A stretch of 64,000 bases of DNA from Chlorobium sp. (GTDB lineage: Bacteria > Bacteroidota > Chlorobiia > Chlorobiales > Chlorobiaceae), in NCBI GenBank assembly GCA_005862225.1, contig SZXV01000002.1, positions 682,001 to 746,000 of the forward strand. The letters run 5' to 3'. Made by a program: the position numbers and the translations under genes. The notes beneath the pieces were generated by a model. The model did no database searches. It saw only the letters and a program-made list of their open reading frames with translations, and was not told where the DNA came from. This document shows positions 1 to 64,000 of this stretch, one piece after another (position 1 is the stretch's first letter; every line of letters begins with the position of its first letter).

Positions 1-372
1 AAACTTGGCGCGATCATTCAGATTGATACTGACAAGCCTGAAGTTGTCAGGGGACTTGCCAAAGATCTTGCCATGCAGGTCGCGGCGGCTGCGCCGGTGG
101 TTGTTGACCGCTCTTGTGTTCCTGCCGACTATATTGCCAAAGAGTCTGAAATTTATCGTCAGCAGGCTCTTGAACAGGGCAAAAAAGAGGAATTTGTCGA
201 CAAGATAGTTCTTGGACGACTTGAAAAGTACTACCAGGATGTGGTACTCAGTGAACAGACCTTTATTAAAGATGACAAGGCAAAGGTATCCGGTGTGCTC
301 AGTGACTGTCGAAAACAGCATCAGGCAAAGGTCGATGTCATTGGATTTGTTCGCTATCAGTTGGGAGAATAA
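1..372 (+). CDS. tsf: Elongation factor Ts, C-terminal part (5' end outside window)
   Basis: EF-Ts is the cytoplasmic guanine nucleotide exchange factor that recycles EF-Tu. The reading frame is open from base 1 and ends in TAA at 370-372, so only about 123 C-terminal codons are present. The segment reads like the EF-Ts dimerisation and C-terminal region: a [11 protein letters not shown] stretch, then [14 protein letters not shown], and an ending of the type [10 protein letters not shown]. The ATG at 73 is internal to the protein and is not a start. A strong terminator follows immediately, and pyrH comes next. tsf followed by pyrH is a common bacterial order, usually with rpsB upstream. Confidence 0.95.
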
Positions 373-377
373 GTTGA

Positions 378-408
378 AAAAAGCCTCGTTGTTCGAGGCT
401 TTTTTTTT
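378..408 (+). terminator. Rho-independent terminator after tsf
   Basis: An AAGCCTCG/CGAGGCTT stem with a short loop is followed by a run of T. It lies six bases after the tsf stop and separates tsf from pyrH. Confidence 0.9.
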
Positions 409-455
409 ACTCAATGTGTTTTTTCCATTAACCCTTTGTTGCTGAGGATAAGGAT

Positions 456-1175
456 ATGCTCCAGTACAAGCGCATCTTGCTGAAATTGAGTGGTGAAGCA
501 CTTGCAGGTGATGATGGTTACGGCATCAATGCCAGAATGCTTGAACGGTATGCCGAGGAGATCAGGGAAGCACGCGATATGGGCGCTCAGATTGCTCTTG
601 TGATTGGAGGAGGCAATATTTTTCGAGGCATGTCGGAGGCAGCAGCAAATATGGACCGGGTGCAGGCCGATTATATGGGTATGCTTGCAACCGTCATTAA
701 CGCCTTGGCTTTTCAGGATGCGCTGGAACGAAAAGGGGTTTTTACCCGCCTTCAGACGGCTATAAAAATGGAACAGATGGCAGAGCCTTTTATCAGAAGG
801 CGTGCTGTTCGTCATCTTGAAAAAGGACGAGTCGTTCTTTTCGGTGCGGGCACAGGAAACCCCTATTTTACGACCGATACGGCGGCCTCACTAAGGGCGA
901 TTGAGATTGAGGCGGATATTATTGTCAAGGGCACCAGAGTTGACGGTGTTTATGATTCAGATCCTGAAAAAAACGCCAATGCGCAGTTTTTTGCAGATAT
1001 CTCCTATCTGGATGTGATACGTAAAAATCTTCGGGTTATGGATATGACCGCTATCACACTCTGCAGCGAAAATTCTTTGCCTATTGTGGTCATGAATATG
1101 AATGAGAAAGGGAATCTGACAAGGTTGCTGCGCGGTGAAAAGATTGGTTCACTTGTTCATGGAGAGCTCTCCTGA
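456..1175 (+). CDS. pyrH: UMP kinase
   Basis: PyrH is the hexameric UMP kinase that makes UDP from UMP and ATP in pyrimidine nucleotide synthesis. It belongs to the amino acid kinase family. The 239-residue length is typical. Visible motifs are KLSGEAL near residue 10, the glycine-rich GGGNIFRG near residues 51-58, [13 protein letters not shown] near 130-143, and a C-terminal segment ending in a [10 protein letters not shown]-type stretch. A purine-rich ribosome site (AGGATAAGG) sits just before the ATG. Its last 19 bases overlap the 3' end of recX, which is convergent. Confidence 0.97.
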
Positions 1176-1654
1176 AAGAATTCTTCATTTTCAGAATCAG
1201 TCTTAATAAAATGGTTGATTGCCAACTGAATCTCATTCCATGCAAATCCCCGGTTACGCAGGAAAAGCTCAAGTTTTTTTTTCTTCTCAATTTCTGTCGT
1301 GCCACGCAGTGAGCGGATTTTTTTTTCTGCAGCCTGAAAGCACAGTTCACCACTCTCATAGTTTTTCAGGAGTTCTGCAATAATGTTCTCTGAAACGCCT
1401 CTTTTCCTGAGATCAGCCACTATTTTTATTTTCCCAGCCGGTTTTCGCCGCGATTGACTTCTGACCAACTCCATACTGAAGGCCAAGTCGTTCTGCACCC
1501 CCCGGCTTGTCAGCGTCTCAAGTACCTCTTCAATAATTTCCGGGCTATACCCCTTTCTCTGAAGTTTCCGTTGCAGCTCTTCCCGACTGTGACTGCGCAA
1601 GCCAAGCAGTTTGAGCGCCAATACCATAGCAGAGGAAGAAGAATTATTCAGCAT
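1157..1654 (-). CDS. recX: Regulatory protein RecX
   Basis: RecX binds RecA filaments and modulates RecA activity. The protein shows three-helix RecX repeats: an [19 protein letters not shown] segment near the N-terminus, then a [16 protein letters not shown]-type repeat and an [13 protein letters not shown]-type repeat. The frame is open up to an ATG at 1813, but the RecX-like part begins just after the ATG at 1654. That start gives 165 residues, close to the usual family size, while the extra 53 residues upstream look non-conserved, so I chose 1654. Neither start has a clear ribosome site. The 3' end overlaps pyrH by 19 bases. Confidence 0.85.
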
Positions 1655-1825
1655 GATCAAATCATTAAGAGTCAGCAAAGTGTCAGCAAGAGGATGCAAT
1701 CTAATGTTCGGATAATATCTGTTCAAAATAAATGTTTTACTATATTCCATCCTTTTCAGGATGAACATGTCGGTTGTGTACCGGTATATCAGTCTGTTTT
1801 TTCTATCAGTCAAGCATAAAAGAAG

Positions 1826-2299
1826 ATGCCGCGCTATACTCCAGAACAGCTTGTCAAACGAAACGCATCAGTTTGGACCGATATTCAGATTATTCTTGCT
1901 CCGATCCAGTTTCTCTTTTTTATTGCCGGATTAACCATCACGGTACTCTATGCCAATGCTCTTTTCGTTCCCGGTCTTTATTGGGTCAGTCTTGCAATTT
2001 TATTTAAAACACTGTTTTTTGCTCTTCTTTTCATTACAGGAATGTTTTTTGAAAAGGAGGTTTTTAATCAATGGGTCTACTCGAAAGAGTTTTTGTGGGA
2101 AGATGTTGGAAGCACTGTAGCAGCAGCATTTCACCTGCTGTACTTTTTTCTGGCATGGTTTGGTGCTTCACAGGAGGTGCTGATTCTGGATGCTTATCTG
2201 GCTTATTTTACCTATGTGGTTAATGCACTGCAGTATCTGGTCAGGATTATTCTTGAAAAACTCAATGAACGCAATCTTCGAATTGAAGGTCGCCTCTGA
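1826..2299 (+). CDS. bchV: Bacteriochlorophyllide C-3 vinyl hydratase (BchV/BchF family)
   Basis: This family hydrates the C-3 vinyl group of (bacterio)chlorophyllide to hydroxyethyl, a step towards bacteriochlorophylls a, c, d and e. The 157-residue product starts with the family-like [17 protein letters not shown], continues with a QIILAPIQF segment, and has four hydrophobic segments. Further family-like stretches are [16 protein letters not shown]-like FLWEDVGS and [12 protein letters not shown]. Green sulfur bacteria have two paralogues, BchF and BchV. From memory, bchV lies in the tsf-pyrH-recX neighbourhood in this group, which is why I prefer that name. The family is confident; the paralogue is less so. 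It is divergent from recX. Confidence 0.82.
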
Positions 2300-2334
2300 G
2301 ACGACACTTATTTTGTCAAGACGCGCATTTTATT

Positions 2335-2553
2335 ATGAAATATAGTTTTAAAAGGCTCTGGAACACGGCATTTCTTTTTGTAGGCCCGGCTTGGTATCTG
2401 CTTGTGTGGATGATCTGGTCATCCGGCCAACTGCAAACAACAGGGGACAAAATTTCTTTTCTTTGTATTGTGATTCCCGGTTTTCTCACTGTCTACAGTT
2501 CTGGATTTTTTATTGAAAGGTGGCATGAAAAGAAAAAAAAAGCGAGGCAATGA
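2335..2553 (+). CDS. Small two-helix membrane protein, unknown function
   Basis: A 72-residue product with two hydrophobic segments (about residues 10-30 and 40-60), a basic N-terminus and a very basic tail (WHEKKKKARQ). It follows the vinyl hydratase gene by 35 bases in the same direction and may be cotranscribed with it. I do not recognise the family. Its small size and the lack of a strong ribosome site make the call moderate. Confidence 0.55.
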   Translation: MKYSFKRLWNTAFLFVGPAWYLLVWMIWSSGQLQTTGDKISFLCIVIPGFLTVYSSGFFIERWHEKKKKARQ

Positions 2554-2630
2554 CAGGCGCTTCGTGTTTGTACATGTCGTTATTTTTCAACAATACACAC
2601 TGGTTTCCGGTGTGAGAAGCGTGACCTCTT

Positions 2631-4748
2631 ATGCAGAACCTTTGGAATGAAGCTGATCTTCAGCAATCCGTCGCAGAGCAGTGCCGCCTGCCTGAGGTGC
2701 AAACGGAACTTGCCGAATTAGTCTATGCATCCCGCCTTCTTGGAAGTGAAAGTTCGCTTGTGATGCATGGCGGGGGTAATACCTCTGTCAAGTGCGAACT
2801 GGTTGATATGGTTGGCAACCGCGCTGAAGTACTGTTGATCAAGGCAAGTGGAGTCGATCTGAGCCGGGTTACCGGTCGGGATTATACGCCACTCAGACTG
2901 ATACCCCTGCGTAAACTTGTGGAGCTTTTCACCCATAACGACAGCATCAGCGAAGAGGCGCTTCGTCGTTTTTCGACCAAAGAGTTTAAACATCTTCTGT
3001 TGTTGAACATGTTCAGTCTGACCGACCACATGGCCGAAAACAGGTTGACACCTTCGATAGAGACACTGCTTCATGCCTTTCTGCCACACCGGTTTATCCT
3101 TCATACTCATTCCTTTGCCTTGCTTACCGTCAGTAATCAGCCGGATGGTGAGAGGCTTTGCCGCGAAACGCTCGGTGAAAACTTTGGTTCTGTGCCTTAT
3201 ATCAAGCCAGGTCTTGGACTTGCCCGATCTGCCGCCAGTGTTTACGAGGCAAACCCTGAGATAAATGGACTGGTGCTTCAGAAGCATGGTCTCGTTACTT
3301 TTGGCTCGACAGCAAGAGAAGCTTATACAAGGATGATTGAGGCAGTCAGCATGCTTGAACATCGTATCGCCCGGGCTGGCCGAAAAACCTTCCCGTCGAT
3401 ATCGTTACCCCAGGCAATTGCACCATTAGAAATAATTGCCCCAGTGATCAGGGGAGCCTGTGTTGAGGAAAAGTCACCTGGTATGCGTGAGTATCACCAG
3501 TTTATTCTTGATTTTCGCACCTCTTCCGATATTCTTCAGTATGTCAACAGCGTCGACCTTGTGCGCATGAGTCAACGGGGAGCCATGACGCCTGACTTTA
3601 TTATTCGAACAAAAAATAAGCCACTTCTTGTTCCTGCACCTGACGCAGACAATATCGCAGGATTCAAGGCCGCAGTCCATGAGGCGGTGCAACGCTATTG
3701 CGAGGAGTATACCGACTACTTTACCGTTCAGCAGCAGGCATCCGACATGCAGGTAACCATGCTTGACCCTCTTCCAAGAGTGGTGCTTGTTCCTGGGTTC
3801 GGGCTTTTCGGGCTTGGCAAAACCGCAGAATCTGCGGCTGTCAATGCGGATATAGCAACCTGTACCGCTTCAGCCATTCTTGATGCCGAATCGCTTGGCA
3901 CTTTTGAAACCATCAGTGACCGTGAAGCTTTTGAGATAGAGTACTGGGATATGGAACAAGCCAAGATGACGAAAGTTCATCACGATGTCTTTGCTGGCAA
4001 AGTTGTGTTGGTTACCGGAGCAGCAAGTGGTATCGGCCTTGCAACAGCCAAAGCTTTTCGTCAGAGAGGGGCTGAACTGGTCATTCTCGACCTGACCAGA
4101 GAGTCTCTCGATCGGGCAGCAGAGGAGCTTGGCGGGAGCGTTCTTGCCTTGACCTGTGATGTTACCTCAAGGAGAGAGGTTCGAGCGGCATTTGATGCAG
4201 CATGTCGCCGCTTTGGCGGTGTGGATATTGTTGTATCAAATGTTGGAGCAGCCATTCAGGGGCGTATCGGAGAAGTCGCTGACGATCTGCTCCGAAAGAG
4301 CTTTGAAATAAACTTTTTTTCACACCAGTCCATTGCGCAGGAAGCGGTGAAAATCATGAAACTGCAAGGGACAGGAGGCGTCCTGCTGTTTAACGTCTCA
4401 AAACAGGCGGTCAATCCCGGCCCGGATTTTGGCCCCTACGGCCTGCCTAAAGCGGCAACGATGTTTCTCGTTCGTCAGTATGCGCTTGATCATGGACGTG
4501 ACGGTATTCGGGCTAATGGAATTAATGCAGATCGCATTCGCAGCGGCCTGCTTACCGCTGAGATGATCAAGGCCCGATCAGCCGCCCGTGGCCTGAGTGA
4601 GCGGGAATACATGGCCGGAAATCTGTTACAGCTTGAGGTGACCGCCGAAGATGTTGCTGAAGCCTTTGTGCATCTTGCCCTTGAAATCAGGACAACTGGT
4701 TCAATTACGACAGTAGATGGCGGCAATATCGCCGCCGCGCTCCGCTGA
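2631..4748 (+). CDS. Class II aldolase / short-chain dehydrogenase fusion
   Basis: A 705-residue two-domain enzyme of the bifunctional aldolase/short-chain dehydrogenase type, related to rhamnulose-1-phosphate aldolase/alcohol dehydrogenase proteins. The N-terminal part (about 1-440) is a class II aldolase/adducin domain with a metal-binding HTH pair near residues 157-159 and a KHG histidine near 219. The C-terminal part (about 455-705) is an NAD(P)-binding SDR domain with TGAASGIG at 462-469 and a catalytic YGLPK (Y603, K607). The fusion is normal for this family and is not a sequencing artefact. It heads a four-gene unidirectional cluster with the LsrF-type enzyme, the RuBisCO-like protein and another SDR, which suggests a shared sugar-phosphate or thiosugar pathway. 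The substrate cannot be read from sequence. Confidence 0.88.
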   Translation: MQNLWNEADLQQSVAEQCRLPEVQTELAELVYASRLLGSESSLVMHGGGNTSVKCELVDMVGNRAEVLLIKASGVDLSRVTGRDYTPLRLIPLRKLVELFTHNDSISEEALRRFSTKEFKHLLLLNMFSLTDHMAENRLTPSIETLLHAFLPHRFILHTHSFALLTVSNQPDGERLCRETLGENFGSVPYIKPGLGLARSAASVYEANPEINGLVLQKHGLVTFGSTAREAYTRMIEAVSMLEHRIARAGRKTFPSISLPQAIAPLEIIAPVIRGACVEEKSPGMREYHQFILDFRTSSDILQYVNSVDLVRMSQRGAMTPDFIIRTKNKPLLVPAPDADNIAGFKAAVHEAVQRYCEEYTDYFTVQQQASDMQVTMLDPLPRVVLVPGFGLFGLGKTAESAAVNADIATCTASAILDAESLGTFETISDREAFEIEYWDMEQAKMTKVHHDVFAGKVVLVTGAASGIGLATAKAFRQRGAELVILDLTRESLDRAAEELGGSVLALTCDVTSRREVRAAFDAACRRFGGVDIVVSNVGAAIQGRIGEVADDLLRKSFEINFFSHQSIAQEAVKIMKLQGTGGVLLFNVSKQAVNPGPDFGPYGLPKAATMFLVRQYALDHGRDGIRANGINADRIRSGLLTAEMIKARSAARGLSEREYMAGNLLQLEVTAEDVAEAFVHLALEIRTTGSITTVDGGNIAAALR

Positions 4749-4807
4749 ATGAGCAAAAAATATTGAAGACATAAACAATTACAACAGCGAAAGAGGAGAT
4801 CGATATC

Positions 4808-5689
4808 ATGGCAGAATACGATAAAGACAAGCAGGCAAAAGAGTATTATCTGGATACTCCGGTCAATAATTATGGATTTTTTCTTAAAGGCGCACATTCT
4901 CTGGATTGGGGAATGAAAAACCGTCTTTCAAGAATTTTCAGACCTGATACTGGAAAGACTGTCATGCTTGCTATTGATCATGGCTACTTTCAGGGGCCGA
5001 CGACCGGGCTTGAACGGCCGGATGTCAACATCGTCCCGCTCATGCCTTATGCTGATGCTATCATGCTGACGCGTGGTATTCTGCGTACGACTGTTCCTCC
5101 AAGCCTCACCAGAGCCGTCGTCATGCGTTGCAGCGGTGGTCCAAGCATTCTCAAGGAGCTTTCTGATGAAGAGCTTGCGGTTGATATCGAAGATGCCATC
5201 CGCATGAACGTTGCCGCAATTACTCTCCAGATATTCATTGGTGGAGAATATGAGACCCGTTCTATTCACAATATGACAAGGCTTGTTGATATGGGTTTGC
5301 GTTACGGTATTCCTACTATGGCAGTAACGGCAGTTGGCAAGGATATGGTGCGAGATGCCAAATATTTCAGGCTTGCATGCCGTATGGCAGCGGAGCTTGG
5401 AGCACAGATTGTCAAGACCTATTATGTGCCCGAAGATTTTGATACCGTTATTGCTTCATGCCCGGTACCGATCGTTATGGCAGGCGGCAAGAAACTTCCT
5501 GAACTCGAAGCGCTGACGATGTCATGGAGCGCTATCAATGAAGGCGCATCGGGTGTTGACATGGGACGAAATATTTTTCAGAGTGATTACCCTCTGGCCA
5601 TGATGAAAGCCGTCAACAAGGTAGTTCATGAGAAGATGAATCCTCAGGATGCGTTTGAGTATTTCAATACCATCAAATCGGAAGGGTAA
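4808..5689 (+). CDS. LsrF-type class I aldolase/thiolase family protein
   Basis: A 293-residue protein closely resembling LsrF, the enzyme that transfers an acetyl group from phosphorylated AI-2 breakdown product (3-hydroxy-5-phosphonooxypentane-2,4-dione) to CoA. The resemblance runs over the whole length: [50 protein letters not shown] and [12 protein letters not shown]. The Schiff-base lysine of the family lies in IVKTYY (K203). No other lsr gene (lsrK, lsrR or the transporter) is nearby. It sits between the aldolase fusion and the RuBisCO-like gene, so it may act on a related phosphorylated C5 compound rather than on AI-2. Ribosome site AAGAGGAG lies just upstream. Confidence 0.85.
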
Positions 5690-5775
5690 ACAGAGTACAG
5701 TCAGAGTTTGATTTTATTAATGGTAACCCTTGAGCAACTTGCGGCGGCCGGGGCAGGGGTGTTTCATGCATTTCT

Positions 5776-7074
5776 ATGAACAGAGAGGATATTAAAGGTT
5801 TTTTTGCCTCAAGGGAGCAGCTTGATATGGCTGACTACCTGACGCTCGATTATTACCTGGAATGCGTGGGAGATATCGAGACAGCCCTTGCTCATTTCTG
5901 CAGTGAACAATCTACTGCACAGTGGCAACGCGTGGGCCATGATGAAGACTTCCGACCAAAACACGGGGCGAAGGTCATCAGCCTCACGGTGGAGGGAGAG
6001 CTTGAGGCGCTCAGCTATCCGATACATCATGTGGCGACCGGCCCTATTCACGCCTGCCGCTTGACTATTGCTCATCCGCATCGCAATTTCGGGACGAAAA
6101 TTCCGAATCTGCTTTCCGCAGTGTGTGGAGAGGGAGTCTTTTTTACTCCAGGTGTGCCAGTGGTCAAGTTGCTTGATATCGGTTTTCCCGAGTCATATCT
6201 TAATGCGTTTGATGGACCAAAATTTGGTATTGATGGTATCCGTGATCTTCTTCATGCGTATAATCGACCTATCTTTTTTGGTGTGGTTAAACCAAATATA
6301 GGTCTCAGTCCTGATGATTTCGCTGAAATTGCCCGTCAGAGCTGGCTGGGTGGTCTTGATATTGCCAAAGACGATGAAATGCTGGCGGATGTTGACTGGT
6401 CAACCCTGATTGAGCGTTCTCATGCGCTGGCAGAAGCCAGACAGAGTGCTGAGCGGGATACCGGCGAACCGAAGATTTATCTTGCCAATGTGACGGACGA
6501 GGTTGACCGCCTGATTGAGCAACACGATATTGCCGTCAGCAATGGCGCGAATGCCTTGCTTGTCAATGCTCTTCCGGTTGGTCTCAGTGCCGTCAGAATG
6601 CTTGCAAAGCATACGAAAGTTCCTCTCATCGGCCATTTTCCGTTTATAGCAGCGTTCAGCCGTATGGAAAAATATGGCGTGCACTCCAGGGTCATGACCA
6701 AACTGCAACGTCTTGCAGGTCTTGACTCAATTATCATGCCCGGATTTGGCAGCAGGATGATGACTCCGGAAGATGAGGTAAAAGAGAATATTCAGGAGTG
6801 TCTGCAGGAGTTTGGTCATCTCAGGCGCTCACTTCCAGTGCCCGGTGGCAGCGATTCGGCCCTGACGCTTGAAGGTGTTTACCGCAAGGTCGGCAGCGTT
6901 GATTTTGGTTTTGTACCTGGTCGCGGTATTTTTGGTCATCCCATGGGTCCAAAAGCTGGCGCAAAGAGTATCCGTCAGGCCTGGGAGGCGATAGAGCAGG
7001 GTATTGAGCTTGAAACTTATGCAGTCGGTCGACCGGAACTTCAGGTGATGGTTGATGGGGCCAACGGAAAATAG
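5776..7074 (+). CDS. RuBisCO-like protein (type IV, Chlorobium type)
   Basis: A 432-residue RuBisCO large-subunit homologue. Established work on the Chlorobaculum tepidum protein shows that this type does not fix CO2 and that its loss causes oxidative stress and sulfur oxidation defects. The sequence keeps the [10 protein letters not shown] segment (K172) and the carbamylation/metal motif [10 protein letters not shown] (K198, D200, E201). It lacks a recognisable loop-6 lysine motif of true RuBisCO; the C-terminal barrel reads [10 protein letters not shown] and [12 protein letters not shown]. The C. tepidum protein looks very similar throughout. The gene is 86 bases downstream of the LsrF-type gene and 9 bases upstream of an SDR gene, in one direction. 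Confidence 0.95.
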
Positions 7075-7083
7075 CAGGTTTTC

Positions 7084-7908
7084 ATGGGTATGCTCGACCA
7101 CAAGGTTGCCGTCATTACCGGTTCCACAAAAGGTATCGGCAAAGCTATTGCTCATGAATTTGTCCGTCAAGGCGCAAAGGTTGTTCTTACTTCATCTTCA
7201 GATGCCAATGTTCAGGCGGCCGTAGCTGAATTTCAGCCCGGGAGCGTCCTGGGTTGTGTCTGCAATGTTGTCTCCATGTCAGATATGGAACAGCTTATCC
7301 TTGAGGCAACCCGAAAATTCGGCAAGGTTGACTGTTTTATTAACAATGCAGGAATCTCCGATCCCTTCAGAAGCATTACGGAGAGTAATCCTGATGAATG
7401 GGGCAAGGTGATTGATACCAATCTTAAGGGAACCTACAATGGCTGCCGTGCGGCAATCAGCTATTTTCTCAGGGAAAACATACCAGGAAAGGTGATCAAT
7501 ATGGCCGGTTCCGGCACAGACCGTGCTTCAAATACGCCATGGATGAGCGCTTATGGCTCCACCAAGGCAGCCATAGCCAGATTGACCTATGCTGTTGCTG
7601 AAGAGTACAGGAATAAAGGAATATCGGTGATGCTCCTGCATCCAGGCCTGGTGCGTACCGGGATGCTCAGCGTCGATAACCCTACCCCTGAGCTTTCACG
7701 ACAGTTAGCCACCTTTAATACTATTCTTGATATTTTTGCCCAGTCCCCCTCAGTTGCAGCAGGGCTTGCGGTGAAACTTGCATCAAGCTGGAGTGACTCG
7801 AAAACAGGTGTCTATCTTTCAGCGTTGAATGGAACCAGAAAAAAAAGGTTGCTCCTGACCTATCCCTTCCGTAAAATACTGAACACGATAGACCGCCGAA
7901 CTTATTAA
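7084..7908 (+). CDS. Short-chain dehydrogenase/reductase
   Basis: A 274-residue single-domain SDR. The nucleotide-binding glycine motif TGSTKGIG is near residues 13-20, NNAG lies in FINNAGIS, the serine is in the MAGSGTD region, and the catalytic pair is YGSTK. The C-terminal tail (RKKRLLLTYPF) is basic. It starts only 9 bases after the RuBisCO-like gene, so the two are probably cotranscribed and work in the same pathway. A second in-frame ATG two codons downstream is an equally possible start. The substrate is unknown. Confidence 0.85.
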   Translation: MGMLDHKVAVITGSTKGIGKAIAHEFVRQGAKVVLTSSSDANVQAAVAEFQPGSVLGCVCNVVSMSDMEQLILEATRKFGKVDCFINNAGISDPFRSITESNPDEWGKVIDTNLKGTYNGCRAAISYFLRENIPGKVINMAGSGTDRASNTPWMSAYGSTKAAIARLTYAVAEEYRNKGISVMLLHPGLVRTGMLSVDNPTPELSRQLATFNTILDIFAQSPSVAAGLAVKLASSWSDSKTGVYLSALNGTRKKRLLLTYPFRKILNTIDRRTY

Positions 7909-7922
7909 TCAGGGCATTGTTT

Positions 7923-8426
7923 ATGTGGAAAGCTGGTGTGACTATACTTTTTTTCCTGCTTCTGGGCGCTCTTCAGGGTTGTTACAGTTTTAAAGGAGGG
8001 TCGCTGCCCGAACATCTGAAGACCATTGCCATTCCGGTGTTTGATGACCGTTCCGGTGCCGGTATTGCTCAATTCAGGGCAGAGCTGACCAAAAGTCTTG
8101 TCGATAGAGTCGAATCACAGAGCTCTCTCCGATTCATTTCTTCCATTGCACGGGCCGATGCCCTGGTTCAGGGGACAATACTTTCATTTTCTGACGAATC
8201 AAGTCAACTCTCCAGCTCAACCCAGCGTGCCAGAACAAACAGGATTACTTTGGTCGTACAGGTAACGATGGAAGATCGAGTAAAAAAGGCGCCAATTTTT
8301 ACCCAGGCGTTTGTCGGATTTGCCGATTATCCCGTTGGAAACTATGTGGCGCAACAGGCGGCCATTCGTTTTGCCCTTGGCCAGATTATTGATGATATTT
8401 TTGACAGGATTGTTTCTGGATGGTAA
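7923..8426 (+). CDS. lptE: LptE-like outer membrane lipoprotein
   Basis: A 167-residue lipoprotein. It has a lysine at position 3, a hydrophobic core and a lipobox LQGC with the lipidated cysteine at residue 20. The mature start CYSFKGGSLPEHLKTIAIPVFDDRS is typical of the LptE/DUF4136-like family, which partners the LPS transporter LptD in the outer membrane. The start is the ATG at 7923 with an AGGG ribosome site; a TTG two codons earlier is less likely. It follows the SDR gene closely but has no obvious functional link to it. Confidence 0.75.
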   Translation: MWKAGVTILFFLLLGALQGCYSFKGGSLPEHLKTIAIPVFDDRSGAGIAQFRAELTKSLVDRVESQSSLRFISSIARADALVQGTILSFSDESSQLSSSTQRARTNRITLVVQVTMEDRVKKAPIFTQAFVGFADYPVGNYVAQQAAIRFALGQIIDDIFDRIVSGW

Positions 8427-8537
8427 CTTTTCGAGAGCTTAACGGATTGAAAAAGTCACAGAAACAGATTCAGTGGATTAATTAATACGATGATGTAAAA
8501 CCTGCATGATGCAGGCATTGACATAAAGGAGACTGTT

Positions 8538-8966
8538 ATGGGATCAGACAAGAATGTTGAGTATCGCCTTGAACTCGCACGCGGGTTTTTGAATGAAGCG
8601 GAGCAGGATTACTCTCTCAAGCGCTGGCGGGCATGTGTTTCCGGATCGATACTTGTGCTTGAAAATACCGGACTTGCTGTGCTGATGCTCTTTGGCGTTT
8701 CTCCCTTGACTCACAAGCCAGCCAGACATTTGTCACAATTGATTTCAGAGGGAACTGTAACGACTGATGTTGCGACATTGATTGAACAGATACTTCCAGA
8801 GTTGGAAAAGTATGATTCACACGAAAAAATGCTTGCAAAATATGGAGATGAGTCATCATATCGGCTTCCCTGGGAGCTTTTCGGCGAAGAAGAAGGTGTG
8901 TCGGCCATTCAAGCCGCCCGCAAATGTATGCGCCTGAGTTCAGAACTTGCGACTCTCATGGAGTAG
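8538..8966 (+). CDS. HEPN domain protein
   Basis: A 142-residue helical protein that looks like a HEPN domain. The N-terminal helix reads YRLELARGFLNEAEQDY and is followed by RWRACVSGSILVLENTGLA and a LTHKPARHLSQLI segment. HEPN proteins often pair with a nucleotidyltransferase as a toxin-antitoxin module, but no such partner is adjacent. A strong ribosome site (AAAGGAGA) precedes the ATG. A 15-base palindrome (CCTGCATGATGCAGG, 8501-8515) lies upstream without a T run and may be a regulatory hairpin. rfbA follows after about 70 bases. Confidence 0.65.
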   Translation: MGSDKNVEYRLELARGFLNEAEQDYSLKRWRACVSGSILVLENTGLAVLMLFGVSPLTHKPARHLSQLISEGTVTTDVATLIEQILPELEKYDSHEKMLAKYGDESSYRLPWELFGEEEGVSAIQAARKCMRLSSELATLME

Positions 8967-9038
8967 TCATTTTTTGATAGCCATTCAGTTGTTGATGTGT
9001 GACTCAATGGCATGATATCTCAATAAATCAAAAGTTTT

Positions 9039-9917
9039 ATGAAGGGAATTATTCTGGCAGGAGGCTCTGGCACCAGGCTTTACCCGGTTACCAGGGGGAT
9101 ATCAAAACAGCTTCTTCCTGTCTATGACAAGCCCATGATCTATTATCCCCTGACGACGCTGATGCTCGCCGGTATAAGGGATATTCTTGTTATTACGACA
9201 CCTGAGGATCAGTCGATGTTCATGAAACTGCTTGGGGATGGCCATGACTGGGGTATTACTCTCTCTTATGTGGTACAGCCCTCTCCCGATGGCCTTGCTC
9301 AGGCATTTCTTCTAGGCGAAGCATTTATTGGCAATGATGATGTTGCCCTTATTCTGGGTGACAATATCTTTTTTGGTTATGCTTTTTCAGCGATGCTGGA
9401 AGCGGCCGTGCTCAATGTCCAAAAAGATCGCAAAGCAACAATCTTTGGCTATTATGTCATTGATCCGGAACGGTATGGAGTTGCCGAACTTGATGCCGAG
9501 GGAACGGTTCTTTCGCTCGAAGAAAAGCCACTGAATCCCAGGTCAAATTATGCCGTTGTTGGTCTTTATTTTTATCCCAATGATGTCGTGGAGATTGCTA
9601 AAAAGGTGAAACCATCTTCACGGGGAGAACTTGAAATCACAGCAGTTAACGAAGCTTATTTGCAAAAGGGTCAGTTGAAGTGCTCTATGCTCGGGCGTGG
9701 TTTTGCCTGGCTTGATACAGGTACGCATGAGTCATTTCAGGAGGCAGGAAACTTTATACAGACTGTAGAGAAAAGGCAGGGGCTGAAAGTGGCGTGTCCT
9801 GAAGAGATCGCCTGGCGCAATGGCTGGATCAATGATGAAGAGCTGTTGCGACTCTCAGAACCATTGATGAAGAGCCATTACGGGTTGTACCTGAGGCAGT
9901 TGCTTGTTCAGCGTTAA
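9039..9917 (+). CDS. rfbA: Glucose-1-phosphate thymidylyltransferase
   Basis: RfbA/RmlA joins glucose-1-phosphate and dTTP to give dTDP-glucose, the first step of dTDP-L-rhamnose synthesis. The 292-residue length is typical. The signature [18 protein letters not shown] opens the protein, with [16 protein letters not shown] near residue 25 and the LGDNIFFG motif near 108. It is followed by rfbC; the partner genes rfbD and rfbB lie 11 kb downstream beyond an inserted accessory region. Confidence 0.97.
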
Positions 9918-9972
9918 AGGGGGAGCCATTCTGTTTTTGCTGGCTGATGATTCAATATTTTTTTTGACGTTT

Positions 9973-10563
9973 ATGCAAGTATTTCCTACAGCCATACCTG
10001 ATGTTCTGATGTTTGAGCCACAGGTATTTGGCGATGATCGTGGTTATTTTTTTGAGTCATTTCGTCAGGATCTTTTTGAACAGCATATCGGACGCGTTGT
10101 ATTTGTTCAGGATAATGAGTCCAAATCCGGCTATGGAGTGCTTCGTGGACTTCATTTTCAGAAACCACCATTTACCCAGTCAAAACTTGTCCGTGCACTC
10201 TATGGCAGTGTGCTTGATGTTGCCGTTGACCTCCGTCTTGGTTCTCCGTGGTATGGACGACATGTAGCCTGTGTGCTTGATGCTGAACGAAAGAATATGC
10301 TCTGGGTGCCAAAAGGGTTTGCTCATGGCTTTCTTGTGCTCTCAGCCGAAGCTGTTTTTGCCTACAAGTGCGACAACTACTATGCATCATCCTATGACGC
10401 AGGTATTCTGTGGAATGATCCATTGGTTGGAATTGACTGGCAGCTTCCGGAACGGGTGATCCGGGTTTCCGGAAAAGATGCCGTGCAGCCAGCATTGAGT
10501 TCAGTTGATCTTTTCCGGTATGAAGATTACAGGCAGGAAAAACTCTATCCGAGGGTTTCATAA
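9973..10563 (+). CDS. rfbC: dTDP-4-dehydrorhamnose 3,5-epimerase
   Basis: RfbC/RmlC converts dTDP-4-keto-6-deoxyglucose to dTDP-4-keto-rhamnose. The cupin-fold sequence shows DDRGYFFESFRQD near residue 20, VQDNESKS, GVLRGLHFQ, the VLDVAVDLR strand and WVPKGFAHGF. The frame is open from 9904 but the first 23 residues are not family-like, so the start is the ATG at 9973 (196 residues, normal length). It is the last rhamnose gene before the cassette array. Confidence 0.95.
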   Translation: MQVFPTAIPDVLMFEPQVFGDDRGYFFESFRQDLFEQHIGRVVFVQDNESKSGYGVLRGLHFQKPPFTQSKLVRALYGSVLDVAVDLRLGSPWYGRHVACVLDAERKNMLWVPKGFAHGFLVLSAEAVFAYKCDNYYASSYDAGILWNDPLVGIDWQLPERVIRVSGKDAVQPALSSVDLFRYEDYRQEKLYPRVS

Positions 10564-10751
10564 TTGAATATAAAAAAGCCAGTAAACAGCGTTTTTATGC
10601 CGATCAGTATAAGAAGCAGAAATATAATGAGATATAGGGGGTAAATTTTTATTTTATATGCGATTAACTGTTGATTGTATTGTTTGTGTTTTGCGTCTTA
10701 TATGGGTTGTAACTCAAAAATACGCCGTTTAGAAGGATCAATCTAATTATT

Positions 10752-10758
10752 GTTATGT
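10752..10758 (+). other. Core site GTTATGT at left edge of cassette array
   Basis: The heptamer GTTATGT is identical to the right-hand core of attC A (11406-11412). It lies 34 bases before the first cassette gene, where a cassette junction is expected. No complete attC or attI is visible upstream, so this may be the remaining half of a lost site or a secondary insertion point. The bases between rfbC and this point (10564-10751) hold no gene that I can see. Confidence 0.45.
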
Positions 10759-10791
10759 GTTGCAAAACAACCCAGAAAGGCCGTTTAACCA

Positions 10792-11325
10792 ATGGAAAAG
10801 AAAATAGCTGAGTACGAGGCTACGCAAGCTTCTTATCTGCACTACGATAGCTTTAGATGGCAGGCAGGTTCATTGCTCATCGCAGGAGTTTTTGTTTTCT
10901 GGGGTCTGTTGATTAGCACGTCTCCACCCACAACGCCAAAAATTGTGGGGCTGGCCGGCATACTTGTTTCGCTCCTAATGACCATATGGGTGTTGTTCGC
11001 CCACCATTATCGGCAAATCTACCTATGTAAGCTCCACCGTATGCATGAATTGGAGAAGGATCTTTCTTTTGAACAACACCGTAGATTTATTCATGGCGGC
11101 GTCGAGGGGCGGCAGTACAGAGTATTCGGACCAAAAGGGCATAATCTGGATTTAGCCATCTATATTTGCTCATCCTTTGGAGGTTCTTTCGTGGGTTGGA
11201 TGCAATCAGGTTTTGATTTGTGGCTTATCTCACCTTTACCGCTAGTCACACTTGTAACCCTATATGTGCTAGTAAATGAGCATCGAATCACCAGTTTTTT
11301 GAAGAATTGGAATACAAACACATAA
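10792..11325 (+). CDS. Cassette-encoded membrane protein, unknown function
   Basis: A 177-residue product with two hydrophobic segments near residues 27-42 and 50-70 and a further one or two near the C-terminus (about 120-160). The N-terminal helix is soluble and there is a central cytoplasmic-looking region of about 50 residues with many charged residues. The stop codon (11323-11325) lies inside the left arm of attC A, the classic layout for an integron cassette. I do not recognise the family. It is the first gene of the array. Confidence 0.65.
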   Translation: MEKKIAEYEATQASYLHYDSFRWQAGSLLIAGVFVFWGLLISTSPPTTPKIVGLAGILVSLLMTIWVLFAHHYRQIYLCKLHRMHELEKDLSFEQHRRFIHGGVEGRQYRVFGPKGHNLDLAIYICSSFGGSFVGWMQSGFDLWLISPLPLVTLVTLYVLVNEHRITSFLKNWNTNT

Positions 11326-11412
11326 CATTGCGCTCAACCGGAGCGCGGCTATTTGGCGCTTTGTTAATTTTCAGGCTTTCCAGGGCCGCGCCAGGTTAGC
11401 TTTACGTTATGT
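11320..11412 (+). other. attC site A (cassette recombination site)
   Basis: The outer boxes ACATAAC (11320-11326) and GTTATGT (11406-11412) are perfect reverse complements. Inside them GCTCAACCGG pairs with CCAGGTTAGC, leaving one extra unpaired base, as attC sites require for strand choice. A mismatched spacer separates outer and inner boxes. The 93-base length fits, and the site begins at the stop of the preceding gene. Confidence 0.85.
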
Positions 11413-11418
11413 CATTCA

Positions 11419-11616
11419 CTAGCAGCCTGTCGGACTTAATGAAAAAAGTTAAACTATTTTACGATAAAGTATAAAGATAGTGTATATGATATATTATAAT
11501 ATTGATCTGAGCGTCATACTACAGTAGCGATAAAACTTTTTCATGGAAATCAAACTCAAATCGCCTTTTTTACGCTATTAATCTGCAAACATATTCAAAG
11601 TCCGACAGGCTGCTAG
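11419..11616. mobile_element. MITE-like element with 19-bp terminal inverted repeats
   Basis: CTAGCAGCCTGTCGGACTT at 11419-11437 is repeated as its exact reverse complement at 11598-11616. A second inverted pair lies just inside: ATGAAAAAAGTT on the left and AACTTTTTCAT on the right. The interior is very AT-rich and has no open reading frame. At 198 bases with perfect termini it looks like a non-autonomous transposable element. The outermost CTAG on each side could be a duplicated target, as seen with IS5-type elements; that assignment is a guess. It sits between attC A and the next cassette gene and could supply or disrupt that gene's promoter. Confidence 0.75.
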
Positions 11617-11627
11617 GAGTAGGCGCA

Positions 11628-12458
11628 ATGAGTAGTACAAAGGAATGGTTGTTTGACCAAATCGAAGCCAAGAGGAGCAAGCGGTTAGCTGATCTACTCG
11701 GCATCACCGATGACGAGCTTGAACAGATCAGCTACGAAATCGACGTCGATCAGAGCGATGATGGGTTGGTGTATGGCCGCATTGTGCGGTTCGATGGCGA
11801 CAACGACCCAGCAATAATGTCAAAGATTGTTGGTCTTAATTCTGGCTCATATGTGAGCTTGTCGCCATGGGATCTAGATGACCCTGAAGAGGATGAGCTT
11901 GAGTGGGAGGTTGAGAACTCCGAGCAGCTTAAAACGCTCAACAAGCATTTATCCAAAGTACCGCAACTCCTCCAAGTCGACGTAGATGAGAATATTCAAT
12001 TCAGTCTTCTTGTCATGATGCACGTCCATATTGTTTCCGTTCTTGAACAATTCCTGTCTGCAACATTCATACACAACGTAACTAACTCGGATGTCCTGAC
12101 GAGAAAGCTAATAGAAACAGACCCTGAGTTTGGATGTCGTAAATTCACTATGAACGAGATCTACGCTCAGTATAGCAATATCAAGTCGACAGTAGCCGCG
12201 TATCTGAAGGATATAATTTTTCACGACATGCGTAAGGTAAAGCCAATGTATGCAGATGTACTCGGTTATGATTTTGGAGATATTGCATGGCTATTCAAGG
12301 CAGTGTGTCTAAGGCATGATTGTGCTCACAGGGCAGGATATGATAAGGAAGGCAATCAAGTTTCAGTGTCGGTGGCGAGCGTCAATGAGCTGGTTGCACA
12401 ATGCCGGCATTTGTCTGAGAGCATAGATGCGCATGTTCAGAAAATTAACAACCAATGA
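11628..12458 (+). CDS. Cassette-encoded HEPN-like protein
   Basis: A 276-residue product. The C-terminal half is helical and carries RHDCAH (R229, H234), the R-x4-H motif of catalytic HEPN ribonucleases, followed by RAGYDKEGN, as in HEPN domains of toxin and defence proteins. The N-terminal 110 residues are acidic (several Asp/Glu runs near residues 80-95) and not recognised. The start has only a modest ribosome site (GGAGTAGG). The stop TGA at 12456-12458 touches attC B. I infer an RNase-type toxin or defence function from the motif and context only. Confidence 0.65.
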   Translation: MSSTKEWLFDQIEAKRSKRLADLLGITDDELEQISYEIDVDQSDDGLVYGRIVRFDGDNDPAIMSKIVGLNSGSYVSLSPWDLDDPEEDELEWEVENSEQLKTLNKHLSKVPQLLQVDVDENIQFSLLVMMHVHIVSVLEQFLSATFIHNVTNSDVLTRKLIETDPEFGCRKFTMNEIYAQYSNIKSTVAAYLKDIIFHDMRKVKPMYADVLGYDFGDIAWLFKAVCLRHDCAHRAGYDKEGNQVSVSVASVNELVAQCRHLSESIDAHVQKINNQ

Positions 12459-12523
12459 CATAACCTTTCGCTCAACACGGACGCGCATAAAAGCGGCGCG
12501 CGCCGGTTAGCTTTACGTTAGCC
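12458..12523 (+). other. attC site B
   Basis: The outer boxes are ACATAAC (12458-12464) and GTTAGCC (12517-12523). The inner arm CGCTCAACACGG faces CCGGTTAGCTTTAC, nearly the same right arm as attC A (GGTTAGCTTTACGTTA). The centre is a GC-rich hairpin. The site starts on the stop codon of the HEPN cassette gene. Length 66 bases. Confidence 0.88.
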
Positions 12524-12537
12524 ATTACGGAGATTCA

Positions 12538-13383
12538 ATGCCACCACAGTCAAAACCATCTCGTGCCGGATTGCCGCTTCTGATTATCGTCTTCTCAGTG
12601 ACACTACCATTGCTGTTCTTCTTCGGATGGGCAGTCGGAAGGCAGAACGTACCTGGTGTATCAATATCCCCTGATTCCATTTCTTCGTGGGTTTCGGCAT
12701 TGGCGACAGTGGCGATCGCTGTGTTGACGTTCATCTTGGCCAAAGAAACTTGGTATTTGCGCGAGACGCAAACCCAACAACTTGCAGAACTGAAGCGAGA
12801 AAATATCCGACCAAACGTCAACGTCCAACTCGATCCAAGTCGCGTCGGCCTGAACTTCGTTGATGTGAAGGTCAGCAACCTCGGAAAAGGAATTGCACGA
12901 AAAGTCGTTGTCGAATTTCTTGATCGACAAGGCGCACGCGTTGCGGAGGGGGTTGACCCCGTTGTCGAGAAATTTCGGAAGCTAGCAATATTCCGCCAGG
13001 GTATCGAGTCCATGGGGATTGGTCAAGTCATTACCAGCTTCGTCTTCAGTTTCATCGATTTAAACGACGAGCTGAAAGGTGAGATCTTCAAGCCTTTGTT
13101 GCAAATGGTCGTGCGATTCGAAGACATAGAAGGGAATCAGTACAAGAACGAATTTGTTGTCGACTTTGCTCAGTACCAAGGAATTAGTGAGTTAGGCGGT
13201 GGTGACCCACTGCACTTGATGTCAGAGGAGCTGAAAAAGCTCTGCGGAGTTATGGAGAAGGTAGCCCGCTCAGACAATCGGATTGGAGTTAACGTCTATG
13301 ACACAGAAGACAGAGAGGCGGAGCTTGCGGCTACTCGCAAGTATTTGTCCGAACAAAAGCGAATTGCGCAGGGTAATGGCTAA
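12538..13383 (+). CDS. Cassette-encoded membrane-anchored protein, unknown function
   Basis: A 281-residue product with two hydrophobic segments, at about residues 12-34 and 45-65, then a short coiled-coil-like stretch (WYLRETQTQQLAELKREN). A soluble domain of about 180 residues is rich in beta strands (VNVQLDPS, VDVKVSNLGKGIARKVVVEF). The pattern of two N-terminal helices plus a beta domain is common in small uncharacterised accessory proteins. The stop lies inside attC C. Base composition is closer to 50 percent GC than in later cassettes. No family name can be supported. Confidence 0.7.
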   Translation: MPPQSKPSRAGLPLLIIVFSVTLPLLFFFGWAVGRQNVPGVSISPDSISSWVSALATVAIAVLTFILAKETWYLRETQTQQLAELKRENIRPNVNVQLDPSRVGLNFVDVKVSNLGKGIARKVVVEFLDRQGARVAEGVDPVVEKFRKLAIFRQGIESMGIGQVITSFVFSFIDLNDELKGEIFKPLLQMVVRFEDIEGNQYKNEFVVDFAQYQGISELGGGDPLHLMSEELKKLCGVMEKVARSDNRIGVNVYDTEDREAELAATRKYLSEQKRIAQGNG

Positions 13384-13446
13384 CCAGCCGCTCAAGCCGA
13401 ATCGCGTTGGCATGCCAACGCTCGCGGCTCAGCTTCAACGTTAGAT
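13378..13446 (+). other. attC site C
   Basis: GGCTAAC (13378-13384) and GTTAGAT (13440-13446) are the outer boxes. Between them CCGCTCAAGCCG faces CGGCTCAGCTTCAAC, with a central palindrome GTTGGCATGCCAAC. This is the most textbook-like attC of the array (69 bases), resembling the classic 59-base elements. The gene before it stops inside the left arm. Confidence 0.92.
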
Positions 13447-13476
13447 TTAGAAAAACGGATAACGAGACATTGAATC

Positions 13477-15117
13477 ATGGCTTATCGTGAAATGTGGGAA
13501 ATGGAAGTGCGTCATGATGGCTTAAACAAATATCGCCATATTCGGGGTTCTGATAGATATGTTGTAGAGCAAAAAGCTGCCGCTCAGAAACTTGCATGGG
13601 ATGAGATGTGGGAAAAGAAGCAAGTTACAAGAAGCAAAGAAGAGAAATACGAATTGGCTGTTATCAAAACAGACGAAGCCCAAAAAGCACTCGAAGGTTT
13701 GGAGTTAACTCTTAAACACACGTTATCGGTAGATGATGCAATTGATTGGTCATCACTTTTAGATATTAAGCCGTTTCCAAAAAGAAAGCCGTCCCAGCCA
13801 ACTCAAGAAACCATCCCTGCTGAGCCAACAAAATCTGAGTCAAAATATCAGCCAGATATTGGACTTTTCGACAAAATATTCTCAAGTTCAAGGATAAGAA
13901 AACAAGACGAAGCAGAAAACCTGTATTTGAAAGATCATCAAGCATGGAGCGAAGGAAAAAAGAAAATAGAATCCATGAATGCAGATCAAGTATCAAAATA
14001 CACTATGGACTTAGAAATATGGGAAAAGGAAAAGAACAAGTATGAGGAGAACCAAAGGTCAAGGAATGGATTAATACAAAAAAAGAAGGATCAGTACTTT
14101 AACAAGGAGTCAGGCGCAGTCTCTGACTACTGCGAAATGGTGCTAAACAATTCAGTTTATCCTGAATATTTTCCCCAAGAATGGGATCTTGATTATCAAC
14201 CTGAGTCAAAGATACTGATTATTGACTACTCTCTGCCAGATATAGACTCTATTCCAACAACAAGAAGCGTTAAATATGTTGTCTCTAGGGATGAATTTAT
14301 TGAAACCCACTTATCATCTGCGGCATTGAACAAGCTCTATGATGATCTGTTATATCAAATTGCCCTCAGAACTATACACGAATTATATGAGGCTGATGTT
14401 ATTGAAGCACTTGACTCAATTGTTTTTAATGGCTGGGTAGACACTGTAGACAAAGCAACAGGGAATAATGTCAACTCGTGCATAATGTCTTTACAGGCTT
14501 CAAAAAATGAGTTTCTATCCATCAATCTTGAGAAAGTTGATCAAAAAGCATGTTTCAAACAGCTAAAAGGTGTTGGTAGTAGTAAGCTACATGGCTTGTC
14601 ACCCGTTGCGCCACTTATAAGTATTAACAAAGAAGACAGACGCTTCATATCTGCCTATGCTGTTGCAGATGAAATTGGCAGCTCCGACAATCTTGCTGCG
14701 ATGGATTGGCAGGATTTCGAAAATCTAATAAGAGAGATATTCGAAAAAGAGTTTGTTAGTTCTGGCGGCGAAGTAAAAATAACTCAGGCTAGTAGAGACG
14801 GTGGCGTGGACGCTATAGCTTTCGATCCAGATCCTATACGTGGCGGAAAAATCGTTATTCAGGCTAAGAGGTACACAAATGTGGTAGGTGTATCTGCGGT
14901 TAGGGACTTATACGGGACAACTTTAAACGAAGGAGCAACTAAAGGAATACTCGTTACTACTGCTGATTATGGTCCAGACGCCTATGAGTTCGCTAAAGGA
15001 AAACCGCTCACATTGTTGAACGGAAGCAATTTGTTGCACTTACTGGAAAAGCATGGGCATAGGGCGAAAATCGATTTGAAGGAAGCAAAGCAAATATTGA
15101 GCGAGAAAAAAATTTAA
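13477..15117 (+). CDS. Cassette-encoded Mrr-type restriction endonuclease-like protein
   Basis: A 546-residue protein. The C-terminal domain (about 405-535) is a PD-(D/E)XK nuclease of the Mrr_cat type. It has DWQDFENLIREIFEKE, then DGGVDAIAF (D441-D445) and IVIQAKR with the Q462-x-K464 catalytic pair, then a GILVTTADYGPDAYEFA strand-helix typical of Mrr. The N-terminal 250 residues are charged and partly coiled coil (about residues 130-215), and the middle is not recognised. Mrr enzymes cut modified DNA, so a role against foreign DNA is likely. The gene is AT-rich. The stop overlaps the degenerate site attC D. Confidence 0.82.
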   Translation: MAYREMWEMEVRHDGLNKYRHIRGSDRYVVEQKAAAQKLAWDEMWEKKQVTRSKEEKYELAVIKTDEAQKALEGLELTLKHTLSVDDAIDWSSLLDIKPFPKRKPSQPTQETIPAEPTKSESKYQPDIGLFDKIFSSSRIRKQDEAENLYLKDHQAWSEGKKKIESMNADQVSKYTMDLEIWEKEKNKYEENQRSRNGLIQKKKDQYFNKESGAVSDYCEMVLNNSVYPEYFPQEWDLDYQPESKILIIDYSLPDIDSIPTTRSVKYVVSRDEFIETHLSSAALNKLYDDLLYQIALRTIHELYEADVIEALDSIVFNGWVDTVDKATGNNVNSCIMSLQASKNEFLSINLEKVDQKACFKQLKGVGSSKLHGLSPVAPLISINKEDRRFISAYAVADEIGSSDNLAAMDWQDFENLIREIFEKEFVSSGGEVKITQASRDGGVDAIAFDPDPIRGGKIVIQAKRYTNVVGVSAVRDLYGTTLNEGATKGILVTTADYGPDAYEFAKGKPLTLLNGSNLLHLLEKHGHRAKIDLKEAKQILSEKKI

Positions 15118-15190
15118 CGCTTCACATTCACATGGACATCAAAAAGCACCGCTGGTTCTTCTCCCTATGCGGTGATGTGATGCGTTCGCA
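15112..15190 (+). other. Degenerate attC-like site D
   Basis: ATTTAAC (15112-15118) begins at the stop of the Mrr-like gene. The arms AACGC-T-TCACATTCAC and GTGATGTGA-T-GCGTT pair with one mismatch and one extra T. An inner CACCGC/GCGGTG pair extends the fold. The right outer box (GTTCGCA) fits the consensus poorly and the spacer is too short, so this could instead be a plain hairpin. Confidence 0.45.
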
Positions 15191-15200
15191 ATCGTGAACA

Positions 15201-15572
15201 ATGACCTATTTAAAAGAAATAATGGAATTATTGGGTGTGAGTGAAACTGATGCCATTAAGGCAATACTCAATCTTGTTTCACCTTTCCCTCCACATGCTA
15301 CTATACAAAACTGGACAAGGCTTTCAACCTTTGGACATGATGCTCCGACAACCAAAGATTTATGGAAAAAACTGGAGGGGTCAGATTTTCGTTGCCATAG
15401 ATGTGGAAGCCAAATGAGACTTTCTTTTAACAATATGAACAGCAACCCAAAAGCTCATCGGCTTGAGAACTTGGAAGTTATCTGTTTTTCATGTAATCGT
15501 TCTGTGTCAAAGAAAGGAAACAAAGACAACCATCATCATTATAAGTTAGCAATGGCTGCAATAGAACTTTAG
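15201..15572 (+). CDS. Cassette-encoded HNH-like zinc finger protein
   Basis: A 123-residue protein with two CxxC pairs: CHRCGSQM near residue 68 and CFSCNRS near 97. The stretch LENLEVICFSCN followed by KKG resembles the end of an HNH nuclease finger (normally NLxxLCxxCNxxKG). The histidine-rich start of the HNH motif is not clearly present; the segment before reads MNSNPKAHRLENL. It may be a small HNH endonuclease or a zinc ribbon that lost activity. The next gene is 116 bases downstream with no attC between, so the two may share a cassette. That gap holds a small 6-bp hairpin (ATGTAG/CTACAT). Confidence 0.6.
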   Translation: MTYLKEIMELLGVSETDAIKAILNLVSPFPPHATIQNWTRLSTFGHDAPTTKDLWKKLEGSDFRCHRCGSQMRLSFNNMNSNPKAHRLENLEVICFSCNRSVSKKGNKDNHHHYKLAMAAIEL

Positions 15573-15688
15573 AAAGAAAATGATATATACCCAGCCCTTT
15601 CAGAAATTCAAATTCGTGCAAAAGTAGAACATGTAGGCGGGGCTACATATTTACTTAAATATATAAAAAATCGATTATTGAAAAAACT

Positions 15689-16516
15689 ATGACAAAGCTA
15701 AAATTCCCAAGCAAACAACTTGAAAATATAAATATTAAAATCAGGACTGAATCTCTCAGGTCTCTAATTGAGTTGATCAAAGCCGGAATAGATTATAAGA
15801 AAAAAGAATCGCTTCAAATAATTGATAAACTAAATAATAAAATCGAAGATGAGTCTGATTTACACGAAGTAACAACTAAAGAAGCAATTTTTGAATTAGA
15901 ATATGTCAATTATTTTGAAGGGCCATTTATATGTTCTCAGTTAGAGAATGTGGCCGCATATTCAATTATTCCAGCATGTTATATGATTTTTGAGACAAAT
16001 TTAGTTGCGTTCGCTGAAATTGCAAGAAGGCATTTTTATATTGAGTTAAAGTGGAATGAATTATTTGGTGGGAAAACAGACAAAATTAACACGTATTTAT
16101 CAAAGTTTGCTCACATTGATGTATCAAATATTCAATCGTGGCCACCACTAAAAGAACTCGAGATTATCAGAAATTGCATTATTCACAATGAAGGTAAAGT
16201 AAATGAGGAGTTTAGAGATCATTCGAAAATCGAAAATATTATTAAAAAATATCCGAATCATATTTCTGTAAACAAGCCGCTGCATGAAAATGAAAAATAT
16301 ATAATTGTTAAATTGAGCTTATGTGGCCTTTTTCTCGAGAAATTAAATTCCTTTTTTGATGAGCTTATTGCCCTATTTGGGTTTGACCAGAATTTTTACT
16401 TTGGAGCAGAAGCTTCGCGGCGGATTCTGAATGAAAGAATTCAAGCCAAAAAAGAATTTGACTGTTCAGTGGGAAAAGCAAAAGAAATATACTTTAACAG
16501 GATGAAATCACTATAA
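15689..16516 (+). CDS. Cassette-encoded HEPN-like protein
   Basis: A 275-residue, mostly helical, AT-rich gene product. The segment LKELEIIRNCIIHNEGKV contains R161-N-x3-H166, the RNxxxH form of the HEPN ribonuclease motif seen in MAE_28990/RiboL-PSP-like and Abi-type proteins. The flanking helices include ETNLVAFAEIARRHF before it and LCGLFLEKLNSFFDELI after it, a common HEPN layout. attC E begins 5 bases after the stop. The function is inferred as an RNase-type toxin or abortive infection protein. Confidence 0.65.
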   Translation: MTKLKFPSKQLENINIKIRTESLRSLIELIKAGIDYKKKESLQIIDKLNNKIEDESDLHEVTTKEAIFELEYVNYFEGPFICSQLENVAAYSIIPACYMIFETNLVAFAEIARRHFYIELKWNELFGGKTDKINTYLSKFAHIDVSNIQSWPPLKELEIIRNCIIHNEGKVNEEFRDHSKIENIIKKYPNHISVNKPLHENEKYIIVKLSLCGLFLEKLNSFFDELIALFGFDQNFYFGAEASRRILNERIQAKKEFDCSVGKAKEIYFNRMKSL

Positions 16517-16520
16517 AAAA

Positions 16521-16608
16521 TGCTAACAATCGGGTAAACTTGATCGCCGAAAGCTGCGTTCTTCGAGCGTAGTTTAGTGGCGGCGGCAGGTTACCCTTGG
16601 CGTTAGGC
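16521..16608 (+). other. attC site E
   Basis: TGCTAAC (16521-16527) and GTTAGGC (16602-16608) are the outer boxes, with one mismatch when paired. The inner arm CGGGTAAACTTG pairs with CAGGTTACCC, leaving one extra A. The centre of about 50 bases can fold. The position just after the stop of the second HEPN gene fits a cassette boundary. Length 88 bases. Confidence 0.8.
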
Positions 16609-16667
16609 GATAACAGATGAACAATGTAGAATCAACTAATTTCCCGCAATTTTAGGTATATCACCTT

Positions 16668-18311
16668 ATGCAACAATCTGAAGATATTAAAGTTGTCAAC
16701 GCTTTCATAAATGAGTGGATTATTAGTGCTAACGTAAAATCGGTTCTCCATATCAAAGCATCAACATTCAATCTGTTTTCCAATCTCTTTGATATAGAAA
16801 CCCAAGAAGTTAAAGCGGCTGAGTTTATACCAACAAATGCCCACTACGATTTAATTCTTGGTGATATTCCTTTGGCTATGGGTCAAGACACTTGGAATAA
16901 TGGCGTAAAGCTTATTAAGGCTCAACACAACTGGCTCGAAATTTTACAATCTTTACTATCACTTGAAGAAAATGGGTCTGCCATATTTGTATTAGAACCT
17001 CGAGGATTTGGTTTTGCTCGAGGAATTGCATTTGAGAAAGAGCTTAATGAGCATGGTTTTTTTGTGAATGCCTATGTTAATTGCCCTGAAAGAATACTTT
17101 TGCCAGAAACAGTAATAACGCCTGTTTTGGCGGTTTTATCAAAAAAGAAAGTAAAACAATTATTTGTAGCCGAGCTATTAGACGAATATCAAGCATCACA
17201 AGTAGTTCGTAACTATTTTTCAAATACCGATAATGGCAATTTAGCAAGCGGTAAATATATAAATGCAGGCGACTATTACGGATTTCACCGAATCAAAGCA
17301 AAAGAGAGAATTGAATGTTTAGAATCTCAATATAAAACTTACAAAGAATATTGTCTGGGGGATTTGGTTGTTCAAAAAGACAATGAAAAACAGATTAACC
17401 GTGTGGCAACAGGTGAACAATTTCAAGAAACTGAAAATGCTGTTTATATTCCTACCATAGGAAACTCACCCGTTATTTCTAAATTGGAAGATGCTAAATT
17501 AAAACATCAAAATTATTTTCAGGTTGTACTTGGCGATTTGGCAATTAATGACTATGTCGCATCATTCTTTAATTCTACTCTGGGTAAATTAATAATTGAT
17601 TCCTTAACATCAGGTTCTTTTATTCCTCATCTTAATAAAAGAGACATAGAACAAGCCCTTGTTGCACTTCCAGGTCTGGATGAACAAAAACACATAGTAC
17701 AAACTCATCATAAACTTCATGAATTGAAAGTTGCCATTAATACGTTTGATGCAGAACTGGCTATTAATCCAACCAGTTCAAATGCAATATTAGGACAGTT
17801 GGATATGATGCTTGAGGCTATCGGTGCATTGACCGATGCAGATAAAGTTCGGGGGCTTGTGCGTGAAGGTGAATCAAAGTATCTCGAGTTTAAAGAGACA
17901 CTTAGTTTGGATGTCAAAAAACAGACCAAAGAAAAATATATTGAAGATTCAGCATTAAAAACAGTCGTTGCCTTTCTAAATACTGATGGTGGAAAACTGT
18001 TAATCGGTGTTTCAGATACTGGAGCAATACTCGGCTTAAATGTAGAAATTGATAAATTTGACAAGAGCCTGGATAAGTTTCTTTTGCGTTGGAAAAATTT
18101 TGTAAAAAACAGGGTTGGAGAAGCGTTTTATCCATTTATTGAGTACAAAGTTATTAATGTGGACGACAAGTATATACTTCTTGTCGAATGCGAACGTTCT
18201 CCGCGTCCGTGCTATTTGGATACAAATGATTTTTATGTAAGAACTAATCCAGCAACTGACAAGCTTGAAGGTCCAAAATTGGTTGAATATGTACAAAACC
18301 ATTTTAAATGA
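16668..18311 (+). CDS. Cassette-encoded degenerate DNA methylase-like / AlbA_2 fusion
   Basis: A 547-residue protein with an unusual layout. Residues 1-180 resemble the fold of N6-adenine methylases of type I systems, but the catalytic (N/D)PPY/F tetrad is replaced by GDIP (65-68, in DLILGDIPLAMG), so base methylation is doubtful. Residues 200-370 resemble the target-recognition part of HsdS/methylases (SGSFIPHLNKRDIEQALVALPGLDEQ). Residues 397-520 are an AlbA_2 (Schlafen-like) domain: EGESKYLEFKETL and AFLNTDGGKLLIGVSDTGAILGL. AlbA_2 domains occur in defence and regulator proteins. The gene is AT-rich and lies between attC E and F. Defence is inferred, not shown. Confidence 0.78.
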   Translation: MQQSEDIKVVNAFINEWIISANVKSVLHIKASTFNLFSNLFDIETQEVKAAEFIPTNAHYDLILGDIPLAMGQDTWNNGVKLIKAQHNWLEILQSLLSLEENGSAIFVLEPRGFGFARGIAFEKELNEHGFFVNAYVNCPERILLPETVITPVLAVLSKKKVKQLFVAELLDEYQASQVVRNYFSNTDNGNLASGKYINAGDYYGFHRIKAKERIECLESQYKTYKEYCLGDLVVQKDNEKQINRVATGEQFQETENAVYIPTIGNSPVISKLEDAKLKHQNYFQVVLGDLAINDYVASFFNSTLGKLIIDSLTSGSFIPHLNKRDIEQALVALPGLDEQKHIVQTHHKLHELKVAINTFDAELAINPTSSNAILGQLDMMLEAIGALTDADKVRGLVREGESKYLEFKETLSLDVKKQTKEKYIEDSALKTVVAFLNTDGGKLLIGVSDTGAILGLNVEIDKFDKSLDKFLLRWKNFVKNRVGEAFYPFIEYKVINVDDKYILLVECERSPRPCYLDTNDFYVRTNPATDKLEGPKLVEYVQNHFK

Positions 18312-18358
18312 GAGTCCGATAGATACTTATAATAACTGGGGTCAGATTAAAGTTAAAT

Positions 18359-18419
18359 GCCTAACTCAACGTTCCAGCGGAGCTTCGCTACGCTACGCCC
18401 GTTAGCTTTGTCGTTAGGC
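18359..18419 (+). other. attC site F
   Basis: GCCTAAC (18359-18365) and GTTAGGC (18413-18419) are perfect reverse complements that match the consensus exactly. The inner right arm is CGTTAGCTTTGTC and the centre is a GC-rich hairpin. Its left arm is nearly repeated at the array end (site G). Length 61 bases. Confidence 0.92.
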
Positions 18420-18439
18420 TTCACAATGGAAATAGCGAG

Positions 18440-18733
18440 ATGATTACGAGAATATTCAGAGTAAGAGTTCCAGCATCACTACATGCTGAGTTCGAATCAA
18501 AGTTTAAATCCGTATCAGTGCCGTATGTGAAATCGGCAAAGGGCTTGCTTTCAGTCATAGTCGGTCGACCAACATGTTGGGAACCAGAAGAGTATGTAAT
18601 GATTTCCACATGGCAAAGTGAATCTGATATTGTAGTCTTTGCAGGTGAAAGCTGGAACAAGGCTGTAATTCCGCATGGCATGGAAAAGTACGTTTCTGAG
18701 TGTTGGGTTCACCACTATGAAGATTTCAATTAA
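18440..18733 (+). CDS. Cassette-encoded ABM-like small protein
   Basis: A 97-residue protein whose strand-helix pattern resembles the antibiotic biosynthesis monooxygenase (dimeric alpha-beta barrel) family: ITRIFRVRVPASLHAEFES, then SAKGLLSVIVGRPTCWEPEEYVMISTWQSESD. The ending VSECWVHHYEDF also fits. The substrate is unknown. Such small barrels are common cassette cargo. The gene starts 20 bases after attC F, and a half attC follows it. Confidence 0.6.
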   Translation: MITRIFRVRVPASLHAEFESKFKSVSVPYVKSAKGLLSVIVGRPTCWEPEEYVMISTWQSESDIVVFAGESWNKAVIPHGMEKYVSECWVHHYEDFN

Positions 18734-18747
18734 ATTGTGGCAGGCGG

Positions 18748-18772
18748 GCCTAACCCAACGTTCTCAGTGAGC
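18748..18772 (+). other. Truncated attC site G (left half only)
   Basis: GCCTAACCCAACGTTC copies the left arm of attC F (GCCTAACTCAACGTTC) except one base. No matching right arm or GTTAGGC core follows before the hsdR fragment. This marks the broken right edge of the cassette array. Confidence 0.7.
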
Positions 18773-18840
18773 TATCAAACTTATGGTGTTGCTGTTGCTT
18801 ATGGGAATTATTTTTGAAAAGCATTTCACGGGGCATTTCC

Positions 18841-19138
18841 ATGACGAATGAATACGCGATCGAGCTTGGTCTTATCGATAAATTGGAAGATCTCAAATAC
18901 AAGTATCGGGAAGATATTCGTGACCGTGCCGCTCTGGAAAAGAACTTTCGTGAGAAGTTTGATGCGCTTAATCGGGTGCATTTGACGGATGCGGAGTTTG
19001 CCCGGTTGCTGGATCTGATTGTTACTCCAGATGTTTTTGTGGCTGCACGGCATCTGCGCGAGCGGAATAGCTTTGATCGGGATGATGGTACGCCATTGTT
19101 TTATACGTTGCTGAATATTAAGGAGTGGTGTAAAAATA
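18841..19138 (+). pseudogene. hsdR fragment, N-terminal ~100 codons of type I restriction subunit
   Basis: The ATG at 18841 opens a segment that reads like the N-terminal region of HsdR, the motor/nuclease subunit of type I restriction enzymes: NEYAIELGLIDKLEDLKYKY, REDIRDRAALEKNFREKF, NRVHLTDAEFARLL and a segment ending NIKEWCKN. A full HsdR has about 1000 residues; nuclease and helicase domains are absent. After WCKN the frame runs on for about 15 unrelated codons to a stop at 19185, while another frame picks up zeta-toxin sequence. The open frame reaches back to 18814. It cannot restrict DNA. A decayed hsdM follows at 20.9 kb. Confidence 0.85.
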
Positions 19139-19546
19139 ATCAATGCCGATCTCATTGCAGCCGGACTCTCACCCTTTGCCCCTGATGTGGCTGCCATCAA
19201 AGCAGGACGCGTCATGTTGGAAGAGATTGCCGCTTGTGTGCGACGTGAAGAAAGCTTCGCTTATGAAACCACGCTATCCGGCCTTGGTTATCTGACGCAT
19301 ATCCAGCAATGGCGCGCTCAAGGTTTTTGGGTGAGCCTCCATTTTCTGGCGTTACCCGATGTCGAAACGGCCATTGCCCGTGTAGCGGAGCGCGTTCGCC
19401 AAGGAGGGCATAATATTCCTGAACCAGTAATCCGCCGCCGTTTTATAGCGGGATTGCGTAACTTTGAGCAACACTACAAAGCCGAGGTAGATGCTTGGGC
19501 TAAATACAACAACACTGGCAAGATACCGGTGTTATTAGAATGGTGA
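19139..19546 (+). pseudogene. Zeta-toxin-family ATPase/kinase, 5'-truncated
   Basis: From about 19139 the frame reads INADLIAAGLSPFAP, then a KAGRVMLEEIAACVRREESF stretch, AYETTLSGLGY, and later AERVRQGGHNIPEPVIRRRF with a C-terminal LRNFEQHYK. This is the zeta-toxin/AAA-type kinase family, whose members start with a Walker A loop (GxNGAGKT type). That loop and about 35 upstream residues are missing because the hsdR fragment is joined in their place. An internal ATG at 19187 could begin a 119-residue product, but without the P-loop it should be inactive. The stop overlaps the start of the following small gene by 7 bases, keeping the toxin-partner layout. Confidence 0.8.
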
Positions 19547-19782
19547 GAAAACCTGTGAACGCAAAAGATATTTCCACGGCTAAAAACCCAGACCTTCGTG
19601 GTTCATTAGCCGCTCTGCAACGAGCCGCAGCATTGGCCCGTGAAACCGCTATTCAGACGAATACCAATATCGTGATTGAGAAAGATGGAAAATTGGTGTG
19701 GATTTCAGCGAAGGAACTGCGCCGCCAGGCATCAGAGGTAAAAGAATCTATAAATCCCCAGCCTTCCGACCTGGTATTGTGA
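19540..19782 (+). CDS. Small partner (antitoxin-like) of the truncated zeta-type gene
   Basis: An 80-residue protein: MVRKPVNAKDISTAKNPDL, then a helix with LAALQRAAALARETAIQTNT and a strand pair (IVIEKDGKLVWISAKELRRQ). Short proteins of this type commonly sit directly after zeta-family kinases and probably act as their antitoxin. It is intact, although the upstream toxin has lost its N-terminus. The start overlaps the toxin stop, implying translational coupling. The antitoxin role is an inference from position. Confidence 0.65.
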   Translation: MVRKPVNAKDISTAKNPDLRGSLAALQRAAALARETAIQTNTNIVIEKDGKLVWISAKELRRQASEVKESINPQPSDLVL

Positions 19783-19869
19783 TTCATTGCAGGATACCCC
19801 TGAGTTCCTATATTAACAGAAAACAGTGGACTCATTGAAATTCAGTTCATTTCGAAAAGGCACGACACT

Positions 19870-20736
19870 ATGCTTTTAAAAGATCGTTACATAAACCCCT
19901 TTACCGACTTTGGTTTCAAGAAAATCTTTGGCTCCGAGGTAAACAAAGAGCTGCTGATAGCGTTTTTGAATACGCTCTTGCCAGCAGAGGCGGGTATAGT
20001 TTCCGACCTTTCATTTTTGCGCAATGAGCAGGTTGGGCGGAGTGAATACGACCGCAGGGCAATTTTTGACCTATATTGTGAAAATGAAAAGGGTGAAAAA
20101 TTCATCGTAGAGATGCAGCGGGCAAAGCAGAACTACTTCAAAGACCGATCAATTTTTTATGCCACATTTCCTGTTCAACAGCAGGCACAGAGCGGATCGT
20201 GGAATTTCTGCCTGAAGGCAGTCTATCTGGTCGGTATTCTTGATTTCGTGTTTGATGAAGATAAAGCTGATAATGAGGTCGTTCACCATGAAGTAAAGCT
20301 GGTTGATCGTTCAACGGGGGCAGTTTTCTCCGACAAGCTCACCTTTATTTACCTCGAACTTCCCAAGTTCACGAAAACGATTGATGAGCTTGTTACTGAC
20401 TTCGACAAATGGTGTTTCCTTCTTCGCCATCTCCCTGAGCTGACTGACCGACCGGCTTCTCTTCAGGAAAGGGTCTTCCTCAAAGTATTTGAACTGGCAG
20501 AAATCGCAAAGTATTCGAGTGTGGAAGCGGCAGCTTATGAAGAGAGCCTCAAGGTCTATCGAGACCTGAAGAATGTTGTCGATACCGCTTATGATGAGGG
20601 CAAGGCAGAGGGAAGAGCTGAGGGCAGCCAGCAAAAGGCCAGGGAAGTTGCAAAAAGCCTTAAAGAGTCAGGGTTAGATATAGAAACGATTTCACGTTGT
20701 ACTGGTCTGCCGGTTACTGTTGTGGAAGGGCTATAG
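19870..20736 (+). CDS. Rpn-family PD-(D/E)XK nuclease/transposase-like protein
   Basis: A 288-residue member of the Rpn/PDDEXK family (PF12784-like, often annotated as putative transposase). The N-terminus MLLKDRYINPFTDFGFKKIFG is diagnostic. The nuclease core shows DRRAIFDLYCENEKGEKFIVEMQRAKQ: the FD aspartate, then E-x-Q of the catalytic core. The C-terminus has an Ala/Glu/Gly-rich linker (EGKAEGRAEGSQQKA) and a helical tail. These proteins promote RecA-independent recombination in E. coli and occur in many copies in green sulfur bacteria and cyanobacteria. It lies between the toxin remnant and the hsdM remnant. Confidence 0.85.
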   Translation: MLLKDRYINPFTDFGFKKIFGSEVNKELLIAFLNTLLPAEAGIVSDLSFLRNEQVGRSEYDRRAIFDLYCENEKGEKFIVEMQRAKQNYFKDRSIFYATFPVQQQAQSGSWNFCLKAVYLVGILDFVFDEDKADNEVVHHEVKLVDRSTGAVFSDKLTFIYLELPKFTKTIDELVTDFDKWCFLLRHLPELTDRPASLQERVFLKVFELAEIAKYSSVEAAAYEESLKVYRDLKNVVDTAYDEGKAEGRAEGSQQKAREVAKSLKESGLDIETISRCTGLPVTVVEGL

Positions 20737-20878
20737 TCAGGGTTTGCGATCCCCACTTGGACAGATCAGTGATACGTTCACTTGCCCCTTTTTAAATCCC
20801 GGTGGTGAGAGAGCATGAAGCAAGATGAAAGCGTCGAAGAGATCAGCCGAAAAACAATGGCGCACACAAAAATCAGTC

Positions 20879-21240
20879 ATGACCGAACAAACCCAGAAAC
20901 CAATGGGTACTACCCTCTGGGGCATTGCCGGTCAATTGAGAAAGGAAAACGCCAGAACCGGTTGCGGGAGGATGATATCGAGAAGATCGTTGATACCTAT
21001 CAATTCCGCTGTGAGGAGTTACGTTACTCTCGACGTGTAACGATGGAGGAGATTGAAACTAACGGCTACAATCTGAATATCTCCCGCTATATCAGTACCG
21101 CTCAACACGAGGCAGAAGTTGACCTGCAAGCTGTTCATGGTGAGCTGGTTGAGATTGAACAGAAAATTGTTGCAGCCACCAGGAAGCATAATGAGTTTTT
21201 AAGGGAGCCTGGGTTACCGTTTTTGCCGATGGGTAAATAG
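20879..21240 (+). pseudogene. hsdM remnant with large internal deletion
   Basis: At 20879 a frame reads MTEQTQKPMGTTLWGIAGQLR, the usual N-terminus of the HsdM methylase of type I systems. Within about 60 bases similarity switches to a different frame: KGKRQNRLREDDIEKIVDTY, then RRVTMEEIETNGYNLNISRY and a tail with LQAVHGELVEIEQKIV and FLREPGLPFLP, the usual HsdM C-terminus. The SAM-binding and NPPF catalytic core of roughly 380 residues is gone. The junction is near 20938-20945. No hsdS is left. An open frame from 20815 covers the C-terminal part, but its first 40 residues are not HsdM-like. Confidence 0.85.
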
Positions 21241-21572
21241 GGGGCGGAGACGTGATGGATATAATGGCTGGAAAAACCGATACCGTCATCAGGTGACGGT
21301 AAAACAACCTTCAGACAAACCCGAAAGAGCCGGGCCACTTCCCGACTCTCTGTGTTGTCAGTGCATGGTGATTTTGCCCCCTACTCTCTCTCTCTTTTTC
21401 ATTATCTTCTGTAACTTTTCGGAATATTCCTTAAGTATACGGAAGGTTCAAAAAAGGGAAATACTGAGCAATTGGCGAAGTTTTGGTAAAGTTTTGTCTG
21501 ATTTTGATGCGTTTTGTTTTTGGTATGGTATATAAAAATAATCAGATATAGGGTTCTCTTGAAAAAAATCGC
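21241..21572. other. Gene-free stretch between hsdM remnant and rfbD
   Basis: No coding sequence is supported here. It holds a perfect 8-bp hairpin TACCGTCA/TGACGGTA (21281-21301) without a T run, a short TC repeat (21384-21395), and an AT-rich end. A possible weak promoter for rfbD is TTGATG at 21504 with TATATA at 21529, though the 19-base spacing is long. Since rfbD no longer follows rfbC, some local promoter is expected. Confidence 0.4.
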
Positions 21573-22448
21573 ATGAAGATTCTTGTTACAGGCAGCCGGG
21601 GTCAGCTTGGCTCGGAGTTGCTGGTGCTGTCGGCCAGTTGCCCTCACCATAATTTTTTTTTCTATGATCTCCCTGACCTTGATATTACAGTGCAAGAGCG
21701 GGTTGAAGCTCTCTGTACGAACTATAACATAGACGTTATCGTCAATTGTGCGGCATATACGGCTGTGGACAAGGCTGAAATCGATTCGGCAACAGCATAC
21801 AAGGTGAACAGTGACGGACCAGCGGTTCTTGCCGCCTGTGCCAGAGATCGACATGCTCTTCTGCTTCATGTCTCGACTGACTATGTTTTTGATGGAACTT
21901 CCAATATTCCTTATCGTGAAACTGATCCGGTTGCGCCGCTGGGTGTGTATGGTCGTTCGAAGTGGGAAGGTGAGGAGCGTATTCGCGCCATTGCTCCTTC
22001 ATACATGATTTTCAGAACATCCTGGCTTTACTCTGTCTTCGGCGTTAATTTTGTGAAAACCATGTTGCGTCTTGGTGCAGATCGGCCCGAGCTGAGTGTT
22101 GTGGTTGACCAGATTGGAACGCCGACCTGGGCGGCAGATCTTGCTGCTGTGCTGGTGTCAATTATCGACAGGCATGATCGGGATTTTTCTTATGGGGAAA
22201 CCTTTCATTATTCAAATGAAGGGGTTGCCTCATGGTACGATTTTGCACAATCAGTTATGGAACTGGCAGGAGTTTCGTGTCAAATTACACCTGTCGAAAG
22301 TGCGCAGTATCCCCAGATTGCATCCCGCCCATTGTATAGTGTCTTGAATAAGTCAGCCATAAAAAAAGATTGGGGGATCAACATTCCATACTGGCGCGAC
22401 TCACTGAAGGCCATGTTGCAGCAATTGGGGGCTGAAAAGGTAGCTTGA
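21573..22448 (+). CDS. rfbD: dTDP-4-dehydrorhamnose reductase
   Basis: RfbD/RmlD reduces dTDP-4-keto-rhamnose to dTDP-L-rhamnose with NAD(P)H. The 291-residue protein opens with MKILVTGSRGQLGSEL (cofactor glycine motif) and has VNCAAYTAVDKAE near residue 56, STDYVFDG near 103 and the YGRSKWEGE catalytic Tyr-Lys near 126-130. It is in the same orientation as rfbA/rfbC but separated from them by 11 kb of accessory DNA. rfbB follows after 120 bases. Confidence 0.96.
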   Translation: MKILVTGSRGQLGSELLVLSASCPHHNFFFYDLPDLDITVQERVEALCTNYNIDVIVNCAAYTAVDKAEIDSATAYKVNSDGPAVLAACARDRHALLLHVSTDYVFDGTSNIPYRETDPVAPLGVYGRSKWEGEERIRAIAPSYMIFRTSWLYSVFGVNFVKTMLRLGADRPELSVVVDQIGTPTWAADLAAVLVSIIDRHDRDFSYGETFHYSNEGVASWYDFAQSVMELAGVSCQITPVESAQYPQIASRPLYSVLNKSAIKKDWGINIPYWRDSLKAMLQQLGAEKVA

Positions 22449-22568
22449 GAAGCAAACCACTTCAAGTACCCTGTTTTTTTGAATCTTGAGAAAGCCCTGC
22501 TATGGGCGATATCTTGGTAGCACAGGGTATGAGCCCCGTGTAAATTCGTAACAAATCATGATCTGTCA

Positions 22569-23618
22569 ATGCATATTCTGATTACAGGAGGAGCTGGATT
22601 TATCGGGTCGCATGTTGTCCGGCACTTTTTAACGCGATACCCGTCGTATACAATTACAAACCTTGACAGTTTGACCTATGCCGGAAACCTGGCCAATCTT
22701 CGGGATGTTGAGGGCATGACAAACTATCACTTTGTCAAAGGTGATATTACGGATGCTGATTTTCTGATGAGCCTGTTTCATGAGCATCGTTTTGATGGTG
22801 TGATTCATCTGGCAGCCGAGTCGCATGTTGATCGTTCGATTGCCAGCCCGACGGCTTTTGTAGTGACCAATGTCCTTGGTACGGTCAATCTGCTGAATGC
22901 AGCCAAAACCTGCTGGCAGTCAAATGTTGAAGGGAAACGTTTTTATCATATTTCAACTGATGAGGTTTATGGCTCACTGGGAAACAAGGGGATGTTTACT
23001 GAAGAGACTCCCTACGATCCTCACAGCCCTTACTCAGCATCAAAAGCCTCATCCGACCATTTTGTCAGATCGTGGCATGACACGTTCGGGTTGCCGGTGG
23101 TGATCAGTAATTGTTCAAACAATTACGGATCATTCCAGTTTCCTGAAAAGCTTATCCCTCTTTTTATCAATAATATTATTCATAATAAACCGCTGCCGGT
23201 TTATGGAAAAGGGGAAAATATCCGAGACTGGCTCTGGGTCGTTGACCATGCCGAAGCGATTGATGTGATCTACCATAAAGGAAAAACCGGTGACACCTAC
23301 AATATTGGCGGACATAACGAATGGAGCAACATCGCCCTTATCAGACTGCTCTGCCGTATCATGGATACAAAGCTCGGACGTGCAGCAGGGGAATCTGAAA
23401 AGCTGATCACTTATGTTACTGATCGGGCGGGTCACGATCTGCGCTATGCCATCGATTCGTCGAAGTTGCAGCGTGAACTTGGCTGGGTTCCCTCCATAAC
23501 GTTTGAAAAAGGGCTTGAATTGACGGTGGAGTGGTATCTGTCACATGGCGAGTGGCTGAGCAATGTTACTTCAGGTAATTACCAGCATTATTACGAAGAG
23601 ATGTATGCTGGCAGGTGA
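22569..23618 (+). CDS. rfbB: dTDP-glucose 4,6-dehydratase
   Basis: RfbB/RmlB turns dTDP-glucose into dTDP-4-keto-6-deoxyglucose. The 349-residue length is standard. It shows MHILITGGAGFIGSHVVRHF, HLAAESHVDRSI near residue 80, STDEVYGSLG near 135 and YSASKASSDHFV (catalytic Tyr-Lys) near 157. NCSNNYGSFQFPEKL and the substrate-binding GENIRDWLWVVDHAEAI follow. It completes the four-enzyme rhamnose pathway with rfbA, rfbC and rfbD, so all steps are encoded despite the interruption. Confidence 0.97.
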   Translation: MHILITGGAGFIGSHVVRHFLTRYPSYTITNLDSLTYAGNLANLRDVEGMTNYHFVKGDITDADFLMSLFHEHRFDGVIHLAAESHVDRSIASPTAFVVTNVLGTVNLLNAAKTCWQSNVEGKRFYHISTDEVYGSLGNKGMFTEETPYDPHSPYSASKASSDHFVRSWHDTFGLPVVISNCSNNYGSFQFPEKLIPLFINNIIHNKPLPVYGKGENIRDWLWVVDHAEAIDVIYHKGKTGDTYNIGGHNEWSNIALIRLLCRIMDTKLGRAAGESEKLITYVTDRAGHDLRYAIDSSKLQRELGWVPSITFEKGLELTVEWYLSHGEWLSNVTSGNYQHYYEEMYAGR

Positions 23619-23648
23619 GAGCAACTATTGAAACTATAAGATCATATT

Positions 23649-24626
23649 ATGAGGATTCTGGTTATTGGAGGTGCCGGCTATATCGGAAGCCATGTGACAA
23701 GGGCTTTTCTTGATCAGGGCTATCAGGTGACGGTGTTTGATAATCTGCAAACCGGCTTCAGGGAAAATCTTTTTAAAGAGGCTCTTTTTGTTCATGGTGA
23801 TGTCATGCGCCCCGAACAACTGGAGGCAGTTATGTCTGCCGGCTTTGACGGGTGTGTTCACCTTGCGGGCCTGAAGGCTGCCGGACAGTCAATGCTGCAT
23901 CCCGACGTATACTCTCACGCCAATATTTCGGGTACGATAAATGTTTTGAATCAAGCGGCTGCCGCTCGTCTGTCGCCGATTATTTTTTCCTCTTCTGCCG
24001 CAGTGTATGGAAGTCCGCAATACCTTCCGATTGATGAAAATCATCCAAAAGAGCCGGAAAACTTTTATGGTTTCACGAAGCTTGAGATTGAGCGCCTTCT
24101 TGACTGGTATGACCGTCTTAAAGGGATGCGTTATGCAGCCATCCGCTATTTCAATGCGGCGGGGTATGATGTTCAGGGGAGGGTCAAAGGTCTGGAGTTG
24201 AACCCTGAAAATCTCCTGCCCATTGTGATGGAGGCGGCTGTCGGTATTCGACCAAAAATATCAATCTTTGGTGATGATTATCCGACACGGGACGGGAGCT
24301 GCATCCGGGATTATGTTCACGTGAGTGATCTTGCTGAAGCGCATGTTTCTGCTTTTGAATATGTTCTGAAGCATGATAAAAGCCTGACCGTAAATCTTGG
24401 GAGCCAGACAGGTGTTACGGTGATTGAAATGATTGAGAGGGCACGTGCGATTACAGGCCGGGCAATTCCTGCTGAAGTTACAGGACGCAGGGCGGGAGAT
24501 CCGGCAGAGCTTGTCGCCTCTTCCGGTAAAGCGCGAGAACTGCTTGGATGGGTGCCGCAATACAGTGATGTCGACACCCTTGTTTCAACGACCTGGAAAA
24601 TGTACGAGAAGTATATTTTCCGTTAA
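23649..24626 (+). CDS. galE: UDP-glucose 4-epimerase
   Basis: GalE interconverts UDP-glucose and UDP-galactose using bound NAD. The 325-residue SDR-type protein has MRILVIGGAGYIGSHVTRAF, FDNLQTGFREN, HLAGLKAAGQSM near residue 72, the SSSAAVYGSPQ serine region and YGFTKLEIERLL (Tyr-Lys). It ends with a TGRRAGDPAELVASS stretch typical of GalE. It is 30 bases downstream of rfbB, in a surface-polysaccharide sugar cluster that ends with manC. Confidence 0.92.
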   Translation: MRILVIGGAGYIGSHVTRAFLDQGYQVTVFDNLQTGFRENLFKEALFVHGDVMRPEQLEAVMSAGFDGCVHLAGLKAAGQSMLHPDVYSHANISGTINVLNQAAAARLSPIIFSSSAAVYGSPQYLPIDENHPKEPENFYGFTKLEIERLLDWYDRLKGMRYAAIRYFNAAGYDVQGRVKGLELNPENLLPIVMEAAVGIRPKISIFGDDYPTRDGSCIRDYVHVSDLAEAHVSAFEYVLKHDKSLTVNLGSQTGVTVIEMIERARAITGRAIPAEVTGRRAGDPAELVASSGKARELLGWVPQYSDVDTLVSTTWKMYEKYIFR

Positions 24627-24644
24627 TAAATAGCTTATTGCTAC

Positions 24645-26060
24645 ATGATTATTCCCGTGATTCTCAGTGGTGGTTCCGGAACCCGGCTTTGGCCTCTTTC
24701 ACGTGCATTGTATCCCAAGCAGTTGCTGTCGCTGACTGGTGAAAATACCATGCTTCAGGATACGGTCTACAGGCTGGCCTCCATTGAAGGGATCGGACCG
24801 GTCTACTGTGTTTGCAATGAGAGCCACCGGTTTCTTGTTGCGGAGCAACTGCACGAGACTGGTGTTGACATTGGCGAGATTATTCTTGAGCCAACAGGTC
24901 GCAATACGGCACCGGCAGCCGCCGTAGCGGCAATGCTTGTCGAAAAAAGGTATCCAGGGGCCATGATGCTGGTTTTGCCCGCTGATCATATTATTCTGGA
25001 TGCTTTAGCGTTTGGCGCTGCGGTTGCTGTCGGTCAGTCTGCCGCAGAAAAGGGAGAACTGGTGACGTTCGGTATTGCGCCGACCGCCCCGGAAACCGGT
25101 TACGGTTATATCAGGGCATCAGTGGGGAGTGAAGGTGAACAGGTCGCCTATCCTGTTCTTGAGTTTGTCGAAAAACCTGACAGGAAAACGGCGGAACGCT
25201 ATCTTGCCTCTGGTGACTATTACTGGAACAGCGGCATCTTTCTTTTCACGGCTGAAGCCTATCTTCTTGAGCTTGAAGCGCATGATCCGGCCATATTTGC
25301 AGCATGCCGGGATGCACTGCTGAATGCGGTTGAAGATCTTGACTTTTTGCGACTTGATGCAAAGGCGTTCGAGGCTTCGCCGTCCAACTCGATTGACTAT
25401 GCCGTGATGGAAAAAACCGGCAAAGCAGCTCTTGTTCCCCTTTCTGCAGGATGGAACGATGTCGGCGCATGGTCGGCCCTCTGGGATGTTCAGGAGTGTG
25501 ATGAGGTGGGTAACATCAAGAAGGGCGATGTGCTGGTGCATGACGTCAAAAACTGTTATATCCACGCCACCAGCCGCCTTGTTACAGCAGTAGGGCTTGA
25601 AGGACATATTATTGTTGAAACATCCGATGCGGTTCTTGTTGCCTCACGGGAATGTGTTCAGGATGTCAAGGTGCTTGTCGAAGAGCTTAAAAAGAGGGAA
25701 CGGGATGAGGTGTTGATCCATCGTCGGGTATGCCGACCGTGGGGGACGTATGAGACGGTCGATGCTTCAGAACGATTCAAGGTCAAGCGTATTACCGTTA
25801 ACCCCGGCGCTGCACTTTCCATGCAAAAACATCATCACCGTGCTGAACACTGGGTTGTGGTCAAGGGTACTGCCCTGGTAACAGTGGACGGCAAAAAAAT
25901 TATCCTCACTGAGGATCAGTCCACCTATATTCCTGTCGGCGCGTTTCATCGACTTGAGAATACAGCGACCACTCCTCTTGAGTTGATTGAGGTACAGTCT
26001 GGCAGTTATCTGGGAGAAGATGATATCGTTCGTGTTGATGACCGGTATGGACGCCAGTAG
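24645..26060 (+). CDS. manC: Mannose-1-phosphate guanylyltransferase / mannose-6-phosphate isomerase
   Basis: A bifunctional 471-residue enzyme for GDP-mannose supply. The N-terminal nucleotidyltransferase part (1-340) shows VILSGGSGTRLWPLSRALYPKQ and FVEKPDRKTAERYL. The C-terminal cupin part (about 350-471) shows RPWGTYETVDASERFKVKRI, a KHHHRAEHWVVVKGTA metal-binding stretch, and an IPVGAFHRLEN segment, the type II phosphomannose isomerase domain. It starts 18 bases after galE and is probably cotranscribed with it. Confidence 0.95.
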   Translation: MIIPVILSGGSGTRLWPLSRALYPKQLLSLTGENTMLQDTVYRLASIEGIGPVYCVCNESHRFLVAEQLHETGVDIGEIILEPTGRNTAPAAAVAAMLVEKRYPGAMMLVLPADHIILDALAFGAAVAVGQSAAEKGELVTFGIAPTAPETGYGYIRASVGSEGEQVAYPVLEFVEKPDRKTAERYLASGDYYWNSGIFLFTAEAYLLELEAHDPAIFAACRDALLNAVEDLDFLRLDAKAFEASPSNSIDYAVMEKTGKAALVPLSAGWNDVGAWSALWDVQECDEVGNIKKGDVLVHDVKNCYIHATSRLVTAVGLEGHIIVETSDAVLVASRECVQDVKVLVEELKKRERDEVLIHRRVCRPWGTYETVDASERFKVKRITVNPGAALSMQKHHHRAEHWVVVKGTALVTVDGKKIILTEDQSTYIPVGAFHRLENTATTPLELIEVQSGSYLGEDDIVRVDDRYGRQ

Positions 26061-26181
26061 TATGTATTGAAGCAAGATTTGCTTCGCATCTTGCGCTTTC
26101 CTTTGCTTTGATAGCACGAATAAATATATTACATTTTGAAAGTATTGTTTTGTTGGCGGTAACCCTAAACAGCAGTGTAAT

Positions 26182-26397
26182 ATGGCTGAAGAAACGAAGA
26201 CGTCCGGTCAAAATCAGCAAAAACCACGTGATTTTGCTCCAGGGGATTTTTCTACAATCCTTGTTAGTGTAGGTACTCTTATTGACAGTACGATTGAGCC
26301 AGTAAGCAAGATTCTTGCCCAGACTCTCGATTCTCTTGCTGTGGTTGCAAAACAAATTCTTGAAGGTGTCAATTCTACACTCGGCGGCAAAAAGTAA
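26182..26397 (+). CDS. Chlorosome envelope protein, CsmB/CsmF family
   Basis: A 71-residue protein with a polar N-terminus (MAEETKTSGQNQQKPRD), the segment FAPGDFSTILVSVGTLIDST and amphipathic helices ending in NSTLGGKK. This pattern matches the small CsmB/CsmF proteins in the lipid envelope of chlorosomes, the light-harvesting bodies of green sulfur bacteria. CsmF is the more likely member, but I cannot separate it from CsmB with certainty. It stands alone between manC and ileS, so it probably has its own promoter in the 120 bases upstream. Confidence 0.75.
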   Translation: MAEETKTSGQNQQKPRDFAPGDFSTILVSVGTLIDSTIEPVSKILAQTLDSLAVVAKQILEGVNSTLGGKK

Positions 26398-26506
26398 GCG
26401 TCGACAGGCATTGAAGTCAAGGCTTTGTTCATACATGTTTGCAGGCAAGCTTTTCCGTGATTGAAAGGCTTGCCTGTGCTGTTTTAATGAATGATTCATA
26501 AGGATT

Positions 26507-29500
26507 ATGAACGATAAATTTGTTGAGTATCCCTCAAATGTGCCTTACAGCAAAGTGGAGGCAGAAGTTCTGGCATACTGGAATGAGCATGGGATTTTTC
26601 ACAAAAGCCTCGAAGAGAGGAAGGGGGGGAAAGTTTTCTCTTTTTATGAAGGCCCTCCGACAGTCAACGGCAAACCAGGTGTTCACCACGTCTTCAGCCG
26701 TACCATAAAAGATATTATCTGTCGCTATAAGACAATGCAGGGGTACAGGGTTCCCCGCAAGGCCGGTTGGGATACTCACGGATTGCCTGTAGAGATAGCT
26801 GTTGAGAAGAAGCTTGGTTTAAAGAACAAGTCTCAGGTTGTCGAGTATGGTGATGGAGAGTTCAATGCCGAAGCAAGGGCGCTCGTCTATCACCACATAG
26901 ATGATAATCGGGAAGGTTGGGGAAAGCTGACCGAGCGGATGGGATACTGGGTTGATATGGACAACCCCTACATTACCTGCACGAATGACTATATCGAATC
27001 AGTCTGGTGGGCTCTGAAAACAATTTTTGATAAAGGGCTTATCTATAAAGACTATAAAATTGTTCCCCAGGATCCGAAATCAGAAACGGTACTGAGCTCC
27101 CATGAGCTTGCCCTTGGGTACAAAGAGGTCAAAGATCCGAGTATTTATGTAAAGTTCAGAATCAAGGACTCCGAAGAGTCCCTGCTGGTCTGGACAACGA
27201 CTCCATGGACACTTATTTCCAATGTTGCGCTTTGTGTCGGTTCAGATATTGACTATGTCAAAGTTGCTCATATCGAGAGTGGAGAGGTGCTGATTCTTGC
27301 CAGCTCGCGCTTGCAGGTGCTGCTTGAGAAGAATGAAGAGGGAGAGTCACTCTGGCAGGTTATTGCCGAGCTGAAAGGGAGTGATCTTGAAGGACTGAAG
27401 TATGAGCCCCTCTTTACCTGGATTCAGCCAGAAAAAAAGTGCTGGTACGTTACTTCCGGGACGTTTGTCTCTACGGAGGATGGTACGGGTATTGTCCATA
27501 TTGCTCCGGCATTTGGGGCTGATGACTATGAAATTGCCAAAAAATATGATTTGCCTATGCTCCAGCCGGTAGCGCGGAACGGCTGTTTTACCGCCGAGGT
27601 GAGCGATTATGAAGGCATGTTTTTCAAGGATACTGATCCGCTGATTATCCAGCAGCTCAAGGCTGCGGGGAAATTGTACCGCAAGGAGATCATTACCCAT
27701 ACCTATCCCTATTCCTGGCGTTACGATGTGCCGGTTATCTATTATGCGAGGGAATCCTGGTATATCAGGACGACGGCAATAGCCGCGCGGATGGTGGAAC
27801 TCAACAAAACCATCAACTGGTGTCCTCCCGAGATAGGCACTGGACGTTTTGGTAACTGGCTGGAGGACAACAAGGACTGGGCTCTTTCACGCGAGCGCTT
27901 CTGGGGTTCACCCCTGCCACTCTGGGTGTCGGAGGATTTTGTGATTGGTGATGATGCGGCATCTGGAAAAATGTTTGCCGTAGGTTCTGTCGCCGAGTTG
28001 CGTGAAGGGTTCATCGATATTGACGGAACGCAACTTCTCCTTGGAGAAGCGCTCGACAGAGGGCTGGTTGAGCTTGATTTGCACAAGCCCTTTGTTGACA
28101 GGATTTACTTCATCAGGGATGGCAGGCGTTTCAACAGGACAACCGAACTGGTCGATGTCTGGTTCGACAGTGGTTCCATGCCATTTGCCCAGTTGCACTA
28201 TCCGTTTGAAAATCGCGACCTGTTCGATGCCTCTTTCCCGGCAGATTTTATTGCCGAAGGGGTTGATCAGACCCGAGGCTGGTTCTATACCCTTCATGCC
28301 ATTGCTACCCTTATTTTCGACAAACCTGCGTATAAAAACCTGATTGTCAATGCCCACATTCTTGACAAGAACGGGCATAAAATGTCGAAGTCAAAAGGCA
28401 ATGTGGTTGATCCTTTTGAGACGATGGAGCACTATGGGGCCGATTCGCTTCGCTGGTATCTGATGGTGAGCAGCCCACCCTGGAGGCCGAAGTCATTCAA
28501 TACTGCCGAACTCGAAGAGGAGCAGCGCAAGTTTTTCCGGGCGTTTATCAACAGCTACAACTTCTTTGTGCTGTACGCGAATGTTGATGGCTTTACCTTT
28601 GCCGAGCCGGAAATTGCAGTTCAGGATCGCTCCGAGCTTGACCGATGGGTACTCTCCTGTCTGAACAGCCTGATTGATGCCGTTCATCTTCGCATGGAGC
28701 ATTATGACATTACCGGAGCGGTTCGGCTGATCAACGATTTTACCGTTGATGACCTTTCAAACTGGTATATTCGCCGTTCGAGAAAGCGGTTCTGGAAAAG
28801 CGATATGGGCCCGGACAAGATTGCTGCCTATCAGACGCTCTATCGTGCTCTTGAGACCCTGGCCAGGCTGCTTGCTCCTGTTACTCCGTTTATTGCCGAG
28901 AGGATTTACCTGAATCTGAACGGAATCAGTCATCGAGAATCATGCCAGTCCGTCCATCTTGCAGATTTTCCACGGCTTGATCTGGAGGCCATTGACCGAC
29001 CTCTTGAACAACGCATGAAAAAGGCGCAGATTATCACTTCGCTGGTGCGTACCATGCGCGAAAAGGCCTCAATCAAAGTTCGTCAGCCTCTCAAGCGCAT
29101 TCTGCTGTCCGTCAGTGATGCGGCGGCAAGAGAAGAGTATCGGCAGGTTGGCGATATCATCATGGAAGAGGTCAATGTCCAGAAGATAGAGTACATCGAA
29201 GAGGAGGGCTCGGTTATCAGCAAAAAGGTCAAGCCAAACTTTAAGACCCTTGGCCCCAGGTTTGGCAAAGAGATGAAAGCGCTGGCGGAAGCCATAAGGA
29301 TCATGAGCCACAAACAGATTGCGCTGCTTGAAAAAGAGGGGAAACTGTCGCTTGAGCTTGATGGCAAAATCTTTGACCTGACGCGTGAGGATGTGGAGAT
29401 CATGCACGAGGATATCGAAGGTTGGCTTGTCGCCTCCGATGAGGCAAACGGCATCATGGTTGCGCTGGATACGGAGATGACCGCAGAGCTTGAGATGCTT

Positions 29501-29758
29501 GGGCTTTCCCGTGAACTGGTGAGTCGCATCCAGTCGTTGCGCAAAGAAAGTGGTCTTGATATTACGGACAGGATTTCACTGACCATTCAGGGCTCTGCAA
29601 AACTGCTTGATGCGGTGAAGAGGAATGAAGCATATATTAAAGCGGAAACTCTTGCAACTGCCCTGATCATCGCAGCCGGAGACATTGCATCCACCGCCAG
29701 GGCGGAGACAGTCAATGGTGAAATTTGCATGATAGCCCTTGAAAAATATGATAGCTAA
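26507..29758 (+). CDS. ileS: Isoleucyl-tRNA synthetase
   Basis: IleS charges tRNA-Ile in the cytoplasm. The 1083-residue length fits the long type common in Bacteroidota/Chlorobiota. The class I HIGH-equivalent is [19 protein letters not shown] near residue 54 and the KMSKSKGN loop is near residue 625. The editing (CP1) domain shows [14 protein letters not shown] and [17 protein letters not shown]. The tRNA-binding C-terminus has [15 protein letters not shown]. No C-terminal zinc ribbon is obvious, as in other long IleS proteins. A DksA-family gene follows. Confidence 0.98.
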
Positions 29759-29820
29759 TAGTATTATTGAACGCTCTGTTTCTACGCAATTCTGCCAGAA
29801 CAAGAAAACAAGGTCGTATT

Positions 29821-30255
29821 ATGGTGAAAAAAAAAGAGAGTGCGTCTAACAAAGAGAACGAGATCATGGAAGAGCCAGTTCTGACTAAAACGTATTTAAA
29901 TGAAGAAGAACTTGATCATTTCAGGTTGTTATTGCTGAAACGGCGCGAAGAGGTGCTTCGTGATCTGGATATTCTGCGTTCTTCACTTTCGGACGAGAAC
30001 GTCGAAGAATCAATTAACTCCAACTATTCCATGCACATGGCCGATCACGGAACGGATACCATGGATCGTGAACAGCGCTTCATGTTTATTGCCCGTGACG
30101 AAAAATACATCACCTATATTGATCAGGCTCTTGACAGGATCAGAAACAAGACCTACGGGATTTGTATAAAATCAGGCAAGCCTATTCCAAAAAAGAGACT
30201 GGAAGCGGTGCCGCATACTTCAGTAAGAATCGAGTTCAAGCAGGGGAAAAAGTAG
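29821..30255 (+). CDS. TraR/DksA-family protein with reduced zinc finger
   Basis: A 144-residue DksA/TraR-like protein that would act on RNA polymerase through its secondary channel. A coiled coil spans about residues 25-105 and ends near a DHGTDTMDREQRFMF stretch. The C-terminal finger reads YGICIKSGKPIPKKRLEAVPHTS: only one of the four zinc cysteines remains. Finger-poor versions like this are usual in Bacteroidota-type DksA paralogues, so this is not decay. The frame is open from 29767, but the ATG at 29821 after ACAAGGTCGT looks better. It may be cotranscribed with ileS. Confidence 0.8.
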   Translation: MVKKKESASNKENEIMEEPVLTKTYLNEEELDHFRLLLLKRREEVLRDLDILRSSLSDENVEESINSNYSMHMADHGTDTMDREQRFMFIARDEKYITYIDQALDRIRNKTYGICIKSGKPIPKKRLEAVPHTSVRIEFKQGKK

Positions 30256-30397
30256 CAAGTGAGTTGCTATTGGTACAAAAGCTGCAGTGACCAATAATAT
30301 CATGTTCGGTGCGAGTTTTGGAGCCGGGTTTCGTTCAGGAACACCGGTTGCCGTGGCCATGGGCACCTCTTTCAGTTGGTAAGCAGAGGTTGTTTTG

Positions 30398-30452
30398 CCG
30401 CAGGGGATTTCAGACGAAAAGTCGGAATACCCTGCGGGCAACACTTTTTTTC
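30398..30452 (+). terminator. Hairpin with T run between the dksA-like gene and purF
   Basis: CCGCAGGG (30398-30405) pairs with CCCTGCGG (30430-30437), and an inner TTC-GAC/GTC-GAA pair extends the stem. A run of seven T follows at 30445. The gap of several bases before the T run is larger than ideal. It could end transcription of the dksA-like gene; purF is convergent. Confidence 0.5.
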
Positions 30453-30453
30453 C

Positions 30454-31947
30454 TCAGTCGTTTTCCTCTTTGTCGGTAGTGGCGTCGTTGATCTGTATCG
30501 GATAGTCACCACTAAAACAGGCGGTGCAATAGCTGCATTTCTCTCCATCGAACGACGGCACACTGTTCATCAGTCCCGGCATTGAAAGGTATTTTAAAGA
30601 ATCCACGCCGATATATTCCCTGATTTGTTCGATCTCTTCGTCAGCATTGTCAAGGCTGTCGAACATGTGCGTGAGCAGTTGCCTTTTTGTAGGAAAATCC
30701 ATCCCGTAAAAGCAGGGATTGGTTATCGGAGGCGAACTAATGTGCAGGTGAATGGCTTTTGGGTCAGCTTCACGAATCAGTTTAATCAGCATTTTTGCCG
30801 TTGTTCCCCGAACAATGGAGTCGTCTACAAGAATGATAGGCCTTCCCATCAGTACTCCACGCACAATATTGTACTTTGAACGCACCTTGATGTCGCGGCT
30901 GTGAATGCCCGGCTGAATAAAGGTTCGTCCCACATAGTGATTACGGATAAGGCCATGTTCAAACCTTGCCGGTCGTTCCATTTTGAGACTTTCCCGCACA
31001 AAACCAAGTGCGGCGGTGTTGGATGAGTCGGGTACGCTGACAACCGTCAGCTCCTTGTCGCCATCCTGATGCTCAATGGTTGACTCTCTGGCAAGATTTT
31101 TGCCGAGATTGCGCCTCACCTTGTCGACAGAATGGCCAAAAATAAAACTGTCGGGACGGGAGAAATAGACGTACTCGAAAATACATCGCGCCTTGCGTTC
31201 CGAGGGGGGAAGCAAAAGCGATGTTGTTTTTTCGTTTGTGACTGCCAGATGATCAATCAGAAGAATTTCACCGGGCTCAATATCGCGAATGTATTCCGCC
31301 TGGATGATATCGAAGGCGCAGGTTTCGCTGGCAACAATATAAGCAAGCTCTCCGGTAAGAGGATCCACCTTTTTACCAAGAGCAAGTGGCCTGAATCCAA
31401 AAGGGTCTCGTGCGGCAATTAACTGGTTATTGGCCAGCAGTACCATGGAGTAAGCGCCCTTGACCTGTAATAGTGCATCGTAAAGCTGGTGTATCGGCTC
31501 TTTTTCACGGCTTCGTGCGGCCAGATGCGGAATGATTTCGGTATCCGAAGAGGCCTGAAAGATAACGCCCATTTCGGTAAGTTCACGCCGAAGGGCACGA
31601 GAGTTGGTCAGGTTGCCGTTATGGGCAATTGCCAGACTTCCCGAACGGTAGGTGAGTGAAAAAGGCTGGATATTACTGATGGACGAGGCTGAACCTGTCG
31701 TTGAATAACGGTTGTGGCCGATTGCAGCATATCCTCCGAGAGTTTCAAAGATGGTTTCATCCCTGAACACTTCAGCCACGAGTCCCATGCCTTTGTGCTG
31801 CTTGAAAAGAGTTCTTTTTTTAACCTTGTTGTATTCAGCTACAACGATACCGGCGGCTTCCTGTCCTCTGTGCTGAAGTGAGTACAGTCCATAGAAGGTA
31901 TCTTCCGCGGGAGTTTTTGAATTAAATACACCGAAAACCCCACACAT
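30454..31947 (-). CDS. purF: Amidophosphoribosyltransferase
   Basis: PurF makes 5-phosphoribosylamine from PRPP and glutamine, the first committed step of purine synthesis. The start is the ATG at 31947, giving MCGVFGVF with the N-terminal nucleophile cysteine exposed after Met removal. The frame is open 41 codons further upstream, but those lack similarity. The glutaminase domain has LYSLQHRGQEAAGI and AIGHNRYSTTGS. The PRPP-binding loop is IILVDDSIVRGTT near residue 355. Fe-S-type cysteines are present near the C-terminus (CSYCTACFSGDYP). The product has 497 residues. Confidence 0.97.
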   Translation of the reverse strand: MCGVFGVFNSKTPAEDTFYGLYSLQHRGQEAAGIVVAEYNKVKKRTLFKQHKGMGLVAEVFRDETIFETLGGYAAIGHNRYSTTGSASSISNIQPFSLTYRSGSLAIAHNGNLTNSRALRRELTEMGVIFQASSDTEIIPHLAARSREKEPIHQLYDALLQVKGAYSMVLLANNQLIAARDPFGFRPLALGKKVDPLTGELAYIVASETCAFDIIQAEYIRDIEPGEILLIDHLAVTNEKTTSLLLPPSERKARCIFEYVYFSRPDSFIFGHSVDKVRRNLGKNLARESTIEHQDGDKELTVVSVPDSSNTAALGFVRESLKMERPARFEHGLIRNHYVGRTFIQPGIHSRDIKVRSKYNIVRGVLMGRPIILVDDSIVRGTTAKMLIKLIREADPKAIHLHISSPPITNPCFYGMDFPTKRQLLTHMFDSLDNADEEIEQIREYIGVDSLKYLSMPGLMNSVPSFDGEKCSYCTACFSGDYPIQINDATTDKEEND

Positions 31948-32249
31948 AAGCAATGATATGTTAAAGTTGAGTAAACCAGCAAACAACCTTATAATGGCGA
32001 ATGAACATAACGAATTCAAATGGTAAATTGAAAAAAATCGTTGAAGTTCTGATTGATTGATGCCTGACAATCTATTCTCTTTTTCAATAACCTGTCGTTG
32101 TGAAGTAAAAAAACAAATAATTTGTTTTATCAGGTTTCGTATCTCAATCTCGTCCGGGGTTCGTGAAAAAAATTATATTTTGCACCATAAAAGTCTCAAG
32201 AGACAATCACAGGCACTGAATTCAATAAACTATTTATAAAGGCTGACAC

Positions 32250-32771
32250 ATGGTATTACAGACAAAAAAAGCCACAACCCCGCCGGGTATAGCGATATGG
32301 GTTCCCGTTACCCTGCTGTGGGGCACTGTTTTTTACTGGACATCGATTTTTATGCTGCAACAGGCATCGGCCAGACTCGGAGAGGGAAATTTTCATCCAT
32401 CAGGAAGCGAACAGTTCAGTGTGTATGGTATTCAGGTCGTCGTGCTGATCATTTTTGCGCTGGTTGCCATGATGGTAAAGGGGACGCTTGATCCGGGCGG
32501 CAAAAAACAGATACAGCGGTGGCAGAACATCTCTGACGGAAAGGGGGAGAAGATTTTTGTCTCTTTTGCCGGCAGTCTCGCAACCAGTTTTTTCTTTACT
32601 GGCCTGACCGCAATCACTTTTCTGGGAAGTTCAGTGTTTCTTGGCCTTCATGTCGCGCTGACTCTTCCGGTTGTGTTGCTTGCCGGGTTGTTTAATGTTG
32701 CTGCCGGTATAGCAGCCTCACTGATTGTCGGTTTGATTTTTTTGATAGCAAAAGTTGGTGCCAAAAAGTGA
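32250..32771 (+). CDS. Four-helix membrane protein, unknown function
   Basis: A 173-residue protein with hydrophobic segments near residues 15-38, 60-80, 105-130 and 135-168. A loop of about 25 residues holds DPGGKKQIQRWQNISDGKGE. A ribosome site (AAAGGCTGAC) lies upstream of the ATG. I do not recognise a family. It may be specific to green sulfur bacteria. A terminator and tRNA-Ala on the other strand follow. Confidence 0.6.
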   Translation: MVLQTKKATTPPGIAIWVPVTLLWGTVFYWTSIFMLQQASARLGEGNFHPSGSEQFSVYGIQVVVLIIFALVAMMVKGTLDPGGKKQIQRWQNISDGKGEKIFVSFAGSLATSFFFTGLTAITFLGSSVFLGLHVALTLPVVLLAGLFNVAAGIAASLIVGLIFLIAKVGAKK

Positions 32772-32810
32772 TGAGAAGTGCTGGCTGTTTGCGGAGGGAT
32801 GACAGAAAAC

Positions 32811-32841
32811 AAAAAAGCCCAGTCGATAACTGTGCTTTTTT
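32811..32841. terminator. Bidirectional terminator beside tRNA-Ala
   Basis: AAAAAAGCCCAG and CTGTGCTTTTTT flank a 7-base loop, giving A and T runs on both sides of a short stem. It can end both the membrane protein transcript and the minus-strand tRNA-Ala transcript. Confidence 0.75.
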
Positions 32842-32852
32842 GTTCTTGTCCG

Positions 32853-32925
32853 TGGAGCTAAGGAGACTCGAACTCCTGACCCTTTGCATGCCATGCAAAT
32901 GCTCTACCAACTGAGCTATAGCCCC
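32853..32925 (-). tRNA. tRNA-Ala (anticodon GGC)
   Basis: On the minus strand the sequence starts GGGGCTATAGCTCAGTTGG and ends TAGCTCC plus discriminator A. The acceptor arm GGGGCTA pairs with TAGCTCC. The anticodon stem TTTGC/GCAAA encloses the loop ATGGCAT, giving anticodon GGC. The T loop is GTTCGAGTC. CCA is not encoded. Length 73 bases. Confidence 0.97.
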
Positions 32926-33022
32926 TTATGTCGCTCTAATTAAAAGAAAAAAAACTTGTTTTTCCAACTTGTTTTGTTGTTTCTTTGGGTTAGAACCTGT
33001 TATAAATGCTAAATAAGCTGTT

Positions 33023-33904
33023 ATGTCACTGTCCTATGTTGTCAAGGAAGGGTTTTCAAGTATTGGGAGGGCGAAATTACCGGCGGCTATTACCGTTACG
33101 ATAAGTTTTCTCGCACTGGTGTTGCTTGGTCTTTTCAGTACCGTTTCGTTGAGTTTTTTTGATGTTATTCAGGAGCTTCGGAGCAGGGTTGAACTTGAGG
33201 TTTTTCTTGGTGAATCAATAACAGAACCTCAGGCTGTCGATGCTGTAAGGCAGATAAAAAAGCTTCAGGGTGTCCGGGATGCCATCTATGTTTCCAAAGA
33301 TGACGCCGCTCAAACTTTCAGTCACGATTTTGGAGAAGATATTGTCAAGATTCTTGGCTCAAATCCATTGCCAAGGTCAATCAGGCTGAAGTTTCTGCCT
33401 GACTATGCGCGGCCTGAAAACCTGCAACGGATTGTTCCGGAAATACGGGCAATCACTCCTGACGTTGATATACGCTATAATCAGGCCTTTCTCGGTCAGA
33501 TCGAACGGAATGCACGATTGTTTACCATTTTGACCGGCGGCATTGGTCTCCTGATTTCAGTAGGCACGGTGGTGCTTATCGGTTATACCATTCGGCTGGC
33601 CATGTACTCAAGGCAGGAAAAGATCAGAACCATGCGTCTTGTTGGAGCTACCTATTGGTTTATAGGTGCTCCCTATATTATCGAAGGCGCAATTCAGGGA
33701 CTGCTTTCCGGACTCCTCGCAGCTTTCGCAGTTTACCTGATGTTCGATCAACTCCTTTTGATGTATGAACCGGCAGTCTACAAAGTGCTGCAACCCTCTG
33801 CACTCACCATTTATCCTGCTATGGTTCTTCTTGGTCTGGCACTGGGTATTTTTGGCAGTGCGCTGTCGGTGAGCAAATATCTCAGGGCTGTTTCAAAACG
33901 GTAG
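33023..33904 (+). CDS. ftsX: Cell division protein FtsX
   Basis: A 293-residue FtsX-type permease. The N-terminal membrane helix (about 20-45) is followed by a periplasmic domain with RVELEVFLGESITEPQAVD and VRDAIYVSKDDA, then three membrane helices from about 175. The conserved MRLVGATYWFI loop is present. FtsX with the ATPase FtsE regulates peptidoglycan hydrolases at the septum. No ftsE is adjacent in the window, which is usual where the genes are unlinked. The next gene converges on it. Confidence 0.92.
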   Translation: MSLSYVVKEGFSSIGRAKLPAAITVTISFLALVLLGLFSTVSLSFFDVIQELRSRVELEVFLGESITEPQAVDAVRQIKKLQGVRDAIYVSKDDAAQTFSHDFGEDIVKILGSNPLPRSIRLKFLPDYARPENLQRIVPEIRAITPDVDIRYNQAFLGQIERNARLFTILTGGIGLLISVGTVVLIGYTIRLAMYSRQEKIRTMRLVGATYWFIGAPYIIEGAIQGLLSGLLAAFAVYLMFDQLLLMYEPAVYKVLQPSALTIYPAMVLLGLALGIFGSALSVSKYLRAVSKR

Positions 33905-33911
33905 CTCTCAG

Positions 33912-34754
33912 TTACCTCCCAAGAGAGTAGAGCTGGCTGATCTCTGAGCTCCAGGCGTCGGAGTCTGGAGTTTCAAGGATCAGCGGCATCTCTTCACAGG
34001 CAGGGTTGTTCATGATGTATGAGAAAACCTCCATCCCTATTTTTCCTTTTCCGATGCTTGCATGGCGGTCAACCCGGCTGCCGAGGGGCTGTATGGCATC
34101 ATTGAGGTGCATTCCCCGCAAGTAGCTGAGTCCCACAATCCGGTCAAACTCACTGAAGGTGAACTCTGAGGCCTCGGTGGTTTGTAAGTCGTAACCGCTG
34201 GCGAAGAGGTGGCAGGTGTCCAGGCAGACGCCGACTCTTGTTTTATCTTCAATCCGGTCAACAAGAAACGCCAGTTGTTCAAACCGGTTCCCCAGATTGG
34301 TGCCCTGTCCTGCCGTATTTTCAATGACGGCAGTAACTCCCGTTGTTGCATTGAGCGCCATATTGATTGATTCAGCAATCAGTTGCAGGCATTGCTCCTC
34401 CCCAATCTCCTTCAGATGACTTCCGGGATGAAAGTTCAGCAGAAGCAATCCAAGCTCTTCGACCCGCTGCATCTCTTCAATAAAAGCCTCTCGTGCACGC
34501 ATGAGCTTTTCGGGATCGGGGCTTCCGAGGTTGATCAGATAGCTGTCGTGAGGCAGGATGTGGCCGGGCTTGAAGCCGCCATCGCTGCAATTTTTCTGGA
34601 ATGCGTCAATTGAGGAGGTTGTCAGCTTCGGGGCTCTCCACTGTCGCTGATTTTTTGTAAAGAGCGCAAATGCTTTTGCCCCGATCGCGGCCGCATGAAG
34701 CGGAGCATTTTCGACACCTCCGCCAGTACTGACATGTGCTCCAACCCTTTTCAT
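33912..34754 (-). CDS. nfo: Endonuclease IV
   Basis: Nfo cuts the DNA backbone 5' of abasic sites during base excision repair. The 280-residue TIM-barrel protein has [20 protein letters not shown] at the start and the zinc-site motifs LNFHPGS (near 114), [13 protein letters not shown] (near 154), [15 protein letters not shown] (near 187), [20 protein letters not shown] and LILETPDSD. All the expected metal ligands appear. It ends eight bases from ftsX and is followed on the same strand by a glycosyltransferase gene upstream of it. Confidence 0.96.
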
Positions 34755-34767
34755 AAGAGAAATAATA

Positions 34768-35793
34768 TTAATCGGTTGTATTGAAATTTCTGTTTTGTCC
34801 GGCGGTGAGGTTCAGCGTTTTTCGAACGGTAAAAGCGCTCCCTCTTGATGATGATGTTGAAAGCATCTCTCCCAGCAGTCCGGTAGAAAAAAGCTGGACT
34901 CCAAGAATGAGCAGCAAAATGCCGAGAAAAAGAATCGGGCGATTGCTGACTGGTTTATGGAGCAGGATTTTATCGAGTGTTACATAGAGACTGATGAGAA
35001 AGCCGAAAAGAAAGCTTGTAAGGCCGGCCATGCCAAAAAAGTGCATCGGACGGCGGAGATAGCGCGTTATAAAAAGCACCGACAGAAAATCAAACAGCCC
35101 TGAAAAAAACCTTGACGACCCATATTTGGTGATGCCGAATTTTCTGGCGTGATGCTCGACAGGCAGTTCAGCAATCCTGAACCCCATCCACTGAGCGAGT
35201 ACCGGAATGTAACGATGCATGTCGCCATGCAGCTCCAGACGACGGGTCACCTCATTCCGGTATACCTTCAGGCCGCAATTGAAATCGTGAATGGTGATGC
35301 CGGTAAAAAGACGGGTTACTCCATTGAAAAGCCTTGAAGGAATAGTTTTTGAGAGAGGATCCTTGCGATGCTGTTTCCATCCACTGACCAGATCATACCC
35401 TTCCTGCAGTTTTTTGATCATCTCCTTGATGGCAAAGGGGTCGTCCTGCATGTCGGCGTCGATGGTGCAGACATAGCGGCCCGTGGCGGCCATGAATCCT
35501 GCGGAGAGTGCGGCGGTTTTTCCAAAGTTTCGCTGAAAGGAGATGAGGCGAAGCTCAGGGCGTGACGGAATCATGCTGCCGATCAGGGGACACGAATCGT
35601 CGGTGGAGCCATCGTCAACCATGATAATTTCAAACGTCAATGGTTCCTGAAAAAGGGCGTGTAACTCTTTTTCAGCCATAGCGGTATAAAGCTGTTCAAC
35701 CAACTCATGAAGCGACTCCTGCTCATTAAAGAGCGGGACGACGATTGATAATTGACAGTGGACAGTTGACAATGGCAAACGGGTAAAAAGCAA
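34768..35793 (-). CDS. Family 2 glycosyltransferase, polyprenyl-phosphate sugar transferase type
   Basis: A 341-residue GT2 enzyme with two C-terminal membrane helices (about 240-265 and 280-305), like dolichol-phosphate mannosyltransferase and ArnC/GtrB proteins. It shows [13 protein letters not shown] near residue 16, DDGSTDDS near 59, an [23 protein letters not shown] stretch (DADMQDD metal site split here as DADMQ-DDP) and [10 protein letters not shown]. It likely loads a sugar on a lipid phosphate for envelope glycans. The first 15 residues are encoded by a degenerate 7-bp repeat (35747-35775), so the true start is uncertain. Confidence 0.88.
35747..35775. repeat. Degenerate 7-bp repeat at 5' end of the glycosyltransferase gene
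   Basis: The + strand reads in near-heptamers: GATAATT, GACAGTG, GACAGTT, GACAATG. Similar units occur at 47504-47590. The repeat is translated as part of the glycosyltransferase N-terminus (STVHCQLS on the minus strand). Changes in unit number would shift the frame. Confidence 0.65.
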
Positions 35794-35841
35794 TGAAAAA
35801 TGAACAGGGGAAAGGTAAGGAGTAAAGGGGGGAACACCAAA

Positions 35842-36513
35842 CTATACGCCTCTTCTGGATGGATCCCAAAGGTATTTGTGGAGCTGAAGTTGCAGCCTTG
35901 CCTTGAGTCGGTCACGGAGCATCCATGCCGCAAGTTCTGCCGGATCAAGTTTGCCGAATGATACTCCCATCATGACGGTGAAAGAGTCGGTCAGTTGGTG
36001 TTGATGCAGAAGCGATGTCGCCCATTCATAATCCTCCTTTCCGGCAATGATAATCTTGAATTCAAAAGTGAGGCGGTGAGGTGGCTCCGCTTCAAGCGCA
36101 AGCAGGATATTGTCAGGATGGTTCTGTTGCGCGACACCAGAAGATGGCGGTTTGAGGTCGATGATTTTATGGACCCGTTTGTCAACCTGTTCGACAGAGA
36201 TGAATCCACCTGTTTCAAGCAGTACCTGCTGATTGAGATCACAGAGTTGTGTCATCAGCGGGTAAACTGCTGGCTGAAGCAGTGGTTCTCCTCCGGTTAT
36301 TTCAATAAAGGGTGCCTCAAAGGTGAGCACTCTCTGAATAACCTGCTCTATTTCAAGCTCACTTTTTTCATCTTCGGCGTAGCCGGTGTCGCAACCCGCA
36401 CAACCATGTCCACAGCCGGCAAGCCGTATAAAAGCGCAGGGCCAGCCTGTGAAGGAACCCTCTCCCTGAATTGAGTGAAAAATTTCACTGATCGAGAGAA
36501 CAGTGGCACTCAT
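35842..36513 (-). CDS. queE: 7-carboxy-7-deazaguanine synthase
   Basis: QueE is the radical SAM enzyme that forms the 7-deazapurine core for queuosine and related bases. The 223-residue protein has SEIFHSIQGEGSFTGWPC near the N-terminus and the cluster motif CGHGCAGC (C-x3-C-x2-C) near residues 34-41. The SAM-binding EITGGEPLLQ follows, and DLKPPSSG near residue 135. Its ATG overlaps the stop of purN by 4 bases, so the two are translationally coupled. queG lies 6 kb away. Confidence 0.92.
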   Translation of the reverse strand: MSATVLSISEIFHSIQGEGSFTGWPCAFIRLAGCGHGCAGCDTGYAEDEKSELEIEQVIQRVLTFEAPFIEITGGEPLLQPAVYPLMTQLCDLNQQVLLETGGFISVEQVDKRVHKIIDLKPPSSGVAQQNHPDNILLALEAEPPHRLTFEFKIIIAGKEDYEWATSLLHQHQLTDSFTVMMGVSFGKLDPAELAAWMLRDRLKARLQLQLHKYLWDPSRRGV

Positions 36514-37112
36514 GCGTTCAGTATAGAGAGTAACTGTTCAAGAGCATCCGGGTAAAGGGTGTGTTCACATTCAAGTACTTTTTCAGCAAGAGTCTCCGCA
36601 GTATCACCCGGCAAGACCGGCACTCTTCGCTGAAGCAGAATCTCTCCCTTGTCATACTCCTCATTGACAAAGTGCACCGTCGCACCCGTTTCCGTTTCGC
36701 CAGCCTCAAGCACCGCAGTATGGACGCGAATGCCATACATTCCCTCACCACCGAATTTCGGCAGAAGAGCAGGGTGGATGTTGAGCATTCTCCCCGCAAA
36801 TGCCGCCACAACGGCATCAGGTACTTTCCGCATATAACCCGCCAGCAGAATAATATCGATTTGATGCTTTTTCAGGCGATAAACCATTGCTTCGGCAAAC
36901 TCGTCAAAAGTGCCAAACTGTTTTTCAGTGATATGCAGCGTTGGGATGGCGTTCTGCTCTGCAAACTCCATTGCTCCGCACTGGGCACGGTTCGACAGGC
37001 AGAGGACGATTTCTGCCGCGAGTTGTTTATTCTTGATCGCCTGAAAAAGCGCCTTGAAATTGCTCCCGCTGCCGGAGCAGAAGAGTGCGATACGGGTTTT
37101 GTTGATCGTCAT
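36510..37112 (-). CDS. purN: Phosphoribosylglycinamide formyltransferase
   Basis: PurN transfers a formyl group from 10-formyl-tetrahydrofolate to GAR in purine synthesis. The 200-residue protein begins with ALFCSGSGSNFKAL and has the catalytic LLAGYMRKVPDAVV region, NIHPALLPKFGG (catalytic Asn/His) and HFVNEEYDKGEILLQ (catalytic Asp). The last four bases overlap queE. This is the third purine gene in the window (purF, purN, purH), all at separate sites. Confidence 0.96.
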   Translation of the reverse strand: MTINKTRIALFCSGSGSNFKALFQAIKNKQLAAEIVLCLSNRAQCGAMEFAEQNAIPTLHITEKQFGTFDEFAEAMVYRLKKHQIDIILLAGYMRKVPDAVVAAFAGRMLNIHPALLPKFGGEGMYGIRVHTAVLEAGETETGATVHFVNEEYDKGEILLQRRVPVLPGDTAETLAEKVLECEHTLYPDALEQLLSILNA

Positions 37113-37613
37113 ATTGGTAATGGTCTTATTTCCTGATTTTATTATAAGTTCGATCCATTTCCAAGTTTTTCGGTGTTTCGGGGATTTCTCTCAAAGGCGT
37201 GCTCTTGATTCTTCCATCTCCTTTCTTATTTGGAGGAATTATCTGTACCTTTTGTGTAAGATTTTTTCTTGTGATCATTAGCTTCAAAGAGACCGAAGTC
37301 GTGATCCAGAAGTTTGCATTGATTGAGCGTACTATACTCGCAAAGTGAATCGTCGAGAATCTCGCCGGAATACGCAACGATTTTTCTGGAGCTGGATTTA
37401 ATTAAATACCCTCTTCACGATAAGCAATAATACGAAAGCGAAGAATGCGTGTTGTTTATAGATGAGAAAAAATGGAATAGAGAAGCTTATCGATAAACTG
37501 CCAATAATTTGTTCAAAGGAATATGAGGAAATTGTAAGTATTAGACCGACCTTATCGATTTTATTCTTGTTTGTGATTTATTGTGCCTTGCTGACATAAA
37601 AAATGAGGTACTT
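37113..37613. other. Gene-poor stretch with possible decayed minus-strand coding sequence
   Basis: No intact gene is supported. On the minus strand one frame (roughly 37390 down to 37230) reads KIVAYSGEILDD, CEYSTLNQCKLL and DHDFGLFEAND before a stop, which looks protein-like but lacks a start. A different frame just upstream reads RILRFRIIAYREEG and then stops. These may be pieces of one broken gene. The family is not recognised. The region is AT-rich near its right end. Confidence 0.3.
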
Positions 37614-37874
37614 ATGCCGCTAATAAGTGAGTTTTTTTGAATAAAAATATACATGTATTGGCAGGAGCATAATCCGCCACATTTTCATGCTGAATACAAT
37701 GGATTACGAGCAGAAGTAGATATTAATAGCTCTGTGATATTGAAGGGTGCATTGCCGATTAAACAATTAAAGCTTGTGCTTGCCTGGTGTGAATTGCATA
37801 AAGATGAGTTGATACATAATGGGCATCTTGCAGAAACTCATGGAAAGTTGGTAAAAATCAATCCATTACAATGA
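37614..37874 (+). pseudogene. DUF4160 family gene with in-frame TGA at codon 9
   Basis: From the ATG at 37614, preceded by a GAGG ribosome site, the frame reads MPLISEFF-stop-IKIYMYWQEH, then NPPHFHAEYNGL, matching DUF4160 proteins that start MPxISxFYGIxIxMYW. The TGA at 37638-37640 stands where the family has a glycine (GGA to TGA, one change). The next in-frame ATG is 37653, which would give a 73-residue protein lacking the first conserved strand and any ribosome site. DUF4160 genes typically precede DUF2442 genes, as here, and the pair is thought to be a toxin-antitoxin-like module. Confidence 0.75.
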
Positions 37875-37882
37875 GGTGAGCT

Positions 37883-38170
37883 ATGATGAATACCATTATT
37901 CAGGTACTTCCAGCCGATGATTACAAGGTATATCTGTACTTCGCTCATGGTGAAATCAGGTTATATGATGCAACAGAAATTCTTGAGCATGGTGTTTTCA
38001 GGGTATTAAAGGACAAGAAAGTATTTGCAGATACCTGCACTGTTCTGAACAATACATTGGCATGGGATGTAAAGGGTAATTTTGATCCTTATGAATGTCT
38101 GGATTTGGATCCGGAAGTGCTTTATGAAAAATCAATTACAGTTGAAGATCCACTGATTAAATATGCGTAG
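37883..38170 (+). CDS. DUF2442 family protein
   Basis: A 95-residue protein of the DUF2442 type: VLPADDYKVYLYFAHGEIRLYDA, then LEHGVFRVLKDKKVFAD and LAWDVKGNFDPYECLDLDPEVLYE. The second half is the family's hallmark. It follows the broken DUF4160 gene by 8 bases. AGGTGAG before the ATG is a fair ribosome site. Its last ~48 bases are echoed at 38833. Confidence 0.75.
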   Translation: MMNTIIQVLPADDYKVYLYFAHGEIRLYDATEILEHGVFRVLKDKKVFADTCTVLNNTLAWDVKGNFDPYECLDLDPEVLYEKSITVEDPLIKYA

Positions 38171-38314
38171 TCAACTGAATGAATGCGAGATGCTGTGCAT
38201 GAACAGAAATGTAACAAGTAACAGGGCAATGGAGTTTCAGGATTCACAACATGAAGAATGGAGACTTCACTTTGGCTGAAAAATTGTATTGAAATATCAA
38301 AAAGATGGTGAAAA

Positions 38315-38536
38315 ATGGAAGCCGGATTAATTGAGAAAGAGGCATTAAGTCTAACTTTAAGGGAAAGGGCGCTACTTGCTGACCATTTGCTGCAGACGTT
38401 GGGAAGCGAGGATGATAGAGTCATGAAGGCGTGGGCCGATGAAGCTGAACGTCGTCTTGGTTTGTGTATCAACGGCGAAATTGAAGCGTTTGATGGCAAA
38501 TCTGTTGTTGATGCCCTTCGGAAGGGGTTGGAATGA
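38315..38536 (+). CDS. Antitoxin-like protein of a ParE-type module
   Basis: A 73-residue protein of the addiction-module antitoxin type (PF09720-like): EKEALSLTLRERALLADHLL, then VMKAWADEAERRLGLCINGE and a C-terminal SVVDALRKGL. These antitoxins bind the RelE/ParE-fold partner encoded next. The stop overlaps the toxin start by four bases, which couples their translation. Confidence 0.82.
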   Translation: MEAGLIEKEALSLTLRERALLADHLLQTLGSEDDRVMKAWADEAERRLGLCINGEIEAFDGKSVVDALRKGLE

Positions 38537-38832
38537 AATATCGCATAGTTTCGCTTGCCGCTGAGGATTTAGCAGGGGCAGTGAACTATTATGAGGCTCA
38601 ACGTGCCGGTCTTGGGTCTGATTTTCTTGATGAATTTGAAGCATCGTTGGATAGAATATGCCAGTGCCCTGATGCATGGAGGGAAGTTAGCCATAACCAT
38701 CGTCGGCATCTTTTTCGCAGATTTCCCTATGCTGTCCTGTATTACAATGATGGCAATGAGATCATTGTATCGGGTGTGATGAACCTGCGGATGGATCCAG
38801 AAAAGCAGAGGCAAAGAATTGAGAGAATGTAA
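38533..38832 (+). CDS. RelE/ParE-family toxin
   Basis: A 99-residue toxin of the RelE/ParE superfamily: EDLAGAVNYYEAQRAGLGSDFLDEFE region, then HRRHLFRRFPYAVLYYND and VSGVMNLRMDPEKQRQR. The compact beta-sheet core with RRFPYAVLYY is typical of the ParE branch, which targets gyrase, though members vary. It is coupled to the antitoxin gene before it and both look intact. Confidence 0.85.
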   Translation: MKYRIVSLAAEDLAGAVNYYEAQRAGLGSDFLDEFEASLDRICQCPDAWREVSHNHRRHLFRRFPYAVLYYNDGNEIIVSGVMNLRMDPEKQRQRIERM

Positions 38833-38895
38833 TTATGAAAAGTCAATGACAGTTGAGGATCCATTGATTGAATATGCGTCATCACATGACTGAAT

Positions 38896-39843
38896 ATGAG
38901 ATACTACAAAACTCAATCAAGTTGGCGGGAAATCCAATCCTTTCTGCCCAAAGAATTTCAGCTTGATCGGGATCATGAACCCTCAGAAGAGTGGTGGCAA
39001 TGGCGAGGACATCACGTGCATCTTGATTGCTTTCGTAATCCACATGCCGGAGTGAAAGTAATATTGTTTCATGGTGTTGGCACCAACGGGCGGCAAATGT
39101 CCACCATTTTAGGAAGGCCCCTTTTCAGATGCGGATTTGAAACCATTGCCATCGACATGCCTGAATATGGCATGACCCGGATTGCGTCAGGCGATCTGGT
39201 AACCTACGACGATTGGGTTCAGGCAGGCAGTGACCTCATTGATGCGGAACTTGAAAAAGATGAACGCCCTATTGTGCTGTACGGTCTCAGCGCAGGCGGT
39301 ATGCTTGCTTATCACATAGCCGCGCTCAACAAAAAAGTTAAAGGCATCATTGGGATGACCTTCCTCGATCAACAAGAGCAACAGGTTCGCGATGAAACGG
39401 CTTTGAATTTCCTCATGAGTCGCATAGGCGTGCCATTGACCCATCTGGCAGCAAAAACGCCACTGGCAGCTCTTCTTATGCCGATGAGCCTTGCGAGCAA
39501 AATGTCAGCTCTGGTCAACAATAAAGCGGCGCTCAATGCTTGCTTGAAAGACAAGACGTCGGCGGGAAAATGGGTCACCATGAAGTTTCTCAGCTCGCTC
39601 ACTACGTATAAACCTGTGGTTGAACCCGAAGCATTTGATATCTGTCCGATTTTACTGACCCAACCAGCAAAAGATAGCTGGACACCGTTGCATCTCAGCG
39701 AGATTTTTCTCAAACGTGTCAATCGTGTGCCGATAAAGGTGGTGATGCTTGAAAATGCTGGTCACTATCCCCTTGAGCAACCAGGCTTGACACAGATGTG
39801 CGATGCAGTCGTGAACTTCATTCATTTTTGCTGTCTTGCATAA
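38896..39843 (+). CDS. Alpha/beta hydrolase
   Basis: A 315-residue alpha/beta-hydrolase. The oxyanion region is FHGVGTNG, the nucleophile elbow GLSAGG near residue 137, the acid is probably the aspartate in AKDSWTPLH near 256, and the histidine is in NAGHYPLEQPG near 293. No signal peptide is visible. The substrate is unknown. Its ATG sits in the tail of the DUF2442 direct repeat, so the original promoter and start context may have been changed. Confidence 0.8.
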   Translation: MRYYKTQSSWREIQSFLPKEFQLDRDHEPSEEWWQWRGHHVHLDCFRNPHAGVKVILFHGVGTNGRQMSTILGRPLFRCGFETIAIDMPEYGMTRIASGDLVTYDDWVQAGSDLIDAELEKDERPIVLYGLSAGGMLAYHIAALNKKVKGIIGMTFLDQQEQQVRDETALNFLMSRIGVPLTHLAAKTPLAALLMPMSLASKMSALVNNKAALNACLKDKTSAGKWVTMKFLSSLTTYKPVVEPEAFDICPILLTQPAKDSWTPLHLSEIFLKRVNRVPIKVVMLENAGHYPLEQPGLTQMCDAVVNFIHFCCLA

Positions 39844-40017
39844 ATAGTATCCTGAAAAACTATGGCGTTTGATTGACGATAGTTATTATTAAAGAAAAAT
39901 ATATATCATGAATAAGGATGTCCTTTCGATTTGTTTTTACTTGATATGAAACAATAAAACACCATCGAATTGCGTTGAATTAACATATTGTTGCCGTCAT
40001 GGCAAAGGAGGATGCAG

Positions 40018-40608
40018 ATGTCCGAGGCTCTTTTAAGCTCCATATTATCAGCGGTTATTGCTGGAGTGTTCACGCTGATATCGAAGCGTATGGAATCCAG
40101 CCATTCACATGATGATGTCAAGGCAGTATCTTCTCCAGCACCAGCACCAGTGCCAGCACCATCATCAACTGCAACAGCATCAGCATCAGCATCAGCATCA
40201 GCATCAGCAACAAGTCCTGCCACACCGCCCGCAGCAGGCGCGATAAACTATGGTACTGTTCTAAAGCATATCGGTATTCTGCAGTTCATGCTTAATATCG
40301 CAGGTGTTCTTGTCGGGATTATTATTGGAGCAACTGGCGCAAGTCAAGATACGCTGATTTTATCTGCGCTTTTTATTGGTACGATTGCTCTTATTGCAGG
40401 GTTTTTCTGGTCTGCTTTATCAGTCGAAAAATCAGTGATCTGGAGGCATCTGGTTTTTGTGGCCATTGGTGTCGCCATCACCACATTGATCCTTAATTCG
40501 ATAATTCTGGAAATGCCACTGTCACTTGCAAGTCTTGCAGTAGCTCTCGTTCAAAACTTTACCTGTATGGGTATCGGAGGATTTATTGCCAACGCAGTTA
40601 AACATTAA
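40018..40608 (+). CDS. Membrane protein with Ala-Ser/Ala-Pro repeat linker, unknown function
   Basis: A 196-residue protein. A first hydrophobic segment (about 2-22) is followed by a low-complexity linker, with AP repeats and then five Ala-Ser pairs (about residues 40-70), and by four further hydrophobic segments (about 85-190). The ATG at 40018 has an excellent ribosome site AAAGGAGG six bases upstream, so the earlier ATG at 39988 is rejected. No family recognised. The linker is encoded by hexanucleotide repeats. Confidence 0.72.
   Translation: MSEALLSSILSAVIAGVFTLISKRMESSHSHDDVKAVSSPAPAPVPAPSSTATASASASASASATSPATPPAAGAINYGTVLKHIGILQFMLNIAGVLVGIIIGATGASQDTLILSALFIGTIALIAGFFWSALSVEKSVIWRHLVFVAIGVAITTLILNSIILEMPLSLASLAVALVQNFTCMGIGGFIANAVKH
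40177..40206 (+). repeat. Hexanucleotide repeat (GCATCA)5 inside a coding region
   Basis: Five perfect GCATCA units flanked by one GCAACA on each side encode (Ala-Ser)5. Slippage would lengthen or shorten the linker in steps of two residues and keep the frame. Confidence 0.95.
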
Positions 40609-40750
40609 AGATCCTGCACAGCCCTTCATGAACATTGGATTCAGGTGTATGAATGTTTCATGGATAGCTGTGCGCTTCAGATTATTGGGGATTATTTCTT
40701 ACCTTTCGCCTTGACGAACAGCCACACAACCACAAATAAACTTTCTGCAA

Positions 40751-42328
40751 ATGTCTGATCCTGTTATCAAGCGGGCGCTGGTCTCTGTATCTGATAAAAC
40801 CGGTATTGTTGAATTCTGTCTTGAATTGAATGGTATGGGGGTTGAGATTTTTTCAACAGGCGGCACCCTCAAGTCGCTGCAGGATGCAGGCGTTAATGCC
40901 GCCTCAATTTCAACCATCACCGGATTTCCTGAAATCATGGACGGCCGGGTGAAGACTCTCCATCCGAAAATCCATGGGGGTTTGCTTGCTGTCAGGGAGA
41001 ATCCTGACCATGTGAAGCAGGCGATCGAAAACGGGATCGGCTTTATTGATATGGTTGTCGTGAATCTGTATCCTTTTGAGGCAACAGTGGCCAAGCCGGA
41101 TGTAACATTTGAGGATGCCATTGAGAATATCGATATCGGAGGTCCTTCAATGCTGCGGAGCGCTGCCAAGAACAACGAGTCGGTAACAGTTATTACGGAT
41201 AGTTCCGATTATGCCCTTGTTTTGCAGGAGATGCGTGACAATAACGGCGCCACGAAAAGGACGACCCGTCTTTTGCTTGCCTTGAAGGTGTTTGAACTCA
41301 CCTCCCGTTATGACCGGGCTATTGCTTCTTATCTGACGGGCGCTGTTAGTGGAGCGCCGAAGTCAACCAAAACGGCCATGACTATCAAGCTCGAAAGGGA
41401 ACTCGATATGCGTTATGGTGAGAACCCTCATCAGAGCGCCGGGCTTTACCTGCTTACTGATGAAGATGGTTCACGTTCTTTTGGAGACTTTTTCGAAAAG
41501 CTGCATGGCAAGGAGCTTTCATACAACAATATGCTTGATATTGCGGCTGCCACTTCACTGATTGAGGAGTTCAGGGACGAGGATCCGACCGTTGTTATTA
41601 TCAAGCACACCAATCCGTGTGGTGTGGCTCAGGCGCCGACGCTTGTTGAGGCCTACCGTAGGGCATTTTCTACCGATACCCAGGCTCCTTTTGGCGGGAT
41701 TATTGTTTTTAATCGTCCTCTTGATATTGAGACGGCTAAAGCAGTCAATGAAATTTTTACCGAGATACTCATTGCGCCGGCATTTGAAGACGGAGTGCTC
41801 GATCTGCTGATGAAGAAGAAAGACCGCAGGCTTGTGCAGCAGAAACAATCGTTGCCCAAAGGTGGCTGGGAGTTCAAGTCGACCCCGTTCGGAATGCTCG
41901 TTCAGGAGCTTGACAGCCAGATTGTTACCAAAGAGGATTTGACGGTTGTCACCAAACGGCAGCCTACCGAAGAGGAGGTTGCGGACATGATGTTTGCCTG
42001 GAAAATCTGCAAACATATCAAGTCGAACACCATTCTTTATGTTAAAAACCGCCAGACATTCGGTGTGGGCGCCGGTCAGATGTCGCGTGTTGACTCTTCC
42101 AAGATTGCCCGCTGGAAGGCATCAGAGGTTGGGCTTGACCTGAAGGGCTCTGTTGTGGCTTCGGATGCATTTTTCCCCTTTGCTGACGGTCTTCTTGCCG
42201 CTGCTGAAGCTGGTGTTACCGCAGTCATTCAGCCAGGAGGATCCATCAGGGATAACGAAGTGATTGAAGCTGCCGATGCCAACAATCTTGCCATGGTCTT
42301 TACCGGCATGAGGCATTTCAAGCATTGA
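40751..42328 (+). CDS. purH: Bifunctional AICAR transformylase / IMP cyclohydrolase
   Basis: PurH performs the last two steps of IMP synthesis. The 525-residue length is normal. The N-terminal cyclohydrolase part shows [31 protein letters not shown] and [16 protein letters not shown]. The C-terminal transformylase part shows [13 protein letters not shown] near residue 222, the catalytic KHTNPCGVA (Lys-His) near 285, and [12 protein letters not shown]. The end has [17 protein letters not shown]. It stands alone between a membrane protein gene and the convergent queG. Confidence 0.97.
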
Positions 42329-42427
42329 GAGAAGCAGCAGGGTAGTTCCGCTTGTAGATTGAGGTTCGTTGCTCAACTCATCAGCCCGCAGGTCAGGTTG
42401 AGGAGCGAACCCCATAAAAAGTGCAAT

Positions 42428-43393
42428 TCACACCGATGGTATTTTTCCGCTTCTTTTCAGATTCTCCGCAACGGCCCGGGCGTTGCGTTTCAACCTCCGA
42501 AGTCCGATGCGAAACACCGGAGTTCCATAAAACAGCTCACGGAACCCTGACCTTGTAAGGTTCAGTATTTGTTCGGTTGAGATATTCAAAAGTTCAGTCC
42601 GCACCCTAAAAGATTCATGGGCAGGTATGCTGGCCTGCTGGTTATAGGGACAAACCTCCTGGCAAATGTCGCATCCAAATATTCTGTCGCCGATCTTTGT
42701 TGCCTCTTCTGCGGTAAATTCCCGTTTCAGCTCTACTGTCAGGTAGGAAATGCACTTTGATGCGTCAATTTTTCCCGGTTCGACAAATGCGCCGGTGGGG
42801 CAGTGTTCAAGGCAATTGCTGCAACTTCCGCAAAAATTAGGCAATGTTATGCCTGGGGAGCGTATCTCCCTGTTTAAAAGGATTTCACCAAGAAAAAGAT
42901 AGGAACCGGCTGAGGGCACTTTCAGAAGAGTATTTTTTCCTGTTTTACCAATGCCCGCATCTTCCGCCCAGTTTTTTTCAAAAAGCGGTGAACTGTCAAC
43001 TGCTATTAGAGCCTCGAGAGGCTCTCCCAGAAGTATCTTTATTGTGGAAAGAAGTTTTTCAAGTTTTTCCCTGACAATAGTGTGATAGTCATCAATGAGA
43101 GCATATTTCGATATTTTAGGGAACCCATCCTGATATTGCAGCGGGTAATTATAACTGATGGCCGTTGAGATGATCGTGCGCAGTCCGGGAAGTAGTACAG
43201 AGGGATCAGCTCGCTCCACCATGCGCTTTTCCATATAGTTCATCTCACCATGTCGCTTTTCCTGAATCATTGTTGTCAGGCGCTGCATGGAAAGCGATTG
43301 CGGTAACGGGGCAGAAAAGCCCGTTGCAGCAAACCCGAGTCGTGCGGCCTCTTTGCGGATTTGACGGGCAAGATCCGGAGATGAGTCAGCCAT
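42428..43393 (-). CDS. queG: Epoxyqueuosine reductase
   Basis: QueG reduces epoxyqueuosine to queuosine in tRNA using cobalamin and two [4Fe-4S] clusters. Cluster motifs are CGSCSNCLEHCPTGAF near residue 187 and CDICQEVCPYN near 241. AAISYNYP-like TAISYNYP and the WAEDAGIGKTGKNTLL segment are also typical. The start is the ATG at 43393 (321 residues); the frame is open 51 codons further but that part overlaps the upstream gene and lacks similarity. Its start overlaps the stop of the small membrane protein gene by 8 bases. With queE it shows that the strain makes queuosine. Confidence 0.92.
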   Translation of the reverse strand: MADSSPDLARQIRKEAARLGFAATGFSAPLPQSLSMQRLTTMIQEKRHGEMNYMEKRMVERADPSVLLPGLRTIISTAISYNYPLQYQDGFPKISKYALIDDYHTIVREKLEKLLSTIKILLGEPLEALIAVDSSPLFEKNWAEDAGIGKTGKNTLLKVPSAGSYLFLGEILLNREIRSPGITLPNFCGSCSNCLEHCPTGAFVEPGKIDASKCISYLTVELKREFTAEEATKIGDRIFGCDICQEVCPYNQQASIPAHESFRVRTELLNISTEQILNLTRSGFRELFYGTPVFRIGLRRLKRNARAVAENLKRSGKIPSV

Positions 43394-43661
43394 AACGTTT
43401 TTTTGCCATCTGTCGAACACCGGTAAAGAGCAGCGAAAGCAGCATGAGCAGAGCACCCCAAAGCAGTGAAATAGCGCCTCCGGCAAGAGCTGCAACCGTT
43501 CCGGCTTGTACGGCCATGAAGATGACTGCTGCCAGCCAAAGCCCAAGAATCAGAAGTATTGGCAGTATTCGCAGTGATTTCAGCAGAGAGGGTATGGATG
43601 CCAATGCCATAGCCGCCGCAACAGTTATCCACCAGGAGCTATTGAAAAAAAAGGTCATCAT
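43386..43661 (-). CDS. Small membrane protein, unknown function
   Basis: A 91-residue protein that is almost entirely hydrophobic, with about three membrane helices (5-22, 30-50, 55-78) and a basic tail ending in AKKRYG. It overlaps queG by 8 bases, which suggests translational coupling. No family recognised. Confidence 0.6.
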   Translation of the reverse strand: MMTFFFNSSWWITVAAAMALASIPSLLKSLRILPILLILGLWLAAVIFMAVQAGTVAALAGGAISLLWGALLMLLSLLFTGVRQMAKKRYG

Positions 43662-43722
43662 GACGATTGTGACATGATCAATACTTAAAATCAGCGATGC
43701 CGTTGAGTTTCAGGAACAGCAT

Positions 43723-45687
43723 CTAAAGAGCAACAGGTGCTGACAGCGCTCCGGTCGGACAACTTTCAGTCATGATGGAAATGTCCACGCGGTCACGCTC
43801 CTCAAGCATACGTACGCAAATTCCGCAGTCAACGCACTTTTCCCGTTCCATTTTTATCTCAGCATTTTCGGCTTTGTAAAATCCCGAATGGTCATGCTTT
43901 TGGGTCGTATGAACGGGGAGGAAACGAGAGGCAAGTTCCCTCAGACGGCAGTCGTTGATGGCGTTACATTTGCAACGGAGACATCGCTCTGCTTCCTGAC
44001 GGGCCAAAGCTTCGGTGTAACCTGTCACCACTTCATGAAAACTATTTGTGCGTACAGAGGGAGATAACTCGGGAATTGCAACTCTTGAAGCTGCATTTTT
44101 TTGCCGGTAAAAGGTCTCCGGGGCTTCGTCTCTTGCTCCGTAGGATGAATTGAAGAGAATTGTTGGAGCGGTAACCATATCACCGTTTAAAAAGAGGTTG
44201 ATGGCGTGAGCTGCCCGTTTTCCCTGTTCAACGGCGCGGATGGCGGTATCAGAGCCCGTGACGCAATCTCCTCCGGCAAAAAGCCATGGTATTTCTGATT
44301 GCAGGGTGCCTGGATTCACGATCAGTTCGCCTGATTGTCCGACCTCAATGCAGGCGGTCTGAGCCACAGCGTGATCAATCTGCTGGCCGATTGCCGAGAT
44401 GATGGTATCGGCTGTTATGGTGAACTCCGAGCCTTCTACCGGAACAGGTTTTCTTCGTCCTGAGGCGTCAAGTGCACCCGGCTGCATGGTTATAGCGGTT
44501 ATTTCAAGTGCTCCATTGACACTCCTGATTGCCGTTGGTGCGGCCCACTCCATAAGACGTATGCCTTCAGTCAGAGCTTCCTGAATTTCGGAGGCGTTTG
44601 CGGGCATCTCTTTTCTGGAACGACGATAAAGGATAGTGACGGTCGATGCACCAAGCCGAAGCGCTGTTCTTGCGGCATCAATCGCAGTGTTGCCACCGCC
44701 GGTTACCACAACCAGTTTGCCGGGATAAGGTTGCTTCCCAGTTGCAGCGCTGCGAAGAAACTCTATGCCGCTGATAACGCCCGGCTTCTCTTCACCCGGA
44801 ATCTTCATGGCGGCGGCCTTTTGTGCTCCGACGGCAAGAAAGACGGCATCAAAATTTTCCTGAAGCGTCTCAAGGGTGACATCGTGACCGAAAGTGGTGT
44901 TGAACCTGAACTTCAGCCCCATATCAATCAGGGTTGCAATGTCGTTTTCAAGAACCGCATCTGGCAGCCTGAAACGGGGGATTCCATAACGCATCATTCC
45001 GCCAGCCTTTGCGCTGGCTTCGAGAATAGTCACTTCGTGTCCGTTGCACAGCAGAAACCATGCGGCGGAAAGACCGGCAGGTCCTGAGCCGACAATAGCC
45101 ACCTTTTTGCCTGATTTCCCGGGAATTTGAGGGATAAATCGATCTGTTTTTTCACTGTCCCTGTCCGAGGCATAACGTTTCAGGGCACAAATTGAAACTG
45201 GCTCATCAATCCCATGCCTTCTGCACTCATCTTCGCAGGGGGCCGGGCAGATTCTGCCGAGAATACCCGGCAATGGAATGGTTTGTTTGATAATCTCTAT
45301 GGCAAGCTCATCGTTATGTTGCGCAATGGCTGCAACAAAGTCAGGAATATTGCATCCCGCAGGGCAAGTGATTTCACAGGGGCCCATGCAGTCTCCGTCA
45401 TGCTCCTGAATGATTCTCTCAAGGCTCTGCCGCCTCATGGCATTGAGTGTCTCGTTTTCGGTTTCGATGACCATCCCCTCTGATACTGGTGTGTCACATG
45501 CCGGAACAAAACGGTTTTTTCCCTTGATCTCTACAATGCACATCCAGCATGAACCTGTCTCTTCAAGAGATTTATGAAAGCAGAGCGTCGGGATAACGAT
45601 GCCCGCAGCAGTTGCCGCTGCCAGAATTGATGTGCCCGGCGCCGCAGTAACCGCCTGCCGGTTGATTGTCAGTGAGAGTTGATTCAT
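43723..45687 (-). CDS. Fe-S flavoprotein: ferredoxin + GltD-like oxidoreductase + 4Fe-4S fusion
   Basis: A 654-residue soluble oxidoreductase. Residues 1-75 are a [2Fe-2S] domain (C36, C47, C50, C64) as in NuoG/HydA-type subunits. Four more cysteines lie at 100-112 ([15 protein letters not shown]). From about 120 to 550 it is like the glutamate synthase small subunit, with the FAD loop [17 protein letters not shown] and the NAD(P) loop [18 protein letters not shown]-terminal part adds [12 protein letters not shown] and [11 protein letters not shown] with a distal SCPTG for another cluster. It probably moves electrons between NAD(P)H and ferredoxin-type carriers. Its start overlaps the ispH stop by four bases; IspH needs such electrons, but a direct link is only inferred. 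Confidence 0.85.
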
Positions 45688-46670
45688 TCGCTGTGTTGTG
45701 AAGAGTGTTTCTGAGCGAAGTTCTGTTCAAGATAGAGAGCCACTTGTTCAAGATGCCACATTGGCGTAGAGGTGGCGCCACAGACACCGACACTCTTGAT
45801 GGCATGACCGTCGTTGCCGTTCATCCAGCTCTCCTGAATTTCATCAATATCTTCGATAAAGAAACTGCGAGGGTTTGCTTCCTTGCAGATATGATAAAGC
45901 ACCTGGCCGTTTGAACTTTTTTTACCCGCCACAAAGATGATCACATCATTTGCCAGAGAGAAGTCATGCAGCTTCTGGTTCCGGCTCGATACCTGACGGC
46001 AGATCGTATCCTTGAAAACATAAGAAGGCATGGGAAGAACTCCGGTCATCTCTGCGGTAATGTCAATATCCCGGATTGCCATCCAGGGTGCTGCTTCTGC
46101 GGAGTGCGCCTCGGCAAAACGTGCTTCAAGATTTGCTTTCAGCTCATAAAATCCTGGGACGTCCATAGTGGTCTGGGAGATCAGCGCTGTTTTTTTTGCC
46201 GGTTCAAGACCTTTTATCTCCTTTGGATCACTGAGGTCTGCATGTTTGATGATAATAGCGCTGTTGTTGCACTGGCCGTTGATACCGATAACTTCGGGAT
46301 GGGTATGTTTGCCGTAAATGACAATCTGGTAGCCAAGTTCAAACAGTAATCTCGTGGTGCGCTGAAGTCTGGAGACAACCGGGCAGGTGGTGTCAGTAAT
46401 GGTCAGATTGTTCTCTTTGGCTACAATGTAGGTTGAGGGTGGCTCGCCATGAGCCCTGACCAGCACCTGGGCATTGTTGAGTTCCTTGAAAGCCGTTTCA
46501 TCAACAGTGACAAGACCAAGCTGCTCAAGACGTTTTACCTCAACCTCATTATGGACGACATCACCGAACGAGTACAATCCTCCCAGCTCCTGAAGCTTTT
46601 CTTCAGCCGCGTTGATGGTTCCCTGTACTCCAATGCAGAAACCCGATGATGTTCTGTCGAGATTTACTTT
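45684..46670 (-). CDS. ispH: 4-hydroxy-3-methylbut-2-enyl diphosphate reductase
   Basis: IspH (LytB) makes IPP and DMAPP, the last step of the MEP isoprenoid pathway, using an Fe-S cluster. It shows [20 protein letters not shown] with the first cluster cysteine, [20 protein letters not shown] with the second, [16 protein letters not shown], and [13 protein letters not shown] near the end. The start is the ATG at 46670; an ATG six codons upstream is possible. It is coupled by a 4-base overlap to the Fe-S flavoprotein gene. Phototrophs use the pathway for carotenoid and chlorophyll tails. Confidence 0.95.
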
Positions 46671-46702
46671 CATGCCGTGCACTTTCATTAACCGTTACAA
46701 CG

Positions 46703-47521
46703 TTATACCTCCACCAGGTCAACATCAGGGAGTTCCGAGCCCATGAAAAGCTGGTAGAGCATACTGAATTTTTGAGGCAGATCGCTGACAAGAAGGTGTG
46801 GTACCGATGCTTTCCCGGAGCGATTGAGCAAACCTGACTCCGAGAGAAGTTCTCTGGTTCTTAAAGCTACCGCTTCAGCCGAATCAATAATATGGATGCC
46901 GCCGCCAATGGTCTCTTCGATGACCTGGCGAAGAATCGGGTAGTGTGTGCAGCCAAGAACCAGCGTATCAATGTCCTGCTTTCTGATCTCTCCCAGATAA
47001 TGTTCAGCGACCAGTTTTGTCACAGGATGATTGATAAAACCTTCCTCAGCCAGAGGCACAAACAAAGGACAGGCTTGTGAGATCACCTCAATATCAGGAT
47101 CAAGCTGATTGATGGCGCAGGCGTATGCGTTTGAACAGACTGTTGCCTGGGTTCCAATAACCCCGATCCGGTTGTTGTTGGTCCATTCGACGGCCAGTTT
47201 CGCTCCAGATTTGAGTACTCCGATGACCGGGATATTTCCACACGATTTTTCAACAACATCGAGGGCCAGCGCAGAGACTGTGTTGCATGCAACAATAATG
47301 ACTTTCGGCTGATACCTCATGAGAATGGCGGTATCATCAGCAGCATACTTGCGGATGGTAACCTGTGATTTCGGGCCGTACGGAACCCGGGCGGTATCGC
47401 CAAAGTAGATAAGACGCTCAGAGGGCAGAGCCGCCTGTATCGCCTTGACAACAGTCAGTCCGCCAATACCCGAGTCAAAAATTCCGATTGGGTTTTCTGA
47501 ATTCAATTGTTCAATTGACAA
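46703..47521 (-). CDS. murI: Glutamate racemase
   Basis: MurI supplies D-glutamate for peptidoglycan. The 272-residue protein has [31 protein letters not shown], the first catalytic cysteine in [11 protein letters not shown] near residue 80, and the second in [10 protein letters not shown] near 193. There is no ATG at the 5' end: the frame begins with a TTG at 47521 inside a 7-bp repeat tract, followed by another TTG four codons later ([12 protein letters not shown]). The exact start is therefore uncertain, though the core is complete. Confidence 0.93.
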
Positions 47522-47590
47522 TTGACAGTTGATAATGGAGATGTGACAATTTTGAATCGTTCATTATCCATTATCCATTGTCCATTATTA
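47504..47590. repeat. Degenerate 7-bp repeats at 5' end of murI
   Basis: The tract contains near-heptamers such as ACAATTG, ACAGTTG and ATAATGG, and then CATTATC twice, CATTGTC and CATTATT. The units resemble those at 35747-35775. It fills the 73-base gap between ychF and murI and covers the murI start codon. Confidence 0.7.
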
Positions 47591-47594
47591 AAGC

Positions 47595-48686
47595 CTATAC
47601 GTTAAAGCGAAAAACAATCACATCACCATCTTTGACAATGTACTCTTTTCCTTCCGAGCGAAGCTTTCCGGCGACCTTGACCTTCTGCTCTGAACCAAGT
47701 TCAATCAGGTCCCGGTAGAACATTACTTCAGCACGAATAAATCCTTTCTCAAAATCAGAATGAATGGCGCCTGCCGCTTCCGGTGCAGCCGCACCCTTGC
47801 GGATAGTCCAGGCATGAACCTCTTTTTCTCCAGCCGTAAAGTAAGTCTGAAGCCCAAGCAGGTCATAGGCGGTTTTAATCAGGCGGTCAAGGCCTGACGT
47901 ATGCAGGCCAAGGCTCTCAAGAAATTCAGGTCGCTCCTCTTCAGGCAGTTCGGCTATTTCAGCCTCTGTCTTTGCGCTGATGACAAGCATTTTTGCACCG
48001 GATGCTGCCGCAATGGCCGCAACTTTTTCGGTATAGCTGTTGCCATCAGGAAGATCGCTTTCTGCCACGTTTGCAGCAAAAAGAATTGGTTTCGATGTCA
48101 ACAGAAAGAACTGCCGCGCTATAACCTGATCATCATGGGTTTCAAGAATTTTTCGTACCGGAATGCCTGCGCTGAGGCCGCTGATAATTTTCTCCGCAAC
48201 CTCAAGTTGCTGAAGAAGCTCTTTCTCTTTTCTGGCATTTTTTCTGAGTCTTTCAATGCGGCGCTCCATGCTGTCAAGATCGGCCAGCATCAGTTCAGTC
48301 TCAATAGTAACAATATCGTCCGCAGGGTCAATTCTTCCCTCAACATGGATAATGTTATCATCGTCAAAACACCGGACGACATGCACAATGGCATCAACCT
48401 CCCGGATATGCGAGAGAAACTGGTTACCAAGTCCTTCGCCTTTGCTTGCTCCCTTGACAAGACCGGCAATATCAACAATTTCAAGGGTGGCAGGCACCAG
48501 AGTCGGCGTTTTTACAACATTGGCAATCTGCTGCATTCGTTCGTCCGGGACAAGGACGGTTCCGACATTTGGTTCAATGGTACAGAAAGGGTAGTTGGCA
48601 GCTTCAGCCTGTTTTGCCGTAATGGCATTGAAAAGCGTTGATTTTCCGACGTTTGGGAGTCCGACAATGCCGCAGCGAAGTGACAT
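47595..48686 (-). CDS. ychF: Ribosome-binding GTPase/ATPase YchF
   Basis: YchF (OLA1-type) is a ribosome-associated P-loop NTPase that prefers ATP. The 363-residue protein opens with [20 protein letters not shown] (Walker A). It shows [21 protein letters not shown] (G3 region, split here as DIAGL), HVVRCFDD, a NVAESDLP region in place of the NKxD motif, and the C-terminal TGS domain with [20 protein letters not shown]. Length and motifs are complete. Confidence 0.96.
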
Positions 48687-48791
48687 AAATAAAAGATTTG
48701 TTGGAAGAAGCTTGCCCGAGAAACAAGGGTTTTAACATGTAACTAATATGTTTGGAAAAAGCAAATTTTTTTTATAAAATAACAGGCTAAA

Positions 48792-49511
48792 TTGAAACTG
48801 CTCCATAAATCAGGAATCAGGAAAAAGCATATCATTATTGCGATAGATGGGCCGGCTGCATCCGGAAAAAGTACAACAGCCCGGAAAGTGGCGCAGCGGC
48901 TTGGGTATACCTATATTGATACCGGTGCCATGTACCGGTCAGTAACACTCAAGGCCCTGCGGCAGGGAGTTCTGGATGAAGTAAGGCGCTTTCCTGAGAA
49001 CATTGCCGATCTCCTTCAGGAGATTACCATACATTTTGATGGTGACACTGTTTTGCTTGATGGTCGCGATGTAACCAGTGATATCCGGGATAATCGTGTC
49101 AGTCGCGAAGTTAGTTTTATCAGCTCACTCAAGCCTGTTCGCGATAAACTCGTGGAAATGCAGCAGGAGCTTGGACGACAGGGCTCAGTGGTGATGGATG
49201 GAAGGGATATCGGCACGGTCGTCTTTCCTGATGCGGAACTGAAAATTTTTCTTGTCGCTGACGCCCGCGAAAGGGCAAGACGGAGGTATGCTGAACTGGT
49301 TGCTAAATCTCCTGAGGGCAGCGAGTATCCTGATATTGATCAGCTTGAAGAGGAGATAAAGAGAAGAGATCGGGATGATGAAGAACGTGAACATGCTCCA
49401 TTGAAAAAACATCCTGAGGCGTACGAAATTGATACATCCAGCTTGACCATAGAGCGTCAGGTTGACAGCGTTTATTCTCTTGCTGTGGATATACAGAAGA
49501 GAGGCCGGTAA
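48792..49511 (+). CDS. cmk: Cytidylate kinase
   Basis: Cmk phosphorylates CMP and dCMP. The protein has [20 protein letters not shown] (P-loop), [39 protein letters not shown] and [11 protein letters not shown]. There is no ATG at the 5' end; the frame starts with a TTG at 48792 (239 residues) and the conserved part begins about 12 codons later. rpsA follows in the same direction, a widespread cmk-rpsA pairing. The 104 bases between rpsA and cmk hold the rpsA leader. Confidence 0.93.
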
Positions 49512-49614
49512 GGGACTCCGGAATTTTTTTTCATTTTTTTATTAACCATAAAACCTCTGGCCGATATCTCTCGCGGCAGGCAGGCTAACTACAAGAGAGG
49601 AAGGAAAAAATTTA

Positions 49615-51399
49615 ATGGCAGAAGCATTTACACAGGCACACGAAAAAAAGGTCAAGGAAAGACCCGCAAGAAAGAAACTCAAATTTTTTGCGCATTACGA
49701 GCCCGCCGAGCTTGCATTGATGGAGAAGCTTTATTCGAGCACCCTCAATGAAATTACTGAAGATGAGATTATCAAGGGCCGAATTGTTTCGATATCAAAC
49801 AAGGATGTCACCATTGATGTCGGCTTTAAATCTGAGGGTATTGTCTCTCTGCTTGAGTTCCGGGCGGAAGATGAGGTCAAGGTTGGCGATGATGTTGAGG
49901 TCTATCTTGAGAACATCGAAGACAAGATGGGGCAGCTCATTCTTTCCAAGAAGAAAGCTGATGTTCTGAGAATCTGGGACAGAATCTATGATTCAATTGA
50001 AAATGACACCATCATCAATGGCAAGATTATCAATCGCGTCAAAGGTGGCATGACGGTTTCACTTTCCGGTGTCGAGGCCTTCCTTCCTGGTTCACAGATT
50101 GATGTTAAACCGGTACGTGATTTCGACGCTCTTGTCGGTCAGACCATGGACTTCAGGGTTGTCAAAATCAATCCCGTCACCCAGAATATTGTTGTCAGTC
50201 ATAAAGTTATTCTCGAAGAGGCTTATGCAGCCCGTCGTGAAGAGATGCTTGCAAATATCAAGGTGGGTATGGTTCTTGAAGGCACCGTCAAGAATATTAC
50301 CGATTTCGGTATCTTTGTCGATCTTGGTGGTCTTGATGGTTTGGTGCACATCACCGACATCACATGGGGCAGAATCAACCATCCTTCAGAGGTTGTTGAT
50401 CTTGACCAGCCGATCAAGGTTGTTGTTGTCGGCTTCGACGAGAACACCAAGAGAGTCTCGCTGGGCATGAAGCAGCTCGAATCTCATCCGTGGGAAAATA
50501 TTGAGATCAAGTACCCTGTTGGTTCAAAAGCCCAGGGCCGTGTTGTCTCGATTACCGATTACGGCGCTTTTGTCGAAATTGAGAAAGGTATCGAGGGTCT
50601 TGTCCACATCTCAGAGATGAGCTGGACACAGCATATCAAGCATCCGGGTCAGTTTGTCACCCTTGGGCAGGAAGTTGAGTGTGTTATCCTTAACATCGAC
50701 AAGGATCATACCAAACTTTCTCTTTCCATGAAACGGGTCAACGAGGATCCATGGATTGCGCTGTCCGAGAAATATATTGAGAACTCACTGCATAAAGGAA
50801 CAGTCAGCAACATCACTGATTTCGGTGTGTTTGTTGAGCTTGAGCCAGGTGTCGATGGACTGGTTCATATCTCCGATCTTTCATGGACCAAGAAAATCCG
50901 CCATCCAAGTGAGCTGGTCAAAAAAAATCAGGAACTTGAAGTCAAGGTGCTGAAATTTGATGTGCATGCCCGTCGTATTGCTCTCGGTCACAAGCAGATC
51001 AATCCTGATCCATGGGATGAGTTTGAACAGAAATATGCAGTAGGCTCAGAGACTCCCGGTCAGATTTCACAGATCATTGAAAAGGGCGTCATCGTGATAC
51101 TTCCTGGTGATGTTGATGGTTTTGTGCCGGTATCGCACCTTCTTCAGGGCGGAGTCAAGGATATTCACTCCTCCTTTAAAATCGGTGATGAACTGCCACT
51201 CAGGGTCATTGAATTTGACAAAGAGAACAAGCGCATCATTCTGTCTGCCCTTGAATATTTCAAGGACAAGAACAAGGAAGAGATTGAGGCCTACCTTGCA
51301 GCTCATCCTAACGAAAAGAGGGAGATTGAGGCTGCTACCGCTGAACTTGAGCCTCCGGTCAAGTCAGGCGACAAAAAAGGTGGTGAACCAAGAGTGTGA
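49615..51399 (+). CDS. rpsA: 30S ribosomal protein S1
   Basis: S1 unwinds mRNA and delivers it to the 30S subunit. The 594-residue protein has six S1 (OB-fold) repeats; the clearest read [19 protein letters not shown]-like ([12 protein letters not shown] near 222), [17 protein letters not shown] (near 307), [17 protein letters not shown] (near 394) and [14 protein letters not shown] (near 482). A purine-rich ribosome site (AGAGGAAGG) stands before the ATG. A strong terminator follows. The leader of 100 bases may hold autoregulation, as in other bacteria, but no specific element is visible. Confidence 0.97.
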
Positions 51400-51432
51400 G
51401 CCCGATAACTCACTCCTGTTTTACTCAGTATG

Positions 51433-51467
51433 AAAAAAGCCTTCTCTGTTTCAGGGAAGGCTTTTTT
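51433..51467. terminator. Bidirectional terminator between rpsA and era
   Basis: AAAAAAGCCTTC and GAAGGCTTTTTT form a 12-bp stem around an 11-base loop, with A and T runs on either side. It serves convergent rpsA and era; the era stop codon is two bases beyond it. Confidence 0.93.
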
Positions 51468-51469
51468 CG

Positions 51470-52390
51470 TTAATATCCATAACTCTTCAACAGGTTGTTT
51501 TTCTTTCGCCAGTCGGGTCGGACTTTTATAAAAAGCTCAAGAAAAACCGGTCTGCCGAGCATCTCCTCAATATCTTTTCTTGCTGTCTGTCCAAGTTTTT
51601 TCAGTGCAGCCCCTTTGCTCCCGATCAGAATCTGTTTCTGCGTTTCACGCTCAACAACCACCGAACAACGGATAAGATCCTTTCTTGCTGGATCGTTTTC
51701 ATGCTGTTCCTTGAACTCGTCTATGACAACTTCGGTCGAATAGGGTACTTCGCGTCCGTAGAGAAGAAATATCTTTTCACGGATGATTTCACTGACAAAA
51801 AATCGTTCAGGAGCTGTGCTGAGCGTATCTTCCGGATAGAGCGGATAGTTGAGCGGCAGAAAGGGACTTATCGTTTCAACAAGTTTGGGGAGGTTCGTGC
51901 CATTCAGGGCTGAAACAGAGAGAACAGCGGCAGGGTTCCAGGTGTTTCTGACAAACTCTTCAGCCAGAAGCTGACGATCTTCATTGACCAGATCACATTT
52001 ATTGAGCACGGTAATAACTGGTTTGCCGGCAGGTTTCAGCCACTGGCTGAAAAGCTCCTCGGCAAACTCTCTGTCGAAATAATTTTTTTTACCCGAATAC
52101 GGCAGCAAGGCCAGAACAATATCAGCATCTTTCAGGGTATCGCGAATAACCGCAAGCATTGATTCATGAAGCTTTTGCTGTGGTTTCATGATCCCGGGAG
52201 TATCCAGAAAGATAATCTGGCAGTTATCGTTATGATATATGCCTGTGATTTTCTTTCGCGTTGTTTGTGGTTTAGGAGTGACAATGGAAAGCTTGTAGTC
52301 GAGAAGCCCGTTCAGAAGGGTTGATTTACCGGCATTGGGCGGGCCGATGATCATGGCGAAGCCGCAGGAAAAAGAAGATAGTGCCATCAA
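51470..52390 (-). CDS. era: GTPase Era
   Basis: Era is a Ras-like GTPase needed for 16S rRNA maturation. The 306-residue protein has [19 protein letters not shown] (P-loop), [10 protein letters not shown] (G3), TVLNKCDLV (G4) and a C-terminal KH domain with [21 protein letters not shown] (around the GxxG loop) and [16 protein letters not shown] second Met directly after the first is an alternative start. It is divergent from rodA. Confidence 0.95.
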
Positions 52391-52482
52391 AGATTTTTAT
52401 GAGAGGTTCAAGCTGTTTACACAACTAAATAGTAAATTATAAGCTTCCCTGATAATGAAAAAAGGTAAATGCAAATACTGTG

Positions 52483-53742
52483 ATGGAAAAACAAAGCAAA
52501 CTTGATCAGTGGCTTCTTGTTTCGATGGCAGGACTGCTTGTTTTGGGGCTGATGGCCGTTTATAGCGCGACCAATGGAACTGGAGAAACGACACTCTTTT
52601 ACCGGCAGCTTTCATGGTGCATGATTGGTATTGTTGCTGTGGCACTTGTCTATTTCAATGATGCCCGTATTCTCAGGGATAATTCCTATATGCTTTATAT
52701 CATCGGAATTGCGCTGCTTGTTGCTGTTCTGATTTTCGGGAGAAAAATTGCAGGCCAGACAAGCTGGATGAAAATAGGATTTTTCAGTTTTCAGCCTTCT
52801 GAAATCGCAAAGATAGCAACGATTCTTGCGATGGCAAGATTTCTGTCCGATGATGAAACTGATATAACTTTAATACAACATCTCTTTATTGCTCTCGCAA
52901 TGGCATTTATTCCTGTCTTGCTGATTATGCTGCAACCGGACATGGGTACAATGCTTACCATTTTGCCTTTTGTGGCCGTTATGTTGATTATGGCCGGTTT
53001 TGATATTTATATCCTTATGCTGATTACATTTCCCTTTATTCTGATGGTTGCCGGGTTCTTCAATATTTATTTTATTATTGCTCTTGCACTGCTAATGTTT
53101 CTGGCACTTTTTCTGGAACATAAAAAAATCCAGCTTCATCAACTGTTTATTTTGGGCCCAGGTCTTGCTGCAAGTCTGTTTATGCATCGTTTTTCCAATG
53201 AAATACTTAAACCTCATCAGATAAAACGCATTCAGACATTTATTGATCCGATGTCGGATCCCCAGGGTGCAGGATATAATGCGCTGCAGGCTAAAATTGC
53301 AATAAGTTCAGGCGGTTTTTTCGGTAAAGGGTTTCTTGAAGGGACACAGACGCAACTACGTTTTATTCCGGCTCAATGGACAGATTTCATATTTTGTGTT
53401 ATAGCTGAAGAGCTTGGCTTTATTGGAGCATCACTCATGCTCGCTCTCTATCTTGTGCTGATTCTCAGGTTAATATGGATCATGTTTTCAATCCATAACA
53501 AGTTTGTGGAGCTCACACTTGGTGGATTTGTCACTCTGCTTTTTGTTCATGTCGTCATTAATATTGGCATGACTGTTGGTCTTATTCCGGTGATTGGCGT
53601 ACCCCTTCCATTTGTCTCTTATGGAGGCTCTTCTTTGCTGGGCAATATGATTATGGTCGGATTGGCACTAAATTTTGTTCGGAATAAAAGAAATCTGGGG
53701 TATCATGGTGGGCTGGAACCAAGAAAAAAAAGCGCACCGTGA
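52483..53742 (+). CDS. rodA: Rod-shape peptidoglycan glycosyltransferase RodA
   Basis: A SEDS-family membrane enzyme that polymerises glycan strands during elongation. The 419-residue protein has about ten membrane helices and the family stretches [43 protein letters not shown] (catalytic-region Asp), [28 protein letters not shown] split over 270-300, [14 protein letters not shown] and [23 protein letters not shown] at 52480 precedes the ATG at 52483; the ATG is more likely. A candidate promoter TTTACA/TATAAG lies at about 52417-52444. Confidence 0.93.
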
Positions 53743-53755
53743 TGCGCTTTTTTTT
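53724..53755. terminator. Bidirectional terminator overlapping the rodA stop codon
   Basis: AAAAAAAAGCGCA and TGCGCTTTTTTTT form the stem, with the rodA TGA (53740-53742) in its loop. The final rodA codons (RKKSAP) are encoded by the left arm. The gene on the right is convergent. Confidence 0.9.
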
Positions 53756-53777
53756 CATATTTTTCCGGCGTGAAACG

Positions 53778-54233
53778 TTACTTTATTTTATAGACAAAGC
53801 GCTTGCCCTCTTTGCCTGCAGGAACACGTTCGATTTCATCATCATCGACACCGTATTTATTAAACCAGAGACTGACGGTCGTTCCTTTGGTATCGAGAGC
53901 CTCAGCAATATCGCGAGGTTTAAAGCTTTTGTCAGGATTTGAACGAAGTAACTCTTTTATTGAAGCACCAAGCTGGCCACGTCCAAATTTTTGGCTGCTG
54001 GGTTGGGCCGGGGCAGCACCTTCAAGCTTTGAAAGATTTGTTTCAAGCTTTTTTATGATTGTTGCAAGTTCATCTTCCAGAGGTCTGATTTTCTCCTGAT
54101 ACTCTGTTTGAATCTGACAGATTTCGGCCTGCAACCTTTTTTTCTCTTCGACCAGTGATTGAAAATGATCAATCCTCTGAATAAAAAGGTCATATTTGTC
54201 AGGCGATCCACTTTCTCTTTTTATGATATTCAT
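53778..54233 (-). CDS. Coiled-coil protein with C-terminal winged-helix-like domain
   Basis: A 151-residue protein. Residues 15-75 form a coiled coil (EEKKRLQAEICQIQTEYQEK). After a Pro/Ser linker, residues 88-150 look like a winged helix: SIKELLRSNPDKSFKPRDIAEAL, TTVSLWFNKYG, and a basic wing AGKEGKRFVYKIK. This suggests a DNA-binding protein or chromatin-like regulator. The family is not recognised. It lies between rodA and mtaB without an operon link. Confidence 0.7.
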   Translation of the reverse strand: MNIIKRESGSPDKYDLFIQRIDHFQSLVEEKKRLQAEICQIQTEYQEKIRPLEDELATIIKKLETNLSKLEGAAPAQPSSQKFGRGQLGASIKELLRSNPDKSFKPRDIAEALDTKGTTVSLWFNKYGVDDDEIERVPAGKEGKRFVYKIK

Positions 54234-54395
54234 AGTCTTTTCTATTTTTGTTAATTCGTATTATTTTAATGCGAGCTAAATATATAACAATATCCTTATC
54301 TCTGCAAAATGATATTATTTGTCATTGTTACTCTTGTCTTCGATGTTTTTAATATGGCGACACGTGTTTTCAGAGTATGACAATACAGGAAAAAT

Positions 54396-55763
54396 ATGAA
54401 TATAAATGATCATGCAATAAATCGGGTTGCCGCTGTTACGCTGGGATGTAAATTGAACTATTCTGAAACATCCATGATACTTGATGAATTATGCAAACAA
54501 GGGTGGACGCTTTCAACAATTAAAGAGGGTGCTGAACTTATTATTATTCATACTTGTGCGGTAACAAAACAGGCGGAACAGAAGTGTCGCCAGAAAATAA
54601 GAGGAATTATCAGAAACAATCCGTCCAGCAGGATTGCCGTCATTGGTTGTTATGCCCAGTTGTATCCTGAAGTTCTTTCTGAAATAAACGGAATAGATGC
54701 AATTCTTGGAAGCAATGATAAATTTGACATACCATGCTATAGCAAAATCAGTAAAAAAACTATACATCCACCTCTTGTCAAGGTGACTCCTGCTTCCACT
54801 TTTGATATCGTCTATCCGGGATATTCATTGCCAGCATCACTGAGTATTGAGAGAACTCGTGCGTTTTTGAAAATACAGGATGGTTGTGATTATGGATGTT
54901 CATATTGTACAATTCCTCTGATCAGAGGTGTATCGCGGTCAATCCCGGCAGAGCAGATTGTGGAGCGCGCATCTTTTCTTGCTTCATCCGGGTATCGTGA
55001 AATTGTGCTGACCGGCGTCAATACCGGCGATTATCACTATGGAAATCTTGGCTTGTGTGACCTTTTACGGATGCTTGAAAAAGTCAATATCAGTCGTATC
55101 CGTATCAGTTCGATAGAGCCTGATATTGTTAATGATGAGCTGATAATGCTTGTTGCAGCATCGAAAAAAATTGTTCCTCATTTTCATATTCCTCTTCAAA
55201 GCGGTTCAGACAGAATTCTCAAGGCAATGCGCCGTCGTTATGATACCGTCCTTTATCGTGACAAGGTTTTGCAGTCAGTTGAGCGCATTGAAGGATGCGC
55301 AGTCGGAGCTGATGTGATGGTTGGCTATCCAGGTGAAACGGAGGAAGATTTTCAGCTTATGTACCGCTTTATTGAACTTCTGCCTCTTGCCGGACTTCAT
55401 GTTTTCAGTTGTTCCCTTCGTCCGGGAACAACCCTTGCCAGGCAGGTCGAAAACCGGGAGCGCAAGCCAGTACCGCCGGCGGAAATCACCCGGCGCCACA
55501 GGGAGCTGTCCGAACTTGGTCGCATGAAGGAGGCGCATTTCAAATCACACTTTATCGGAAAAGAGTGTATGGTGCTTTTTGAGGCTTCAAAGCTTCTTGC
55601 AAATGGCATACAGCAGTGCAGTGGCTATACAAGAAATTATCTTCGTGTTTTGGTTGAAAGTTCTGACCGCCTGAAGCTGCAAGCTTTCAGAGGAAAAGAG
55701 TTGCCAGTCATGATTGACTCGCTGGACGATGATTTGAATTTAAAAGGGAGAGTGCTATCTTGA
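54396..55763 (+). CDS. mtaB: tRNA t6A37 methylthiotransferase MtaB
   Basis: MtaB converts t6A37 of tRNA to ms2t6A with two Fe-S clusters. The 455-residue protein has TLGCKLNYSETSM and HTCAVTKQAEQKCRQKIR (first cluster), VIGCYAQLYPE, the radical SAM motif KIQDGCDYGCSYCTIP (C-x3-C-x2-C) near residue 165, and VLTGVNTGDYH. A C-terminal TRAM-like segment is present. The TLGCKLNYSE start marks the MtaB branch rather than MiaB or RimO. apt follows after 50 bases. Confidence 0.92.
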   Translation: MNINDHAINRVAAVTLGCKLNYSETSMILDELCKQGWTLSTIKEGAELIIIHTCAVTKQAEQKCRQKIRGIIRNNPSSRIAVIGCYAQLYPEVLSEINGIDAILGSNDKFDIPCYSKISKKTIHPPLVKVTPASTFDIVYPGYSLPASLSIERTRAFLKIQDGCDYGCSYCTIPLIRGVSRSIPAEQIVERASFLASSGYREIVLTGVNTGDYHYGNLGLCDLLRMLEKVNISRIRISSIEPDIVNDELIMLVAASKKIVPHFHIPLQSGSDRILKAMRRRYDTVLYRDKVLQSVERIEGCAVGADVMVGYPGETEEDFQLMYRFIELLPLAGLHVFSCSLRPGTTLARQVENRERKPVPPAEITRRHRELSELGRMKEAHFKSHFIGKECMVLFEASKLLANGIQQCSGYTRNYLRVLVESSDRLKLQAFRGKELPVMIDSLDDDLNLKGRVLS

Positions 55764-55813
55764 TTTTGTTTCTCACAATACCTTGCATTCATTAACTATA
55801 ACCAACCCGATCC

Positions 55814-56347
55814 ATGCCTATTAAATCCCGCATACGTTCGATTCCCGACTATCCCAAAAAAGGGATCCTTTTTCGCGATATTACCACTCTGATCAAGGAT
55901 CCGGTAGGCTTCCGGCTGGTTATTGACAATTTGACCCAGCACTATCTGCAGGAAGGTATGGACTTTGACGTTATTGTTGGTATTGAGGCGAGAGGATTTA
56001 TTATTGGCGGAGCACTGGCCTACACGCTTGGAAAGGGATTTGTGCCTGTTAGGAAGCCAGGCAAGCTGCCTGCCGACGTCGTCTCACAGGAATACCAGCT
56101 TGAGTATGGAAGCGACAAGATAGAGATACACATTGATGCAATTGTTGCAGGTCAAAAGGTTCTTCTTGTTGATGATCTGCTGGCCACAGGAGGAACAGCT
56201 CTTGCTGCTGCAGCCTTGGTCGAAAAAGTGGGCGGGATTGTTTCCGAGATGGCTTTCATTGTGAATCTGCCTGATATCGGAGGGGAAAGAAAAATTCTCG
56301 AAAAAGGATATAGCGTTTATTCCCTTACAGACTTTGAGGGCGAGTAA
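55814..56347 (+). CDS. apt: Adenine phosphoribosyltransferase
   Basis: Apt salvages adenine to AMP with PRPP. The 177-residue protein has IPDYPKKGILFRDITTLIKD, VGIEARGFIIGGALAY, PVRKPGKLPAD and the PRPP loop VLLVDDLLATGGTALAA. Length and motifs are complete. A terminator hairpin follows. Confidence 0.97.
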   Translation: MPIKSRIRSIPDYPKKGILFRDITTLIKDPVGFRLVIDNLTQHYLQEGMDFDVIVGIEARGFIIGGALAYTLGKGFVPVRKPGKLPADVVSQEYQLEYGSDKIEIHIDAIVAGQKVLLVDDLLATGGTALAAAALVEKVGGIVSEMAFIVNLPDIGGERKILEKGYSVYSLTDFEGE

Positions 56348-56383
56348 GATGGACGGTGATGAATAGTTCGCACAACCTCCTGA

Positions 56384-56411
56384 AACGGCAGCGAAGGCTG
56401 CCGTTCATTTT
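56384..56411 (+). terminator. Terminator after apt
   Basis: AACGGCAGC and GCTGCCGTT form a perfect 9-bp stem with a GAAG loop, followed by CATTTT. The T run is short. Confidence 0.75.
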
Positions 56412-56486
56412 AACAAACATTGTATGGTGTCGATCAGCCTCTGTTTACTCGGCTGCTATAACATCATTGACGCACAGAATGTTTCG

Positions 56487-56786
56487 TTATGGTTTCAGGC
56501 TTTCACTAACCGCGTGCTTGAACTCTCTGGAAATTTTGAATGTTGGCACATTTTTCGGTTCTACAGTCACCTTTTCACCCGTTCTTGGGTTTCTGGCCTG
56601 TCGAAAATTTTTATGCCGGATATTGAATGAACCAAATCCCCTGATTTCAATTCGTTTTCCGGCTTTCAGAGAATCAATGATGCCTTCAAACAGGCCGTCA
56701 ACAACAGACTCTGTTTCGTTTTTTGTCAAGCCCGTTTTGTGAGCAATAACATTGACCAAGTCAGCTTTTGTGGTGGTGTTTCCCAT
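56487..56786 (-). CDS. HU/IHF-family DNA-binding protein
   Basis: A 99-residue nucleoid protein: TKADLVNVIAHKTGLTKNET, then EIRGFGSFNIRHKNFRQARNP with the DNA-intercalating arm (RNPRTGEKV) and a FKISREFKHAV ending. The arm and length fit HU or an IHF subunit; which one cannot be settled from sequence alone. It lies between apt (convergent) and the TauE-like gene. Confidence 0.93.
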   Translation of the reverse strand: MGNTTTKADLVNVIAHKTGLTKNETESVVDGLFEGIIDSLKAGKRIEIRGFGSFNIRHKNFRQARNPRTGEKVTVEPKNVPTFKISREFKHAVSESLKP

Positions 56787-56822
56787 GGCAATGGTTGGTT
56801 CAGGTTATTATCAGATATATCG

Positions 56823-57194
56823 TTATTTAAACCATAAATGAAGTGCAACAATTCCCATAAAAACAGCAAAAGCTTTACGGAGAATGTCACTTGAAAGATG
56901 AGTTGCTATTTTTGCCCCGAAATATGCCCCGCAAAACAGTCCAGCCGCAATGATAATACCAATCCAGATGTGCTCCATGGAGATTTTTCCAGAACGATAA
57001 TATTCCAGAACACCGAGCAAGCCTACTGGCAGAAGAAGTGCAATAAGTGATGTTGCATTGGCACTTTGCTGGGTCATACCGAAAAGTAAAACCATGGAAG
57101 GAACAATAATGATTCCTCCTCCGACACCGAACATTCCCGAGAGGAGCCCGGCAGCAAGACCAATTGCAAACAATCCAGGAAGCTGAATTGACAT
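56823..57194 (-). CDS. Half-size TauE/SafE-type membrane protein
   Basis: A 123-residue membrane protein with three or four helices, including GLAAGLLSGMFGVGGGIIIVP and MTQQSANATSLIALLLPVG, the first-half signature of TauE/SafE/DUF81 anion exporters. Full members have two such halves (about 250 residues), so this one probably works as a dimer. The ATG at 57194 has a strong GGGGGAAAG ribosome site. A longer frame to 57248 would overlap ftsH and is rejected. The transported substrate is unknown; sulfite or sulfonate is typical of the family. Confidence 0.82.
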   Translation of the reverse strand: MSIQLPGLFAIGLAAGLLSGMFGVGGGIIIVPSMVLLFGMTQQSANATSLIALLLPVGLLGVLEYYRSGKISMEHIWIGIIIAAGLFCGAYFGAKIATHLSSDILRKAFAVFMGIVALHLWFK

Positions 57195-57213
57195 CTTTCC
57201 CCCTGTGACAGTG

Positions 57214-59169
57214 TTATGAAGTTGCCACATCTGATGCAGCTTGATCATAATGCGTAATCTTTTGTATGTCTATGGCGCTCAGCGATTCCTTTTCAATCAG
57301 TTCCTCTGCAAGCTGGCGCAGTACATCAAATTTTTCCCTGAGAATATCTTCAGCATTTCCCCTGCATTTCATAATAATATTTTGCACCTCAAGATCGATC
57401 TGAAGAGCTGTTTCATCACTGTACTCACGGATGTGGGAATAATCTTTTCCAAGAAAAACCTCCTTGTGACTGGTGTCATAGTTGATTGGCCCGAGTTTAT
57501 CACTCATACCCCATTGCCGTACCATTCTGCGGGCAATATCGGTAGCCTTTTCAATATCATTTGCAGCTCCGGTACTCACCTCGCCGAAAGCAAGCTCTTC
57601 GGCAACTCTGCCCCCCAGTGCATACGTGATTATAGCAAGCAGATACTCCCTGTTTTGGGTATAACGATCTTCAAGCGGCAGATAGGCTGTCAGCCCAAGA
57701 CTTCTTCCCCTTGGAATAATGGTGACCTTGTGTATCGGATCTGAGCCTTTCGTATATAATGAAACAAGTACATGACCAGCTTCATGATAGGCAGTCAGCT
57801 TTTTCTGCTCATCAGAGATAAACATACTTTTTCTCTCTGCGCCCATTAATATTTTATCGCGTGCCTGCTCAAAATTTTCTGCGGTAATCAATGTCTGGTC
57901 TCGGCGTGAGGCCAACAGTGCAGCTTCATTGACAAGATTTGCAAGATCAGCGCCGGAGAAGCCCGGAGAGCTTTTTGCTATAGTATTAATATTGACACTC
58001 TCGTCAAGCGGAGTATTTCTGGTATGGATATTCAAAATTGCTTCACGTCCCCGGATATCGGGTTTGTCGATCGTGATCTGTCGATCAAAACGCCCAGGGC
58101 GAAGCAGTGCTGTATCAAGAACATCAGGCCTGTTTGTAGCCGCAATCAGGATGACATTTTCGTTTGTTGTAAAACCATCCATCTCGACAAGAAGCTGGTT
58201 CAGTGTCTGCTCTCTTTCGTCATGTCCACCACCAAGGCCGGCACCACGGCTGCGTCCGACGGCGTCAATTTCATCGATAAAAACAATGCAGGGCGAATTT
58301 TTCTTTGCCTGCTCAAACAGATCCCGCACCCTTGCTGCGCCAACACCAACAAACATTTCGACAAAGTCGGCCCCGGAAATTGAAAAAAATGGAACTTTTG
58401 CTTCTCCGGCAATAGCTTTCGCCAAAAGCGTCTTTCCTGTACCGGGAGGGCCGAGCAGCAAGACTCCTTTCGGAATTTTTCCCCCAATTTTCTGGAATTT
58501 CTCGGGATTTGTAAGAAACTCTACCGTCTCCTGAAGCTCTTCAATTGCTTCATCAACGCCAGCCACATCCTTGAAGGTTGTCTTGACATCAAATTCACTG
58601 ACAAGTTTTGCACGGCTTTTGCTGAAGCTGAAAATATTTTTGGCCTGGGCGCCATTTTGCCCGTTCATTCGTCTGATCAGAAAAAAGTAGACAAGACCAA
58701 AGATGATCCACGGAGCAAACAGCACAAAAAAAGTGTTCAGGGCGCTGGTACCCTCTTCGACCTTGAGCACAATACCCTTGTCGGTGAGAAGATCGGCTTG
58801 TTCAAGAGTGAATGAAGGTATTCTTACGGAAAATCGATCGGTCGGTATGCTTGTGCCATTGACCAGTTTCAGTTGTATCGATGAGCCAAGTTTTCCGTTC
58901 AGGATTGCCGATTTATCCTCATAAATTTTTACCGTGACCTCAGTAACAAGAGCACGGGAAACAACGGATTTGTATTCGTTATAGTTTATTTCAGGACCAT
59001 TGGGGTTTGCAAAAAATCGTTGAAACACAAACAGCATCAAAAGTCCAATCATTATAAAAATGAGAAAGCGAGGAAATTTTTCTCCGGGTCCGCGTTCCTC
59101 GTCAATGACAGGCTTGAATTTATTTCGGAGAGTCTCTTTTTCCTGTCTCTTTACTGGATTTTCAGGCAT
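57214..59169 (-). CDS. ftsH: ATP-dependent zinc metalloprotease FtsH
   Basis: FtsH is a membrane-anchored hexameric AAA+ protease. The 651-residue protein has two membrane helices (about 35-55 and 150-170), Walker [19 protein letters not shown], Walker [18 protein letters not shown] residues in [20 protein letters not shown] (split at RPGRFD) and the zinc site [10 protein letters not shown]. The C-terminus is a helical protease tail. It starts just upstream of a 245-base gap to gltX, which is divergent. Confidence 0.97.
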
Positions 59170-59413
59170 AAAACTGGAGGAGTGTTGATATAAAATCTAA
59201 CTTACTACTTTAAAAGTAATTATAAGAAAAACAACAATCGAAAATAAATAGTTTGTCAAGAATTGTTTACCGTACAGAAAAGTTGCGTTTCAGGCGGTTG
59301 GTTCCAGGAGTTTTTGGTTAATCTTTTTCTTGTGCCTGAATGCAGTCAGTTTTTCTTAAATTCACTGCTCTTGAATAGTTCACTCTCAACAATTAACAGT
59401 TACAACGCTTATT

Positions 59414-60922
59414 ATGGTTGGTCAAAGGGTTAGAACCAGGTTTGCACCTTCTCCGACAGGGTACTTGCATGTTGGAGGATTGAGAACCGCACTGTATAAC
59501 TACCTGTACGCAAAAAAGATGGGTGGCGACTTCATTATCAGAATTGAAGATACCGATCAAAGCAGAAAGGTAGAGGGGGCTCAGAGAGATCTTATCAAGA
59601 CTCTTGAGTGGGCGGGAATTGTCGCCGACGAAAGTCCTGAACATGGTGGAAATTTTGGCCCCTATATTCAGTCAGAGAGGCTTGGTATCTATGACGGCTA
59701 TTGTAAACAATTGCTTGACGACCACCACGCTTATTATTGTTTTGCATCGCATGAGGAGCTTGAAGAAAACAGGCAGCTTCAGATAAAACAGGGAGTTCAG
59801 CCGAAATACAACAGAAAGTGGCTTCCTGAAGAGATGGGTGGCTCCATACCTCAAGGTATTATCCAGAAAAAACTGGATGAGGGCGCTCCCTATGTTATTC
59901 GCATGAAGGTCCCCGATTATGTTTCTGTCTGGTTTGAAGATATTATACGAGGTCCGGTTGAATTTGATTCAGCAACGATTGATGATCAGGTGCTGATGAA
60001 GTCTGACGGATTTCCAACCTACCATTTTGCCAGTGTCATCGATGATCACCTGATGGGATTTACCCACATCATCAGAGGCGAGGAGTGGTTATCCTCAATG
60101 CCGAAGCATCTGCTTCTTTACGAGTTTTTTGGCTGGGAGCCGCCAAAGGTAGCCCATCTGCCCCTGCTGCTTAACCCTGACCGCTCTAAACTCAGCAAAA
60201 GGCAGGGGGATGTTGCGGTTGAGGATTATATCCGAAAGGGGTACAGCAGTGATGCAATAGTCAATTTTGTCGCCATGCTCGGCTGGAATGAAGGAGAGGG
60301 CAGCGAGCAGGAGGTCTATAGCATGAAGGAGCTTATTGAGAAGTTTTCGCTGGAGCGGGTCGGCAAAGCCGGAGCGGTATTCAATATTGATAAATTGAAC
60401 TGGCTTGAAAAACAGTATATCAAGAACCGGCCGACAGAGAAGCTTGTGGATGTCATCAAACCTGTTCTTCAGGCTGAACTTGAAAAGAAAAAATCACTGA
60501 TGCCGGTGGAGATAATTACCAGTGACGCTTATCTTGAAAAAGTTATCGAACTGATGCGCGAGCGTGTCGGTTTTGAGCATGAATTTGTGACATTTTCCTC
60601 CTACTTCTATTTTGAGCCGGAAGCCTACGATCAGGAGGCAGTAAACAAACGATGGCAGGCTGATACCAACTCTCTTCTTCGTGAGTTTACCGATATTCTG
60701 TATACTCTGGAGGATTTCAGTGCTGAAAACATTGAGACTCAACTCAAGGAATTTGTTGCGCCCAAGGGGCTCAAAGCTGCTGTGCTCATTCATCCTTTGA
60801 GAATACTTGCATCTGGAGTGAGTTTTGGCCCAAGCCTCTATCACATGCTCGAAGTACTTGGAAAGGCGACAGTACTCAGGCGCATCATGAAGGGTATTGA
60901 AAAAATCAGTTATCCGGCTTAG
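59414..60922 (+). CDS. gltX: Glutamyl-tRNA synthetase
   Basis: GltX charges tRNA-Glu, which also feeds tetrapyrrole synthesis through glutamyl-tRNA in phototrophs. The 502-residue protein has [20 protein letters not shown] (HIGH motif) and the [14 protein letters not shown] loop (KMSKS equivalent) near residue 258. The segment [17 protein letters not shown] is typical. A weak GGCCCG/CGGGCT hairpin with a delayed T run lies at about 60941-60975. Confidence 0.96.
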
Positions 60923-60978
60923 CGCCGCCGATCAATATGGGGCCCGTAACAACGGGCTCTCTGTCGGTCTTTTTTCTT

Positions 60979-61006
60979 TTGATTCGAAAAGATTTTTTCA
61001 TATATT
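60979..61006 (+). promoter_or_regulatory. Likely promoter of tRNA-Phe
   Basis: TTGATT (60979-60984) and TATATT (61001-61006) are separated by 16 bases and stand 17 bases before the mature tRNA 5' end. Both resemble sigma-70 elements. Confidence 0.6.
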
Positions 61007-61022
61007 TTGCCTCGGATGTAAA

Positions 61023-61095
61023 GGACAGATAGCTCAGTTGGTAGAGCAAAGGACTGAAAATCCTTGTGTCGTGGGTTCGATTCCCTCTCTGTCCA
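61023..61095 (+). tRNA. tRNA-Phe (anticodon GAA)
   Basis: GGACAGA at the 5' end pairs with TCTGTCC at the 3' end, followed by discriminator A. The D arm is GCTCAGTTGGTAGAGC, the anticodon stem AGGA/TCCT with loop CTGAAAA gives GAA, and the T arm holds GGTTCGATTCC. CCA is not encoded. Confidence 0.98.
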
Positions 61096-61243
61096 CAGCT
61101 ATTAACGGCGGTTTCCGTTATCTTGCCACAGTCGCAACATGCATGTCCACCTCTTTTTTCCTTCGACTCACCTTACTCAGCTCATCTATGTCATGCAAGG
61201 CATCAGGTCATGTTTCCGTGTTTGAACATCATGGACAGCCCGC

Positions 61244-62374
61244 ATGAATATTACAACAAAGCATGAACAGGAAATCTGGCATGATATGCAGGAGCCTGGT
61301 GCATACGAATGGTGGTACTTTGACGCTGAAGACATCCATAGTGGTGTCTCTTTTGTGCTGATCTGGTTTTCAGGATTTCCGTTCTCTCCTTACTACACGA
61401 ATCACTATGAAAAGTGGAAGAGCCGCTCTTCAGCAATTCCCCCACTCCCATCCAATTACTCCGGTTTTAGTTTTCAGTTATACGAAAACGGTCGAGAGAT
61501 TGTCAATTTCATCAGGGAAGGCGCACAGGGTCTCTTTGAAAGCACTCATTCAGATATTGGTGTCCGCTTCGAAAAAAATCGGTTTACTTATAATGCGCTG
61601 CGCCAGGAGTACTCTCTTGATATTGATTTTGCTTTTCCTGCCCGTCATAAAGAGGTCAAGGCAACGTTGTTGTTCAAGGCTGTACGCCGGGTTGTCTTCG
61701 AAAAAAAAGATACCAATAATGAAGGGAGGGTACCTCGTCACCAGTGGCTCCTGAGTGTTCCAAAAGCTGAAGTGAAGGGTGCCATTGAAATTATCGAACA
61801 ACATCGAGGAGCGGTTCGCACGATTCCTGTCAAAGCTACAGGATATCATGATCATAACCTCGGAGCGGTTCCCATGCAGGAGTATATCTCGAAATGGTAT
61901 TGGGGACGGGCTTTTTCTGCTCGCTTTGATTTGATTTATTACGTTGTCGTTTTTAAGAATCAAAGTTATCAGCCACTTGCTGTTTTGTTGCTTCAGGACA
62001 AGAGCACTGAAACTTTTGAGGTCCACGACGCCGTAAGTTTTCATGAAAGCAATTTCAGGCACGGTCTTTTTTCTCCTCTTCATGGCAGGAATCTGGATTT
62101 GCAGGACGCAAATACATCAATCAAGATTCATCACAACAAAGTGCTTGATTCAGGCCCCTTTTATCTTCGGTTTGCATCTGATATTTCCTTGCAGATTGAT
62201 GGGGGGAATTTTGAGGAAGTCAAGGGTATATCTGAATTTCTCAATCCGGCTCGTCTGCAATCAAGGGTGATGAGGTTGTTTACCTGCGGTCGAATATGGC
62301 GGGATGGAGAGCAATCAATCATGTACAAAAGCTATAATAGCTTTAAGCACGCATTGGATTGGAATAATCGATGA
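61244..62374 (+). CDS. crtC: Carotenoid 1,2-hydratase
   Basis: CrtC adds water to the psi-end of carotenes, a step towards hydroxychlorobactene and related pigments. The 376-residue protein has EWWYFDAEDIHSGVSFVLIWFSG (split as EWWYFDAE), ATGYHDHNLGAVPM and WYWGRAFS, as in the CrtC/lipocalin-like family. No membrane helix is evident. From memory, crtC lies beside the Rieske and cytochrome b genes in green sulfur bacteria, matching this order. Confidence 0.88.
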   Translation: MNITTKHEQEIWHDMQEPGAYEWWYFDAEDIHSGVSFVLIWFSGFPFSPYYTNHYEKWKSRSSAIPPLPSNYSGFSFQLYENGREIVNFIREGAQGLFESTHSDIGVRFEKNRFTYNALRQEYSLDIDFAFPARHKEVKATLLFKAVRRVVFEKKDTNNEGRVPRHQWLLSVPKAEVKGAIEIIEQHRGAVRTIPVKATGYHDHNLGAVPMQEYISKWYWGRAFSARFDLIYYVVVFKNQSYQPLAVLLLQDKSTETFEVHDAVSFHESNFRHGLFSPLHGRNLDLQDANTSIKIHHNKVLDSGPFYLRFASDISLQIDGGNFEEVKGISEFLNPARLQSRVMRLFTCGRIWRDGEQSIMYKSYNSFKHALDWNNR

Positions 62375-62538
62375 AAAAATTATAAATTCACACTTCATTT
62401 GGATTCCCATATTTGTAAAATGTAATTGTCGCGGTTAAGAATGATCGAACCGAGTGGAGATTAGTTATCTTGCAAGCGGCAGAGTGTCTTTATTTGTTTG
62501 ATTTTATAACAAAATTTTTAAAAAGGAGACAGGTTGTA

Positions 62539-63084
62539 ATGGCACAACAAGGTAATTTCAAGAGTCCGTCCAGGCTGGGCGAACTTGGAGAAGGTGCTTC
62601 ACTCTCTTCATCCGGCCCGGTTTCAGGTGCTAAGCCCCGGGATCAAGGGTTAAAGGGAGTTGATTTCGAGCGTCGCAGTTTTCTTGGAAAAGTTGTTGGT
62701 GGCGTTGGTGCAGCCGTGGCCATATCAACACTCTATCCAGTCATCAAGTACATCATTCCGCCCGTAAAACAATTTTCAAACAAGAGCGAACTTGTTGTCG
62801 GAAAAGCTGCTGAAGTGGCTGAGAACAGCGGAAAGATTTTCCAGTTTAACAAAGACAAGGTTATTGTCATCAATGACAACGGCAAGCTTACTGCGTGTAG
62901 TGCGGTTTGTACCCACCTTGGCTGTCTTGTGCACTGGGATAATGCCCAGAACCTTATCTCTTGCCCCTGTCACGGCGCCAAATACAAACAGACAGGAGAG
63001 ATTATCTCCGGTCCTCAACCTTTACCCTTAACTGTCTTTAAAGCAAGGGTCGAAGGCGAAAATCTCATTATCTCAAAATCTTAA
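62539..63084 (+). CDS. petC: Rieske iron-sulfur protein of the cytochrome bc complex
   Basis: This subunit passes electrons from menaquinol to cytochrome in the photosynthetic/respiratory bc complex. The 181-residue protein has an N-terminal cytoplasmic stretch of about 45 residues, an ERRSFLGKVVGG twin-arginine-like motif and a membrane anchor (about 53-75). The cluster ligands are CTHLGC and CPCHGAKY in the periplasmic domain. The start is the ATG at 62539 with AAGGAG upstream; the frame extends to 62470 without similarity. petB follows after 35 bases. Confidence 0.95.
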   Translation: MAQQGNFKSPSRLGELGEGASLSSSGPVSGAKPRDQGLKGVDFERRSFLGKVVGGVGAAVAISTLYPVIKYIIPPVKQFSNKSELVVGKAAEVAENSGKIFQFNKDKVIVINDNGKLTACSAVCTHLGCLVHWDNAQNLISCPCHGAKYKQTGEIISGPQPLPLTVFKARVEGENLIISKS

Positions 63085-63119
63085 CCTTTAATTCTTGAAA
63101 AACAAGGGAGTCAGGAAAG

Positions 63120-64000
63120 ATGGCTGAAAACAATCAGAACGCTATGGCAGGAAGTGCTCCAGCCAAGCCGAAACCCGCAGTTCCGGGCGCTGCCAAGCAG
63201 GCTGCTCCTGTTGCTGCAAAACCTGCCGATTCTAAAAGTGGTGTCTATAAGCCACCAGTTGAACGTGCAGATCCGAATCCCTACAAGGATTCTCGAATCA
63301 GTTCAATTGGCGCCTGGTTTCAGGAGCGCTTTTATGTCATGGTGCCGGTCATTGATTATTTGAAGAAAAAAGAAGTTCCTAAACACCGTCTCTCATTCTG
63401 GTATTATTTTGGCGGTCTTACTCTGTTTTTCTTCCTTATTCAGATTATTACCGGTTTGCTGCTCATGCAGTATTACAAGCCAACTGAAGCTGAGGCTTTT
63501 TCTTCATTTGTCTTTATCCAGAAAGAAATCTCTTTTGGGTGGCTCATCCGCCAGCTTCATGCATGGTCGGCAAACCTCATGGTTCTGATGGCGTTCACTC
63601 ACATGTTCAGCACATTTTTCATGAAGTCCTACCGTAAACCACGTGAGCTTATGTGGGTGAGCGGCTTTGTGCTTCTTGTGCTTTGCCTCGGTTTTGGTTT
63701 TACCGGATACCTTCTTCCCTGGAACGAGCTTGCATTTTTTGCAACACAGGTAGGTACCGAAGTTCCAAAAGTTGCTCCCGGTGGCGCATTTCTTGTTGAT
63801 ATCCTGCGTGGTGGTGAAGAGGTCAGCGGTGAAACACTTACCCGTATGTTCTCATTGCACGTTGTTCTGCTTCCTGGTCTGCTCATGCTGGTTCTTTCAG
63901 CACATCTGCTGCTTGTTCAGGTTCTCGGAACTTCAGCTCCTATTGGCTACAAGGAATCCGGTCTGATCAAAGGGTATGAGAAGTTTTTCCCGACCTTCCT
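63120..64000 (+). CDS. petB: Cytochrome b of the bc complex (3' end outside window)
   Basis: The 293 codons visible carry the heme-binding quinol oxidase core. The first 60 residues are an Ala/Pro/Lys-rich extension ([18 protein letters not shown] region) typical of green sulfur bacteria. Four membrane helices follow, with paired histidines in [19 protein letters not shown] and [20 protein letters not shown] binding two b hemes. [13 protein letters not shown] is also conserved. The reading frame is still open at base 64000. It forms an operon with petC. Confidence 0.94.

Follow-up and report, generated by a model that had tools for sequence, protein, structure and literature searches.

The rml operon of a Chlorobium sp. 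carries an integrase-less integron, consisting of one intact-looking attI site and seven cassettes in a single direction, as part of an 11-kb insertion. An earlier note on this DNA had called an integrase-less integron cassette array in a green sulfur bacterium, and this call is supported by our covariance model of attC sites (R1), the register of the recombination boxes, a search for intI, and the presence of FmoA in the genome. The single orientation given there stands, but the attI at the head of the array and its dispersal in the genome and family had been overlooked. Judged from sequence comparisons, the array was probably built by an IntI that was not necessarily encoded in cis, with dispersed attI sites served in trans. 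New here are the attI at the array head and a family-wide pattern of apparently dispersed, exchangeable attI sites.

An attI-headed cassette array in the rml operon

The insertion lies in the window, the 64-kb stretch of DNA analyzed (C4:682001-746000). In the nearest relative, G056 (rmlC 96%), and in several other relatives, rmlC directly adjoins rmlD, representing the empty site, and the window matches locus L208 up to position 10571 and again from 21574. The ends of the insertion share at most a 7-bp near-repeat (TGAATAT/TGAAGAT), attI is only a few bases from the left end, and restriction-modification remnants occupy the right part together with an Rpn-like gene. The features are as follows.

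10575-21573, +: 11.0-kb insertion between rmlC and rmlD, in rml operon direction, with attI, cassettes, and right-hand remnants
10576-10755, +: attI region, by homology to other attI copies and to the stretch after intI in relatives
10735-10755, +: attI core GGATCAATCTAATTATTGTTA, with crossover expected between 10752 and 10753
10753-11406, +: cassette 1, 177-aa membrane protein with a weak 8xMP match just below the cut-off (Pfam)
11320-11412, +: attC1, R1 30.9 bits, E 7.4e-4; DNA fold z -3.0
11407-12517, +: cassette 2, 276-aa protein, family unassigned; R''/R' 7/7; holds the MITE-like element
11419-11617, no strand: MITE-like element with 19-bp perfect terminal inverted repeats, just after attC1, inside cassette 2
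12458-12523, +: attC2, R1 40.1 bits, E 1.4e-5
12518-13440, +: cassette 3, 281-aa protein, family unassigned, hydrophobic N terminus; R''/R' 7/7
13378-13446, +: attC3, R1 40.0 bits, E 1.4e-5; fold z -2.2
13441-15184, +: cassette 4, 546-aa Mrr-type (type IV) restriction endonuclease; Mrr_cat 9.2e-31, PADLOC mREase_IV 1.8e-58
15112-15190, +: attC4, degenerate, L''/L' 7/7 in canonical geometry, R boxes 6/7; fold z -2.35
15185-16602, +: cassette 5, 123-aa HNH-like ORF and 275-aa ORF with a weak HEPN-like match; R''/R' 6/7
16521-16608, +: attC5, R1 40.3 bits, E 1.3e-5
16603-18413, +: cassette 6, 547-aa protein with a Schlafen/AlbA_2 domain and a type I specificity-like part; R''/R' 7/7
18359-18419, +: attC6, R1 37.5 bits, E 4.2e-5
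18414-18763, +: cassette 7, 97-aa ABM-domain monooxygenase, with a truncated attC7
R'' at 18748, cut off at about 18763, +: attC7, truncated, by box pairing
18814-21240, +: right part of the insertion, with an HsdR N-terminus fragment, ORFs, an Rpn-like protein, and an N6-methylase C-terminal fragment
19870-20736, +: Rpn-like PD-(D/E)XK protein in the right part

R1 is our own attC model rather than that of IntegronFinder, and was trained on 25 attC sites, six of them class 1 sites from integrons carried by two plasmids and the remaining 19 from other Chlorobiaceae, with none from the genome under study. Its stem covariation was far above shuffled controls. Across the 64-kb window, R1 returned five attC matches, all on the + strand (E 1.3e-5 to 7.4e-4), followed by a sixth-best match at 13.7 bits and an E value of 1.3. 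The earlier note had staked its reading on attC sites at 11320, 12458, 13378, 16521, and 18359 and on at least three same-orientation matches to an attC model; the five R1 matches, all in one orientation, are these five sites. Hand-made attC patterns were dropped in favor of the covariance model because they matched shuffled sequence too often. Folding z-scores were strong for only some attC sites and were not used as support.

Because integron crossover cuts R' after its G, each cassette must begin with the reverse complement of its own R''. When the seven R'' boxes were compared with the seven preceding junctions, 47 of 49 positions were complementary, and 4 of 5,040 permutations do as well. 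The first junction in this register is the end of attI, where the R'' of cassette 1 (ACATAAC) is a full reverse complement (7/7) of the attI junction (GTTATGT). Based on this rule and on box pairing, attC4 and attC7 were added to the five sites of the earlier list, from which they were missing; attC4 falls below the R1 threshold and was not picked up by the model. The interval proposed earlier for the array, 10752-18775, proves to start at the attI crossover and to end just past the truncated last attC.

The attI of the window is 70 to 75% identical over ~175 bp to the C10 sequence that separates a 3' intI fragment from the first cassette, and to other copies. Eight relatives with full intI have the same core ~170 bp downstream of the end of that gene, with core, intI, and cassettes all on one strand. 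Homology among attI copies begins at the position of the intI stop codon, and the window attI has no intI before it. No sigma-70-like site (Pc) was found on the + strand of the attI region, in a scan that did not extend to promoters of this bacterial group. All ORFs kept in the insertion are oriented like the rml operon, and terminator-like sites show no excess over shuffled sequence, so operon read-through is possible and is likely to be how the array is expressed.

Several cargo genes resemble phage-defense genes, namely, the Mrr-type IV endonuclease of cassette 4 and the Schlafen/AlbA protein of cassette 6 (SLFN_AlbA_2, 2.8e-21, Pfam). A 73% homologue of the Mrr gene precedes an attC in a Labilibaculum array. 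The proteins of cassettes 2 and 3 had no match in Pfam. Cassette 7 recurs in another species (G081) at 97% identity, behind a different attC, with homology running from the crossover into attC7, which is complete in G081. The MITE-like element in cassette 2 has relatives with the same ends in G083 (82%) and G079 (72%); a search of the Chlorobium sp. genome for a second copy found none, and it was rejected as an explanation for the array.

Integrase remnants and dispersed attI copies

The Chlorobium sp. genome (2.5 Mb, 13 contigs, 99.96% complete) encodes FmoA, which is absent from 14 controls, in line with a green sulfur bacterium. This gene (C9:61185-62236) is read in two overlapping frames, suggesting a frameshift or sequence error. 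As stated in the earlier note, no intact intI is present in the window, and the wider search that it proposed found none above the TIGR02249 cut-off in the whole genome. The sole remnant is a 66-codon 3' fragment of intI on C10 (L009, 3467-3730); this contig starts inside its array, and hidden sequence may exist in that gap. Two other TIGR02249 matches were rejected as IntI: one on C11 is a tyrosine recombinase of 495 aa that lacks the integron-specific stretch, and one on C5 is a fragment of a C11-type tyrosine recombinase. Between G000 and G082, the C10 intI fragment shows 9 synonymous and 0 nonsynonymous differences, and between G000 and G085 it shows 8 synonymous and 2 nonsynonymous differences (orthologues L058 and L059), while the flanking non-coding DNA differs by 5%. 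This bias could reflect selection on the fragment or gene conversion from an intact intI.

Seven attI copies are present in the Chlorobium sp. genome. Across the family, the attI core pattern was found in 51 of 86 genomes, with up to nine matches each, compared to one match for the reversed control, and full intI was found in 15 genomes. Outside the family (about 154 genomes), there were three single core matches with two mismatches, near the control level. A set of 62 copies, found via the attI search itself and so not counting loci that have lost attI, included 8 with full-length intI, 16 with shortened 3' intI, 8 behind radC-like sequence, and 30 with neither. An attC with an R'' fitting the copy's own junction followed in 17 of the 62, compared to 0 to 4 in swapped-junction controls.

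Many copies lose homology near the intI stop, and copies occur behind unrelated genes, such as umuC, radC, and clpC (these neighbor names, and serB below, are readings of translations rather than results of a family search). Clean empty sites for the clpC-attI copies were sought in relatives, which were too diverged for one to be established. The spread of attI could reflect repeated integron acquisition with intI decay, or movement of attI alone, each of which fits parts of the data. Copies behind a radC-like gene or an apparent umuC end include L081, L205, L189, L192, L184, and L170, and those just behind a radC-like gene have a common ~200-bp block before attI. On C11 (82744-89730; L079 and L080), three attI in the same orientation lie within 7 kb, with single genes or short arrays between them.

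Cassette exchange without intI in cis, and its explanations

Orthologous attI loci without intI in cis differ in the cassettes behind them. For example, at the serB locus (G000, G085, and G082), the same intI truncation is shared and flank plus attI are 94 to 96% identical, while the first cassettes are unrelated from the crossover on. For the umuC locus, the upstream sequence is 99% identical between G062 and G084 but the downstream sequence is unrelated; between G085 and G084, identity is 89% upstream and 99% downstream. The radC locus follows the same pattern in three species, with a conserved flank and cassettes that change at the crossover. Cassettes are also shared between loci: G052 and G062 carry one cassette, identical at 188 of 188 nt from the crossover, at unrelated attI loci, and a ~430-bp cassette of the umuC locus recurs at loci of G068 and G079 (92 to 94%). 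Most relatives are fragmented assemblies, where sequences wrongly joined at the short conserved core could look like a cassette switch; several of the switches lie inside contigs of 30 to 200 kb, and the G062 contig ends 188 nt past its switch.

Exact cassette switches at loci without intI in cis call for an integrase acting in trans. An intact intI is encoded elsewhere in the genomes of G084, G053, G079, G068, and G052. None was found in the Chlorobium sp. genome, G078, G085, G082, or G062, some of which are incomplete assemblies, and these genomes thus show no candidate for the trans enzyme. We infer IntI-mediated recombination at these sites from the exchange of cassettes among species, and for the window locus, which has no orthologue, service in trans would follow the example of the other attI loci. 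Chlorobiaceae carry many dispersed attI, most without intI in cis. An IntI produced from another locus of the genome, or one that enters transiently, would insert and excise cassettes at these sites, recombining the folded single strand of attC with double-stranded attI at G|TT. The array in the rml operon would have gained its cassettes one by one at attI, through an IntI possibly encoded elsewhere. We lean slightly toward a distributed integron, in which one trans-acting IntI serves many chromosomal attI, each with a short array behind different host genes. Because intI is now broken in the Chlorobium sp. genome, the array is expected to stay fixed unless an integrase is acquired.

Ordinary decay would need no trans-acting IntI: a complete integron would have built the array in cis, intI would have been deleted up to its stop, and the remnant would have entered the rml operon with an island. 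Such a history agrees with the graded series of intI fragments seen at 16 of the 62 attI copies, the loss of homology near the intI stop in many copies, and the restriction-modification remnants forming the insertion's right part. However, cassettes have been exchanged at attI loci that had already lacked cis intI before the species split, and only a few bases separate the window attI from the left end of the insertion; decay is an unlikely explanation. It is very improbable that the dispersed element is a MITE-like mobile repeat that integrons use, rather than copies of an integron attI. Inner inverted repeats can be read in the attI region, and copies do lie behind genes as unrelated as umuC, radC, and clpC, but graded 3' fragments of intI remain attached to attI, cassettes start exactly at its end, and the core pattern hardly occurs outside the family. 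The ease with which loose hand-made patterns match shuffled sequence could raise a suspicion of chance palindromes and no integron, an idea of negligible probability that is refuted by the model E-values, the single orientation, the box register, the attI, and the exact ends of cassette 7 in G081.

Relation to known integrons

The accepted picture of an integron is a single integrase with a single attI next to it. In the Treponema/Chlorobium type of chromosomal integron, intI is transcribed toward attI, the C. phaeobacteroides intI groups with those of Treponema, and each integron has only one attI (PMC3607928). The Chlorobiaceae relatives resemble this type in having attI directly downstream of intI and cassettes in the same direction; the window locus differs in lacking intI in cis, and attI is multiplied. 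The co-directional arrangement of intI, attI, and cassettes is found in relatives and at the C10 fragment. At the array in the rml operon, attI is at the head, based on homology and junction register, and instead of an intact intI in cis the genome has only the 66-codon fragment, on C10.

Delta-attI gene cassettes of mobile integrons, in which a partial attI replaces attC inside arrays, likewise place attI outside its usual single position beside intI, and are functional in recombination (PMC12901181). The ~175-bp attI copies of Chlorobiaceae differ in heading separate chromosomal arrays. Elements with several attC and no integrase are termed CALINs by IntegronFinder and are proposed there to be degraded integrons (PMC9024848). 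With at least two attC by covariance model (five, in one orientation, by our own) and no nearby integrase, the Chlorobium sp. locus qualifies as a CALIN, but its array is headed by an attI that recurs in the genome and family with cassette turnover.

IntegronFinder restricts its attI search to class 1 (PMC9024848). Because common software ignores such sites, dispersed-attI systems would be listed as CALINs. In a search of open-licence papers, which is weak as evidence of absence, no description of dispersed attI in Chlorobiaceae was found. If attI is dispersed and served in trans, cassette capture would extend beyond one locus, many host genes could have new genes placed behind them, and it would be wrong to count every integrase-less array as dead.

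Other arrays were also observed in the data set. In G056, a separate contig (C265; L304, L306, and L307) carries an array of its own, with four or more attC. In the Chlorobium sp. genome, C10 and C13 both begin inside cassette arrays (attC at C10:1272, -, and C13:858, +), with orientations that would allow the two contigs to be joined.

Follow-up and report, generated by a model that had tools for sequence, protein, structure and literature searches.

A predicted fusion of a degenerate type I methylase, half a specificity subunit and a Schlafen domain in a Chlorobium genomic island, a candidate defence effector

The island and its cassette-like features

The window, a 64,000-nucleotide stretch of a Chlorobium sp. 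genome, carries an acquired island at positions 10564-21572. The island separates rmlC from rmlD, which are adjacent in those relatives from the genus whose stretch holds both genes, and its GC content drops to about 35% at 15-18 kb, against 46-50% in the surroundings. Within it lies an open reading frame for a 547-residue protein, with its ATG at 16668, whose homologues align over the full length. Table 1 gives the coordinates of this gene, of the regions of its product, and of the flanking sites and gene remnants.

Table 1. The fusion gene, the regions of its product and the flanking features, in window positions.
Feature	Position	Strand	Evidence
attC-like site just upstream	16521-16608	+	R'' TGCTAAC, R' GTTAGGC, 6/7 complementary; fold z -0.7 vs shuffles
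Pseudo-HsdM / half-HsdS / Schlafen (AlbA_2) fusion, stop included	16668-18311	+	ORF; 15 homologues; AlphaFold2 model, pLDDT 84
Residues 1-205, truncated N6-methylase (HsdM) fold	16668-17282	+	N6_Mtase match of P0002; family profile; Foldseek
Residues 222-390, single HsdS-like recognition domain with long helices (half-S)	17331-17837	+	Methylase_S; PADLOC Specificity_I; EcoKI HsdS profile
Residues 396-547, Schlafen/AlbA_2 domain, predicted RNase triad E402/E407/D450	17853-18308	+	PF04326, E 2.8e-21; SLFN13 alignment
attC-like site just downstream	18359-18419	+	R'' GCCTAAC, R' GTTAGGC, 7/7 complementary; fold z -0.9
Decayed HsdR N-terminal fragment	18814-19185	+	PF04313 HSDR_N, E 1.2e-5, barely over cut-off
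Decayed HsdM C-terminal fragment	20815-21240	+	PF02384, E 2.4e-12; TIGR00497 hsdM, E 3.9e-12

The two attC-like sites that bracket the gene are accompanied by others in the island, at 11320-11412, at about 12460-12525, and probably near 13380-13446. Three copies of the shared GGTTAGCTTTACGTTA end exist in the genome, two of them within the island, and a reversed control gave 0 matches. In folding comparisons with shuffled sequences, only the site at 11320 was clearly better (z -3.0); the remaining attC-like sites scored from -0.4 to -0.9. The relative from a Desulfococcaceae genome (L027) is preceded by a textbook attC that ends about 14 bp before the gene, and another R'' follows immediately after its stop codon. 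Judged by these sequence features, the window gene looks like a single-gene integron cassette, and L027 likewise. No match to the integron integrase model TIGR02249 scored over the cut-off in the host genome, and the island is at best partly an integron cassette cluster, one without a detectable integrase. A single-gene cassette would imply that no fixed partner is needed for the protein to function. An earlier note, made from the letters of the window, had suggested a single-gene defence system; the stand-alone part of that suggestion draws support from the cassette context of this copy and of L027.

Several other genes share the island. The protein encoded at 13477-15117 has an Mrr_cat domain, and its best PADLOC match is a type IV methyl-directed restriction enzyme (E 1.8e-58). 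An HNH-like gene lies at 15201-15572. The product of 15689-16516 (275 residues) weakly resembles the HEPN component of defence reverse transcriptases (PADLOC RTasHEPN, 1.9e-4) and contains an RNxxxH-like motif (IIRNCIIHNEG). Right after the HsdR fragment, a short reading frame at 19187-19546 with no Pfam match looks, by eye, like the C-terminal portion of a zeta-toxin-like kinase. An Rpn-type PD-(D/E)XK recombination-promoting nuclease (E 1.6e-72) is encoded at 19870-20736, between the remnants of hsdR and hsdM.

Domain architecture of the protein and its family

No model in Pfam, NCBIfam or PADLOC describes the whole protein. Pfam recognizes SLFN_AlbA_2 (PF04326) at residues 402-533 with 76.7 bits (E 2.8e-21) against a cut-off of 25.3, while Methylase_S (PF01420) at residues 296-358 reaches 17.4 bits (E 0.0055), under its cut-off of 22, and the methylase part alone has no Pfam match. 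A relative that is 38% identical, P0002, displays the order N6_Mtase, Methylase_S, AlbA_2 in direct Pfam matches. Its N6_Mtase match (PF02384; E 1.2e-7, above cut-off) pairs residues 55-173 with profile positions 122-251 of 311, and its Methylase_S match scores 23.4 bits (E 7.6e-5) against the cut-off of 22.

The family as defined here consists of the window protein and 15 loci from a genome scan, each with the complete M-S-AlbA_2 architecture. A profile built from the 16 sequences matches EcoKI HsdS (1.4e-9), the HsdM of 7eew (2.8e-5) and the Schlafen chains SLFN11/12/13/14 (0.0009), each at the expected segment; type I HsdM chains are matched as well. In Foldseek searches with the AlphaFold2 model, the best matches are N6-adenine methyltransferases, including the intact type I methyltransferase 7eew (E 2.4e-13), BpuSI (the second match), M.TaqI, and HsdM crystal structures. 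The window protein thus qualifies for N6_Mtase membership through structure and family profile only, while P0002 and a longer cousin, P0004 (3.7e-55), qualify directly. These results bear out the three-part order that had been read from the sequence (methylase-like, HsdS-like, AlbA_2), and structure prediction does return the methylase fold whose absence had been named as grounds for abandoning that reading. There is one recognition half in the window protein, versus two in HsdS specificity subunits. Identification as the MADS protein mad5 was rejected: only the recognition domain gave matches to it, and these scored 22-26 bits where the cut-off is 400. We found no description of HsdM-Schlafen fusions in the open literature searched, which extends little into subscription papers and preprints.

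In the C-terminal domain, residues E402, K404, E407, K409 and D450 are invariant in all 16 members. An alignment with SLFN11, SLFN13 and SLFN14 places E402/E407/D450 on E205/E210/D248 of SLFN13, an RNase acting on tRNA and rRNA. Mutation of this triad reduced or abolished RNase activity; SLFN5-N and mouse SLFN1 keep the key catalytic residues, yet left the tested tRNAs uncleaved (PMC5862951). Schlafen RNases are reported to serve prokaryotes as defence effectors, and RNases of the Schlafen family have been listed among BREX backup effectors (PMC12839542). The window protein has the Pfam domain and the E/E/D triad in common with the Schlafen RNases SLFN11-14 and with prokaryotic SLFN_AlbA_2 proteins, and from this similarity we infer that its Schlafen domain is RNA-cutting. 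Animal Schlafens, however, carry two lobes per chain, while the window protein has one lobe behind its M-S module. Because SLFN13 is a two-lobe RNase, a one-lobe AlbA_2 domain would have to dimerise, and the helices of the half-S region would offer a natural dimer interface.

Members of the family occur in Chlorobiota, Ignavibacteria, Bacteroidota, Calditrichota, and Desulfobacterota-type bacteria, in gamma-proteobacteria, Chloroflexi, and Cloacimonadota, and in one ANME-2 archaeon assembly, the sole archaeal member. The spread is patchy and the family rare: of 98 genomes in the class to which the window organism belongs, 2 have a member. A scan of viral_contigs with the N-terminal alignment found no match, and with the full alignment found only the AlbA_2 domains of DUF262 and other fusions; the one match in the phages collection was to AlbA_2 only. 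The lack of a family match in viral_contigs argues that the gene is not typically phage-borne. Candidates L004-L016, from a first phylum search, were set aside as AlbA_2-only relatives, and the long reading frames of L005-L007, considered as living methylase-AlbA_2 fusions, are actually DUF499-AlbA_2 and HsdR-AlbA_2 fusions.

The cousin P0004, a protein of 783 residues from Pseudoalteromonas plasmid NZ_CP011038.1, is an analogue of the window protein in which a degraded HsdM is fused to AlbA_2 within an hsd operon that has an Mrr-like gene. It differs in retaining a nearly entire N6_Mtase domain, in which both the tetrad (SFPPI) and motif I (DPSFCIG) are broken, and is only about 25% identical. 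It probably represents an earlier stage or a parallel case.

Neighbourhoods, conservation and alternative readings

Homologues with the same architecture can thus be found, as the earlier note had proposed to check, and defence genes of the restriction-modification (R-M) type lie beside several. Type I hsd genes adjoin four of the 15 relatives (L026, L032, L033 and L034). Complete hsdM-hsdS-hsdR sets stand beside the family gene in L026 and L034; in L032, a likewise complete set, hsdM-hsdS-DUF3800-hsdR, precedes it; and in L033 it is inserted between the end of hsdM and hsdS. The plasmid gene P0004 stands at the head of an operon that also has hsdM, hsdS, an AlbA_2-HATPase gene and hsdR, with a SAVED gene beyond. 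Ordinary modification partners, which the note had taken to speak against a new system, therefore do exist in these four, but as separate genes, with intact NPPF where readable, so that they do not explain the fusion away. At the window locus, no complete type I R-M system was found, just the hsdR and hsdM fragments of Table 1.

The hsdM genes that adjoin family members are only 21-30% identical to one another. Since the adjoining hsd genes are not orthologous, a dedicated docking partner for the family protein is doubtful. Nor does any orthologue of the other neighbours in the window (hsd remnants, HEPN, HNH, Mrr) recur beside the family; Mrr_cat-type genes lie near the window copy, L026 and L017, but are not orthologous by clustering. 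L020 neighbours a type II restriction endonuclease with a methyltransferase and an HKD-SNF2 helicase. In the Runella genome of L022, an NB-ARC STAND protein (L022:7236-9962) that ends 38 bp upstream of the family gene is a possible sensor partner. No R-M neighbour is visible for L021, L025 and L028-L031, which lie on short contigs.

Related arrangements were seen outside the family. L039:5204-8647 and L038:2655-5822 encode HsdR whose C-terminal AlbA_2/Schlafen domain shares about 45% identity with that of the window protein, L039 within a type I operon; such HsdR-AlbA_2 fusions would be another route by which Schlafen is coupled to R-M. L037:4183-7335 encodes an N-terminal AlbA_2 domain fused to a DUF499 ATPase, beside a DPPY methylase and a large reading frame, in a locus that looks BREX-related. 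The 2.5-Mb host genome of the window (G000) itself has unusually many type I-like genes, with about 10 N6_Mtase loci and 10 HSDR_N matches.

Embedding in hsd operons, in four relatives and on the P0004 plasmid, might suggest a regulator or accessory of type I R-M, one that titrates or replaces the HsdM-HsdS half or controls hsd expression while AlbA_2 serves as a nucleic-acid binder; pseudoenzymes often regulate their active relatives. Such a role fits poorly with two members that stand alone as apparent integron cassettes, with others beside non-type-I genes, with hsdM and hsdS neighbours that are mutually unrelated, and with a nuclease triad invariant in 16 of 16, and we regard it as unlikely.

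The recognition-like region is more conserved across the family than the methylase part (49% versus 34% identity), and the difference runs in the same direction in 119 of 120 pairs. For comparison, ordinary type I systems of the host genome show mean identities of 26% for the best recognition domain and 30% for the methylase, with 14 of 36 pairs in the opposite direction. A recognition region that is conserved rather than diversifying suggests that the sensor has a constrained ligand. A fixed ligand, which might be a single DNA motif or else a protein like the anti-restriction DNA mimics, fits these sequences better than restriction specificity does, and the earlier statement that the protein reads a DNA target is unproven.

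The same observation weighs on the idea of a type IIG-like DNA-targeting enzyme, methylation-independent and with a dead methylase, in which the half-S region reads a DNA motif and AlbA_2 cuts or nicks DNA. The M-S order resembles that of type IIG enzymes, BpuSI is the second Foldseek match, and a stand-alone gene would be enough for such an activity. But the recognition domain is not diversifying, the host genome would need another route to be spared in the absence of the enzyme's own methylation, and the best-characterised relatives of the nuclease domain are RNases (SLFN13, PMC5862951). We consider this idea improbable.

Loss of methylase activity is suggested by two features. Residues 62-69 of the window protein read ILGDIPLA, in which the position of the catalytic tetrad is D-I-P-L, versus the consensus [DNS]PP[YFW]. 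The motif had been noted before as GDIP; its degeneration stands, although that spelling takes in the preceding Gly. By alignment, the NPPF tetrad is replaced in all 16 members, mostly by GD[LIF]P and otherwise by GNFP, ADLP, RFSP or GSFP, so that homologues with an intact NPPY, the counter-evidence envisaged at the time, are absent from this architecture. In nine HsdM domains read in the host genome, by contrast, the tetrad is always NPPF or NPPY. The second feature is that the AdoMet motif I loop, DPxxGxG, has no counterpart in any of the 16, and that the N-terminus is short in every member, with about 100 N-terminal positions of the N6_Mtase profile missing (the P0002 match begins at 122 of 311). 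In the KsgA/Erm rRNA methylases, N-[LI]-P-[YF] serves as a functional tetrad, and GDIP alone is therefore no proof of a dead methylase. Among these sequence signs, loss of the AdoMet loop and the short N-terminus are the stronger evidence.

An active methylase with an unorthodox D-[LI]-P-[FL] motif, as in KsgA/Erm, and the Schlafen domain as its partner would agree with the retention of the first and third tetrad positions in most members. It is nonetheless very improbable, and we rejected the intact-methylase reading on the loss of motif I; in addition to that loss and the missing N-terminal positions, many members have L, I or W as the fourth tetrad residue, and conservation along the protein is lowest in the methylase part.

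Purifying selection could be measured in L020/L021, the only good pair of low divergence. Its dN/dS is 0.066 over the whole gene and, by region, 0.087 (methylase part), 0.026 (recognition region) and 0.070 (AlbA_2). The dead methylase domain is thus kept under purifying selection in this pair. Values for L028/L030 are looser (0.29 for the methylase part, 0.41 overall, range 0.13-0.69), and all other pairs are saturated. A decaying, functionless relic of an R-M gene, as the adjoining decayed hsdR and hsdM fragments might suggest, is hardly credible and was rejected, given the intact frame of 547 codons, full-length relatives across phyla that keep the same conserved residues, and the whole-gene dN/dS in L020/L021.

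A proposed R-M-derived sensor with a Schlafen effector

We think it somewhat probable that the family protein is an abortive-infection effector derived from R-M, with a pseudo-methylase sensor and a Schlafen RNase executioner, either stand-alone or R-M-linked. Under this proposal, the M-S part would sense by binding DNA or a DNA-mimicking ligand without methylating, and in the uninfected cell would keep the Schlafen domain inactive. The trigger might be a target on foreign DNA, or else an anti-restriction protein with which a phage attacks type I enzymes. Infection would then alter the conformation or dimer state of the M-S part, and two single-lobe Schlafen domains would pair into an active RNase whose cleavage of tRNA or other RNA would stop translation and abort the infection. 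The protein could work alone, as the integron-cassette copies would, or provide a second defensive layer beside a type I R-M system. The sequence patterns consistent with the proposal are the domain order in 16 proteins, the predicted methylase fold, the loss of methylase motifs against an invariant nuclease triad, the purifying selection on the dead domain in one pair, the linkage to R-M, the fusions of AlbA_2 to HsdR and DUF499, and the patchy spread together with the low GC and the acquired island. However, some proteins with AlbA_2 domains carry annotations as RNA-binding, DNA-binding or regulatory.

Comparison with known systems shows parallels for each part. In type I methyltransferases (EcoKI M/S, Vibrio 7eew) and M-S fusions, an HsdM fold is followed by an HsdS-like domain, as in the window protein, which differs in having lost the catalytic and AdoMet motifs, in having one recognition half, and in a recognition region that is conserved, not diversified. 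PARIS consists of an ATPase and a TOPRIM nuclease and, unlike the window protein, is without methylase parts. According to PMC12409349, PrrC, PARIS and Ronin are systems in which a tRNase or toxin is set free once R-M enzymes come under attack. As described there, PARIS (AriA/AriB) responds to the DNA mimic Ocr by releasing a tRNase, and PrrC, a translation-stopping RNase, is coupled to the type Ic complex EcoprrI until inhibition of that enzyme by phage Stp releases it. The PrrC gene lies inside the hsd operon, as family genes do in L026 and L032-L034; but PrrC combines an ABC ATPase with a HEPN nuclease and has no M/S moiety, while the window protein joins a dead M-S module and a Schlafen domain in one polypeptide. 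In Ronin (RonA with R-M modification subunits), an R-M-like module that has lost restriction drives a toxin; by the description in PMC12409349, its modification subunits are intact and its toxin is a separate short gene. The window protein, unlike Ronin, has a degenerate methylase and, as its effector, a fused Schlafen domain in the same chain.

Anti-restriction DNA mimics of the Ocr/ArdA type bind type I enzymes whatever their specificity. A tentative possibility is that the protein is a decoy immune receptor, whose dead M-S module would be bound by such mimics because it resembles the conserved core with which type I enzymes bind DNA; this binding would trigger the fused Schlafen RNase. A decoy of this kind would explain the lost catalysis, the non-diversifying recognition region, and type I partners that are unrelated or absent. 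As a trigger, an anti-restriction DNA mimic may best explain the fixed recognition region together with the unrelated hsd partners.

In the sensor-effector proposal as a whole, an R-M enzyme would have been turned into a sensor, with methylation dropped, the M-S scaffold retained, and an RNase related to the antiviral Schlafens of animals joined to it. If the sensor reading is true, the family would represent a single-protein immune receptor that has travelled from phylum to phylum in part as an integron cassette, and it would form a direct link between Schlafen immunity and surveillance by R-M.
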